A DNA stretch of 43,547 nt. Origin: Eubacteriales bacterium. Lineage in GTDB: Bacteria; Bacillota; Clostridia; Christensenellales; MB2-83. Shown here piece after piece: positions 1 to 43,547 of the stretch (its first letter is position 1; every line of letters starts with the position of its first letter). The notes below the pieces were generated by a model, which did not search any database, had not been told where the DNA came from, and worked only from the letters and a program-made list of their open reading frames with translations. A program made the position numbers and the translations under genes. The stretch lies in assembly GCA_018385275.1 (NCBI GenBank), contig JAHAZM010000070.1:1-43547 (forward strand), read 5' to 3'.

Positions 1-508
1 AATCGGGAATATCCTCGGCGTAACGAAGCATTTTGTCTCTCAGCTCCCGCATGTCTTCGCGCTGCGCGCCCTCGGGGAAAACGGTCAGATCGAAGGCTTC
101 GAAGCTGCCCTCGCCGTCGACCGAAAGATCGCGGCAAAGCCTGTCCAGCAGCGCGCGCCGGTAGCAGGCGCACACGCCTCCGTCGGGCGTTCTGCCGGTG
201 TCGTGACAAATCGCGCACTCGTAGCGCGGCTCCAGATCGGCCCGCGCGACGCCGTTTCGGGCCAGCAGCTCATCGACGGCCCGTTCCGCTTTTTTCTGCG
301 CCGCGCGCAGTTCTTCTACCGGTTCGTCAGACGCGATGCGGCGCGCCAGCTGCAGCGTAAGACGCCTGTACTCGTCGTCCAGCCCGGCCAGCTCCGGGAG
401 GCGCGCCTCCAGATCGGCCCGCGCACGGCTCGCATCGGCCCGGGCGCGCTCGGCTTTCTGCTGATACTCCCGGTCTAATTGTCTGATGATCTCCGTTCTG
501 GTAAGCAC
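1..508 (-). CDS. DnaC/DnaI-type replicative helicase loader, N-terminal part (3' end outside window)
   Basis: Reading leftward from a GTG at 508-506 gives an open frame of 169 codons that runs off the window. The GTG is preceded at good distance by AGGAAGG. The first ~90 residues are charged and helical (probable coiled coil: many Glu, Arg, Ala). Next comes a zinc-finger-like Cys cluster, YECAICHDTGRTPDGG followed by a C-x-C pair. This arrangement is typical of clostridial DnaC/DnaI-like proteins, whose C-terminal AAA+ ATPase domain would lie beyond the window. These proteins load the replicative helicase onto DNA together with DnaD/DnaB-type initiators. The gene starts only 14 bp after the stop of the DnaD gene, so the two are surely co-transcribed. 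The ATPase domain is not visible, so the assignment rests on the Cys motif and the DnaD neighbour. Confidence 0.8.
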   Translation of the reverse strand, partial: MLTRTEIIRQLDREYQQKAERARADASRARADLEARLPELAGLDDEYRRLTLQLARRIASDEPVEELRAAQKKAERAVDELLARNGVARADLEPRYECAICHDTGRTPDGGVCACYRRALLDRLCRDLSVDGEGSFEAFDLTVFPEGAQREDMRELRDKMLRYAEDIPD

Positions 509-522
509 GAAATTCCTTCCTT

Positions 523-1692
523 TCACAGATCTTTGATAGCGGTAGCGGTAGCGGCGATCTCTTCCTCGCTCATCGGCCGCTGGGCGTAATCCAGTCCGCG
601 GGCTTTTTCTGTCGAAACGGCGCGCGCGGCGCGTTTGGCCGCCGTTTCCTCGGCCCAAAGCTTCTCGGCCGCGTCCGGATCGGTCACGCCTTTTTCATGC
701 CAATGCACGAGAATGCGGTCAACGTGCGCCACCGCAGGATTCTGCAGCGTCAGCGTTTTTCTCGTAGCGAGCAGGATCATTTCGTCCGTAAAGCCGAAAT
801 CCCGCCATTTGGCGATGAGCTCCTGCTCGGCCGCCGTCGTCAGATTCCGGCCGATGCCGAGCGAACGCAGCAGTTCGATATCGAATTTGTTGTCGCCGCC
901 GGCCCGCAGGCGCGACAGGACCTCGTCGACGTGAGAAAAGCTCGGATTGCGCACCGTGACCGTGGAGGCGGCGGCCCGACGGATGGTCTTCTCGTCAAAT
1001 CCCCATTCGCCGCGCCATTTTTCATACAGAGCCGCTTCGGCGCGCGTAGCGTCACGGCGGATCCCCAGATCGGCCAGCAGCCGTAAAACAGGCTTGTCTG
1101 CTTTTTTGCCGTGGCTGAGCAAATACTCTTCGGCCTTGGCCAGGGTGTTGATCTCATGATCGGCCCATTCCCGGGCAACGTAATCAATATATGGAATGGA
1201 AATATCCTTTTTCCGGCTGTTCTCCAGCGTATGACGCACCATCACGAGGATAACCTCTTCCGGCAGGTGCAGGATCTCCAGCCAGTCCTGCGCCACCGCG
1301 TACTCGCGCGGCTGCAAGATCCGGTTGGGAAACAGCTTCTGCAGCGCGCGGTTGAATTCCGTATAAGCCGTCAAATCCTGCGGCGGCGTATGCGTGGCCA
1401 GCAGTTCCGCCAGCGAATGATAGATCACCTGCTCGCCCTGTGCCGAAACCAGTCCGAGATTCTCCCAGTAGCGGAAAGCCTCGGCTACCGTGCGCGCGTC
1501 AAGGCGCAGAAGTCTGGCCATATCCGCGTACCCCCGCGCGGAACCGCCGCCGCGGCAGATCAGCAGGCCGTACAAATAGACCTTGACGAACTCCGGCGGC
1601 GCGGCAGGCAGGTATTTATCGAAAAAGACCCGTTCCAGTCCTATGACGTCTTTGCTCTCAACGTATTTTTCGGAAAAAACACACAGGCCCAT
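523..1692 (-). CDS. DnaD domain-containing replication initiation protein
   Basis: 389 residues. The N-terminus (VFFDKYLPAAPPEFVKVYLY, then a winged-helix-like region with 'RLDARTVAEAFRYWENLGLV') matches the DnaD N-terminal winged helix that follows a short strand. The rest contains DnaD_2-like helical modules, visible as two related segments, each with 'W(R/-)xx(G)F(D/T)xxxIxxAxxxTxxxxNPxxxHVDxIL', near residues 220-260 and 290-325. DnaD proteins remodel origin DNA and help recruit the helicase loader. The next gene downstream is the DnaC/DnaI-like loader, a standard clostridial pairing. The ATG at 1692 has GGAG upstream. The 79-bp gap to the divergent lipoprotein gene should hold its promoter; a TATGTT box near 1715 is only a weak candidate. 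Confidence 0.9.
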   Translation of the reverse strand: MGLCVFSEKYVESKDVIGLERVFFDKYLPAAPPEFVKVYLYGLLICRGGGSARGYADMARLLRLDARTVAEAFRYWENLGLVSAQGEQVIYHSLAELLATHTPPQDLTAYTEFNRALQKLFPNRILQPREYAVAQDWLEILHLPEEVILVMVRHTLENSRKKDISIPYIDYVAREWADHEINTLAKAEEYLLSHGKKADKPVLRLLADLGIRRDATRAEAALYEKWRGEWGFDEKTIRRAAASTVTVRNPSFSHVDEVLSRLRAGGDNKFDIELLRSLGIGRNLTTAAEQELIAKWRDFGFTDEMILLATRKTLTLQNPAVAHVDRILVHWHEKGVTDPDAAEKLWAEETAAKRAARAVSTEKARGLDYAQRPMSEEEIAATATAIKDL

Positions 1693-1771
1693 GCATGACT
1701 CCGTTTCCCTGTTAATAAATTAAACATAGCACATCGCGATAAAAAAAACAAGCGATTTAAGGAGGTCCTCC

Positions 1772-3127
1772 GTGAAAAAAATCCTGGTTTTTTCTCTGTT
1801 GCTGACGATTTTGTCCTGCAGCGCCTGCACGCGCGTTTCCTTTCCGGACACGGGCGTGAAAATCGACGTCGACGCCTCCTATGACGGCGCGGGAGAACTG
1901 ACCTATCGCGAAAGCCTTTCTTTCCGGGTCGACGGGCCGATCCGCCTCAATCTTTTTGTCAACGCCTACGCGCAGCCCGAAACCGTGACGGCCGGGGAAC
2001 AGGAGCGGCTTACCGCCTATCCTTCTGGCTTCCGTCCCGGCGGGATCGTCCTTTCCGACGTGACGCTGAACGGCCGGCCCGCGCTGCTGCGTCTGTCGGA
2101 GGATCGCTGCTGCGCGCAGGTATTGGCTCCGGCCGCCGACGGAGAAAGAGCCGTCCTCTCTTTTTCGGCCGTCGTGACCGTGCCCGAAGCGCGGACGCGG
2201 TTCGGCCGCTGGAACGGCGTGGCCAGTCTCGCCGGCTGCTTCGTCAGTCTGGCACGGAGCGAGCGGCGCACAGTCGCTTTCGGCGATCCGTTCGTCACGG
2301 AAACGGCCGACTACACGCTGCGCCTCTCGCTGCCGGAAGAACTGACCGCCGCGACCGGAGGCGTGCGCGTCCGGGAGCAAACCGAAAACGGCCGCCGGCT
2401 CCTGACCGTCCGCGCCTCGTGCCGGCGCGAGCTGGCCGTCTGCGTATTGACCGCAGGTCAGGAAAAAAGCGAACAACGGCAAGGGGTGACGCTTCGTTCT
2501 TACGGCGCCGACGGCGCCCTGCCCGGCGTAAGGACCATGCTCGACCGGCTTCGTTCCGTCGCGCCGTTCCCTTATGAGGAACTGGCGATCGTCCGCTGCG
2601 GCTTCTACGCCGGCGGAATGGAATACCCGGGACTCATCCTCATCGGGGAAGATTTCTTCGGCGACGAAACCGTTCTTTCTCGCATTGCCGCGCACGAAAC
2701 GGCGCATCAGTATTTCTACGGCGCGGTAGGCAGCGACCAGATCCTCGAGCCCTGGGTCGACGAGTCTCTGGTTGAATTCCTCTGTCTGGAAAGCGAAAAG
2801 CAATTCGCTTCCGAATACCGGGACCGTCTGGCGGCTTACGTCTCCGACGCCGCGCTGCGCGGCGAACGCCCTCGTCTGGCCGTGAGCGGGAGCCTGTACG
2901 ATTACGCGGACACAACCGAGTACGTTTACGCTGTTTATATCCACGGCTGTATGATGTGGCGCGCCGTTTACGATCTGATCGGAGAAAAAGCTTTTGCCGA
3001 CGGTCTGCGGCGCTATTATCAAGAAAACGCGTTCGGTCTGGCCGACGGAGATCGGCTGATCGACGCGTTTTCCGCTGCCGCCGGTCTGGATCTCAGACCG
3101 ATATTCGCTTCCTATCTCAACGCCTGA
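1772..3127 (+). CDS. Secreted M1-family (gluzincin) aminopeptidase-like lipoprotein
   Basis: 451 residues from a GTG start preceded by AAGGAGG. The N-terminus is a hydrophobic signal with a Cys-rich end (ILSCSACTRV), suggesting a lipoprotein, though the lipobox is not canonical. The catalytic core is clear: GGMEYPGL near 281-288 corresponds to the GAMEN exopeptidase motif of M1 peptidases. HETAH at 308-312 is the HExxH zinc motif, and the third zinc ligand Glu331 (in WVDES) lies exactly 18 residues on. The N-terminal half is beta-rich, as in other M1 enzymes. It probably acts outside the membrane on peptides; the substrate is unknown. At 451 residues it is much shorter than PepN (~850) and lacks the large C-terminal helical domain. 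Its 3' end overlaps the convergent sulfhydrylase gene by 16 bp. Confidence 0.85.
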   Translation: MKKILVFSLLLTILSCSACTRVSFPDTGVKIDVDASYDGAGELTYRESLSFRVDGPIRLNLFVNAYAQPETVTAGEQERLTAYPSGFRPGGIVLSDVTLNGRPALLRLSEDRCCAQVLAPAADGERAVLSFSAVVTVPEARTRFGRWNGVASLAGCFVSLARSERRTVAFGDPFVTETADYTLRLSLPEELTAATGGVRVREQTENGRRLLTVRASCRRELAVCVLTAGQEKSEQRQGVTLRSYGADGALPGVRTMLDRLRSVAPFPYEELAIVRCGFYAGGMEYPGLILIGEDFFGDETVLSRIAAHETAHQYFYGAVGSDQILEPWVDESLVEFLCLESEKQFASEYRDRLAAYVSDAALRGERPRLAVSGSLYDYADTTEYVYAVYIHGCMMWRAVYDLIGEKAFADGLRRYYQENAFGLADGDRLIDAFSAAAGLDLRPIFASYLNA

Positions 3128-4377
3128 TCGATGTCGGCGAGGATATCGTCGACGTTTTCGATCCCGACGGACATCCGGATCAGATCCGGCGTGATGCCGC
3201 CGGCGGCCAGTTGTTCATCGTTAAGCTGGCGGTGCGTCGTGCTGGCCGGATGCAGTACGCTGGTGCGCGCGTCGGCCACGTGAACGACGATCGCCGCCAG
3301 ACGCAGCGCGTTCATGAAGCGCATCGCCGCGTCGCGGCCGCCCTTCACGCCGAAAGAAATCACGCCGCAGCTGCCTTTGGGCAGGTATTTTTCGGCCAGC
3401 GCGTGCATGGGGCTGTCCGGCAGTCCCGGATAATTGACCCACGACACGCGCGGATCGTCGTGCAGGAAAGCCGCCACCTTTTCGGCGTTGCGGCAATGCC
3501 TCTCCACGCGCAGAGCCAGCGTCTCCAGGCCCAGATTGAGAAGAAAAGCCGAATTCGGCGACATGATCGCGCCCAGATCCCGCATGAGCTGGACGCGGGC
3601 TTTGGTAATAAACGCCGCGGAACCGAACTGAGCGACGTAACGGACTCCGTGATAGGTCTCGTCCGGTTCGGTCAGTTCGGGAAAGTGTCCGTTCGTCCAG
3701 TCGAAGCGGCCGCTGTCGACGACGCAGCCGCCCACGACGCAGGCGTGACCGTCCATGTACTTCGTCGTCGAATGCGTCACGATATCCGCGCCGTAATCAA
3801 AAGGCCGGCAGTTGATCGGCGTGGCGAAGGTATTATCCACAAAGAGCGGAAGGCCGTGGCGGTGTGCCAGCGCCGCATAACGCTCGATGTCGAAAACGGT
3901 CAGCGCCGGATTGGCGATGGTTTCTCCGAAAAGAAACCGGGTCCGCTCGTCGATCAAAGCCTCCACTTCCGCGTCGGACGCGTCGAGACGGAACATCCGG
4001 CATTCGATGCCGAAACGGCGCAGCGTAGCCGCGAAAAGATTGACGGTACCGCCGTAGATCGAATAACTGCATACGAAATTATCGCCCGCCGAGCAGATAT
4101 TCAGCACAGCCAGCAACGTCGCGCTCTGTCCTGAGGAAGCCAGCATGGCGCCCACGCCGCCCTCCAGTTCGGCGATCTTTTTTTCTACGCAGGCCAGCGT
4201 CGGATTGCTGATGCGCGAGTACATATGACCGTCCACCGCCAGATCGAACAGCTTCCCCAGATGCTCTCCCGAGTCATATTTATATGTAGTGCTTTGAAAA
4301 ATAGGCAGAATACGAGGTTCTCCATTTTTCGGCTCATACCCTCCCTGTACGCAGATCGTTTCCGGCTTTCTTTCCAT
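3112..4377 (-). CDS. O-acetylhomoserine sulfhydrylase-type PLP enzyme (Cys/Met metabolism family)
   Basis: 421 residues from the ATG at 4377, which has GGAGGG upstream; the frame stays open to 4446, but the extra N-terminus is unlike the family. The N-terminus (ICVQGGYEPKNGEPRILPIF), the MYSRISNPT motif near 52-60 and the PLP lysine in VTHSTTKYMDGH (Lys206) are hallmarks of the Cys/Met-metabolism PLP family. Length and wording fit the O-acetylhomoserine aminocarboxypropyltransferase (MetY) branch, which makes homocysteine from O-acetylhomoserine and sulfide. A methionine gamma-lyase or cystathionine-type activity cannot be excluded from sequence alone. It stands alone, convergent with the M1 peptidase gene, with its own promoter at 4408-4436. 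I see no SAM riboswitch or T-box in the short leader. Confidence 0.88.
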   Translation of the reverse strand: MERKPETICVQGGYEPKNGEPRILPIFQSTTYKYDSGEHLGKLFDLAVDGHMYSRISNPTLACVEKKIAELEGGVGAMLASSGQSATLLAVLNICSAGDNFVCSYSIYGGTVNLFAATLRRFGIECRMFRLDASDAEVEALIDERTRFLFGETIANPALTVFDIERYAALAHRHGLPLFVDNTFATPINCRPFDYGADIVTHSTTKYMDGHACVVGGCVVDSGRFDWTNGHFPELTEPDETYHGVRYVAQFGSAAFITKARVQLMRDLGAIMSPNSAFLLNLGLETLALRVERHCRNAEKVAAFLHDDPRVSWVNYPGLPDSPMHALAEKYLPKGSCGVISFGVKGGRDAAMRFMNALRLAAIVVHVADARTSVLHPASTTHRQLNDEQLAAGGITPDLIRMSVGIENVDDILADIDQALR

Positions 4378-4407
4378 GCTGCTGTGCTCCCTCCAAGGTT
4401 TTCTTTT

Positions 4408-4436
4408 ATCATAGCACAACTTCGATTTCTTGTAAA
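4408..4436 (-). promoter_or_regulatory. Sigma-A promoter of the sulfhydrylase gene
   Basis: On the minus strand, TTTACA (4436-4431) and TATGAT (4413-4408) are separated by 17 bp and lie about 30 bp upstream of the ATG at 4377. Confidence 0.7.
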
Positions 4437-4493
4437 AAGCATTCATGAAACGTTTTGTTATATTTTTTTAACAGAAAAATTGTCGATTAAGGA

Positions 4494-4522
4494 TTGACAA
4501 ACGCCGTTCAAACTAATATACT
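4494..4522 (+). promoter_or_regulatory. Sigma-A promoter of the first solute-binding lipoprotein gene
   Basis: TTGACA (4494-4499) and TATACT (4517-4522) have a perfect 17-bp spacer. The spacer starts with AACGCCGTT, an odd-centred inverted repeat that could be a sugar-repressor site. The closely related gene at 8249 has the same -35 and -10 boxes. Confidence 0.85.
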
Positions 4523-4559
4523 TATCTCGGAAGAATAAATTTATAAGAGGAGAAGAGAT

Positions 4560-6011
4560 ATGAAGATCAAGAAAATCATCGGTATGCTTCTGATCGCCGT
4601 GATCCTCCTGGGGCTGGCTGCCTGTACGCCCGCCGTCACCGATCCGACGACGGCGCCGACGGCCACGATGCCCGGTGGGATCACGATCGATCCGAGCGAA
4701 TACGTCTTCAACCTGCCGGAAGAAGACTATGATTTCGGCGGCCAGACCTTCGTCGTGTTTTCCTATCACGCTCAGGCGTTTGAGCAGAGACAGGATTTCA
4801 TCCGCCGCTATGCGCTGGACAGCGTCATCAAATCCAGATACAACGTCGATATTCGCTATGATCTGGACTACCAGCGCGGCGCCACCGACGCTCTGGCCGG
4901 CAGCCCCACGATCGACGTCGGTCTGATGGGTCTGCACACGATGTTCGTGTACTATAACGCCGGCGCCATCGAGCCCTGGGACGATTATTTTGCCGAACTG
5001 CATTACGACGGCACCGACAGCATCCGCTGGGACGCCAGAGATACGACCTGGAACAGCATGGGCGGCAAGGTTTACGGCATGGCGCCCGTATCCTACGAAT
5101 TGTGGAAATATCATAATGTTTTCTGCATGTTCATGAACAAGAATCTGCTCACGCAGCGCGGCATCGATCCGAAGGAGATCTATACCCTTCAGGAAAACAA
5201 GCAGTGGACCTGGGATAAGTTTGCCGAGTACGCCGAGCGCGTAACCTGCGACATCAACCACGACGACGTGAACGACGTCTACGGTACGGCCATGAACGGC
5301 TTCCCGCTCCTGACCGGTCTCATGACCTCCACGGGTACGAACTACATCAAATATGACGAAGCGACCCGTCAGTTCTCCTACGCGCCGGACGACAACTTCA
5401 ATTCCGTCCTGACCTTCATGAAGAGCCTGCTTGTCAGCGACGCCTGCCGCGCGCCCGGCTCCATGAACGGTTTGACGGAAAACAATGATATCTCCGATTT
5501 CATGGACGGCAAGATCGGCTTCTACGCCTACATCTTCCAGCGCACCTGGCAGGCCGGCTTCCTCGGTGAAATGAGCGACGACTACGGCGTGCTCTGCTTC
5601 CCGATGCCCGCTGGCCAGACCGAGTACTATATTTCCGACAACCGCGACGGCGGCTGGGGCCTCTTTGCTCATCCGGACAAGGAAAAGTGCAGAGAGATCG
5701 CCAAGTTCCTCTACGTATACAAGACGCCGCTGTTCAACATGAACGATCCGAGCGACGAGCAGGAAGCCTTCTGGGACGAAGCGCTCAACCGGATCCGCGA
5801 CGAGGAGAGCCGGTACTATCTGCAGCTGGTCTTTGATCAGACCAACGTCATCGCCAACAACAACACGACCTTCCTCAGCAACGGTCTGTACAACCTCATG
5901 AATCTGGACAACATCTGGACCGGCGCCATGACGGTGCAGGAGGCCATCCAGTCCAGTCTGCCCGTCTGTCAGGAATTTATGATTACTTTCTATAATAAGA
6001 CCGGCGTCTGA
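4560..6011 (+). CDS. Extracellular solute-binding lipoprotein (ABC family 1 type), copy 1
   Basis: 483 residues. The N-terminus is a lipoprotein signal with lipobox LAAC near residues 19-22, followed by a Thr/Pro/Ala linker. The body has the features of large sugar- or oligosaccharide-type binding proteins: GSPTIDVGLMGLHTMF early in the first lobe, MGGKVYGMAP at the hinge region, and DINHDDVNDVYGTA, an Asp/Asn-rich loop that may bind calcium. It ends with repeated Trp-rich helices. It is very similar along its whole length to the protein at 8249-9694. No permease or ATPase gene is next to it, so it must work with transport genes elsewhere or act as a surface binding protein. The following gene encodes a glycosidase-like protein, which supports a carbohydrate ligand. 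A terminator follows at 6032. Confidence 0.88.
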   Translation: MKIKKIIGMLLIAVILLGLAACTPAVTDPTTAPTATMPGGITIDPSEYVFNLPEEDYDFGGQTFVVFSYHAQAFEQRQDFIRRYALDSVIKSRYNVDIRYDLDYQRGATDALAGSPTIDVGLMGLHTMFVYYNAGAIEPWDDYFAELHYDGTDSIRWDARDTTWNSMGGKVYGMAPVSYELWKYHNVFCMFMNKNLLTQRGIDPKEIYTLQENKQWTWDKFAEYAERVTCDINHDDVNDVYGTAMNGFPLLTGLMTSTGTNYIKYDEATRQFSYAPDDNFNSVLTFMKSLLVSDACRAPGSMNGLTENNDISDFMDGKIGFYAYIFQRTWQAGFLGEMSDDYGVLCFPMPAGQTEYYISDNRDGGWGLFAHPDKEKCREIAKFLYVYKTPLFNMNDPSDEQEAFWDEALNRIRDEESRYYLQLVFDQTNVIANNNTTFLSNGLYNLMNLDNIWTGAMTVQEAIQSSLPVCQEFMITFYNKTGV

Positions 6012-6031
6012 GAAGCTTACGCAGATCCGTC

Positions 6032-6058
6032 AAGCCCCGCTTTTCGGCGGGGCTTTTC
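6032..6058 (+). terminator. Rho-independent terminator after binding protein copy 1
   Basis: AAGCCCCGC and GCGGGGCTT form a 9-bp GC-rich stem with a short TTTTC-type loop, followed by TTTTCATTT. Confidence 0.88.
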
Positions 6059-6107
6059 ATTTGTCCCGCTTCGGCCGGAAAAATTCATAAAAACGTAAAT
6101 ACTTCTC

Positions 6108-6137
6108 TTGTCTTCGTGGTTTTGTCTATGGTAGAAT
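6108..6137 (+). promoter_or_regulatory. Probable promoter of the 6170 gene
   Basis: TTGTCT (6108-6113) and TAGAAT (6132-6137) with an 18-bp spacer, 32 bp before the start codon. Weaker than the neighbouring promoters. Confidence 0.55.
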
Positions 6138-6169
6138 GAAAAAAAACCGATTCTGCCGGAGGAAAAACC

Positions 6170-8152
6170 ATGTACGAGCATTATACTTACGTATTGCGCT
6201 ATCAGCTCTCTGCGCTCAATGATAATGAAGAAAAAACAGCCGCGCTGCTGGATTTCTGCCGGAAAGCCGGAATCGACGCGGTGGCGTTTATTTCCAACGC
6301 CGAAGAGCTCAATACCGGTCACGCCACCGTTGAAGAAACCGAGCGCTGGCTCGATCGAGCGGAGCGCTTGGCGAAGCGACTGCGCGCCGCGGGCGTGGCC
6401 GTTTCGCTCAATCCCTGGGAATCGCTCCTGCACTGCGACCGCGGCCGGACGCTGAAGCCCGGCCAAAACTGGGGCACCATGGTCGACCAGAACGGACGCG
6501 CCGCCGACGCGCAGGCCTGCCCGGCCGATCCGGTCTTTATCGAATACCTCTGCGACAAATACGCCCGCATGGCCGCGCGCATCCGGCCCGACGTGTTCTG
6601 GCTGGACGACGACATGCGTCTGCATAACCACGCGCCGCTGCATTGGGGCGGCTGCTTCTGTCCGCGCCACATGGCGATGTTCTCCGAAGCGCTCGGACGC
6701 CCCGTGAGCCGCGAGGAATTCGTCCGGGGCCTTCTTGCGCCGGGCGAACCTGACGAGTGCCGCGCCGTCTGGCTTTCCGTCATGGGAAAGACCATGACCG
6801 ACCTGTTCCGCTACATCCGCGAAGCCGTCGAAGCCGCTTGTCCCGGCGTGCGCATGGGCCATATGTGCTCCGACGCGATCTCGCACGCCACCGAAGGCCG
6901 GGATTACGAAGCGATCTGCGACGCGTTGACTACCGCCGCCGGAGCGCCGTTCATTCGCATCACGCAATCGGCCTATATGGAAGTGTCTCCCCGCGAGTAT
7001 GAAGACTGGTTCCACTATATCACCCGCTATATGAGAGCGGTGGCGCCGGCGCGCATGAAAGCGCTGCCCGAACTGGAGAACTACCCATTCAGCGCTTATT
7101 CCAAATCCGTCCGCTTTACGCGCACCGAGATCGAAGCGGCGGGCGGTTATCGCGCCGCCGGCATGACGCTGGATCTGTTTGACGGAAACGGCGTGGCGTG
7201 CGGCGACGAACTGGCCGCGATGCTAACGCAGATCAAGCCCTTCCTCGAAACCATGCGCGCCCGCACCGAAAACGAACCGGAGCGGGGAATGGCGATCCTG
7301 TCCGATCCGCATTCCCCTGCGCGCGTCCATACGAAGCAGGGACTCTCCATGACTGAGCTTTACAGCAGCGATCGCCGCGCGTGCGATCTGTTCGCGCCCA
7401 TGGGGATCGCGACGCGATACGTCCTCACGCCCGACGTGCGCGGCGAGGTCGTCACGGTTTTCGATCAATATCCCCGTTCTCTGTCCGACGACGAGCTGAA
7501 ACGGCTCTTCCGCGACAATTTCGTCATTCTTGACGCCGCGGCCGTCGACGTGCTGTCCGAGCGCGGACTGCTCGGTCTCGTCGGCGCGACGGCCATCGAA
7601 CATACCGGCCGCGACAACGGCGTTTACTCGATAGAGCGCTTCACCGACTCGGACCGCTATATGACCATGCAATGCGGGACCGGAGATTTTTCCCGTATCA
7701 CCTATGATCGGACGCGGATCCGCGTTCTGACGGAAGCGGCTGATCCTTCGGGACGTCCCCTCTGCCCGGCCACCGTGCTCGTCGACGGGCATATCCTGGT
7801 CATCCCCTATCTCCATATCGAGGCGTTTTTCCGGAACTACTCGCGTGAACTGCTGATCAAATCCGTGCTGCTGTCAGAGGCCGACGGCTACACGCTCCCG
7901 CCCATGCTGGCTTTCCCCGCGGCTCATCTGTCGATGGAGGTTTTTGGCAGCAAATACGTCATCACGAATTTTCTCGGCGACGACGCCCCCGTCCGGTTCC
8001 TTGCCAAAAGCGTCGGCGCCGTCCGATCCGCGACAGTCTATGACGCCGAACACCCGGGCGGTCGGATCGTCGCCGTCCGCACGGCCGACGGCGTAACGGA
8101 ACTGGATTATACGCTGAGGCACGACGAGACCGCGCTCATCGAGCTTTCCTAA
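6170..8152 (+). CDS. Putative glycoside-hydrolase-like TIM-barrel protein
   Basis: 660 residues, no signal peptide, so cytoplasmic. The first ~370 residues read like a (beta/alpha)8 barrel: AGIDAVAFISNAEELN, SLNPWESLLH (strand end), RPDVFWLDDDMRLHNH near 141-156 (a strand ending in acidic residues, where retaining glycosidases place a catalytic acid) and AGMTLDLFDGNGV near 325. The C-terminal part resembles the Rossmann-like and beta-sandwich domains that follow the barrel in GH42-type enzymes (FVILDAAAVDVLSERGL; PLCPATVLVDGHILVIPY). I cannot place it in a numbered GH family by eye, and the catalytic pair is not certain. Position between two sugar-type binding lipoproteins suggests action on an imported oligosaccharide. 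The ATG at 6170 has GGAGGA upstream. A related architecture is seen in the gene at 36506. Confidence 0.6.
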   Translation: MYEHYTYVLRYQLSALNDNEEKTAALLDFCRKAGIDAVAFISNAEELNTGHATVEETERWLDRAERLAKRLRAAGVAVSLNPWESLLHCDRGRTLKPGQNWGTMVDQNGRAADAQACPADPVFIEYLCDKYARMAARIRPDVFWLDDDMRLHNHAPLHWGGCFCPRHMAMFSEALGRPVSREEFVRGLLAPGEPDECRAVWLSVMGKTMTDLFRYIREAVEAACPGVRMGHMCSDAISHATEGRDYEAICDALTTAAGAPFIRITQSAYMEVSPREYEDWFHYITRYMRAVAPARMKALPELENYPFSAYSKSVRFTRTEIEAAGGYRAAGMTLDLFDGNGVACGDELAAMLTQIKPFLETMRARTENEPERGMAILSDPHSPARVHTKQGLSMTELYSSDRRACDLFAPMGIATRYVLTPDVRGEVVTVFDQYPRSLSDDELKRLFRDNFVILDAAAVDVLSERGLLGLVGATAIEHTGRDNGVYSIERFTDSDRYMTMQCGTGDFSRITYDRTRIRVLTEAADPSGRPLCPATVLVDGHILVIPYLHIEAFFRNYSRELLIKSVLLSEADGYTLPPMLAFPAAHLSMEVFGSKYVITNFLGDDAPVRFLAKSVGAVRSATVYDAEHPGGRIVAVRTADGVTELDYTLRHDETALIELS

Positions 8153-8155
8153 ACA

Positions 8156-8187
8156 AAAAGCCCGCTCGTCCAAAAGCAGGCTTTTCC
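8156..8187 (+). terminator. Terminator after the glycosidase-like gene
   Basis: AAAAGCCCGC and GCAGGCTTTT can pair with one wobble across a ~10-nt loop; T-rich on the 3' side and A-rich on the 5' side, so it may act in both directions. Confidence 0.65.
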
Positions 8188-8200
8188 ATATTAGAGAAAC

Positions 8201-8234
8201 GGCGCGACCCTTCCGGGCCGCGCCGCTTTTGTTA
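8201..8234. terminator. GC-rich hairpin between convergent genes
   Basis: GGCGCG...CCC TTCC GGG...CGCGCC forms a strong hairpin followed on the plus strand by GCTTTTGTT. It lies between the convergent 6170 and 8249 genes. Confidence 0.6.
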
Positions 8235-8248
8235 GACTCAAGCCGTTT

Positions 8249-9694
8249 TTATAATCCGGTCTTGCTGTAGAAAGTCTCCATGAACTCCTGGCACACAGGC
8301 AAGGTGGTCTGAATGGCTTCCTGTACCGACATGCTGCCGTCCCAGATATTGTGCAGCCCCATCTGTCCCATCAGTCCGTTGTAATTAAAGGTCGTGTTGT
8401 TGTTGCGGATGACGTTGGTCTGATCGTAAATGATCTCAAGGAAATACCGGCTTTCCTCATCGCGGATCCGGTTCAGAGCCTCGGTCCAGTACGCCTCCTG
8501 CTCGTCGGTCGGATCGTTCACGTCGAACCGCGGCGTGCAGTAAACATACAGGAATTTCGCCAGCTCGCGGCAATCATCCTTGTTCGGATGCGTGTACATG
8601 GCCCAGCCGCCGTTCAGGTTATCCGCGATATAATAATCGTTCTGGCCTTCGGGCATCGGGAAGCAGAGCACGCCGTAATCATCCTTCATTTCTCCGAAGA
8701 AACCGGCCTGCCACGTGCGCTGGAAGACGTAAGCGTAGAAACCGAGCTTACCATCCATGAAGTCCTGAATGTCCACGTTCTCGCTGATTCCGCTGATCGT
8801 CTCCGGCGGACGGGAAGCCTCGTTCGTAATCAGGCTCTTGATAAACGTAAGCGTCGACAAGAACGCGTCGTCCGGCGCATAAGTGAACTGGTTCTTTTCC
8901 TTGTTGTACTGGATATAATTGGTCCTGGCCGAGGTCATCAATCCGGTCAGTAAATAATCGCCGTTGATCGCCGTGCCCCAGATGTCGTTGACGTCGTCGT
9001 GGTTCAGGTCATAAGTCACGCGCTGAGCGTACTCGGAGAATTTGTCCCAGGTCCACTGCTTGTTTTTCTGCAGGTCGTAGATCTCATTGGGATTGATGCC
9101 GCGCTGAACAAGCAGGTCCTTGTTCATGAACAAAGCGTAGACGTTATGGAACTTCCACAGCTCATAGGCCGTGGTGTTCATCGCGTAGACTTTGCCGCCC
9201 ATCGTGTTCCAGATGGTGCCTTCGGCGTCCCAGCGGATGCTGTTGGTCCCGTCGAAATGCAGTTCGGTGAAATAATCGTCCAGCGGTTCGACCGCGCCGC
9301 CGTTATAGAAGCTGAAAAGCGTATGCAGTCCAAGGAATCCCACATCAATGGTGGGGCTGCCGGCGATGGCGTCGTTGGCGCCGCGGGTCATATCCAGATC
9401 ATAGCGGATATTGACGTTGTATTTGGATTTGATCTCGTCGTCCAGTGCATAGCGGCGAATGAAATCCTCACGCTGCTCAAAATCCTGACCGTGATACGAA
9501 TAGATCACGATGGTCTTGCCGCCGAAATCATAGTTCTCTTCCGGCAAACTGAACTTGTACTGCCCCGGCGTATAGGGCTTGGCTGTCGAAGTCGCCGTCG
9601 GCGCCGCAGTCGGATCGGGCGTTCCCGTGCATCCTGAAAGGACCAGCATGGCTACCAACAGGATGGCTGCCAATAAAGTAAGTCTCTTTTTCAT
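8249..9694 (-). CDS. Extracellular solute-binding lipoprotein (ABC family 1 type), copy 2
   Basis: 481 residues from the ATG at 9694, preceded by AAAGGAGG; the open frame extends further upstream, but the signal peptide starts here. The lipobox is LSGC, followed by a Thr/Pro/Ala linker. The mature part is a close paralogue of the protein at 4560-6011, sharing long identical stretches such as FEQR(E/Q)DFIRRYALD, AGSPTIDVG and DFMDGK(L/I)GFYAY, and the same acidic loop (DLNHDDVND). The two genes flank the glycosidase-like gene in opposite orientation, so duplication was followed by inversion, or the copies evolved separate regulation. The promoter is nearly identical in its core boxes but has a different spacer. 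No transporter membrane subunits are present. Confidence 0.88.
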   Translation of the reverse strand: MKKRLTLLAAILLVAMLVLSGCTGTPDPTAAPTATSTAKPYTPGQYKFSLPEENYDFGGKTIVIYSYHGQDFEQREDFIRRYALDDEIKSKYNVNIRYDLDMTRGANDAIAGSPTIDVGFLGLHTLFSFYNGGAVEPLDDYFTELHFDGTNSIRWDAEGTIWNTMGGKVYAMNTTAYELWKFHNVYALFMNKDLLVQRGINPNEIYDLQKNKQWTWDKFSEYAQRVTYDLNHDDVNDIWGTAINGDYLLTGLMTSARTNYIQYNKEKNQFTYAPDDAFLSTLTFIKSLITNEASRPPETISGISENVDIQDFMDGKLGFYAYVFQRTWQAGFFGEMKDDYGVLCFPMPEGQNDYYIADNLNGGWAMYTHPNKDDCRELAKFLYVYCTPRFDVNDPTDEQEAYWTEALNRIRDEESRYFLEIIYDQTNVIRNNNTTFNYNGLMGQMGLHNIWDGSMSVQEAIQTTLPVCQEFMETFYSKTGL

Positions 9695-9718
9695 TTTCTT
9701 TCCTCCTTTTATGTTCTT

Positions 9719-9747
9719 AGTATAGAAAATCAAAAAGCGCTTGTCAA
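9719..9747 (-). promoter_or_regulatory. Sigma-A promoter with palindromic spacer, binding protein copy 2
   Basis: On the minus strand, TTGACA (9747-9742) and TATACT (9724-9719) are 17 bp apart. The spacer begins with AGCGCT and, with the -35 end, forms the palindrome AAGCGCTT, a CG-centred site of the kind used by LacI/GalR-family repressors. The regulator itself is not in the window, so the operator role is inference. Confidence 0.8.
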
Positions 9748-9897
9748 TGTATTTTCGGGAAAACTGACCTTAAAGGATACTTGTTCTTTAAAATTTAAAT
9801 AAAAAGTAACAGAATCGTCTGTTTCTTAAAAGAATCGTTAAAAACGCCTCTGCGCGGTCCTCCTGTGGAAACGGTCTCTTTTTGCTTCGGATCGCTC

Positions 9898-9926
9898 TTG
9901 TCAGCCGTCCGGCGTCATGCTATACT
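9898..9926 (+). promoter_or_regulatory. Sigma-A promoter of the 9966-11097 pair
   Basis: TTGTCA (9898-9903), 17-bp spacer, TATACT (9921-9926), about 40 bp upstream of the ATG at 9966. The remaining 9748-9897 stretch is AT-rich and shows no gene. Confidence 0.8.
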
Positions 9927-9965
9927 ATAATGGATTTGATTCTTCATGACGGGAGGCGGAGTTTG

Positions 9966-10490
9966 ATGAGAGAATCTCTCGAGAAGATCCTGCGTCTCCA
10001 TGCCGAGCGCTATCCGCTGATGCGTCCGGCTGACGCGGTCAAACTGCTCTATCAGCGCGAATTCGGATGCGGGCATCTGATCTCCGATCCGCAGAAAGCG
10101 CTTTTATACCTGGAAGCGGAGGCCCGTTCCGTCGAAGACCGTACCGCGGCCGTTACCGTCAAACCGCTCGGCGGCGGACTGATCCGCGTTTATCTGCCCG
10201 GGCTTTCGGAAGCGGAACGGAACGCGCTGGGCCGCGCGTTCCTGCGCAGTGCCGTTCCGCGCGGCAATCGGCGCGGTTTCACGGGCAAACTGTCACTGCT
10301 CAGGCGGCTGACGCGCGAGGGAGTCTTCGGTTTTTCCGAAGCGGAACTGGCGGCGTATCTGAACGAATACCGGGCGCAGGGTTATCCGATGGTATCGCAC
10401 AGTCCTGAATACCGCCGCGCCTATGCCCCGGCCTACCGTGTTGTGATCGAAAAAATTTATCGGGAGGAACAGAACCGTGACCGAACATGA
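9966..10490 (+). CDS. Conserved-looking protein of unknown function
   Basis: 174 residues from the ATG at 9966, which is preceded by GGAGGCGGAG; an upstream in-frame start at 9882 overlaps the promoter and is unlikely. The sequence is soluble and mostly helical, with no signal peptide or membrane segment. A distinctive central motif is KLLYQREFGCGHLISD near residues 25-40, followed by a Glu-rich helix and a C-terminal YPMVSHSPEYRRAYAPAYRV segment. I do not recognise a named family. Its 3' end overlaps the acetyltransferase gene by 14 bp, so the two are translationally coupled. Confidence 0.75.
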   Translation: MRESLEKILRLHAERYPLMRPADAVKLLYQREFGCGHLISDPQKALLYLEAEARSVEDRTAAVTVKPLGGGLIRVYLPGLSEAERNALGRAFLRSAVPRGNRRGFTGKLSLLRRLTREGVFGFSEAELAAYLNEYRAQGYPMVSHSPEYRRAYAPAYRVVIEKIYREEQNRDRT

Positions 10491-11097
10491 AAAAATGCTG
10501 GCCGGGAAAATCTACGATCCTTTTTGCGAGGGGATGGTCGAGGAACGCACGCGCGCACATCTGCTGAGCAAGCGCTACAACGACACCACCGAGCTCGACA
10601 AGGACGAACGCGAAGCGATCCTGGCCGAATTGCTGCCGCACCGGGGCGAAAACGTCTACCTGCAGGGGCCCGTTTTCTTCGATTTCGGCGTGAACACACG
10701 CTTCGGAGCGGGAAGCTACGCCAATTTCAACCTGACCGTGCTCGACATCTGCCCCGTCACGATCGGAGAAAGGGTCTTCATCGGGCCCAACGTTTCTCTT
10801 CTCACGCCCAAGCATCCTCTTCGCTGGCAGGACAGGAACCCGTATTTCAACGAAACGACCGGCGTTGTGACCGATCGGGAATACGGCGCGCCCATTACGA
10901 TCGGGGACGACTGCTGGATCGCCGGCAACGTGACGATCTGCGGCGGCGTCACCATCGGCCGCGGCTGCGTCATCGGCGCGGGCTCCGTCGTCACGCGGGA
11001 CATCCCGCCGGATTCTTTCGCCGCCGGCGTGCCCTGCCGGGTGATCCGGCCGATCACGGAAGCCGACGCCCTGTCGCGTCATCCGGAACTGTTCTGA
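10477..11097 (+). CDS. Maltose/galactoside O-acetyltransferase-type hexapeptide protein
   Basis: 206 residues from a GTG with GGGAGGAAC upstream, inside the 3' end of the preceding gene. The N-terminal ~55 residues (EKMLAGKIYDPFCEGMVEER) match the maltose acetyltransferase N-domain. The C-terminal part is a left-handed beta-helix of hexapeptide repeats (PITIGDDCWIAGNVTICGG and VTIGRGCVIGAGSVVTRDIP). The active-site His is His113 in the TPKHP motif. The family transfers acetyl from acetyl-CoA to a sugar hydroxyl in the cytoplasm. Length is usual for the family (~185-205). The true acceptor sugar is unknown. Confidence 0.92.
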   Translation: MTEHEKMLAGKIYDPFCEGMVEERTRAHLLSKRYNDTTELDKDEREAILAELLPHRGENVYLQGPVFFDFGVNTRFGAGSYANFNLTVLDICPVTIGERVFIGPNVSLLTPKHPLRWQDRNPYFNETTGVVTDREYGAPITIGDDCWIAGNVTICGGVTIGRGCVIGAGSVVTRDIPPDSFAAGVPCRVIRPITEADALSRHPELF

Positions 11098-11120
11098 CGC
11101 TCGCTTTCCCTAAAATACAT

Positions 11121-11153
11121 AAAAAACGGGAGCAATTCTGCTCCCGCTTTTTT
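11121..11153. terminator. Bidirectional terminator between convergent operons
   Basis: AAAAAACGGGAGCA and TGCTCCCGCTTTTTT pair around an ATTC loop. It can serve both the acetyltransferase operon and the leftward isomerase operon. Confidence 0.92.
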
Positions 11154-11157
11154 GTCT

Positions 11158-12537
11158 TCAGTTCACGATGCGCAGTCCCAGCAATTCTCCGAAATAGCGG
11201 ATCGCTTCGACGCTCACATCGTAGACGAGCATACTGTGATGCGTCGCGCCGACGTTGCTGACGGCTTTGAGGAATCCCGCCGTATCGTGCCGCTCCGGCT
11301 TCATCCATCCGCGGATGCGGCCACGGAAACCTTCGCCCTCCTCGGCCAGCATTTCCACCGGCTCGAGGAAAAGGCAGTATCCCTCCGCGTCGCGGAACAC
11401 GTTGAGGAACACGGCTTTGCCCGGCCGATAACAGGCGTAGCCCGTGACCGGGTCCTCCGCCGGTCCGTAGAGAAATTCGCTCTGCTGAAACTCGACCTTG
11501 CCGGCGCGCAGACGGTCGTTCATTTCGCCCATATGGCTGAGGAAAACCTTGCCGCCGCCCCAGTCCGGGCAGAAGATCTCCACGAAAGAAGCGTCGCCGA
11601 AACCGCGGATCAGCGCGCCGGTCAGCGCAGCGGTCAGCGCGTCTCCCTCTCCCGCGTAACCGATCCCGGCCGCCATTTCTTTGCAGGCCTCCCGGAAAGC
11701 CGGCGTGCTGATATTTTCGTGCTTGTTCACGCCGCCGAAATTGACCGTGTAGGCGGACAAACCGCGACGGGCGATCCACTTACGGACGGCCAGATTGTCA
11801 CGGATGCTGTTTCTCCAAACCGCGTCGTCGATCTCATTGAGGCGGATGCAGTCTTTCTTTTCCTCGGCCAGTTCCGCGTCGATCTCCGCGTCAGTGACGG
11901 ACGCGCGCAGCGCAGGCAGTTCTCCCGCTTCCGGACGGACGCGCGTCACGCCGAAACGATCGAGCAGTTCCTCATCGCTCACGGCAAAATCTCCCATGCC
12001 GACGAAATCTCCTCCCACGGCGCCGACCCGCGTTCCGGCCAAAGACCGGGCCGCGACCGCCGCGCAGCACATCTCGCGGCATTCTCTGAGCACCTTGTCG
12101 TCAGCCGAACCGCCGGCGACGATCGCGTACGGTTTGCCGTTGCGACGCAGCAGATTGCACATGTCCATCACGCCGTGGATCCCGTGATTGTACATGATCT
12201 CCTGCGGCGGAGTGTCGAACGTGAACGTATACGTCGGCGTGGTGTCGAGCACCACGATAGGCAGGGGCGTAGCGGCCAGCACGGCGGACGATTCGAGCGA
12301 GGGCGAATAAGCCATGTGCAGCGTGACCAATACGTCCGCGCCGCGCTCCTCAAATCCCGCGACGGCGGAACGGAATTCCTCCTGCACCCGGCAGAAAGGC
12401 GCGGTCAGGATCTCGTCACCGTTCAAGGCGGCCAGACGCGCGGCCACGTCGGCGTAGAACCGCTCGAGGCGAGGCCGGGAAGCGGGGCTGTACTCATCAT
12501 AAAGCTTGATATAAAGCGGCAGAAGAGCGATTTTCAT
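11158..12537 (-). CDS. L-arabinose/L-fucose isomerase-fold protein
   Basis: 459 residues. The organisation is that of the AraA/FucI sugar isomerase superfamily: an N-terminal Rossmann-like half (VLVTLHMAYSPSLESSAVL near 70-90; YAIVAGGSADDKVLRECREM near 135), then a C-terminal half with GYAGEGDALTAALTGALIRG (AraA has a comparable segment carrying a metal-binding Glu), a GEMN motif and the terminal ATHHSMLVYDVS, where AraA keeps metal and substrate His residues. This predicts a metal-dependent aldose-ketose isomerase, but the exact sugar is not evident and similarity to true AraA is partial. The start overlaps the upstream amidohydrolase stop (ATGA), so both are translated from one mRNA starting at 13600. 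A ribosome site GGAGG precedes the ATG. Confidence 0.8.
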   Translation of the reverse strand: MKIALLPLYIKLYDEYSPASRPRLERFYADVAARLAALNGDEILTAPFCRVQEEFRSAVAGFEERGADVLVTLHMAYSPSLESSAVLAATPLPIVVLDTTPTYTFTFDTPPQEIMYNHGIHGVMDMCNLLRRNGKPYAIVAGGSADDKVLRECREMCCAAVAARSLAGTRVGAVGGDFVGMGDFAVSDEELLDRFGVTRVRPEAGELPALRASVTDAEIDAELAEEKKDCIRLNEIDDAVWRNSIRDNLAVRKWIARRGLSAYTVNFGGVNKHENISTPAFREACKEMAAGIGYAGEGDALTAALTGALIRGFGDASFVEIFCPDWGGGKVFLSHMGEMNDRLRAGKVEFQQSEFLYGPAEDPVTGYACYRPGKAVFLNVFRDAEGYCLFLEPVEMLAEEGEGFRGRIRGWMKPERHDTAGFLKAVSNVGATHHSMLVYDVSVEAIRYFGELLGLRIVN

Positions 12538-13568
12538 TTTTTGACCTCCATATTAAAGATACGCGCTGCGTTTCCGCACATGACGTCGAAAACTTCCTCG
12601 CGGCTGAGGCCGACCCGGAGCGCCGCCCGTTTGAACGCCAGCAGCTCCTCGTTCATGAACGTCGTGATATGCGACGCGTCGTCCGTTTCCCTCATATGGA
12701 CGTCGTCGCTGACGTCGCCGTAAAGGCCGCGCGGCACGACGTTGTAGTACACGCCGTTTTCCGAAACGCGGTACATGCGCATCTTGGTAATGGGCATATC
12801 AGAACCGAACAGCAGACGTTTGCTGCCGAAATAGGTGAGCACCTTTTCCATGGCCAGATCCAGCGTGTTGGCGGTGAAATCGAAAACCATGTTCTTCGTG
12901 TCGCGGAGCACTTCAAACGCGTCGCCGATATCTTCGGGCGAATATGCCCGGCCGATATGGGCGATAATCAGCTTGACGCGCGGGTATTTTTCTTCGATCT
13001 CCAGCATCTGAGCCAGATTGACCTCGTCGCGCAGGCGCTTGGGCCGGGAAATATGCAGCATGACCACGCCGCCGAGCTCGTTGACCGCCTCCAGATGCTC
13101 GGGCGTGAGAAAATCGAAGATACGGACCTCGTTGGCCGGGATATAAGGAGCCGAATGATTCTGATAGGGCTTGATGCCGCAGAAGCCGTCGGCGAACGCC
13201 TGCCGGATCTCCTCTTTCGTCGTTTTATAGGTGACGCAGTACATCACGGGCAAGCCGTACTTTTTCCCGCAGGCCAGCGCGTAAGGGTTCTCCGTCTCGA
13301 GCCGGTGTGTCGGCGACGTCATCAGCACGGGGCGGACGGTCTTGCCGGGGAACATGGCTTCATAAGAGGCCATCAGATCCTCAATGGTGCAGTCTTTGGC
13401 AACTTTGCCCGGCCAGGAAACGCAGCCTTTCCGCTGCGCCGCGTCCTCACAGTCGCTGCCGGGACGGTCGATATGAACGTGACAATCGATGATCTGATCG
13501 GGCAAAAAGTCCGCCAGCTGTTCGGCAAAAACTTTTTTATCGTAATCCGTCATCTGAAAACCAAACAT
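12534..13568 (-). CDS. Amidohydrolase_2-type metal-dependent hydrolase (possible lactonase)
   Basis: 344 residues. The TIM-barrel metal ligands are in order: HVHID near 30-34 (HxH), VVMLHISR near 165, LIIAHIGRAYS near 197, and LLFGSDMP near 245, where the Asp closes the site. This is the pattern of the amidohydrolase_2 family (PF04909), which includes uronate- and fuconolactone-type lactonases, decarboxylases and dipicolinate-like hydrolases. In this setting a sugar lactonase acting after the Gfo/Idh dehydrogenase is a reasonable guess. The C-terminal segment (SREEVFDVMCGNAARIFNM) is the usual family ending. The first gene of the leftward operon; GGGAGGAG precedes the ATG at 13568. Confidence 0.85.
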   Translation of the reverse strand: MFGFQMTDYDKKVFAEQLADFLPDQIIDCHVHIDRPGSDCEDAAQRKGCVSWPGKVAKDCTIEDLMASYEAMFPGKTVRPVLMTSPTHRLETENPYALACGKKYGLPVMYCVTYKTTKEEIRQAFADGFCGIKPYQNHSAPYIPANEVRIFDFLTPEHLEAVNELGGVVMLHISRPKRLRDEVNLAQMLEIEEKYPRVKLIIAHIGRAYSPEDIGDAFEVLRDTKNMVFDFTANTLDLAMEKVLTYFGSKRLLFGSDMPITKMRMYRVSENGVYYNVVPRGLYGDVSDDVHMRETDDASHITTFMNEELLAFKRAALRVGLSREEVFDVMCGNAARIFNMEVKK

Positions 13569-13599
13569 GTTACTCCTCCCATAATCCTTTGATGGCTTG

Positions 13600-13629
13600 A
13601 TTATACAATCCTGCGGCGCGCCGTGTCAA
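13600..13629 (-). promoter_or_regulatory. Promoter of the amidohydrolase-isomerase operon
   Basis: On the minus strand, TTGACA (13629-13624), 18-bp spacer, TATAAT (13605-13600). The spacer contains the perfect 10-bp palindrome CGGCGCGCCG (13614-13623). Confidence 0.82.
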
Positions 13630-13649
13630 GACTTATTGCGCAAAGTCGT

Positions 13650-13731
13650 TCTTTTTTCATTTTTCATTCACCTGATGAAACCGTTTTTGCGAGATAAAAC
13701 GTCTATTCGTTCATTTTTTCATTCAAAACAA
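13650..13731. promoter_or_regulatory. Repeated TTCATTTTT/TTCATTCA motifs in the divergent control region
   Basis: Two related blocks, TTCATTTTTCATTCA near 13657-13671 and GTTCATTTTTTCATTCA near 13709-13725, lie between the two divergent promoters. The core CGTTCATTTT recurs in the palindrome at 14607-14614 in front of the dehydrogenase operon. Sharing of the element among three promoters around one DeoR-type gene suggests it is that regulator's binding site. This is inference from repetition and position. Confidence 0.5.
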
Positions 13732-13739
13732 ACTTATAT

Positions 13740-13768
13740 TTGACATTCATGATCCAAAATGTTATAAT
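13740..13768 (+). promoter_or_regulatory. Consensus sigma-A promoter of the DeoR-type regulator
   Basis: TTGACA (13740-13745), 17-bp spacer, TATAAT (13763-13768), both boxes perfect. The start codon follows 25 bp later. Confidence 0.88.
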
Positions 13769-13793
13769 AACGGCGAACAGGAGAGATGAAAAA

Positions 13794-14576
13794 ATGAAAA
13801 AAACAGAACGCAGCGAACATGAGATCATGGAATACCTGAAGGTCGCCAAGTCCATCACGCTGGCGCAGGCGCAGGATTTGCTGCACGCCTCCGTTTCCAC
13901 GGTACGCAGAGCTTTCATCCGGCTCGAGGAGCGCGGAAAAGTCCTGCGGCGCTACGGCGGCGTCGTGCTCAACACGGAAAACGACAATTACGATTACAGT
14001 TATGACGCAGTCGAAACGCGTCTCGTTGAGCAAAAACGGCGCATCGGCCGGGCGGCGGTAGCCTACGTGACGGACGGAGACATGCTCTATCTGGATTCCG
14101 GCACCACGATCGCGCATTTCGCCCGCGCGCTGGCCGAGAGCATCAGCGAAGGAAAACTGCGCAATATCACCGTTTTCACCAATTCGCTCGTCAATCTCAA
14201 CGTGCTGGCCGAATGCTGCCGCGTCAATCTCATCGGCGGAGAATACCGCGCCGCGCGACGGGATTTCTGCGGCTATATCGCTGAAGAAGCGGTCAAACAA
14301 CTGCACTTCACCCGCTGTTTTCTCGGCGCCGACGGATACAGCCCCCAGCGCGGGTTTACCGCGACGGACTTTTATACCGCCCGTCTCAACGAGCTGGCCC
14401 TGGCTGCCAGCGACGAGCGCATCATCCTGGCCGACAGTTCCAAGCTTTCCCTCTCCAGCGTGATCGGATTTTCACGGCAAAGTCCTATTGACCGACTGAT
14501 CACGGAGCAGGCGCCGGAAGCGTCCGTCGCGGCGCGCTTCGCGCAGGAAGGCACGCAGATCATTCTCGCAGAATGA
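13794..14576 (+). CDS. DeoR-family transcriptional regulator
   Basis: 260 residues from the ATG at 13794, preceded by CAGGAGAG; the frame is open upstream through the promoter, so the longer form is excluded. Residues 1-60 form the DeoR helix-turn-helix (SITLAQAQDLLHASVSTVRR, then a wing ending RYGGVVL). The remainder is the DeoRC sugar-phosphate-sensing domain: DGDMLYLDSGTT near 95-106 and NITVFTNSLVNLN near 123 are the standard phosphate-binding segments. Such proteins usually repress sugar operons until a phosphorylated intermediate binds. Its position between two divergent catabolic operons, each with similar repeats at the promoter, makes it the local regulator. Confidence 0.92.
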   Translation: MKKTERSEHEIMEYLKVAKSITLAQAQDLLHASVSTVRRAFIRLEERGKVLRRYGGVVLNTENDNYDYSYDAVETRLVEQKRRIGRAAVAYVTDGDMLYLDSGTTIAHFARALAESISEGKLRNITVFTNSLVNLNVLAECCRVNLIGGEYRAARRDFCGYIAEEAVKQLHFTRCFLGADGYSPQRGFTATDFYTARLNELALAASDERIILADSSKLSLSSVIGFSRQSPIDRLITEQAPEASVAARFAQEGTQIILAE

Positions 14577-14586
14577 AAGATACGCT

Positions 14587-14619
14587 CAAATAAAATGATT
14601 TTTTCGTTCATTTTATTTG
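14587..14619. promoter_or_regulatory. Inverted repeat overlapping the -35 box (candidate DeoR operator)
   Basis: CAAATAAAATGA (14587-14598) and TTCATTTTATTTG (14607-14619) are inverted copies with 12-bp arms and an 8-nt centre. The right arm runs into the -35 box at 14617 and contains the CGTTCATTTT core found upstream of the regulator gene. No U-tract follows, so an operator is more likely than a terminator for the regulator gene. Confidence 0.6.
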
Positions 14620-14645
14620 ACAGGAGTTTCCCCTTGTGTTACACT
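14617..14645 (+). promoter_or_regulatory. Promoter of the dehydrogenase-exporter-aminotransferase-kinase operon
   Basis: TTGACA (14617-14622), 17-bp spacer, TACACT (14640-14645). Overlapped by inverted repeats on both sides. Confidence 0.8.
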
Positions 14646-14657
14646 GATCACAAGGGG
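14630..14657. promoter_or_regulatory. Perfect inverted repeat centred on the -10 box
   Basis: CCCCTTGTG (14630-14638) and CACAAGGGG (14649-14657) are perfect 9-bp arms around a 10-nt centre holding the -10 box. Only half would be transcribed, so a protein-binding site is more likely than an RNA hairpin. It differs from the AT-rich repeat beside it, hinting at a second regulator. Confidence 0.55.
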
Positions 14658-14678
14658 TACTTTTACAAGGAGGAAATT

Positions 14679-15815
14679 ATGAAAACAGTTAAATTTGCCA
14701 TCATCGGCTGCGGACTGATGGGACGGGAATTCGCGTCCGCCGCCGCACGCTGGTGTCATTTGTTCGGCGCCGACATTCCCGCACCGGAGATCATCGGCGT
14801 ATGCGACACGAACGCCAAGGCCAAGCAATGGTTCCTCGATCATTTTCCGTCGATCCGGTACGACGAAACGGACTGGCGCGCGCTGCTCTCTCATCCGGAC
14901 ATCGAAGCGGTCTACTGCGCGCTGCCGCATCATCTGCACCGCGAGGTCTATACCGGCATTATCCGCGCCGGCAAGCATTTACTCGGCGAAAAGCCTTTCG
15001 GCATCGACCAAGAGGCCAACAAAGCCATTCTGGAGGCATGTCGGGAACACCCGGAGGTGCTCGTGCGCTGCTCGAGCGAGTTTCCGTTCTTCCCGGCCTG
15101 TCAGATCCTGATCCGGTGGATCCGCGAAGGGCGTTTCGGTCGTCTCATCGAGGTGCGTTCCTGCTTCAAGCACAGCTCGGACATGGACCCGAACAAGCCG
15201 ATCAACTGGAAACGGATGATCGAATTCAACGGCGAATACGGCTGTATGGGCGACCTCGGCATCCACACCGAGCACATCCCTTTCCGCGTGGGCTGGAAAC
15301 CCGTCAACGTCTACGCGCTTCTTTCCAAAATCGTGACGGAGCGTCCCGACGGCAAAGGCGGCGTCGCGCCGTGTCTGACCTGGGACAACGCGATCCTCAA
15401 CTGCGAAGCGCGCGACACGGACGGTCATCTTTTCCCGCTGATTATGGAAACGAAGCGTCTTTCTCCCGGCTCGACCAACGAATGGAGCATCGAAGTATCC
15501 GGTATGGACGCCTCGGCCCGTTTCTCCACCAACGACCCGAACGCTTTCTGGTACACGCAGGCGTGGAACCACGAGCAGGCCTGGTGCCGGGTCGACGTGG
15601 GCAACAAGCCCCTTTTCCCCACCATCACGGGCGGGATCTTCGAATTCGGCTTCTCCGACGCGATCCTGCAGATGTGGGCGGCCTTTCTCTCCGAAATCAA
15701 CGGCGTCACGCCCGAATGGACCTGTTTCACGCCCGAAGAAACCGCTTTGTCGCATAAACTGCTGACCGCAGCGCTGACGTCTTACAAAGAAAAGAGAGTC
15801 GTTCCCCTTGACTGA
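14679..15815 (+). CDS. Gfo/Idh/MocA-family sugar dehydrogenase
   Basis: 378 residues from the ATG at 14679 with AAGGAGG upstream; the open frame extends to 14595 but runs through the promoter. The N-terminal Rossmann fold begins FAIIGCGLMGREF. The family's catalytic EKP motif appears as GEKPFG near residues 104-109, and the second catalytic motif as MGDLGIHTEHIPF near 191-203. These NAD(P)-dependent enzymes oxidise or reduce hydroxyl or carbonyl groups on sugars, inositols and related compounds. First gene of the rightward operon; with the divergent amidohydrolase it could make and open a sugar lactone. Its end overlaps the next start by 8 bp. Confidence 0.9.
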   Translation: MKTVKFAIIGCGLMGREFASAAARWCHLFGADIPAPEIIGVCDTNAKAKQWFLDHFPSIRYDETDWRALLSHPDIEAVYCALPHHLHREVYTGIIRAGKHLLGEKPFGIDQEANKAILEACREHPEVLVRCSSEFPFFPACQILIRWIREGRFGRLIEVRSCFKHSSDMDPNKPINWKRMIEFNGEYGCMGDLGIHTEHIPFRVGWKPVNVYALLSKIVTERPDGKGGVAPCLTWDNAILNCEARDTDGHLFPLIMETKRLSPGSTNEWSIEVSGMDASARFSTNDPNAFWYTQAWNHEQAWCRVDVGNKPLFPTITGGIFEFGFSDAILQMWAAFLSEINGVTPEWTCFTPEETALSHKLLTAALTSYKEKRVVPLD

Positions 15816-16587
15816 CGCGGAAAAGAAAAAACTGCTCGACTGTTTCGTCAGAACGGGTGCGGCCTTGCTGAGCTGCGGCGCCGAAATCTATCGCGTCGAG
15901 GAATCCGTGCGCCTGCTGGCCGGCGCGTACGGCGCCAGCGACGTGTCCGTCTTCGCCATCCCTTCGTTTATCGCCGTTACGCTGCGATTCGCCCCGGAGG
16001 AAGACGCTCTGACCGACACGCGCCGCATCGCACAAACCACGACGGACATGAGCGCCGTCAGCGATATCAACGCGCTGTGCCGCCGGGCGGTCGCGGGAAA
16101 TCTGAGCGTAGAGAGTTTCTCGTCTCAGCTGGAGGCGCGCCTGTCGCGTTCAGCGCTGAACCGCCGCTTCCTCCCGCTGGTCTATCCGCTGATCGCGGGC
16201 GCGTTCTGCGTGTTTTTCGGCGGATCGCTGATCGACGCGGCCGCGGCGCTGGTCTGCGGTTTGGTGATCTGGCTCATCACGGACTTTTTCTCCCGCTACG
16301 GCGCCAACGCCTTTTTTTCGTGTGTGGCGGCGGCCGCCGCCTGTTCCACGACCGCGCTGCTTTTCTCGCTGACGGGATGGACGACCGGTCCCGAACCGAT
16401 CATCATCGGCTCGCTGATGCTGCTCGTCCCGGGCGTGGCGCTGACCAATTTCATGCGGAACCTCATCGCCGGAGACGTGCTCTCCGGCCTGATCAAGCTG
16501 GCGGAATCCCTCCTCGTCGCCGTCGCCGTCGCGCTCGGCGCCGGGATCCCCGTCACGCTGTTCCGTCTGCTGGGGGTGGGCGTATGA
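15808..16587 (+). CDS. ThrE-type threonine/serine exporter, large subunit
   Basis: 259 residues from a TTG start that overlaps the previous gene by 8 bp. The soluble N-terminal half has the ThrE motif region (CGAEIYRVEESVRLLAGAYG, then FAIPSFIAVTLRF). It is followed by about five membrane helices from residue ~115 (PLIAGAFCVFFGGSLIDAAA onward). This is the ThrE_1 (former DUF1212) half of a split exporter; the other half is the next gene. Members export threonine and serine, and some related proteins move other small acids. In this sugar locus its substrate may be the amine or acid made by the co-transcribed aminotransferase. The TTG start is unusual but no closer ATG or GTG keeps the family N-terminus. 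Confidence 0.88.
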   Translation: MTDAEKKKLLDCFVRTGAALLSCGAEIYRVEESVRLLAGAYGASDVSVFAIPSFIAVTLRFAPEEDALTDTRRIAQTTTDMSAVSDINALCRRAVAGNLSVESFSSQLEARLSRSALNRRFLPLVYPLIAGAFCVFFGGSLIDAAAALVCGLVIWLITDFFSRYGANAFFSCVAAAAACSTTALLFSLTGWTTGPEPIIIGSLMLLVPGVALTNFMRNLIAGDVLSGLIKLAESLLVAVAVALGAGIPVTLFRLLGVGV

Positions 16588-17054
16588 ACGGATGGCAAAC
16601 GGTTCTGGCCGCTTTTATCGCCTGTTTCGGCTTTTCCGTGGTCTATAACGTACCGAAGAAGAGCTTGCTTTTCTCGTCGCTGGGCGGCGCTTTGGGCTGG
16701 GCGATCTGCCTGTACCTGCCGCTGGAAAGCGAGATCGCGCGCTGCTTTTTGGCAACGCTCGTCATCGGCGTATATGCGGAGATCTTCGCGCGCATTCTCC
16801 GTCAGCCCGCCACGCTGTTCATCCTCCCCTCGGTACTGCCCATGGTGCCCGGCGGAGGCATCTATTATACCTTCCAATACGCGCTGGCCGGCGATGCGGC
16901 TCTGTTTACCCAAACGGCAAGCCGCACTTTCGCTACCGCCGGCGTCATGGCCATCGCGCTGCTGCTCGTCAGCTCCGCTACCCGGCTGTACAAAGCCGTC
17001 GTCACGCAACGTAAAAAAGGAGAGTGGAAAAAATGTTTGAATCCCCGAAAATGA
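16584..17054 (+). CDS. ThrE-type threonine/serine exporter, small subunit
   Basis: 156 residues from the ATG at 16584, which overlaps the stop of the large-subunit gene (ATGA). Four to five hydrophobic helices with the family motif LPSVLPMVPGGGIYYTFQYA near residues 87-106 identify the ThrE_2 (DUF3815) half. The C-terminus is basic (RLYKAVVTQRKKGEWKK), consistent with a cytoplasmic tail. The frame is open further upstream, but that part is an out-of-register reading of the large subunit. The 3' end overlaps the aminotransferase gene by 22 bp. Confidence 0.88.
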   Translation: MNGWQTVLAAFIACFGFSVVYNVPKKSLLFSSLGGALGWAICLYLPLESEIARCFLATLVIGVYAEIFARILRQPATLFILPSVLPMVPGGGIYYTFQYALAGDAALFTQTASRTFATAGVMAIALLLVSSATRLYKAVVTQRKKGEWKKCLNPRK

Positions 17055-18556
17055 GTCTGTCCGACGTCCTCGGCCGCGATTACGTCGAAACCGTCGCTCG
17101 CGCTTCCGCTTTTTTGGGCGAACCGATCGACGCGGGCGTTCTGGAAAAAGTGGATTTTTATCCGGAAGAAAGGCAGCGCCGCAGTCTGGCGCTTCTGTCC
17201 GAGGTCGGAAAGCCCGTGAGCGTCCCTTTCTCAACCGACATGAAGGGCGCGCCCACCAACGCTTTTGCCCGGGCCGCGCATCCGGAGGCTTCTCCTTTGA
17301 CGGGTCTGGACTGCTATCGCGTCGGTGAGAGCGGAAAGCTCTATCTGCTGGGGAAATCCGAGCATTATCACACGCCTCTGGGGCACCGTTTCTGCGGCTA
17401 TCGCCTTATTGATAAGGCCCGCGCCCTCGGCGTATGCAACGCGACGCACAACAACACCCGCGGCTATATCACGCGTCTGGCCGAATACCGCCTCATTCAG
17501 GCAGCCAACGGACTGCGTTTCGACGAGGACGAACCGATGAAAACCATCCTCGCCTCGGAGCAGCCGCACGTGCTCAACCGCGTCATCAACCTCGAGACCG
17601 GCAGTCTGGCCGTCGAAGCGGGCGTCAAAATGATGCTGCACCGCTTCTATCGGCTCGACGAGTCTTTCCCGGAACCGAAATACGCGGGCCGGATCCCGGT
17701 TTTCTTCGTCATGGCGGATGAAAAGGGCGGACGGGAGGCCAATTACCACGGTACGACCGTCATTACGCAGACCATGCGCGGGCTTTGGCCGGCCTATGCC
17801 GACAAACTGGAGGAAGCGGGCCTGTACAAAGTCGTCAGCGTCCGCATCAACGACGTCGACGATTTCCGCGAAAAGATCGGGCGCTACAACCGCGCACCGT
17901 ACAAAACCGCGGGATTCCTGCACGAGATCATCCTCATGAATTACGGCGGCATCCGCCTGACGCGCGAATTCCTGCAGGCGGCCTACGAGCTCTGCCGCGC
18001 TTCCGACACGCCTACGCTGGTCGACGAGATCCAGAGCTGTATGTGGTACGAGGGAATGTTCCTGTTCCGCCTGTACGGGCTCGAGCCCGATTTCGCGATC
18101 GTAGGGAAAGGATTCCCCGGCGGCGAATATCCGGCCAGTAAGATCCTGACCACCGCCGAAATGGACACGCTGAACCAGTTCGGCGCGCTGGTCACCAACG
18201 GACAGGAAGAGCTCGCGTCGCTGGCTTACCTCGTCACGATGCACTTTTCGGCGGCTAACGGTCCGCTGATCGCGCAGTTGGGCAAGCATTTTGAAAACGG
18301 TCTGGCTGAACTGGCGCGGCGGCATGCCGGCAAAGTAGCGCGCACGGAAGGCCTGGGGCATCTGGCGGCGATTCATTTCCATTCGCTGGACGAGGCCAAA
18401 GCTTTCGCCGGAGCGCTCAACGCCCGCTGCGTCGACGCCAGCGCCCAGATCTACAAGCGGAATTGCCCGCCGGCCGTCCTGCTCAAGCCTCCGATCATCG
18501 CTTCGCGCGAGGTCCTCGACGCGCTGCTCGGTATCCTCGACGATTGTCTTTCATAA
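17033..18556 (+). CDS. Class III (ornithine/GSA-type) PLP-dependent aminotransferase
   Basis: 507 residues from the ATG at 17033, which is well spaced from AGGAGAG; a GTG at 17024 is too close to that site. The PLP-binding Asp is in TLVDEIQSCMW near residue 330, and the Schiff-base lysine is most likely in FAIVGKGFPGGEYPAS near 358. Both fit fold-type I class III aminotransferases. It is longer than typical members (~430): the N-terminal ~100 residues are family-specific, and a long central insert is present. The substrate cannot be read from sequence. Being in an operon with a dehydrogenase, a kinase and an exporter, it might aminate a keto-sugar or sugar-derived keto acid. Confidence 0.8.
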   Translation: MFESPKMSLSDVLGRDYVETVARASAFLGEPIDAGVLEKVDFYPEERQRRSLALLSEVGKPVSVPFSTDMKGAPTNAFARAAHPEASPLTGLDCYRVGESGKLYLLGKSEHYHTPLGHRFCGYRLIDKARALGVCNATHNNTRGYITRLAEYRLIQAANGLRFDEDEPMKTILASEQPHVLNRVINLETGSLAVEAGVKMMLHRFYRLDESFPEPKYAGRIPVFFVMADEKGGREANYHGTTVITQTMRGLWPAYADKLEEAGLYKVVSVRINDVDDFREKIGRYNRAPYKTAGFLHEIILMNYGGIRLTREFLQAAYELCRASDTPTLVDEIQSCMWYEGMFLFRLYGLEPDFAIVGKGFPGGEYPASKILTTAEMDTLNQFGALVTNGQEELASLAYLVTMHFSAANGPLIAQLGKHFENGLAELARRHAGKVARTEGLGHLAAIHFHSLDEAKAFAGALNARCVDASAQIYKRNCPPAVLLKPPIIASREVLDALLGILDDCLS

Positions 18557-18571
18557 AAGGAGGGATCCGTC

Positions 18572-20005
18572 ATGTTTCTCGGCATCGACGTCGGCACGAC
18601 CGGCGTCAAAGCGCTGCTGCTGGACGGCGACGGCCAGGCGCACGGATACGGCTATCAAGTCTATCCCACTTTCAGCGACGGTCTGTGCTCTGAACAGCAC
18701 GCGGCGGATTGGTACGACTCTGCCGTTTCGGCGGTCCGCGCTGCGCTGCAGGGGCTCGATCCGTCGGCCGTGGAAGCGCTCTCTTTTTCGTCCCAGGGCG
18801 GCACGCTGACCCTGCTGGACGAACAAGGCCGGGAGCTGCGTCCCGCCATGACCTGGATGGACGGCCGCGCCTCAGAGGAAGCCCGGGAGCTGGAGGCCTT
18901 TTTCGGCGCGAAAGATTTCTACGAGATCTTCGGCTCGCGCTGCAACAACGCACTCGACGCGGCTAAACTGCTCTGGTTGAAACGGCACGAACCTGAAACC
19001 TTTTCCCGCGCCGCCGTTTACGCCGGCGTCATGGAATACATGCTGCTGCGCTTTACGGGCCGCTGCGTAAGCGACGTAACCAACGGTGCGATGCGTCAGC
19101 TCGTCGACACCCGGCACGGCGTTTACGACCGGCGCATGCTGACCTGTCTCGGCATCACAGAAAATAAACTGCCTCCGCTCCTGCCGACCGGCGCGCCGGT
19201 CGGAGGGCTGAACGCGGCGGCCGCGGCCGATCTCGGACTCGCGCCGGGCACGCCGGTTTTCAACGGCGCGCACGATCAGTACTGCTCGGCTTTGGGAAAC
19301 GGACTCTGCGCCGGCGGCGATCTCCTCGTCGCCACCGGTACGACCTGGGTGCTTTTCTGCGTCGGCGACCGGCTGATGCGGACCGAACCGAAGCTGGTTT
19401 CGGCCCCCTACCCGATCGACGGATTATACGGCGCGTTCGCTTCTCTGGCCAACGGCGGCTCGTCCCTGCGCTGGCTTTCTCAGCTGACCGGGCAAGGATA
19501 CGACACGCTCAACGCGTGCCTGGCCGAACGGGATCTGAAACGGAACGATCTGTTTTTCCGGCCGTATATGGCCAACGGATCCGGCTTTCCCTCCGCCGAT
19601 CCGAACGCGCGCGGAAGCTTTTCGGGACTGACCCTCAGCTCCGACGCGGCGGACCTGGCCGCCGCCGTCATGGAAGGCGTGGCTTTTGAGACACGTCGCG
19701 CCGCGGAGGCGATCCGGCGTGCCGGCGTACCGACCGACCGTGTAATCATGTGCGGCGGGGCGACCAAAAGCCCGATATGGCTGCGCATCCTGGCCGCCGT
19801 TCTGGAAACCGATCTGTTCGTTCCGGCTATCCGCGACAGCGCCTGCGTCGGCGCGGCGATCCTGGCCGCCGCCGGCACAACCGGCCGATCTGTGCGCGAA
19901 CGCTGCCTTTCCATGGTCTCGTCCGGACTGACCGTTCCCTGTGAAGAGGAACTGGCCGCGCATTACCGGGAAAAATACCGCCGCTATCTTGCCCTGTCGA
20001 TCTGA
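18572..20005 (+). CDS. FGGY-family carbohydrate kinase
   Basis: 477 residues; AAAAGGAGGG precedes the ATG. The N-terminal phosphate-binding motif is GIDVGTTGVKALLLDGDG, followed by MTWMDGRA near residue 93. The adenosine-side motifs GTTWVLF near 257 and MCGGATKSPIW near 393 complete the FGGY pattern. Members phosphorylate pentuloses, ribitol, glycerol or fuculose; this one is closest in look to the xylulokinase branch. The expected partner is the isomerase at 11158. The product could be the effector of the DeoR-type regulator and a substrate for the FSA-type aldolase encoded at 21085. Last gene of the operon; strong terminator at 20014. Confidence 0.92.
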   Translation: MFLGIDVGTTGVKALLLDGDGQAHGYGYQVYPTFSDGLCSEQHAADWYDSAVSAVRAALQGLDPSAVEALSFSSQGGTLTLLDEQGRELRPAMTWMDGRASEEARELEAFFGAKDFYEIFGSRCNNALDAAKLLWLKRHEPETFSRAAVYAGVMEYMLLRFTGRCVSDVTNGAMRQLVDTRHGVYDRRMLTCLGITENKLPPLLPTGAPVGGLNAAAAADLGLAPGTPVFNGAHDQYCSALGNGLCAGGDLLVATGTTWVLFCVGDRLMRTEPKLVSAPYPIDGLYGAFASLANGGSSLRWLSQLTGQGYDTLNACLAERDLKRNDLFFRPYMANGSGFPSADPNARGSFSGLTLSSDAADLAAAVMEGVAFETRRAAEAIRRAGVPTDRVIMCGGATKSPIWLRILAAVLETDLFVPAIRDSACVGAAILAAAGTTGRSVRERCLSMVSSGLTVPCEEELAAHYREKYRRYLALSI

Positions 20006-20013
20006 TGACATAC

Positions 20014-20058
20014 AAAAAACCGGTCGTTTCTTTTGGAAACGACCGGTTTTTGTTTTTT
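20014..20058. terminator. Strong bidirectional terminator
   Basis: AAAACCGGTCGTTTC and GAAACGACCGGTTTT form a 15-bp stem with a short T-rich loop and T runs afterwards. It lies between the convergent kinase genes. Confidence 0.93.
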
Positions 20059-20060
20059 TG

Positions 20061-20945
20061 TTATTCTCCGTACATGAGCAATCCGCCCGGGATCAAGCGG
20101 CAATCAAATTCCTCCGCCTCGAACAACTGCCCATCCACGTTGATCATCACGGGGCCCTTCTCAGGGACGACGCGGACGCGGCTGCAGTTCTGATAAACCG
20201 TCCACGCTTCGTCGCAATGCTTTCCCTTCATGAACTTCAGCAACACACCGAGGATCTTGATCCGTTTGACGTCCCGCACGAGGCACAGGTCCATCTTGCC
20301 GTCGTCGAGTTCGGCCCGCGGCGTGACCGGGATGCCGCCGCCGTAGTATTTCCCGTTGCCGCCGGCAACCAGGGTATAGCGGCAGTCAAACTCTTCCGCG
20401 CCGTCGTCAAGGACGACATGAGCTTTTTTGAACTGCAAATCCAACAGCGTACGCAGCACGGCCAGATCATAGACGTATGAGCCGTGGAGCCGTTTGGTGT
20501 ACCGGTTATAATGCTCGAGTACGGTCACGTCAAAGCCGATACTGGCGACGTTGAGACATCTCCGTCCGGAGACTTCCAGATAATCGACGCGTTTGGTCTG
20601 TCCTTTGATGATCTCGTCAAGGATCTCCTCAACTTCCTTTTTTCCGTGCAGAGAACGGTTCAGATCGTTGCCCGTTCCGCCCGGAACGATGCCGAACGGG
20701 ATCCCTTTTCCCGTGTCAAAACCGCTCAGCGCTTCATTCATCGTGCCGTCGCCGCCGATGACCGCGACGCCTGTGCAGTCTTCTTTTGTACAGCATTCCC
20801 GCGCCAACACGGTAGCATGTCCGCAGCCCTGCGTATAAAGAAGTTGATACCCAACCCCGGCGGCGGTCAGTTTCTCATCCGCCAACGCCGCTATTTTGCT
20901 TCCGCGCCCGTGACCGGAATTGGGATTGACGATCAGATACAGCAT
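20061..20945 (-). CDS. Diacylglycerol kinase / YegS-like lipid kinase
   Basis: 294 residues from the ATG at 20945 (GAGGAA upstream); the longer open frame covers the promoter. The catalytic-domain motifs are intact: NPNSGHGRG near 6-14, GGDGTMNEALSGFD near 59-72 and GIVPGGTGNDLNRSL near 80-94. These are the ATP-binding and catalytic motifs of the DAGK_cat fold. The C-terminal beta-domain is present (YYGGGIPVTPRAELDDGKMD). It phosphorylates a lipid, most likely diacylglycerol, at the membrane face; Firmicute DgkB-type enzymes recycle diacylglycerol from lipoteichoic acid synthesis. Divergent from the aldolase gene. Confidence 0.9.
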   Translation of the reverse strand: MLYLIVNPNSGHGRGSKIAALADEKLTAAGVGYQLLYTQGCGHATVLARECCTKEDCTGVAVIGGDGTMNEALSGFDTGKGIPFGIVPGGTGNDLNRSLHGKKEVEEILDEIIKGQTKRVDYLEVSGRRCLNVASIGFDVTVLEHYNRYTKRLHGSYVYDLAVLRTLLDLQFKKAHVVLDDGAEEFDCRYTLVAGGNGKYYGGGIPVTPRAELDDGKMDLCLVRDVKRIKILGVLLKFMKGKHCDEAWTVYQNCSRVRVVPEKGPVMINVDGQLFEAEEFDCRLIPGGLLMYGE

Positions 20946-20979
20946 GTGACAGTTCCTCGGTTTTTTCAATAACAGGATT

Positions 20980-21008
20980 ATTATATAATGGTTTTGACGA
21001 AAAATCAA
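20980..21008 (-). promoter_or_regulatory. Promoter of the lipid kinase gene
   Basis: On the minus strand TTGATT (21008-21003), 17-bp spacer, TATAAT (20985-20980). Confidence 0.65.
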
Positions 21009-21033
21009 TCTGTTTTTCGACTGTGAAATCCGC

Positions 21034-21061
21034 TTGACAAAATCCCCCGCTCTGATATGAT
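21034..21061 (+). promoter_or_regulatory. Promoter of the transaldolase-family gene
   Basis: TTGACA (21034-21039), 16-bp spacer, TATGAT (21056-21061), 23 bp before the start codon, which gives a very short leader. Confidence 0.75.
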
Positions 21062-21084
21062 GGACTTGAAAGGATGATGAACAC

Positions 21085-21774
21085 ATGCTCTATATTATCG
21101 ACAGCGCCAATCTTGAGGAAATCCGTTCGCTTGTGGAATACTATCCGATCGACGGCGTCACGACCAACCCGACTATTATTTCCAAAGAACATAATCCTGA
21201 TTTTCTTGCTCTGATCCGGGCCATCCGCAGCATCATCGGAGAAGAACGGATGCTCCACGTCCAGACCACGGCCACGCGCGCCGAGGAGATCATCAAGGAA
21301 GCTTACGCGCTCAAAGAGATCGTAGGCGGTAATTTCTATCTCAAGGTCCCTATTTCGGAAGAAGGGCTGAAAGCCACCCGCAAGCTCAAGGGAATGGGTA
21401 TCAACGTCACGGTAACGGCGATTTTTACTCAGCAGCAAGCGCTCATCGCCGCAAAAGCCGGCGCCGCTTTCGTCGCTCCCTACGTCAACCGTCTGGACAA
21501 CATCGTTTCCGACGGCGTTCACGTGGTGACGGAGATCGTCGAGCTGTTCAAGCTCCACAATATCACCAGCTGCCGCGTGCTGGCCGCCAGTTTCAAAAGC
21601 ATCGAACAGGTGCACAAGACCTCGATGATCGGCTGTCACGCCGTCACGCTGAACCCGGATATGTTCCAGAAACTCGTCTATCACCCGTTGACCCTGACCG
21701 CTATCGAGGATTTCAACAAGGACTGGGCCGCTGTTTACGGCGACCGCAAGATCCTGGACATGGCGGAAAACTGA
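21085..21774 (+). CDS. Fructose-6-phosphate aldolase (FSA)/TalC-type transaldolase
   Basis: 229 residues, the short single-domain size of FSA/TalC proteins (~215-230). The Schiff-base lysine is Lys87 in NFYLKVPIS. Other family motifs are MLYIIDSANLEEI at the start, DGVTTNPTII near 23-32, and INVTVTAIFTQQQALIAAKA near 111-130. Members cleave fructose-6-phosphate to dihydroxyacetone and glyceraldehyde-3-phosphate, or transfer the dihydroxyacetone unit. Placed after the sugar kinase operon, though under its own promoter, it could split the phosphorylated ketose. The distinction between aldolase and transaldolase cannot be made by eye. Confidence 0.9.
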   Translation: MLYIIDSANLEEIRSLVEYYPIDGVTTNPTIISKEHNPDFLALIRAIRSIIGEERMLHVQTTATRAEEIIKEAYALKEIVGGNFYLKVPISEEGLKATRKLKGMGINVTVTAIFTQQQALIAAKAGAAFVAPYVNRLDNIVSDGVHVVTEIVELFKLHNITSCRVLAASFKSIEQVHKTSMIGCHAVTLNPDMFQKLVYHPLTLTAIEDFNKDWAAVYGDRKILDMAEN

Positions 21775-21795
21775 ATCCCCGCCGATCAATCGATC

Positions 21796-21827
21796 AAAAG
21801 ACCCGTCTGTCGACGGGTCTTTTTTTC
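21796..21827 (+). terminator. Terminator after the transaldolase-family gene
   Basis: AAAGACCCGTC and GACGGGTCTTT around a TGTC loop, followed by a T run. A-rich on the other side, so it may also stop leftward transcription of the lipoprotein array. Confidence 0.92.
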
Positions 21828-21851
21828 AAATTGTTAATCCCTGCAAAAGAA

Positions 21852-22970
21852 TCAGGAAAACAGGGGTGCGAGGAAAGAGGCGTCGTAAGGAACCACGGCA
21901 ACGGCATGTCCCTCTTCCGGTACGAAAAACACCTCAGGCCGTCTGCCCGAATAACCTATATAAACGCGAGCCTGCGTGGTGCAATGCTGACCATTTGCGG
22001 CCAGATAAACGGTCTTTCCCGTAATCTGTCTCGTCTGATCATTGTATTTCAGACAAATCACGCCGTCCGTCGTCACTTTATAGATCGTGCGAACGTCGAT
22101 CTCGGCAATATATTTCTCGTTGACCTCTTTTGAGTCCGGATATTCCTCCATGCTTTTCTTTGCTCTATCCACCAATTGTTCTTTTCTTGCTGCTGTCAAA
22201 CGGGTCTCCGCATGAAGCGTATCGTAGCATATCGACGGATCAATCTCGCAGAGTTTTTCTATCGGGTCGCCGATCTGCGCGTAGTCGTAATCAGTCGAAG
22301 CAAGCGGTCCCGTCAAGGGGAAAAAGCAGGGCTCGCCCACAATGCTCCAGCCTTCCGTTCCGACATAATTGTATCTTTGAACAGAACCGAACGTTATGCC
22401 CATCAAGGCATCCGGGCAATCTTCCTCCGTGATCCGAAAAATCGCCGCGATCCAGCCATCCGACAGATTCGCTAAATGCTCTATCGGGACGGCCTCGTTG
22501 ATTTCGTCAATGCTTACGTCGATATATGAGGGGATTACTCTTCTTTCGGAATACGTATCGTAATATGCAGCATTGGACCAAGCCGATAATATTGCCTGAT
22601 TATATTTATCCTCCAGCAAACGAAAACTGCGCGGCGTAAGATTGCCTGAATCGGCCATCCGCGTTTCCCGCAGGATCGTTTCCATCGTCCCCTGCGGCCA
22701 ATTAGCCGTTCTGTATTCGCTCTCTGTCTGCGGATCAATAGCCGTGCCCGCTTGTGTGATGCACTCGCTGAGAGAGAGCGTCGAAAAACTCCCCGGCGTT
22801 TGCGTCGGGGTTGGAGTCGGAACAGACGTCAGGGTCGGGATGGGAGTGAGTGTCGGAGAACTCTCCGGCGTTTGCGTCGGGGTCGGCGTCGGTATCGGTG
22901 TTACGGTGCAGGAAGAAAATAAGAACGAACCGGCAAGAAGCAAGGCGACGAGGGAGAAAACTTTTTTCAT
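21852..22970 (-). CDS. Lipoprotein of tandem family, member 4 (last in array)
   Basis: 372 residues with CAAGGAGG before the ATG. The signal peptide ends in a lipobox-like FSSC, followed by a ~35-residue Pro-Thr linker, longer than in its siblings because the TPTPTQTPxS unit occurs twice. The body shares the family landmarks: WPQGTMETILRE, FFPLTGPLASTDYDYAQIGD, an IEKL..IDPS segment followed by YD, and the C-terminal YDASFLAPLFS. Predicted to be a surface lipoprotein of unknown function. It is the most diverged of the four copies. Last gene of the leftward array, ending near the terminator at 21796. Confidence 0.82.
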   Translation of the reverse strand: MKKVFSLVALLLAGSFLFSSCTVTPIPTPTPTQTPESSPTLTPIPTLTSVPTPTPTQTPGSFSTLSLSECITQAGTAIDPQTESEYRTANWPQGTMETILRETRMADSGNLTPRSFRLLEDKYNQAILSAWSNAAYYDTYSERRVIPSYIDVSIDEINEAVPIEHLANLSDGWIAAIFRITEEDCPDALMGITFGSVQRYNYVGTEGWSIVGEPCFFPLTGPLASTDYDYAQIGDPIEKLCEIDPSICYDTLHAETRLTAARKEQLVDRAKKSMEEYPDSKEVNEKYIAEIDVRTIYKVTTDGVICLKYNDQTRQITGKTVYLAANGQHCTTQARVYIGYSGRRPEVFFVPEEGHAVAVVPYDASFLAPLFS

Positions 22971-23116
22971 TCTGTCAACCTCCTTGGGGGAAATCTTTCG
23001 TTTGGGATAAGAAGCGGGGGTTGCTCCGGCGGGGAAGACCCCGCCGGAGACGTCCCGAAAGGCCGGAAATATAAGAAAAGAGGTGCTCCGGCCCGGTCAA
23101 GAGCTGAATGGGGAAA
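22971..23116. repeat. Duplicated intergenic segment with hairpin, copy A
   Basis: Nearly identical to 23990-24138. It holds a perfect 11-bp hairpin (CTCCGGCGGGG 23024-23034 with CCCCGCCGGAG 23039-23049). A second GGCCGGA...CTCCGGCC pairing follows around an AT-rich loop. No good U-tract, so an mRNA-processing or attenuating hairpin is more likely than a full terminator. Confidence 0.8.
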
Positions 23117-23989
23117 CTACGAAAACAGGGGGGTGAGGAACGACGCGTCGTGAATACCAAAGCTATAAGGCGTATAGCTATAAGGCGTATTAATCTTATG
23201 CGTGTTTTCCTCGGTAGGATAAAAGGACATTTTTGTTATGCTCCGTGTTCTTTCGTTGTATTCCACGTATAAAACGCCATCCGTCAAACTCTTGATAAAC
23301 CAATAAAGCTCGTATTTCTCCCTTTCTTCCGTAGAAAGGCTGTCCAAATCCAGGTTGGATGGCATCGGATTGACAGCTTCCTTGAGCTGCATCTCGTCAT
23401 AGCGGGCGGATGAATCAATCGAATACAACTTCTCGATCGGATCCCCCTCTTGTACAAAGGAAAAATCGGCATATCTTTTCGGCCCCGTCAACGGGAAAAA
23501 ATAATAATGACCGTTTGGTACCCAGAATTCTCCATCCTGTTTTGCATTATGAAAGAGAATGCAAAGCAATGCATCAGGAAGCCCTTTCCCCTTCACACGA
23601 TAGACAGCCGCAACCGTGTTTTTCTCAACAGACAGGAGCATTTCCACGCTTTCACAAAGATTCATGGAAACCAAATCTGTGTTCAGCACCATCATTGTTG
23701 GATGAATCCTCAGATCCGGATGAATATAGTCTTTCATATTCTCCCAACTATGCGAAGTTAAATCGGAAATCGCAACATCAGGAAACGCCTCTAAAATTCG
23801 GCTCATTGTTCCGCTGTCCCATATTCCACTGGGCCTTTCCTCTCCTGTATCAGGGTTTATCGCGATACTCGTGCTTACCTCTGTGATCAACTCACTCAGA
23901 GGGTTTCTACTAGTCGGTGTCATAGCACAGGAGGAAAGCAAGAATAAACCAGAGAGAAGCAAGGCGACGAGGGAGAAAGCTTTTTTCAT
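23117..23989 (-). CDS. Lipoprotein of tandem family, member 3
   Basis: 290 residues; lipobox LSSC (KKAFSLVALLLSGLFLLSSC). Unlike its siblings it lacks the Pro-Thr linker: the mature part starts AMTPTSRNPLSELITEVS. Family landmarks are present: WDSGTMSRILEAFP, YFFPLTGPKRYADFSFVQEG, DPIEKLYSIDSSARYDEM and the C-terminal HDASFLTPLFS. The GDxLEKLxxIDPSxxYD segment recalls the short helix-turn of BamE/SmpA-like lipoprotein domains, but this is only a resemblance. Function unknown; surface location predicted. Confidence 0.82.
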   Translation of the reverse strand: MKKAFSLVALLLSGLFLLSSCAMTPTSRNPLSELITEVSTSIAINPDTGEERPSGIWDSGTMSRILEAFPDVAISDLTSHSWENMKDYIHPDLRIHPTMMVLNTDLVSMNLCESVEMLLSVEKNTVAAVYRVKGKGLPDALLCILFHNAKQDGEFWVPNGHYYFFPLTGPKRYADFSFVQEGDPIEKLYSIDSSARYDEMQLKEAVNPMPSNLDLDSLSTEEREKYELYWFIKSLTDGVLYVEYNERTRSITKMSFYPTEENTHKINTPYSYTPYSFGIHDASFLTPLFS

Positions 23990-24138
23990 TTTATCAGACC
24001 TCCTTGGGGGGGAATCTTTCGTTTGTCATAAGAAGCGGGAGTTGCTCCGGCGGGGAGACCCCGCCGGAGACGTCCCGAAGGGCCGGAAATATATAAGAAA
24101 AGAGGTGCTCCGGCCCGATCAAGAGCTGAATGGGGAAA
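23990..24138. repeat. Duplicated intergenic segment with hairpin, copy B
   Basis: Copy of 22971-23116. Hairpin CTCCGGCGGGG (24045-24055) with CCCCGCCGGAG (24059-24069), then the GGGCCGGA/CTCCGGCCC pair. The flanking gene starts and ends are also duplicated, marking the unit of tandem duplication. Confidence 0.8.
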
Positions 24139-25119
24139 TTACGAAAACAGGGGAGCGAGGAAGGAGGCGTCGTGAAAACTAAAACCAGCATAGTTTTTTA
24201 CACTTGCAGTTTCAGCAAACCCAGTTATAACATGGTTTTCTCCCGAGGGGAAGAAGTTGATGTAATAAATGGTATCCGTGTACAGATCAAACACTATGCT
24301 GAGAATACCATCCGTCAAATACTTGTCGAATTGGGTCAAAAGACGTTTCGGCTTCTCCGAAGAAGTCGTTGCAGTAGGAGAAGGCGTGACCGTTTCTTGA
24401 CTGGCCGGGGTTGCAAAAGGAGGCATCTTTAGATTCTCCCGATCATAGCGAGCGGACGGATCGATCTCATACAGTTTTTCCAACGAGTCGCCCACCTGCA
24501 GGTCGGCAAAATCAGCAAAGCTTTTCGGACCCGTCATCGGAACGAAGAAAAACTCATTCCTCGTATACCAAAGTTCATCATCCGTGGTATACCAAAGCTC
24601 ATAATCCGTTGAAGCGTTGTGATAATAGACGCAGAACAGCACATCCGGGAAGCCTTCTTCCGCTAAGCGAACCACCAACGCAACCAAATCATCCTGCACA
24701 GGCAGGATCATCTCCATGTCCCAATCATCCTCGTTAGCCCAAAAAGACGCCCTATAATACAGCGAGGTGCCTAAGAAATCAGATCCTACTATAAGCGCGC
24801 GCGTGAAACTCTTTACATACTTATACCGATACGGAGTCAATTCGGAGACTGTACGATGAGGAGCCGCTTCCAAGATCCGGTTCATCGTCCCTTTATCCCA
24901 TCCCACGATTCTCTGCCCCTCACTGAAAATGGGCGCGTCAGGATATGAACCCGCACGCATGATTAATTCTGTGAGGGAGAGTCCCGGGGTAAAAGGAGAA
25001 GTCGGAGTCGGCGTCGGAGCAAGCGTCGGGGTCGGAGTCGGGGTTGGCGTCTGCGTGCAGGAAGAAAGCAGAAACAGGCCGGTGAGAAGAAGGGAGACGA
25101 GGGATAATGCTTTTTTCAT
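24139..25119 (-). CDS. Lipoprotein of tandem family, member 2
   Basis: 326 residues. Signal KKALSLVSLLLTGLFLLSSC with lipobox LSSC, then a Pro-Thr linker of about 20 residues. Family landmarks: WDKGTMNRILEAAP, RTVSELTPYRY, FFFVPMTGPKSFADF, GDSLEKLYEIDPSARYDREN and FHDASFLAPLFS at the end. A tract encoding repeated LWYTTDDELWYTRNE (near residues 180-195) reflects a small internal duplication. A Thr/Ser-rich insert (SPTATTSSEKP) follows the conserved domain. Surface lipoprotein of unknown function. Confidence 0.83.
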   Translation of the reverse strand: MKKALSLVSLLLTGLFLLSSCTQTPTPTPTPTLAPTPTPTSPFTPGLSLTELIMRAGSYPDAPIFSEGQRIVGWDKGTMNRILEAAPHRTVSELTPYRYKYVKSFTRALIVGSDFLGTSLYYRASFWANEDDWDMEMILPVQDDLVALVVRLAEEGFPDVLFCVYYHNASTDYELWYTTDDELWYTRNEFFFVPMTGPKSFADFADLQVGDSLEKLYEIDPSARYDRENLKMPPFATPASQETVTPSPTATTSSEKPKRLLTQFDKYLTDGILSIVFDLYTDTIYYINFFPSGENHVITGFAETASVKNYAGFSFHDASFLAPLFS

Positions 25120-25218
25120 TCTATCAACCTCCTTGGTTGGGAAACTATCACCCGTAACCGGGCCGGAAAGATATAAGAAAAGAGGTGCTCCGGCCCGATC
25201 AAGAGCTGAATGGGGAAA
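25120..25218. repeat. Shortened intergenic copy C of the array
   Basis: Retains the GGCCGGAAAG...GTGCTCCGGCC part of copies A and B but lacks the 11-bp CTCCGGCGGGG hairpin, so it is either an older form or a deletion derivative. Confidence 0.7.
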
Positions 25219-26150
25219 TCACGAAAACAGGGGAGCGAGGAAGGAGGCGTCGTGGTAGGTATAGTCGGGAACAAAAGGATCATGAACCGCGGGATAATCG
25301 GACGCCACATGGTTCTCATTCGAAGGATAGAAAATCAGTTGTTCAACAGTATCCGCGTTGATATCAATCTTCACATGAAAGATCCCATCCGTCAAATACT
25401 TATCAAACGATACAAAAACAGGTGTGGTTTCCGCAGAAGGCGCCGTCGTTTTTGTCGACATCATAAAGGGAGTTCTTGTATTTATCTCCCGATCATAACG
25501 AACAGAAGGATCGATCGCATACAGTTTTTCCAGCGAATCGCCCGCCTGCAGGTCGGCAAAATCAGCATAGCTCTTCGGTCCCGTCATCGGGAGAAAGAAG
25601 ATTTCTCCCGGTCTGATCCAACACTCGTAGTCTTCGGCAGACCCTCTTGAAAAATAGACGCACAGCAACACATCGGGATATCCTTCTTCGGCTACGCGGC
25701 ACACCACTGCAACCAGATCGCTTCGTACCGGCTGGATCAACTCCATCTTCATGTCTTCTACCTGAGCGTTCAATTCGTACAACGTATTATCCACAATCGT
25801 CCCACGGTCTACAATTCTCCGTGCGTATTCCCTTACGGCACTATACGGGTACGGGGTCAATCCGGAGATCGTAAAACGAGGAGCCGCTTCCAGGATCCGA
25901 TCCATCGTCCCGTTATCCCATATTGCAACAATCAGTTCACTTCCGTCGGGATTCTTCAGCGCACGCGTACCTGCCTGGTCAATCAATTCACCGAGAGAAA
26001 GCTGCGGAGTAGGTGTCGGAGTCGGGGTTGGAGACGGAGCAAGCGTCGGGGTGGGCGTCGGTGTTGGAGTCGGGGACGGCGTTACGACACAGGAGGAAAG
26101 TAAGAACAGGCCGGTGAGAAGAAGGGAGACGAGGGATAATGTTTTTTCAT
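25219..26150 (-). pseudogene. Lipoprotein of tandem family, member 1, frameshifted at codon 4
   Basis: The start region (AAGGAGG then ATG at 26150) is almost identical to that of member 2, but one G is missing after the A6 run of codons 2-3. The ATG frame therefore reads a wrong peptide and stops 22 codons later. Restoring the base gives a normal signal and lipobox LSSC, a long Pro-Thr linker and, from about 25986 on, an intact 255-residue family domain: WDNGTMDRILEAAP, FFLPMTGPKSYADF, GDSLEKLYAIDPSVRYDREI and YHDASFLAPLFS. The body shows no other damage, so the defect is recent, programmed, or a sequencing error. It is the promoter-proximal gene of the array. Confidence 0.8.
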
Positions 26151-26163
26151 TCTATCAACCTCC

Positions 26164-26409
26164 TTAACTGGTTGTGATGCGGAGAGCCATCTTGTGCAAT
26201 GTTTTTTCATCATTATCTCCCTTCAATATTCTTCTTGTCCTGCGGCACAGACCCGCACATGACCTGCCGCGCTGTCCAACATGATTTGTCTGACTCTGAT
26301 CATGTGCGACAGAAAAGAAGATCCAGCGACGCCTCCTTTCGTCCGGGGCGCACGCGAGGCGGCGGAAAGCCGGAAGCCGATATATCGTTGTCAGCCCGTG
26401 CGCGCTCAC
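26164..26409 (-). CDS. Doubtful short ORF upstream of the lipoprotein array
   Basis: 81 codons from a GTG with GAGGAGG upstream, placed just downstream of the 26442 promoter. The residues are rich in Arg and Cys with no recognisable motif, so this may be only a leader region. Near its end lies ATGATGAAAAAACATTG, which echoes the start of the lipoprotein genes and may be a remnant of another copy. Kept because a promoter and a ribosome site precede it. Confidence 0.25.
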   Translation of the reverse strand: MSAHGLTTIYRLPAFRRLACAPDERRRRWIFFSVAHDQSQTNHVGQRGRSCAGLCRRTRRILKGDNDEKTLHKMALRITTS

Positions 26410-26441
26410 GCGTCAATCCTCCTCTTTTTCCTCTTTTTTCC

Positions 26442-26470
26442 ATTATATCACCGTTTCAAACACATTGCAA
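26442..26470 (-). promoter_or_regulatory. Promoter of the lipoprotein array
   Basis: On the minus strand TTGCAA (26470-26465), 17-bp spacer, TATAAT (26447-26442). It leaves a ~290-nt leader before the first lipoprotein start at 26150. The 26471-26555 stretch shows nothing else. Confidence 0.7.
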
Positions 26471-26555
26471 TACCTGATTTGTAAATAGTTTGTTAACCAC
26501 GAAACATGATGGAAAAAGTGCGGTACGACAAGCGGTTTGCGATTTCAGGCAAAAC

Positions 26556-26582
26556 AAAAAACCACCCCGGAGGGTGGTTTTT
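26556..26582. terminator. Terminator of the glmM-cps operon
   Basis: AAAAAACCACC and GGTGGTTTTT around a CCGGAG-type loop; A and T runs on both sides allow action in either direction. Confidence 0.9.
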
Positions 26583-26592
26583 GCGTTACAGA

Positions 26593-27240
26593 CTATATTT
26601 CCTGATCGAAGCGGGAAAGGTCCAGTTTCCTGACCGCCGCGGCATAGCGCGCGTAATGCTCCGGACGATGCGCGTCGGTGGCGATCAGGTCAATAAGCCC
26701 TTTATTCAGCAGCGTACGGGCCGTCCTGGCCGTTTTATCAAAGATGCCGCCGGAGAGGGACAGACCGTCCAACTGAAGCTGGCAGCCGCGGTCGCGCCAG
26801 CGCTCCGCGACGATCGGGTTTTCCTCGACGCATTGGTAGCGCTCCGGGTGAGCGACAATAATATCGCATCCGGCTCGCTGGACCATATCGATGACCCGTT
26901 CACACACGCCCGCCGAACCATTGAAATCAAACTCCAGCAGGAGGGTCTCCGTACCGTCGAGACAAAACTCACGCAAACGGTCTTTCAACTCGAGGCAGAG
27001 CGAATAATGAAACTCAAAGCCCAGCTTGAGTCGGATCCCGAGCGCATCAGCCTCCGGCGCCAGTTCCTCATAGCGTCGACGGATCAAATCCTCGGCTTGA
27101 TACCGTCCGCGCATATGCGGTGTGGCAATGATCGTGTCAATCCCGATGGAGCGTGCCGCGCGAAGCATCGCCAGCGACATATCCCGGTCCGTCGAGCCGT
27201 CGTCCACACCGTATATGACATGACTGTGCATATCCAGCAT
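26593..27240 (-). CDS. cpsB: CpsB/YwqE-type PHP tyrosine-protein phosphatase
   Basis: 215 residues, AAGGAGG before the ATG. PHP-fold metal motifs are clear: MLDMHSHVIYGVDDG at the start (HxH), IIATPHM near 38-44, CDIIVAHPERY near 126-136 and LIATDAHRP near 184-192. CpsB phosphatases remove phosphate from the tyrosine cluster of CpsD-type kinases and so control exopolysaccharide polymerisation. Gene order glmM-cpsC-cpsD-cpsB with the kinase next door supports this. Length is a little short of the usual ~240-255. Confidence 0.92.
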   Translation of the reverse strand: MLDMHSHVIYGVDDGSTDRDMSLAMLRAARSIGIDTIIATPHMRGRYQAEDLIRRRYEELAPEADALGIRLKLGFEFHYSLCLELKDRLREFCLDGTETLLLEFDFNGSAGVCERVIDMVQRAGCDIIVAHPERYQCVEENPIVAERWRDRGCQLQLDGLSLSGGIFDKTARTARTLLNKGLIDLIATDAHRPEHYARYAAAVRKLDLSRFDQEI

Positions 27241-27265
27241 GGGGAAAAACCTCCTTCAATAAGGA

Positions 27266-27967
27266 TTACTTTTCCGGATTTTCGTTCTGAGAATAATAAT
27301 GCGAATAATAGCCGTGGTAATCGATTTCTTTTTCATCCACACGGTTCATGACGCAGCCGAGGATCCGCGCGTTGGCCTTCTTCAGCTGATCGATGACGCC
27401 CTGTTCCTTCGCCGCGTCGACCTTTCTTTCTGAAATCACCAGCAGCGTACCGTCAGTACGCGCGGCAATGAGCGCCGCGTCGATGAACGCGCCGAGCGGC
27501 GGCGTATCGCAGATGACGACGTCGAACTCCGCCATAGCTCTGTTGAGGAAAATCTCAAAACGCTTCGAGCTGAAGATTTCCACGCTGTTGGGCGTATTCG
27601 GAATGCAGTCAATGAGATACAGACCCTCCTGCCGGGTGGGCAGCGCGTATTCCTCCACCTTGTGCTGGCCGTTGTCATCGGTCAGCAGCTCGCCCCAGTT
27701 GTGTTGGGCTCTGAGCTTGAAATTCCCGCGCAGCTTCGGCTTGCGGCAGTCGCATTCGACGAGCAGGGTCTTTTTGCCCTCTTCGGCCATGGAAATGCCC
27801 AGGTAACACGAGATCGTGCTTTTCCCTTCTCCCGGGAGCGCGCTCGTCACGGTAATGGAACGGATCTCGCTGTCAATAGCGGAAAACTGGATATTGGAAC
27901 GCAGGGTTTTGATGGCATCACGGATGCCGCCGCGCTCACCGCGGTATTCTTCTACAATCGTATTCAT
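27266..27967 (-). CDS. cpsD: CpsD/CapB-type BY-kinase (tyrosine autokinase)
   Basis: 233 residues. Walker A is SALPGEGKST near 42-51, the Walker A' is LLVECDCRKPKLR near 67-79 and Walker B is VVICDTPPLGAFID near 150-163. The C-terminus has the autophosphorylated tyrosine cluster, YHGYYSHYYSQ. This is the cytoplasmic kinase half of a split Wzc-like system; the membrane activator is the CpsC-like protein encoded immediately upstream, overlapping by ATGA. Together they govern chain length or export of a surface polysaccharide. Confidence 0.93.
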   Translation of the reverse strand: MNTIVEEYRGERGGIRDAIKTLRSNIQFSAIDSEIRSITVTSALPGEGKSTISCYLGISMAEEGKKTLLVECDCRKPKLRGNFKLRAQHNWGELLTDDNGQHKVEEYALPTRQEGLYLIDCIPNTPNSVEIFSSKRFEIFLNRAMAEFDVVICDTPPLGAFIDAALIAARTDGTLLVISERKVDAAKEQGVIDQLKKANARILGCVMNRVDEKEIDYHGYYSHYYSQNENPEK

Positions 27968-28641
27968 TTTTTCAGCCTCCCGTTGGCGTCTTTCTTATTG
28001 GGGATCTTGGCCAACACCGTCAGACCCAGGATCTCCTCGGCGTCTTCGGCGTTCTTGATCTTGGTGTTGAGCATTTCCATCACAATGATGACGATGGCTG
28101 TAATCAAAAGCGCCGCGATCCCGGCCACGACGACGGTTTTCAGCAGTTTCGGCCCGGCAGGCTTATCCGCCTGTACCGCGTCGTCGACCACCGTGACGCG
28201 CACGTTCGCGTAATCTCGCGCCATTTCAATGATGACGTCGGTCATGACGTGGCAAATCGCATAAGCGACGTTGGCGTTGGGACCGACGATGGAAATTTCC
28301 ATCTGCGTCGTGCCGGTAATGACCGCGACCTCCAGCGAATAGCCTTTCAGATCCTCGATACCGAGCGTTTTGGCGACTCTTTCCTGAGCGTAGCGGGTCT
28401 CGGCAAAGGATTTGAAGTTGGCCGCGTGAGACTGCGCGGCGGCCAACTGCGCCGAAGTACTGGGCGCGTCTTCTCCCGTCGTAATGTCGATGTAAACCTG
28501 CGAGGTCGAAATATAATAGGGCCTCACGAACGCTTTGGTATAAATCCCCGCGACCAGCATGACCGCCACCGTTACGATCGCCAGCCAAATTACATTCTTG
28601 ACAAGGAGTTTCCCTATCTGTTTGATGGTCAACGTCTTCAT
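27964..28641 (-). CDS. cpsC: CpsC/Wzz-type polysaccharide co-polymerase, kinase activator
   Basis: 225 residues with two membrane helices: VIWLAIVTVAVMLVAGIYTK near 14-35 and LLKTVVVAGIAALLITAIVI near 170-195. The region between is extracellular (Wzz domain). Its end before helix 2 has the Pro-containing segment VQADKPAGPKLL typical of Wzz proteins. The short cytoplasmic C-tail would dock the CpsD kinase. AAAGGA precedes the ATG. Confidence 0.9.
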   Translation of the reverse strand: MKTLTIKQIGKLLVKNVIWLAIVTVAVMLVAGIYTKAFVRPYYISTSQVYIDITTGEDAPSTSAQLAAAQSHAANFKSFAETRYAQERVAKTLGIEDLKGYSLEVAVITGTTQMEISIVGPNANVAYAICHVMTDVIIEMARDYANVRVTVVDDAVQADKPAGPKLLKTVVVAGIAALLITAIVIIVMEMLNTKIKNAEDAEEILGLTVLAKIPNKKDANGRLKK

Positions 28642-28654
28642 ATAGATATCCTTT

Positions 28655-29995
28655 CTAAATCAGAAGATTCCGTTCTTTCATCGTATCGATAATGCCTTTG
28701 ACGGCCGCGGCGCATTTTTCATCCGTCAACGCCTCGGCCATGACGCGGATCAGCGGTTCGGTCCCGCTGGCGCGCACAAGGACTCTGCCGTTCCCCTCGA
28801 GAGACGCCTCCGCCGCCGCAACGGCCGCTTTGACCGCCTCGTCGTCCATGACTTGCTGCTTATCCTTCACCCGCACGTTGCGCAGCAGTTGCGGATAAGC
28901 GCGGTAATCCGCCGCCAGCACCGAAAGCGGTTGTTTTTTCTCCAGCATGACTTCCATGATCTTGACGGCCGTGATCAAGCCGTCGCCGGTAGAGGCGAAT
29001 TTGCTGAAAATGATATGTCCGGACTGCTCGCCGCCGAGACGATGGCCGTTTTTGGCCATGCTCTCATAGACGTATTTATCGCCCACCGCCGTCTTGACGT
29101 AACCGATACCCAGCTCATCGAAGGCTTTATACAATCCGAAATTGGACATGACCGTGGTAACGACCGTGTTGTTGTCCAGTTCGCCGCGCTCTTTCATATA
29201 ACGGGCGCAAACGTACATGATCGCGTCGCCGTCGATGACCCGGCCGTTCTCGTCCACAGCCAGACAGCGGTCTGCGTCGCCGTCGAAAGCAAATCCCACG
29301 TCCAGATTGTTCGCCAGGACATAAGAGCGAAGGCCCTCGATATGGGTCGAGCCGCAGTTGGTGTTGATATTCAGTCCGTTCGGATCGTTGTTGATCACAT
29401 AAGTCTTGGCGCCGAGCGCGTCAAATATACTTTTGGCGATCATCCACGCGCTGCCGTTGGCGCAGTCGAGGCCCACGCGCATCCCTTTGTAGGAACGCAG
29501 CGCCAGTGAAATGATATAGCCGATATAGCGGTTGCGGCCCGCGGCATAATCGACTGTGCAGCCGATGTTTTCACGCTCGGCGAAAGGCCGTTCCCCTTCG
29601 CCGTCGAGATACTTCTCGATCAGCTCGACGAGGCTCTCGCTGACCTTCTCGCCGTGCTCGTTGAGCAGCTTGATGCCGTTATCATAAAAAGGATTATGGC
29701 TGGCGGAGATCATAATGCCCATGTCGAAATCCTCCGTCCGCACCACATAGGAAACGCTGGGCGTCGTCGTGACGTGCAGCAGATAGACGTCGGCTCCGGA
29801 AGCGGTCAAACCGGCGGCCAGCGCATATTCCAGCATATAACTGCTGCGGCGCGTATCCTTGCCGATCGCAACTTTGCCGCGTTTTCCTCTTGAGCAGTAA
29901 TGCCCCAGAAAGCGTCCGACCCGGAAAGCCTGCTCGGCCGTCAACTCGATATTGGCCTCGCCACGGAAGCCGTCCGTGCCGAAATATTTGCCCAT
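28655..29995 (-). CDS. glmM: Phosphoglucosamine mutase
   Basis: 446 residues, normal GlmM length. It starts MGKYFGTDGFRGEAN. The phosphoserine loop is MISASHNPFYDNGIK (Ser99). The magnesium loop is FDGDADRCLAVDE near 240-252, the sugar loop is GGEQSGH near 322 and the phosphate loop is RASGTEPLIRV near 410. It converts glucosamine-6-phosphate to glucosamine-1-phosphate for UDP-GlcNAc and thus cell wall synthesis. It heads the leftward operon with the cps kinase genes (13 bp to cpsC), linking precursor supply to polysaccharide control. Confidence 0.96.
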   Translation of the reverse strand: MGKYFGTDGFRGEANIELTAEQAFRVGRFLGHYCSRGKRGKVAIGKDTRRSSYMLEYALAAGLTASGADVYLLHVTTTPSVSYVVRTEDFDMGIMISASHNPFYDNGIKLLNEHGEKVSESLVELIEKYLDGEGERPFAERENIGCTVDYAAGRNRYIGYIISLALRSYKGMRVGLDCANGSAWMIAKSIFDALGAKTYVINNDPNGLNINTNCGSTHIEGLRSYVLANNLDVGFAFDGDADRCLAVDENGRVIDGDAIMYVCARYMKERGELDNNTVVTTVMSNFGLYKAFDELGIGYVKTAVGDKYVYESMAKNGHRLGGEQSGHIIFSKFASTGDGLITAVKIMEVMLEKKQPLSVLAADYRAYPQLLRNVRVKDKQQVMDDEAVKAAVAAAEASLEGNGRVLVRASGTEPLIRVMAEALTDEKCAAAVKGIIDTMKERNLLI

Positions 29996-30030
29996 ACGCG
30001 ACTCCTTTCAAACAAGAACATATCAAATGT

Positions 30031-30059
30031 ATCATATCAGTTTTCAGACATTCCGTCAA
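30031..30059 (-). promoter_or_regulatory. Promoter of glmM-cpsCDB
   Basis: On the minus strand TTGACG (30059-30054), 17-bp spacer, TATGAT (30036-30031), close to the divergent riboswitch promoter. Confidence 0.8.
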
Positions 30060-30071
30060 GTATTCATCTTC

Positions 30072-30100
30072 TTGACAGAACCGTGCGCGTTAGGTATAAT
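30072..30100 (+). promoter_or_regulatory. Consensus promoter of the cobalamin riboswitch operon
   Basis: TTGACA (30072-30077), 17-bp spacer, TATAAT (30095-30100), both perfect. Transcription would start near 30107, just before the riboswitch. Confidence 0.9.
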
Positions 30101-30109
30101 CAAGGCGAC

Positions 30110-30270
30110 AATTGAATCCATGCTGTACGGTTCACGGCTCAGCCGTGATGAGAGGGAAGTTCGGTGAAATTCCGTCGCAACCGCCATTACCGTGATCGGA
30201 TCCTGGAGGATCCGTAAGTCGGAACACTTGCCGTATCAGCGTCGGTAGCAGCGTATCCCCCGATACGCGA
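30110..30270 (+). ncRNA. Cobalamin riboswitch
   Basis: The conserved core is readable: GAGGGAAGTTCGGTGAAA (30151-30168), TTCCGTCGCAACCGCCA, then TTACCGTGA, which match the cobalamin aptamer core (GGGAA...GGTGAAAATCC...GCAGCCCCCGCTACTGTGA). The B12 box is AAGTCGGAACACTTGCC (30216-30232). Supporting helices are CACGGC/GCCGTG near 30133-30147, CGGATCC/GGATCCG near 30197-30214, and the hairpin GCGTATC/GATACGC near 30251-30268 whose C-rich loop could make the kissing contact typical of these switches. It sits between a perfect promoter and a terminator ahead of the import genes, so cobalamin should repress the operon. Confidence 0.9.
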
Positions 30271-30326
30271 CACTTTTGGGTTTTGAAAGGTGCGCCGTTT
30301 TGCAGGTGTTTTTCGCCTGAAATTCT

Positions 30327-30357
30327 GCGCTTGTGTCCGGTCGACACAGGCGCTTTT
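30327..30357 (+). terminator. Riboswitch-controlled terminator
   Basis: GCGCTTGTGTC and GACACAGGCGC pair with one G-T wobble around CGGTC and are followed by TTTT. A preceding CAGGTG/CGCCTG stem (30303-30319) is a possible antiterminator partner. It ends just before the ribosome site AAGGAGAG of the first gene. Confidence 0.8.
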
Positions 30358-30373
30358 ACGCAAGGAGAGAAGC

Positions 30374-30664
30374 ATGAACGAAAAAGAAACCGCCGTTCGC
30401 CTGCTGCGTGACGCCGCCGCCCGCCTGTCCGACCAAAACCGCTATCCGCGGCGTTCGGATCTGAGCGACGCGGACGTCGCCTTCATCAAAGCGCATTTGG
30501 GTCCCTGGCCCAGAGCGCTGGAGGCGGCGGGTCTCAAACCGCCTCGCGACGAAGCGGCACATCTCGAAAAAATCCGTCAGAAACGTATCCGGGCCAGGGT
30601 CCGCCGCCGCTCGGCCAAGCTGGAGCTTTTGTCGAAAAAGAATACGGAGGATCATCCATTATGA
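30374..30664 (+). CDS. Small HNH-repeat-like putative DNA-binding protein
   Basis: 96 residues from the ATG at 30374 (AAGGAGAGAAG upstream). The N-terminal helix is followed by YPRRSDLSDADVAFIKAHLG and PWPRALEAAGLKPPRD. This pattern (YPtr..l......i...fGsWp.AL.aAGL) resembles the homing-endonuclease-associated repeat (HNH_repeat), a small DNA-binding module. The C-terminus is very basic (RQKRIRARVRRRSAKLELL). No nuclease domain is present. It is the first gene behind the cobalamin riboswitch and overlaps the next gene by 4 bp, so its synthesis should follow cobalamin starvation. A regulatory role is a guess. Confidence 0.75.
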   Translation: MNEKETAVRLLRDAAARLSDQNRYPRRSDLSDADVAFIKAHLGPWPRALEAAGLKPPRDEAAHLEKIRQKRIRARVRRRSAKLELLSKKNTEDHPL

Positions 30665-31452
30665 AAAGAATCTTTGTTTTTCTTCTTTGTCTGCTCGTGG
30701 CTGCGGCGGGCATGACATCGGCACTGGCCGTCACGGCCGGCAACAACGTCACCGTGACGATCATCGTTCAGGGTGAAATCGTTTTGCCCCATAAGGACGT
30801 GGCGCTGACCGACGTCGACAGCGACGGCGCGCTGACCATCAGCGACGCGCTGGCGGCCGCGCACACGGACTATTACCCGGGCGAAAACGGCTTTGCCGCG
30901 GGTCCCGGCGCCTATGAAGGCCTGAGCCTGCTCAAACTCTGGGGCGATGAAAGCGGCGCTTTCATGTATTTCGTTAACGACGTGAGCGCTTACTCGCTGT
31001 CCGATCCCGTGAACGCCGGCGACGACGTCGTGGCTTTTGTCTTCACCGATCAGACCGGCTGGAGCGACTCGTTCTCTTATTTCGATAAAAAGACCGCCAA
31101 CACCGAACCTGGCGAAGCGCTTGAGCTGACGCTCTCGATGCTCGGTTACGACGATAACTGGAACACCGTCGTCAATCCGGCGGTCGGCGCGATCCTGACT
31201 GTCGACGGCGACCGAACCGACGTCACCACCGACGCCGACGGCAAAGCAACCCTGACGTTTGACGAGCCCGGCACCTATCTCGTCAGCGCCGTTTCCGGCA
31301 CGCAGCAGATCCTGGTCAATCCGATCTGCATCGTGACCGTCGGTCAAAACCCTCCCGCGGGCGAAGCCGACACGACGCTCTGGATCGTCCTGGGCGTTGT
31401 CGCGCTGACCGTGATTACCGTGATGGTCTGCCGTCGCCGCGTTCATGCGTAA
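30661..31452 (+). CDS. Membrane-anchored surface protein with DUF4430-like and Ig-like domains
   Basis: 263 residues. Signal peptide of ~23 residues (FVFLLCLLVAAAGMTSALA). Residues ~28-140 resemble a DUF4430 beta-grasp-like domain: VTVTIIVQGEIVLP, TISDALAAAHTDYY, then FMYFVNDVSAYSLSDPVNAG and DDVVAFVFTDQ, with the family's order 'Y.VN.....L..GD.V...Y'. Residues ~170-225 look like a bacterial Ig-like fold (AILTVDGDRTDVTTDADGK). It ends with a membrane helix (TLWIVLGVVALTVITVMVC) and a basic tail, so it is anchored outside. DUF4430 matches the beta domain of animal transcobalamin and intrinsic factor, and the gene is under cobalamin riboswitch control. I infer a cobalamin-binding or -handing surface protein. 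Confidence 0.78.
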   Translation: MKRIFVFLLCLLVAAAGMTSALAVTAGNNVTVTIIVQGEIVLPHKDVALTDVDSDGALTISDALAAAHTDYYPGENGFAAGPGAYEGLSLLKLWGDESGAFMYFVNDVSAYSLSDPVNAGDDVVAFVFTDQTGWSDSFSYFDKKTANTEPGEALELTLSMLGYDDNWNTVVNPAVGAILTVDGDRTDVTTDADGKATLTFDEPGTYLVSAVSGTQQILVNPICIVTVGQNPPAGEADTTLWIVLGVVALTVITVMVCRRRVHA

Positions 31453-33325
31453 AATTTCCTGCGTTATCTTAATACTGGCACTCCTGAGTTGCGGTCTCGC
31501 CGCAACTCGGGAGTGTTTTGCTCTTTCAGGTGAAGCCTCCGCCGTCATCGACGCGCACACGGGGGCTTTCCCCGCGTGGACGCAAAGCGCGGACTTTTCC
31601 TCCCGCATCAACATCGACGCGGAATGGTATTTGCTGGGCGCAGCCCGGCTCGGATACGACGGGCTTTCCGGCGCGGGGCCCGCGCTTCGCGCGGCGCTTC
31701 CCTCGTCCAATCCCGTCCAGCGGCTCAAGATCGCGCTGGTCCTGCTCGCGACCGGGGTCCGTCCGGACGACGCTTCGCTTTCCGCCGTGCTGGCTGAAAA
31801 CGCCGGTCAACGCGGGATCATGAGCTGGGTATTCGCGCTGCATCTGCTCCACAACGGGGTGACGGCCGACGGACTTTCCGTTGAAAGCGTCAGCGAGCGG
31901 CTTTTATCTTTGCGTTGCGGCGACGGCGGTTGGGCGCTGTCCCAGAGCGGCGCATCCGACGTGGACGTCACGGCCATGACCCTGCAGGCTTTAGCGGGGT
32001 GCGCAGACTCAACCAAGGTAGAGAAAGCCGTGTCCGACGCGCTCGGACTGCTGTCCGGCAGGCAGAATGAAAGGGGCGGCTTTTCCTCCTACGGGGCGGA
32101 AAACGCCGAAAGCGCCGCTCAGGTCCTCATCGCTCTGTCCTCTCTCGGCGTCAGCCTGAACGACGAGCGCTTTGTCAAAAACGGGCACACCGTCCTCGAC
32201 GCGCTGAACGGGTTCCGCGTCGGAAACGACTGGACGCACGTCGCCGGCGGCAAAATTAACATCGCGGCTACCACGCAGGCGATGCTGGCTCTGGTCTCGC
32301 TGGAACTGGCGCAAACGGGCCGCAGTCTCTATCTGTTGGAAAAACCGACACCCACGCCCACGCCGACATCCACTCCGACGCCGGCTCCGACCGCGACGCC
32401 TGCGGCGGAAACGCCGACGAACCCTGTTACTCCTGCTCCAACGTCCACTCCGTCGACGCCTCCGACCCCCACGACATCCGGTACGCCGACCGCGACGCCT
32501 GCGGCGGAAACGCCGACGAACCCTGTTACTCCTGCTCCGACGTCCACCCCGTCGACGCCTCCGACCCCCACGATATCCGGTACGCCGACCGCCACGCCTG
32601 AACCCGACGCGTCCGCGACCCCGGCTTCCACGCCGATCCTGACACCGACGTTCACGACGCCGTCGGCCACCGTTCCCTCCGCCCCGACACAGCAGCCCGC
32701 GCCTCTTCCGACCGACAACGCCGGAAGCTCTTCTGCCGGCGGATATAAACTCATCGCGACCCTCGTCACCATCGGAGCCGCTCTGCTGACCCTGCTCCTT
32801 TTGCTTCTGATCAAGAGATTTTCCGCGAAAAACGCCCTGGCCGTCCTGATCGCGGCGGTGGCGATCCTCGCGTTCATATGGCTGACCACTTTTTCCTCTC
32901 CTCAGGCGTACTACACCGACGCGCCGCGCGACGGCTCCGTCGGCACCGTGACGCTGGCGATCCGCTGCGATAGGGTAGCGGGCGCAGACGATCCGTATAT
33001 CCCCGGCGACGGCGTGATCCTGGCCGACACCGACATGCCGCTCTATCCGGAAGACACGGTGCGCGACGTTCTGGTCCGTGCCGCCCGGCGTTTCTCGATC
33101 CAGCTGGATATGACGGGCGAAGGCGAACTGACCTACGTCAGAGGAATCGCCTATCTGTATGAGCTGGACGAGCGTTTCGGAGACCTGTCCGGCTGGATCT
33201 ATCAGGTGAACGGACGAACGCCCTCCGTCGGCTGCGGCGCTTTCGCCCTGCAGGCAGGAGACCGCGTCGTATGGCATTATACGATCGAACAGGGAAGAGA
33301 TATCCCGGAGGAGGCCTCGCCGTGA
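31445..33325 (+). CDS. Transcobalamin-like surface protein: alpha-toroid domain, Pro-Thr linker, membrane hairpin, DUF4430
   Basis: 626 residues, overlapping the previous gene by 8 bp. Signal ~1-27. Residues ~30-295 are helical with prenyltransferase/terpene-cyclase-type repeats (LRCGDGGWALSQSG 157-170; RQNERGGFSSYGAEN 206-220), the alpha/alpha-toroid fold also found in the alpha domain of intrinsic factor and transcobalamin. Residues 300-425 are a Pro-Thr linker with a 33-residue unit in two full copies. Two membrane helices follow (~435-457 and ~463-481) with a basic turn (KRFSAKN). Both ends then face outward. Residues ~500-613 are DUF4430 (SGWIYQVNGRTPSVGCGAF 582-600; LQAGDRVVWHYT 602-613), the beta-domain module. 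This domain pair and the riboswitch point to cobalamin capture. The ligand is inferred. Confidence 0.82.
   Translation: MRKISCVILILALLSCGLAATRECFALSGEASAVIDAHTGAFPAWTQSADFSSRINIDAEWYLLGAARLGYDGLSGAGPALRAALPSSNPVQRLKIALVLLATGVRPDDASLSAVLAENAGQRGIMSWVFALHLLHNGVTADGLSVESVSERLLSLRCGDGGWALSQSGASDVDVTAMTLQALAGCADSTKVEKAVSDALGLLSGRQNERGGFSSYGAENAESAAQVLIALSSLGVSLNDERFVKNGHTVLDALNGFRVGNDWTHVAGGKINIAATTQAMLALVSLELAQTGRSLYLLEKPTPTPTPTSTPTPAPTATPAAETPTNPVTPAPTSTPSTPPTPTTSGTPTATPAAETPTNPVTPAPTSTPSTPPTPTISGTPTATPEPDASATPASTPILTPTFTTPSATVPSAPTQQPAPLPTDNAGSSSAGGYKLIATLVTIGAALLTLLLLLLIKRFSAKNALAVLIAAVAILAFIWLTTFSSPQAYYTDAPRDGSVGTVTLAIRCDRVAGADDPYIPGDGVILADTDMPLYPEDTVRDVLVRAARRFSIQLDMTGEGELTYVRGIAYLYELDERFGDLSGWIYQVNGRTPSVGCGAFALQAGDRVVWHYTIEQGRDIPEEASP
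32390..32587 (+). repeat. 99-bp tandem repeat encoding the Pro-Thr linker
   Basis: The 99-bp unit (33 residues) occurs twice, nearly identical, with the beginning of a third copy at 32588. It keeps the reading frame. Such units expand or contract easily and so vary linker length between strains. Confidence 0.9.
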
Positions 33326-34173
33326 GATCCTTTGCCGAACAAAATCCGGCCGCGGTGTTCTTTTACTTTCTGGCGGTGCTGCTGCCGACGATGTTTTCCT
33401 CCAACCCCGTCCTGGGCCTGCTGGCCATGGCCGGAGCGGCGCTGTTTTATGTTCTGTTGACCCGCCGCGTCGGCGCGATCCTGTTTTCGCTCCTGTTTAT
33501 CCCTGTTTTTATCCTGATCAATATCCTGTTGAGTCACAACGGCGTGACGGTCTTGTTTATCGTGAACGACACGCCCGTCACCGCCGAGTCGATCGCCTAC
33601 GGCGCGTGCAACGGACTTATCATCGGCGCCGTGTTCCTCTGGTTTGCCGTTTTCACGCGGATCATGACCAGCGATCGCCTGCTTTACGTATTCGGCACGC
33701 TGAGCCCGAAAGCCGCGCTGCTGCTGTCGACCGCGCTGCGTTACGTGCCGCTCTTTTCCAAACAGGCCGAGCGCATCCGAAACAGTCAGCGCGCCATCGG
33801 CCTGTACCGCGACGGCAATATCTTGACGCGCATCCGCTCGGAATGCCGGGTCTTCTCCGTCATGATCACCTGGACGCTGGAGAACGGTATCATCACGGCC
33901 GACAGTATGGCTGCGCGCGGCTACGGGATCCTTTCGCGGCGAACGCGTTTCGCGCTGTACCGCTTCCGCGGTGAAGACCTGTCCTTGCTGCTCGTCAGCG
34001 CCGCGCTGGCCGCGGGAACGCTGCTCTGGCCGGACAGTTACACCTACTATCCGGCGATGACGCTCCTTCTTTCCCCGGTGGGGACCCTCTGTTACGGCTT
34101 GCTGGCGTTTCTGCCCTCGGCCGTGGAAATTACGCAAAGGATCCGATGGAAATGCTTACTGTCAAAAATCTGA
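33322..34173 (+). CDS. ECF transporter transmembrane subunit (EcfT)
   Basis: 283 residues from the GTG at 33322, which overlaps the previous stop (GTGA) and has CGGAGGAGG upstream; an in-frame ATG at 33271 has no such site. Five or so hydrophobic helices. The second family motif is SMAARGYG, with Ala-Arg-Gly at about residues 198-200; the coupling helices with these motifs contact the ATPases. EcfT joins the S component to the ATPase pair. Its 3' end overlaps the ATPase gene by 28 bp. Confidence 0.9.
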   Translation: MRSFAEQNPAAVFFYFLAVLLPTMFSSNPVLGLLAMAGAALFYVLLTRRVGAILFSLLFIPVFILINILLSHNGVTVLFIVNDTPVTAESIAYGACNGLIIGAVFLWFAVFTRIMTSDRLLYVFGTLSPKAALLLSTALRYVPLFSKQAERIRNSQRAIGLYRDGNILTRIRSECRVFSVMITWTLENGIITADSMAARGYGILSRRTRFALYRFRGEDLSLLLVSAALAAGTLLWPDSYTYYPAMTLLLSPVGTLCYGLLAFLPSAVEITQRIRWKCLLSKI

Positions 34174-35747
34174 CTTATACCTATCCGGAAGAAAAAACGC
34201 CCGCGATCCGGGACGTGAGTTTCACCGTCAAGCGCGGCGAGATCGTCCTGGTCTGCGGCGGGACCGGTTCGGGCAAATCCACGCTGCTCCGGCTCCTCAA
34301 GCGGGAATTGCGCCCCGCCACGGGAGAAATCCGGGGAACGGTGGAATTGGAAGGCTGCGACGACGACCTGACTGCGGCGGCGCGCGTCGGTTTCGTCATG
34401 CAAAAACCGGAACAGCAGATCGTCACGGACAAGGTCTGGCATGAACTGGCGTTCGGATTGGAAAACCTGGGCGTTCCCAGCGACGAGATCCGCCGGCGCG
34501 TGGCCGAAACGGCCGGCTGGTTCGGCATCGAAGACTGGTTCGAACGGCGCGTCAGCGAGCTGAGCGGCGGACAAAAGCAGCTGCTCAACCTTGCGGCGAT
34601 CATGGTGATGCAGCCGGACATCCTGATTTTGGACGAACCGATGAGCGCGCTGGATCCGATCGCGGCGACGGATTTCATCGACACGCTGATCCGGCTCAAC
34701 CGGGAAACGGCGCTGACCATTCTGGTCGCGGAACACCGGCTCGACGAACTGATGGCCAGCGCGGACAAGCTCCTCCTGCTGGATCGGGGAGAAGCGGCCT
34801 TTTTCGGTCCGGTCCGGGAAGGGATCGGCATCCTGGCCGATCATCCGATCATGCAAAACGCCCTGCCCGCGCCGACGAAACTGTCCGCGCTGTTGGGTGA
34901 AGCGCCGGCTCTGACCGTCCGCGAAGGACGCGAACTGCTGGACAACTATGACAACAAATTCCGCACTCCCGAACGGGAAACAAGACTGCGCAGCGAGCAA
35001 AGCGCGCTGCGTCTCAAGGGCTTGTGCTTCCGTTATCAGCGGGAGAGCGCGGACATCCTGCACGACTGCGAGCTCGACGTACGGTGCGGAGAAGTTTTCG
35101 CTTTACTGGGCGGGAACGGATCGGGCAAGTCCACTCTGCTGTCCGTGATCGCAGGAGCGCGGCGCGCCTACGCCGGGGACGTGCGGGTTTTCGGAAAAAA
35201 ACTGCGCGACTACGCGCCGGGCGAATTATACGACCATACTCTGGCGCTCCTGCCGCAGGACGCGCAGACGCTGTTTCTGTGCAATACCGTCCGCGCCGAA
35301 CTCAAGGATGCGGAAAACGTCCTGCCGTATGACTTCGGGCCGCTGCTCGACAAGCATCCCTACGACCTGTCCGGCGGCGAACAGCAGCTTCTGGCGCTGG
35401 CCAAAACGATCGCGACCAAACCGCGCCTGCTGCTGCTGGACGAGCCGACGCAGGGCCTGGACGCGCAGGCACGGCGGTATCTGGCCGATCTGATGCGCTC
35501 AATGTGCGCCGGCGGCATGACGATCCTGTTTGTAACCCATGATCCGGAGTTTGCCGTGAGTGTCGCGGATCGCTGCGCCCTGCTTTTCCGGGGCGAAGTG
35601 GTCTCCTGCGACGAACCGGCGCCGTTCTTTGCCGGCAATCGCTATTATACGACGGCCGCGCACCGCATGAGCCGCGGACACTACGACGGCGTCGTGACCG
35701 TGGAAGAAGCGGCCGCGCTGGCGCGCCGCAACGGGAGGCGCGTATGA
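34146..35747 (+). CDS. ECF transporter ATPase, two nucleotide-binding domains fused
   Basis: 533 residues. Domain 1: Walker A GGTGSGKST (38-46), signature LSGGQKQ (139-145), Walker B ILILDEP (159-165). Domain 2: Walker A GGNGSGKST (322-330), signature LSGGEQQ (408-414), Walker B LLLLDEP (428-434), then the H-loop THDP. It therefore replaces the separate EcfA and EcfA' genes. Both sites look competent. It powers the T subunit of the same operon. Ends ATGA-overlapped with the S component. Confidence 0.94.
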   Translation: MEMLTVKNLTYTYPEEKTPAIRDVSFTVKRGEIVLVCGGTGSGKSTLLRLLKRELRPATGEIRGTVELEGCDDDLTAAARVGFVMQKPEQQIVTDKVWHELAFGLENLGVPSDEIRRRVAETAGWFGIEDWFERRVSELSGGQKQLLNLAAIMVMQPDILILDEPMSALDPIAATDFIDTLIRLNRETALTILVAEHRLDELMASADKLLLLDRGEAAFFGPVREGIGILADHPIMQNALPAPTKLSALLGEAPALTVREGRELLDNYDNKFRTPERETRLRSEQSALRLKGLCFRYQRESADILHDCELDVRCGEVFALLGGNGSGKSTLLSVIAGARRAYAGDVRVFGKKLRDYAPGELYDHTLALLPQDAQTLFLCNTVRAELKDAENVLPYDFGPLLDKHPYDLSGGEQQLLALAKTIATKPRLLLLDEPTQGLDAQARRYLADLMRSMCAGGMTILFVTHDPEFAVSVADRCALLFRGEVVSCDEPAPFFAGNRYYTTAAHRMSRGHYDGVVTVEEAAALARRNGRRV

Positions 35748-36430
35748 TCGTCATCCGGAACCGTACGCTGCGGCGTGTCCTCAACCTGTCCCTGCCGTTT
35801 TTCGTGATCCCCGTCATCATCCTGCTGGGCGTCTTTGTTTTCGACGACAAGCGCTACGCCTTCATCGCGGCGGGCGTAGCGGCGGCAACGATCCTGTTTT
35901 TCCTGACGGGCTTTGAACAGAAACGGGTCGGCACCCGGCGACTCATCATCGCCGCGGTGCTCATCGCGCTGTCGGTCGTAGGACGATTCATCCCGTTTTT
36001 CAAACCGATGACGGCCATTACCGTTATCGCCGCGATCTGGCTGGGCGGAGAAACCGGTTTCCTGGTCGGCTCGTTTTCCATGCTGATCTCCAACTTTTAT
36101 TTCGGGCACGGGCCGTGGACGCCGTTCCAGATGTTTTCCCTCGGACTCATCGCCCTCCTCGCCGCGGCGCTGGCCAAGCCCCTGAAAAAGTACAAGTGGG
36201 CGCTCATCGTCTTCGGCGTCATTTCCGGCGTGATCTACTCCGAGATCATGAACGTCTGGACGGTCCTCTGGTACACCAACGAGCCGTCGATGGCGCTGTA
36301 TCTGACGGCGATGACGACGTCCCTGCCGCATACGATCCTGTACGCGGTATCCAATACGCTCTTTCTGCTGCTGCTGGGACGACCGTTCGGGGAAAAGCTC
36401 GACCGGATCAAGCTCAAATACGGCGTTTAG
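35744..36430 (+). CDS. ECF transporter substrate-binding (S) component, probably for cobalamin
   Basis: 228 residues with about seven hydrophobic segments. The core TM region (RRLIIAAVLIALSVVGRFIP, then GGETGFLVGSFSMLISNFYF and GPWTPFQMFSLGLIAL) has the GFLVGSFSMLISNFYFGHGPW pattern seen in vitamin-type S components. The N-terminus adds two extra helices before the six-helix core. Which vitamin it binds cannot be read from residues. The cobalamin riboswitch, the transcobalamin-like partners and the T-A-S operon make cobalamin or a precursor the best guess (compare CbrT-type proteins). A terminator follows at 36464. Confidence 0.85.
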   Translation: MIVIRNRTLRRVLNLSLPFFVIPVIILLGVFVFDDKRYAFIAAGVAAATILFFLTGFEQKRVGTRRLIIAAVLIALSVVGRFIPFFKPMTAITVIAAIWLGGETGFLVGSFSMLISNFYFGHGPWTPFQMFSLGLIALLAAALAKPLKKYKWALIVFGVISGVIYSEIMNVWTVLWYTNEPSMALYLTAMTTSLPHTILYAVSNTLFLLLLGRPFGEKLDRIKLKYGV

Positions 36431-36463
36431 CCGCAGATCCCGGCGTATATAGAATCAAACAAA

Positions 36464-36496
36464 AAGACGGACCCAGGAGGATCCGTCCTTTCTTTT
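36464..36496. terminator. Terminator of the cobalamin import operon
   Basis: AAAGACGGA and TCCGTCCTTT pair around CCCAGGAGGA and are followed by CTTTT. Also suitable for stopping the leftward muramic-acid operon. Confidence 0.8.
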
Positions 36497-36505
36497 GCCG
36501 TAACA

Positions 36506-38200
36506 TCAGTCGGTTTTCCGCACGCGTTCATACAGATAGCCCGTTTTCCCGGGCAGCGTCATCGGAAAATCTGCCTGCGGCGCGCCGAGCAGCGGCGTGA
36601 GGCTTTCTCCGGCGGGAACGGCAAGATCGTACTCTCCGTCCTGCGTCGTATGGAGAAAGACGTAGGAGGCGTTGGCATAGATCACCGCGTCGCGGCCGCA
36701 CCACAGATGCACGCCCGCCGCTCTGCACAACGCACGCAGTTCTTCCGTCGTCGTCTCCCGCTTTTCGCTTGTGAGCGCGAGGAACGGGATCCCGCGGGCG
36801 GCGGCGTCGGCCGTCATCGCGCAGGACAGCGGCGTTTGACACGGAATCAGGAAAACGTACGCCCGATAGCGGGATTTCACCGCTTCGTAATCGGAGGCGA
36901 GGTACGAGTCGTACGGCGCGCCCATCCGGCCCAGCGGATCGCGCGCGCAAAAGATGACGGGGTACGTCACAGAGCCGTCCGGCTGACTGAAAATCGCGTT
37001 TTCATCGACAAAAACAGCGACCTCGGACGCGCTTTGCAGCGGCTTGGCCAGAGACGCGCGCGTAACGGCGAGCATGTCGCGCATGAGACTCATGCACTCC
37101 TCGTCGGCATACCAGCCGCCCCACATATCGAACCACCAGGCGGCGTTCGAATGCGTCAGCGCGCGGGCGTAGTGTTTTTTGATGCTTTCGATCGCCTCGT
37201 CATGCGGTTTGGGCTGCCAGACGGGCGCATTGTAGGCGGGCATATCGTTGGGCGGCGTCGTGAGATGGGTGCGCGTATCGTTCTCGACGAAATACAGCTT
37301 GCCGTGTTCTTTTACGGAGTCGACCGGCAGCAGATACGCCGTATCCTTGCCGCACGGCCGATACTCGGCGTACGAGATCGGCGAGCAGATGAAATCGACG
37401 TTTTCGCTGCGCAGCAATTCCCCGAGCGCCGCGTGAGCGAGCTCCCGGTACGGGCACTCGAGCGTATAACCGTAGAACGCGCCGACGGCGACGCGGCGGT
37501 CGGTCCTTTCCTTGGTAAAAGCGGCGAACTCGTCGATCCGGCTCGCGACGACATGCGAAAGGAAGGCGTAATACGCTTCTTCGGTTTTGTCCAAGCCATG
37601 ACGACGGGCATACTCGTCGAAGTGCTCGCGCGAACGCCGGCCGATCGATCCTTTCAGGTCGTAAGGGTACCACTCCTCCGTGTTTCCTCCGGCGATCTGG
37701 ATCCCCACGATATGGCGCGCGTAGGGCGCGCTCTTCAGATAATCGAGAAACAGCCCGAGCAGGCGTTTGGTTTCGGACGCCCACGCGTCCGACGAAAAGC
37801 AGGGCCGACGGTTTTCGGTAAAGCCGAAATCGCACAGCTCGTCGGGGTTCGCCCTCTCCCACGCGATCGGCAGCGAAACGTTGACACGCGGGAAGATCAT
37901 CGCGTCGGGCGACGCGGCGAGCACTTTTTCAAAAACTCTGTCCGCCAAAGCAAAATCCGGCGGATCGGTCTCGAACACGCCGCCGTCGAACGGCGGGATC
38001 TGCGAGCTGTCGTTGATCGTGCGCTCGGCAAAAAAGACCGGCAGGGAAAACAACCTGTACGACGCGCGCGCAAAATCGCCGTAGCGCGCGTTATCGGTAA
38101 AATAACTCATATATGCGTTGGCGGCGACGGGGTTCCCGTCGACAAACAGCGTCGGGATCCCGTTATGGAATCGCACGTCGGAATGCGGCAGACAGTTCAT
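36506..38200 (-). CDS. Putative glycoside-hydrolase-like TIM-barrel protein of the MurQ operon
   Basis: 564 residues, no signal peptide. It begins with a short beta-domain-like lead (VRFHNGIPTLFVDGNPV). Barrel features: FPRVNVSLPIAWER, IVGIQIAGGNTEEWYPYD near 162-180 (a strand ending in Asn-Thr-Glu-Glu, the usual acid/base place in clan-A glycosidases), FICSPISYAEYRP and KLYFVENDTRTHLT near 305-318 (a strand ending in Glu, the usual nucleophile place). The C-terminal third has a Rossmann-like segment (YRAYVFLIPCQTPLS) and a beta-sandwich, like GH42-type enzymes. It overlaps the murQ stop (ATGA), so it may act on a disaccharide or glycoside containing muramic acid. Exact family not identified. 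Confidence 0.65.
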   Translation of the reverse strand: MNCLPHSDVRFHNGIPTLFVDGNPVAANAYMSYFTDNARYGDFARASYRLFSLPVFFAERTINDSSQIPPFDGGVFETDPPDFALADRVFEKVLAASPDAMIFPRVNVSLPIAWERANPDELCDFGFTENRRPCFSSDAWASETKRLLGLFLDYLKSAPYARHIVGIQIAGGNTEEWYPYDLKGSIGRRSREHFDEYARRHGLDKTEEAYYAFLSHVVASRIDEFAAFTKERTDRRVAVGAFYGYTLECPYRELAHAALGELLRSENVDFICSPISYAEYRPCGKDTAYLLPVDSVKEHGKLYFVENDTRTHLTTPPNDMPAYNAPVWQPKPHDEAIESIKKHYARALTHSNAAWWFDMWGGWYADEECMSLMRDMLAVTRASLAKPLQSASEVAVFVDENAIFSQPDGSVTYPVIFCARDPLGRMGAPYDSYLASDYEAVKSRYRAYVFLIPCQTPLSCAMTADAAARGIPFLALTSEKRETTTEELRALCRAAGVHLWCGRDAVIYANASYVFLHTTQDGEYDLAVPAGESLTPLLGAPQADFPMTLPGKTGYLYERVRKTD

Positions 38201-39003
38201 TGGGTTTCCTCCATCACGCGGCGGATATTGAAGCCGTGCGCGTCGAGCAGCGCCTCGGCCGTCGCTTCGTCGACGTTTTTCAGTGTCGAAACGATGCGGA
38301 TCATCCGGTTCCGCAGTTTTTTATTGGTGGGGCGCAGGTTAATCATGAGGTTTTCATAAACCTTGCCCGTTTTTGCCATGGCGCAGGTCGTGATCATATT
38401 GAGCACCATCTTCTGCGCGTTGCCCGCCTTGAGTCGGGTCGAGCCGGTGATTACCTCCGCGCCGGTATCGGTGAAAATCGCGATATCGGCCAGGCGGGAC
38501 ATGGGACAGTCCCCGACGCTGGAAAGCGAGATCGTCACGCACCCGAGCTCTTTAGCCGCTTTCATGGCGCCGATGACGTAGGCCGCGCCGCCCGACGCCG
38601 AAACGCCCATGACGACGTCGCGGGACTGCGGGCTTTGAGACAACAGATCGCGCGCGCCGGCGTCGGCGTTATCCTCGATATTTTCGGCGGCATGGGTAAT
38701 GGCGCGCTCTCCTCCCGCCATCACGGCCGTCACGCAAGAAGGATCCACGCCGAAGGTCGGCGGACACTCGGACGCGTCGACGCCGGCAAGCCGGCCGGAC
38801 GTGCCCGCTCCGACGTAGAACAGGCGTCCGCCGGCGCCAAACGCGGCGGCCACCGCCTCGACGGCCTCTGCGATCTCGCGTTCCGCCGCGCCGACGGCCC
38901 GTACCGATCGCGCGTTTTCTTCGTTCATCAGGCGGACCATATCGAGGGTCTCCATGCGGTCAAAATGCATACTTCCGGCGTTTCGTTTTTCGGTTTCTGT
39001 CAT
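38197..39003 (-). CDS. murQ: N-acetylmuramic acid 6-phosphate etherase
   Basis: 268 residues; the SIS-domain motif YVGAGTSGRLAG is at 63-74 and the catalytic Glu is Glu79 in DASECPPTFGVDP. Another SIS segment (VVMGVSASGGAAYVIGAM) and STRLKAGNAQKMVLNM near 203-218 are family signatures. The protein lacks only part of the usual C-terminal helical tail (family ~300). MurQ cleaves the lactyl ether of MurNAc-6-phosphate to GlcNAc-6-phosphate and D-lactate in the cytoplasm. It lies between the kinase and the glycosidase-like gene. The second gene in the operon, 6 bp after the kinase stop. Confidence 0.95.
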   Translation of the reverse strand: MTETEKRNAGSMHFDRMETLDMVRLMNEENARSVRAVGAAEREIAEAVEAVAAAFGAGGRLFYVGAGTSGRLAGVDASECPPTFGVDPSCVTAVMAGGERAITHAAENIEDNADAGARDLLSQSPQSRDVVMGVSASGGAAYVIGAMKAAKELGCVTISLSSVGDCPMSRLADIAIFTDTGAEVITGSTRLKAGNAQKMVLNMITTCAMAKTGKVYENLMINLRPTNKKLRNRMIRIVSTLKNVDEATAEALLDAHGFNIRRVMEETQ

Positions 39004-39009
39004 CAGTGC

Positions 39010-40179
39010 TCACTCCTTTTCTTTGTTTATCAAATCGGAGAAGGTCGCAAAAAAGCGTTCATCAAAGGCTTTTTCATCGACCGCGGTATCCGTCAGCTCC
39101 AACACGCGCAGCGCAGCGCCATATACCTGCGGCGCTTCGACGCGGATCAGACGCGTTCCGGCGGCGAGATTACGCTCCAGCGCCGCCACGAACAACGGTT
39201 CATTGGCCAGTCCGCCCGAAAGCAGGACGGTTTCTCCGCAGTCCGCTACGCTCCTCGCGCGCTCGATGACGCGCGCCAGACCGGCGGCGTTGTTTTCGAT
39301 AATAGCGACCGCGTTTTCGTCGCCGTCGGCGGCGCAGCGAAATACGACCGGCGCAAAAGAAGCGATGTAAGTGCGATCCCGCTCGTAAAAACGAGCCAAA
39401 TCGTCGATGAGACGTCCGCCGAAAGCCCGCTCGATCTCGGAAGCCAGCGCCGCTCCGTCCTTGCGAAGACGGTTTTCCGCCGTCAGCGTCAACCTGACGG
39501 CGTCACGGCCGACGTCATAGCCGCTGCCCACGCAGTCAAACAAATACCCGAAGCCGCCGAAGCGATCCAGCGTGCTGCCGTTCCAGGCGAAAACCGACGA
39601 ACCCGTGCCGGCGATGACGACTGCGCAGCGCCGCAGCCCGCGCACGCTGTGCAGGACGTTGCGCACGTCGGTATCGACGAACACCTTCACGTCGGGGTAA
39701 GCCTGCTGCAGCCCTTTTTGAACGGCGATCGCTTTGGACGCAAGGCCGCAGCCCGACACGCCAGCGAACAGCGCGCAGAACGACGGACGGTGCGCGCTGA
39801 CAAGGTCGACGCCGTGTTTCAGCACCGAAAGCGCCGCTTCGTCGCCGACGACATTGGGATTGGAAGCGCCGAGCGAGATCACGTCGGTCACCGTGCCGTC
39901 CTCGGTAAAGCGAACAAAAACCGTCTTGGAGCCGCCGCCGTCAACGGCGAGGTAGGCCCGTCCGTTCTCTACGGGCACGTCCGCGAACAGCGCGTTGAGC
40001 GAGACGCCGAGCATCGCGCTCAGCGCCAGCAGGTTTTCCGTATCGGGCAAAGCCAGTCCCTTCTCCCATTTGGAGATCGTCTGCGGCGTGACGTGCAGCG
40101 CGCCGGCCACGTCCTTTTGGCGCAGGCCCCTGGACGATCTCGCGGCTCTGAGATTGTCGGCAAAACAACGGATATCCAT
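39010..40179 (-). CDS. XRE-type HTH fused to BadF-family amino-sugar kinase (MurK/NagK-like)
   Basis: 389 residues. Residues ~5-62 are a helix-turn-helix of the XRE/HTH_3 type (RQKDVAGALHVTPQTISKWE, then LALPDTENLLALSAMLGVS). From residue 76 the BadF/BadG ATPase fold starts: AVDGGGSKT (78-86), a second phosphate loop IAGTGSS (189-195) and LLSGGLAN near 328-335. MurK/GlcNAc kinases of this family phosphorylate MurNAc or GlcNAc, and murQ is next. The kinase part is full length. A fused DNA-binding domain would let one protein both sense and phosphorylate the sugar, an arrangement I know from ROK regulators but not from this kinase family. Confidence 0.9.
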   Translation of the reverse strand: MDIRCFADNLRAARSSRGLRQKDVAGALHVTPQTISKWEKGLALPDTENLLALSAMLGVSLNALFADVPVENGRAYLAVDGGGSKTVFVRFTEDGTVTDVISLGASNPNVVGDEAALSVLKHGVDLVSAHRPSFCALFAGVSGCGLASKAIAVQKGLQQAYPDVKVFVDTDVRNVLHSVRGLRRCAVVIAGTGSSVFAWNGSTLDRFGGFGYLFDCVGSGYDVGRDAVRLTLTAENRLRKDGAALASEIERAFGGRLIDDLARFYERDRTYIASFAPVVFRCAADGDENAVAIIENNAAGLARVIERARSVADCGETVLLSGGLANEPLFVAALERNLAAGTRLIRVEAPQVYGAALRVLELTDTAVDEKAFDERFFATFSDLINKEKE

Positions 40180-40211
40180 CGTGATCGGCTCCCTTTTTTC
40201 TCTTCTATCTT

Positions 40212-40240
40212 ATCATACAGGAAACGCCGGCATCTTGCAA
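40212..40240 (-). promoter_or_regulatory. Promoter of the kinase-murQ-glycosidase operon
   Basis: On the minus strand TTGCAA (40240-40235), 17-bp spacer, TATGAT (40217-40212), ~30 bp before the ATG. No obvious inverted repeat in the leader; if the HTH kinase is autoregulatory its site would be nearby. Confidence 0.75.
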
Positions 40241-40263
40241 GCAACTTCGCCGCTTTTCAGGGT

Positions 40264-40288
40264 CAAAAATCAACTATCAGTTGTTTTT
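40264..40288. terminator. AT-rich hairpin with A and T flanks
   Basis: AAAAATCAACT and AGTTGTTTTTT pair around ATC. It resembles ATCAACGATCAGTTGTG at the 3' end of the next gene (40489-40505). The stretch 40289-40438 has no convincing gene. Confidence 0.45.
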
Positions 40289-40438
40289 TCGAGGGAAATC
40301 GACATGAGAACGCCGATAAGAGAGGCGAATCTCTCGCGCGACAGTTGCACGAACCGGGCGCAGACGTCCGACGGCGACTTCCTCGCCTTACGAGTCGACG
40401 ACGGATTTCCGGCTCTGCGACAGCCGTCTATGGCGACA

Positions 40439-40471
40439 AAAAAAGGATGGAGCAAGTCCATCCTTTTTATT
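40439..40471. terminator. Terminator after the 40496 surface-protein gene
   Basis: AAAAAAAGGATGGA and TCCATCCTTTTTATT pair around GCAAG. On the minus strand it lies just downstream of the stop at 40496. Confidence 0.9.
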
Positions 40472-40495
40472 GAGTTCAAGCAGTCAGATCAACGA

Positions 40496-41995
40496 TCAGT
40501 TGTGCTTTTTGCGGACGATGACCGCGCCGGCCACAACGGCCGCGACGGCAAAGCCGATCAGCGAGATCGCGCCGTTCGACGGGTTGTCGTTGCCGCCCTG
40601 CTGGTTGCCCTGCTGGTTGCCGTTATCGGGCGTGGGTGTGGGATCGCCCTGCTGGGGTTCGGGCGTCGGGGTGGGATCGGGTTCAGCCTGAGACTGAACG
40701 GGGCTGCCGTTGTTCAGAACGATGTCACCGACGTAGATGGTAGCGGTGTTGCCGCTGGTCGGGCTGTTGACGTTCAGCATGACGTAACCGGCGCTCATCG
40801 GGTCGAGATACTTGCCGGCGCAGCCTTCCTCCCACGGATGCGGGAGGGCCGTGCCGTCGTCAACCTCGCGCTCGTAAGCGGAGCCTCCCTGAGCGGTCGC
40901 TTCGATCAGAGAGAACGTTACCCAGCCGTTGAAATTAGCGGGGATAACCAGCGCGTTAAAGCCAACGGCCTCGTCAAGATAATTGCCCTCCGCGTCATAG
41001 AGCGTATAGAGAGCATTCAGAACGCCGTCGTTGTAGTTGGTGGAAATGACGGGCAGCTCCTCGTCCGAGTCGTTGATCAGACGGAAGGAGAAGGATTCAT
41101 AGCCCATGAGATCCGCCACAAAAACCTGCATGAGGTTGGTGGTGCTGTTCGCCGGAAGCGGGAAGCAGACCATCGTCTCGCCCTTCTCGGTCGAGTAGCT
41201 GCCGCCGCCGATGTTGGTGGCGAAGCAGTCAAGTAAGATGTCCTTGGTCTGATCGACGTCAACGAGCGTGCGTACGTCGCCGACCTGCGCTTTCAGCTCC
41301 GCCCACGTCGCGTACTGCGCGTCGTCGAAGATCAGTTTGCCGTGGTAGGCGTCGTCCGCCTGGAAGCTCAGCGCGACCGAAGCAATGTTGTCATACGGAG
41401 CGTTGCGCCGGTTGAAGAGGTCCTTGTTCTCGAAAGCCATATCGTCCTTCATATAGAAGTACAGCGTGCCCTCGAAGCCGGCCGGGATGTCAACGTAATG
41501 GATGCCAATGCCGTTGCCGAGCGTGGCCATCAGGTTGGCCTGGACCTCGTTGCCGTCCTTGTCGAACAGGCGGACGTTGTTGGTCGTGCCGAACGGGCGG
41601 GTGGGCAGATAACGGCAGATCGTGTTGTTGCCGTCCGTCGTCACGAAGTCGATCAGGGCGCAGATGCCGATGTTGTTGGCCGTGTCGGTGTTCTTCACGC
41701 GGAAACCGAAATAGTCAACGTCGGTGAAGTCATAGTATCCGGTGATCGGCGTGCCGCCGAGCCAGGTGGTGTTGGTCGCTGTCGAGACGTCCATATTGAA
41801 CGCCAGCGACGTCGTCCCGTGAAGCGGGTTCTCGGTCTCGAGCGAAAGGCCCGCGTTTACGAGACCCTCGGGCAGTTCCGTGAAGCCGTCCACATAGTCC
41901 GGATCGACGGGAGCCGCGAATACGCCGACGCAGCCGATCACGAGCGACGCGATCATCATCAGCGAAACTGCCAAAGCAAGCAGTTTCTTTTTCAT
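40496..41995 (-). CDS. Large membrane-anchored surface protein with repeated beta-rich modules
   Basis: 499 residues, TAGGAGGAG before the ATG. Signal peptide ~1-28 (LALAVSLMMIASLVIGCVGVFAAP). Two related modules of ~180-200 residues follow; each has a run of beta-strands and the landmark 'IPAxFxGxxxFxx': VDIPAGFEGTLYFYMKDD near 167-183 and LVIPANFNGWVTFSLIEA near 347-364. This looks like a carbohydrate-binding-type jelly roll, but I cannot name the family. A Pro/Gln/Asn-rich linker (PTPEPQQGDPTPTPDN) precedes the C-terminal helix AISLIGFAVAAVVAGAVIV and RKKHN, so it is anchored at the surface. The partial protein at 42517 shares the landmark. Confidence 0.78.
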   Translation of the reverse strand: MKKKLLALAVSLMMIASLVIGCVGVFAAPVDPDYVDGFTELPEGLVNAGLSLETENPLHGTTSLAFNMDVSTATNTTWLGGTPITGYYDFTDVDYFGFRVKNTDTANNIGICALIDFVTTDGNNTICRYLPTRPFGTTNNVRLFDKDGNEVQANLMATLGNGIGIHYVDIPAGFEGTLYFYMKDDMAFENKDLFNRRNAPYDNIASVALSFQADDAYHGKLIFDDAQYATWAELKAQVGDVRTLVDVDQTKDILLDCFATNIGGGSYSTEKGETMVCFPLPANSTTNLMQVFVADLMGYESFSFRLINDSDEELPVISTNYNDGVLNALYTLYDAEGNYLDEAVGFNALVIPANFNGWVTFSLIEATAQGGSAYEREVDDGTALPHPWEEGCAGKYLDPMSAGYVMLNVNSPTSGNTATIYVGDIVLNNGSPVQSQAEPDPTPTPEPQQGDPTPTPDNGNQQGNQQGGNDNPSNGAISLIGFAVAAVVAGAVIVRKKHN

Positions 41996-42034
41996 ACTTT
42001 TCTCCTCCTAAATTTATAATTGCTTTATAAGATA

Positions 42035-42063
42035 ATATTAAAACATTCGTAACACAATGTCAA
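42035..42063 (-). promoter_or_regulatory. Promoter of the 40496 surface-protein gene
   Basis: On the minus strand TTGACA (42063-42058), 17-bp spacer, TAATAT (42040-42035). It is separated from the upstream peptide gene by the hairpin cluster, so the gene is an independent unit. Confidence 0.8.
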
Positions 42064-42199
42064 TAGCAAATACTTCCCGAAAATAGAAATTTCGTTTTCT
42101 TTTTTTTGATGTGTTTACGAATTGATAAAGACGACGGCCGTCCGCTTTTTGGGCAACAAGAACCTGTCCGACGTTTTGTCGGCATGAGTCGTTTACCGT

Positions 42200-42376
42200 A
42201 AAAAGCAGGCGTTTTCGCCTGCTTTTCAGGGAATCAGAAACCGGCAGGAGTTACCTGCTTTTTCGGTTAATAGAAGACCGCAGGAATAAACCTTCTTTGC
42301 CCGGTTAACAGCAAAAAGCAGGCGTTTTCGCCTGCTTTTTGGGGAATAAGAAAAAGCGGACCGAAGTCCGCTTTTT
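42200..42376. repeat. Cluster of four hairpins with similar stems
   Basis: Hairpin 1: AAAAAGCAGGC/GCCTGCTTTT (42200-42226). Hairpin 2: GCAGG/CCTGCTTTTT (42244-42263), shorter. Hairpin 3: AAAAAGCAGGC/GCCTGCTTTTT (42313-42340), almost identical to the first. Hairpin 4: AAAAAGCGGAC/GTCCGCTTTTT (42351-42376), directly behind the peptide gene stop. Each has A and T flanks, so each can terminate transcription in both directions. Short similar spacers (GGGAATAAGAAA, GGGAATCAGAAA, TTAATAGAAGA) suggest repeated duplication of one terminator. The rest of 42064-42199 is AT-rich and I see nothing in it apart from the GACGGCCGTC palindrome near 42132. Confidence 0.8.
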
Positions 42377-42385
42377 CGTTTCCTC

Positions 42386-42502
42386 TTACCAGACCACTTT
42401 GGAGCCGGAACCGGTGCCGCCGTTGGTCAGCGACGTCGTGATGACGTCTTCGGTCTCAAAGGTGATGACCTCAAGCTCGGGAGCGGTAAAAAGTTCTTTC
42501 AT
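42386..42502 (-). CDS. 38-residue peptide, possible precursor or signal peptide
   Basis: A small ORF with AAAGGAGGG eight bases before its ATG, starting 14 bp after the stop of the 42517 gene and ending just before a terminator hairpin. It begins MKELFTAPELEVITFETED, continues VITTSLTNGG and ends TGSGSKVVW. The first part is acidic and amphipathic (a leader-like segment), the second Thr/Ser/Gly-rich (a core-like segment). Short clostridial proteins with the sense 'K-x-P-E-x-E-V-I-x-F-x-x-E-D-V-I-T-T-S' occur widely in my memory, but their role is not known to me. No maturation enzyme lies nearby, so RiPP precursor status is speculative. Translation is well supported by the ribosome site. Confidence 0.7.
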   Translation of the reverse strand: MKELFTAPELEVITFETEDVITTSLTNGGTGSGSKVVW

Positions 42503-42516
42503 CTTCGTTCCCTCCT

Positions 42517-43547
42517 TTACGCTATACCAAAGCTCTGGAACACGCCGTCAATATAGATGATGGAGTACAACGCCGTGGTGAGCTCCGTGCTCAGATCCGC
42601 TTCGCGGACATAAGACATTTCCACAGTAATCTCGATTACGCCGTCGGCCGGAATGCCCTGGATGGTCAGCGCGGCAAGATAGTTATATCCGAAAGTAGTC
42701 GCTTCCGCGTCGGCGATGCCGTCGATCTGAATCGTGGTGTAAACTTCCGTGACGTCCGCAACCTGCTCGTCAGTCCAGTGATAATTACCGTTCTCCAGCG
42801 CATTATAGTGGAACTTCAGTTCACGGAACAGCAGGTCGTTCACGCCGCAAACGATACGGGCGTCGAACGTGCCGGCGTCGACCGCAGACTCCTGAACGCC
42901 GAGGATCTCAACGTCAGGCGCAACGGTGGGCTCAGCGGTGAAGTAACCAAAGTTGTCCATGTAGAGATCAGCACCCACCGAAGAGGATATCCAGCCGATC
43001 ACGCTGCCGAGATCGGAAGCCGTCGCGTTGGGGATATAGACGTAACCTTCGAAGCCGGCCGGTATCGTATGGTTGGCCGCCGCGAACAAAACTTCGTTGC
43101 CGCTCAGATCGAACAGTTTCCAATCTTCCGCAGCATATAAAGTGCCGCCCTCGGGAATCTGCAGCTGCCAGATCGCAACATCCTCACTGCCCACGCGGAC
43201 GTAGAAACCTAACGCAACCGCGCTGGGATCCAGCGCCGCAATCGTCTGGGGCAGGCCCATGTTTTGGAACTTGAAGATCGCGTAGTTGCTCTCGTTGAAC
43301 TGGAAATGATACTCGTCGTTGTTCGCGCCGTTCTCCTCAAGAGCCAGCGTGATGTCGGGGCTGGACGTGTAGGGGAAGGTGATGCCGGTCAGGCCGTTAA
43401 GGCTGTTCAGACCGTTGAGAACGACGAAGTTCATATGATCGCCGGGCTTGTTGGGGATCAGCTCCTGAACGCCGCCGTTGACCAGAGCCAGTTCGCCGAA
43501 GTAAACCGCGCCGGTGCCGCTCCAGACCTGGTTGCCGCGTCTGACAG
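42517..43547 (-). CDS. Beta-rich surface/secreted protein, C-terminal part (5' end outside window)
   Basis: The frame is open to the window edge, so the Met at 43434 is not the true start. Visible modules: DGTGAVYFGELALVNGG-like text before it (43440-43530), then ITLALEENGANNDEYHFQF and the landmark HTIPAGFEGYVYIPNATASD, the same landmark as in the 40496 protein. A C-terminal ~110-residue domain follows (VCGVNDLLFRELKFHYNA, QVADVTEVYTTIQIDGIAD, TVEMSYVREADL). It ends YIDGVFQSFGIA with no membrane anchor, so it may be secreted or belong to a larger assembly. A carbohydrate-binding or scaffold role is inferred from modular beta content only. The 38-residue peptide gene follows directly. Confidence 0.7.
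   Translation of the reverse strand, partial: VRRGNQVWSGTGAVYFGELALVNGGVQELIPNKPGDHMNFVVLNGLNSLNGLTGITFPYTSSPDITLALEENGANNDEYHFQFNESNYAIFKFQNMGLPQTIAALDPSAVALGFYVRVGSEDVAIWQLQIPEGGTLYAAEDWKLFDLSGNEVLFAAANHTIPAGFEGYVYIPNATASDLGSVIGWISSSVGADLYMDNFGYFTAEPTVAPDVEILGVQESAVDAGTFDARIVCGVNDLLFRELKFHYNALENGNYHWTDEQVADVTEVYTTIQIDGIADAEATTFGYNYLAALTIQGIPADGVIEITVEMSYVREADLSTELTTALYSIIYIDGVFQSFGIA

Follow-up and report, generated by a model that had tools for sequence, protein, structure and literature searches.

An XRE helix-turn-helix fused to a BadF-type sugar kinase beside murQ in Clostridia: a candidate kinase that may control its own operon

A three-gene murQ operon headed by a two-domain protein

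The window (the whole stretch of DNA analysed, 43,547 nucleotides) carries on its minus strand a gene for a helix-turn-helix (HTH)-BadF protein, followed by murQ and a third gene, ORF3. The genes and coding features are listed below.

39010-40179, minus strand: HTH-BadF protein, proposed autoregulating MurNAc-type kinase (389 aa, Pfam HTH_3 and BcrAD_BadFG)
39994-40152, minus strand: XRE helix-turn-helix, with recognition helix VTPQTISKWEKG of the Gln type
39085-39957, minus strand: ASKHA sugar-kinase domain, residues 75-365, of hexokinase/NAGK/MurK fold by Foldseek
39922-39942, minus strand: phosphate-1 motif DGGGSKT, residues 80-86
39667-39669, minus strand: codon of the catalytic Asp171, assigned by conservation
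38197-39003, minus strand: murQ, MurNAc-6-phosphate etherase
36506-38200, minus strand: ORF3, GH35/GH42-type glycoside hydrolase (clan GH-A)
36461-36492, minus strand: terminator-like hairpin 3' of ORF3, at the operon end

The HTH-BadF gene is a single open frame that starts with an ATG preceded by the ribosome-binding-site-like sequence AAAGGGAG. Both domains scored above their Pfam cut-offs, HTH_3 at residues 10-62 (E 7e-14) and BcrAD_BadFG (PF01869) at residues 79-336 (E 4e-22; 79.4 bits against a cut-off of 31.5). The AlphaFold (AF2) model agreed in giving one confident two-domain protein (pLDDT 94.5, pTM 0.85), which bears out the first-pass annotation of an XRE HTH and a complete BadF kinase in one polypeptide. 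By domain score and by fold, the protein belongs to the BadF/NAGK-type sugar kinases (PF01869). Foldseek comparison of the kinase part retrieved the hexokinase of S. tokodaii (2e2n, TMt 0.88) and the MurK proteins of C. acetobutylicum (8zo3, 0.82) and T. forsythia (8oqw, 0.81), whereas scores against ROK repressors were lower (TM about 0.5). PF00480 (the ROK domain) gave no match in the protein, and the ROK matches of this genome were located on other contigs. The parallel drawn earlier with ROK proteins thus holds as an analogy, but the protein is not a ROK member and its fold is that of the hexokinase/NAGK/MurK group. Curated families did not cover the architecture either: a BzdR-family test found the HTH but a second domain that was BadF instead of SKI, the PRK08154 model matched only the HTH part of the homologues, and no NCBIfam model spanned the two-domain protein, the closest being NagK, whose 80-110 bits fall short of its cut-off of 370.

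As previously annotated, murQ follows the kinase gene; it begins 6 bp past the stop codon and passes TIGR00274 (306 bits, cut-off 302). ORF3 overlaps murQ by 4 bp. It falls in no Pfam family, has a homologue near GH42 and shows similarity to GH35/GH42 folds, with E176 as the likely acid/base and E306 as the likely nucleophile; with a poor structure model (pLDDT 63), it is probably a hydrolase with a GH35/GH42-like fold. Homologues of this family, for which no Pfam model exists, were observed at seven further loci (L065, L140, L144, L118, L121, L122 and L129), and the family is genomically tied to murQ and the HTH-kinase. In other loci (L117, L145 and L164), the third-gene slot was taken by DUF4838/GH67N hydrolase-type proteins. 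Convergent with the murQ operon, an ECF transporter set was found at 31445-36430 (a DUF4430 protein, a CbiQ-like T component, a double ATPase and an S component). On the other side lie genes for two neighbouring proteins (40496-41995 and 42517-43434), neither of which matched Pfam; the first has a signal-like N-terminus, a stretch rich in Thr and Pro, and a membrane segment at its C-terminus.

Distribution of the fused proteins and conservation of the kinase site

With profile searches, 15 of the 391 genomes sampled in the class proved to encode fused proteins, which scored well above HTH-less relatives. Scanning 84,980 species genomes added further ones, all in Clostridia MAGs and mostly from animal gut. 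After removal of duplicates, 34 fused loci from diverse Clostridia were obtained (the window and 33 homologues). This number rules out an artefact in which two genes had been joined by error, a doubt raised when the architecture was first noted. At a threshold of E 1e-40, 398 phylum genomes yielded no further fused protein, and among 60 relatives of the order none of the HTH matches in the loci examined was fused to a BadF domain. An alignment was required to find the family, as a single-sequence scan of genome contigs gave no match. In 32 of the 34 fused loci, murQ was directly adjacent on the same strand; in the other two it lay 1.8 kb off or the contig end cut the locus. Since the fused proteins had been retrieved via the kinase, this link is independent of the search.

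In the kinase tree, a single supported side (66 rows, 100/99) held all fused proteins. Their distribution among unfused members needs about 11 gains or losses, which implies that the HTH was repeatedly lost (or gained). Some clade relatives without the HTH were still linked to murQ. One genome (G541) carries two murQ-linked kinase copies (L125 and L127), both without HTH and without operator, and an HTH-less clade member (L149) was located on a contig labelled Kiritimatiellae, reflecting contamination or horizontal transfer.

The residues that handle phosphate were conserved throughout. D80, K85 and T86 of the phosphate-1 motif were present in 33/33 fused homologues, as were G191 and T192 of phosphate loop 2 (GTG, residues 191-193), and the catalytic Asp was found in all fused (33/33), all unfused clade (33/33) and all outgroup (34/34) proteins. 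Asp171 lies in a T-D pair corresponding to T94-D95 of T. forsythia MurK, and the preceding position is T170 in the window protein and Ser/Thr in 30 of 33 fused proteins. T94 has been tied to the space for the MurNAc lactyl group (residue roles from PMC10465942); in C. acetobutylicum MurK the equivalent residue is Asn, so a small residue here is only indicative of MurK.

The sugar side differed. The GDEGSG motif of known kinases reads DCVGSG in the window protein and has become LLDxxGSG throughout the clade, in fused and unfused members alike. The Asp that contacts the C1-OH (D141 of MurK, D152 of NAGK) is Cys216 in the window protein, a departure from MurK, and Asp occupied this position in 6/33 fused proteins versus 32/34 outgroup kinases. 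A neighbouring acidic residue was retained, with D or E at 215 in 29 of 33 fused proteins. A description of the active site as intact therefore stands for the phosphate loops and D171, but not for the sugar-side motif, which is noncanonical and lacks the C1-OH Asp. Because the unfused murQ-linked relatives share the motif change, a substrate shift is more likely than decay, judging from the sequences. Loss of the C1-OH Asp may alter kinase activity or specificity. On one reading, the substrate would have its C1 occupied, as in MurNAc-GlcNAc, and the hydrolase encoded by the third gene would fit such a substrate.

Loss of the DE of GDEGSG across the clade could alternatively mean that the BadF domain is a noncatalytic ligand pocket in a pure regulator, with another kinase feeding MurQ; BzdR, which has lost its kinase activity (PMC3602430), would be the precedent. 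Such an arrangement is improbable here, as no fused protein has a change in the catalytic Asp or in either phosphate loop, the motif change occurs equally in murQ-linked relatives that have no HTH, and the acidic residue at 215 is kept. Moreover, the window's genome encoded a single BadF protein, and searches of it found no AnmK, no MurP-type PTS and no other MurNAc-6-P source or candidate MurNAc kinase; supply from elsewhere was rejected on these grounds, although the genome is a MAG of 87% completeness, so that absence is no proof and a separate kinase could be missing. The sole PTS EIIC of this genome (L219:950-3106, G000:C71) is joined to an EAL-like domain and is likely a signalling protein, not a sugar PTS.

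A candidate operator and its position relative to the promoter

Inspection of the upstream regions of the loci revealed a palindrome with A/T-rich flanks. The relevant features of the window are as follows.

40212-40217, minus strand: -10 hexamer TATGAT, after a 17-bp spacer, with the start predicted near 40205
40235-40240, minus strand: -35 hexamer TTGCAA
40270-40284, no strand assigned: putative operator O1, ACAACTGATAGTTGA (CAAC-N5-GTTG), centred at about -72
40438-40470, minus strand: hairpin resembling a terminator, belonging to the upstream gene and distinct from O1
40489-40503, no strand assigned: second palindrome O2, identical to O1 in 14 of 15 bases, including most of the spacer

In an upstream-region search, a CAAC-N5-GTTG or CTAC-N5-GTAG core preceded 16 of the 34 fused genes and none of the 67 unfused ones; the sites of L111 and L121 lie outside the searched region, and counting both raises the figure to 18/34. 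Variant palindromes were located 30-32 bp from the -35 box in four more fused loci (L124, L144, L146 and L154), and no operator was recognisable in the remaining 12 of 34. The core covaried with the recognition helix: the Gln helix went with CAAC in 11/11 loci and the Lys helix with CTAC in 7/7, giving 18/18 matches, which are not 18 independent events because helix and operator types track a few clades. In the 434 repressor, glutamines at the corresponding helix position recognise a similar ACAA half-site, a precedent that makes the Gln-CAAC link plausible. The Lys-type branch (L111, L065, L151, L153, L158, L160 and L164), with its CTAC-N5-GTAG operators, looks like a natural specificity switch. 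By phylogenetic footprinting and helix covariation, the protein would thus be an XRE regulator with a cognate palindrome. Control of its own operon, as first proposed, is likewise suggested by a palindrome that is confined to fused relatives and covaries with the recognition helix. The leader at 40180-40260 had been named as the binding region, and the putative operator falls just outside it. Six other palindrome matches in the genome had no promoter at the right distance, so that regulation appears to be confined to the operon of the protein itself; a wider regulon was accordingly rejected for this genome.

A/T-flanked inverted repeats with a 5-nt loop can resemble terminators, and several relatives manage without the HTH. 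The palindromes might then be bidirectional terminators and the protein an enzyme whose HTH is vestigial or structural. We consider this highly improbable. In 7 of the 18 loci with a site, the gene upstream is divergent and would need no terminator, which rules out reading the palindrome as one; in the window, the upstream gene carries its own terminator; and the conserved core is linked to HTH presence and helix type and keeps a fixed distance from the promoter.

This distance was 28-33 bp between palindrome and -35 in 18/18 loci (mean 30.4 +/- 1.2), compared with a shuffle control whose sd was 18 and never fell below 12. It held equally where the first gene encoded the kinase, where it was murQ (L121) and where it encoded the hydrolase (L118). 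A perfect N5 palindrome with a promoter at 28-33 bp was present in 16/31 fused and 1/65 unfused loci, while shuffles gave a mean of 0.065 and a maximum of 1. Class I activators usually bind at a fixed position on one helix face upstream of -35, so activation is favoured over repression by roughly two to one, as far as promoter geometry in the sequences can tell. The repression suggested at the outset is less well matched, since a site at fixed distance upstream of -35, near -72, suits class I activation better than occlusion.

A bifunctional kinase that acts as a repressor is nevertheless a serious, if rather unlikely, alternative. It would bind O1 (and O2) until released by sugar, blocking transcription via looping, UP-element occlusion or polymerase trapping. 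Many XRE proteins repress, including BzdR (PMC3602430), and several of the site-bearing promoters are near consensus (TTGACA-17-TATAAT) and therefore do not demand an activator. O2 is located where the upstream gene ends, 219 bp (about 21 helical turns) farther upstream than O1, and its near-identity (one difference in 15 bases) would permit looping. On the other hand, the palindrome overlapped -35, -10 or the start in no site locus, its gap to -35, fixed in all 18 loci, is as expected if RNA polymerase is contacted from upstream, and a second palindrome was found in the window locus only, with no promoter at the usual distance.

Proposed function and comparison with known systems

What the sequences show is a conserved fusion linked to murQ, with intact catalytic motifs, together with a putative operator, its covariation with the helix and its spacing to the promoter; DNA binding, catalysis, the ligand, dimerisation and the sign of regulation are what we infer from them. 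The reading we prefer, with a probability of about two in three, is that the HTH-BadF protein is a MurNAc-type kinase that also binds O1 and controls its own operon, activation being the likelier sign. It would be a cytosolic kinase for a muramyl sugar, either MurNAc itself or a form linked through C1 (MurNAc-GlcNAc, for example), and its product would be the 6-phosphate that MurQ needs. The XRE domain would bind CAAC-N5-GTTG near -72, presumably as a dimer, and so control the operon of kinase, murQ and hydrolase. Occupancy of the cleft by sugar and/or ATP may change the DNA-bound state, and with the fixed upstream site, ligand-dependent activation would be the likelier outcome. That one protein combines sensor, regulator and enzyme is well supported computationally. 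A more specific version, in which an active amino-sugar kinase is itself the DNA-bound class I-type activator and active-site occupancy or turnover gates activation, is put forward tentatively; if true, a working enzyme would exert feed-forward control over the operon, and no separate sensor would be involved. For gut Clostridia that have neither MurP nor AnmK, the model suggests a means of controlling the recycling of cell-wall sugars, namely a compact module of sensor and enzyme that seems to follow an operator code (Gln helix/CAAC, Lys helix/CTAC).

Enzyme-regulators are already known as a kind. NadR joins an XRE HTH to an NMN adenylyltransferase and a nicotinamide riboside kinase and is regulator and working enzyme in one; its kinase is unrelated to that of the HTH-BadF protein, it serves the NAD pathway, and it is a repressor. 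MurR, the regulator of E. coli murQ, senses MurNAc-6-P as a separate RpiR/SIS-type protein without a kinase. The MurK/NAGK-type MurNAc and GlcNAc kinases (BadF-like, ASKHA) share the fold (TMt 0.72-0.88), the phosphate loops, the catalytic Asp, the small residue at T94 and the genomic link to murQ, whereas the HTH-BadF protein adds an N-terminal XRE HTH and a putative operator of its own, lacks the C1-OH Asp and carries an acidic residue one position earlier (LLDxxGSG). ROK repressors (Mlc, NagC and Lmo0178) likewise combine an HTH with a sugar-kinase-related ASKHA domain and sense sugars, but their HTH differs, Pfam does not place the HTH-BadF protein among them, and ROK regulators are generally without catalysis. 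BzdR of Azoarcus, with an XRE HTH and a shikimate-kinase-like domain, also regulates a catabolic operon; its kinase fold is different, it represses, and its kinase activity is undetectable, a loss argued to be essential for becoming a regulator (PMC3602430), whereas the catalytic residues of the HTH-BadF family are invariant. The family makes that argument directly testable, as natural relatives with and without the HTH, invariant catalytic residues and a defined operator provide the material. Full-text literature searches, mostly outside subscription journals, returned no description of an XRE HTH with a BadF domain, and the family appears undescribed in the literature searched and in curated families. 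Compared with the known enzyme-regulators, what appears new, from sequence evidence, is a different kinase with intact catalytic residues, a defined putative operator and an activator-like geometry.
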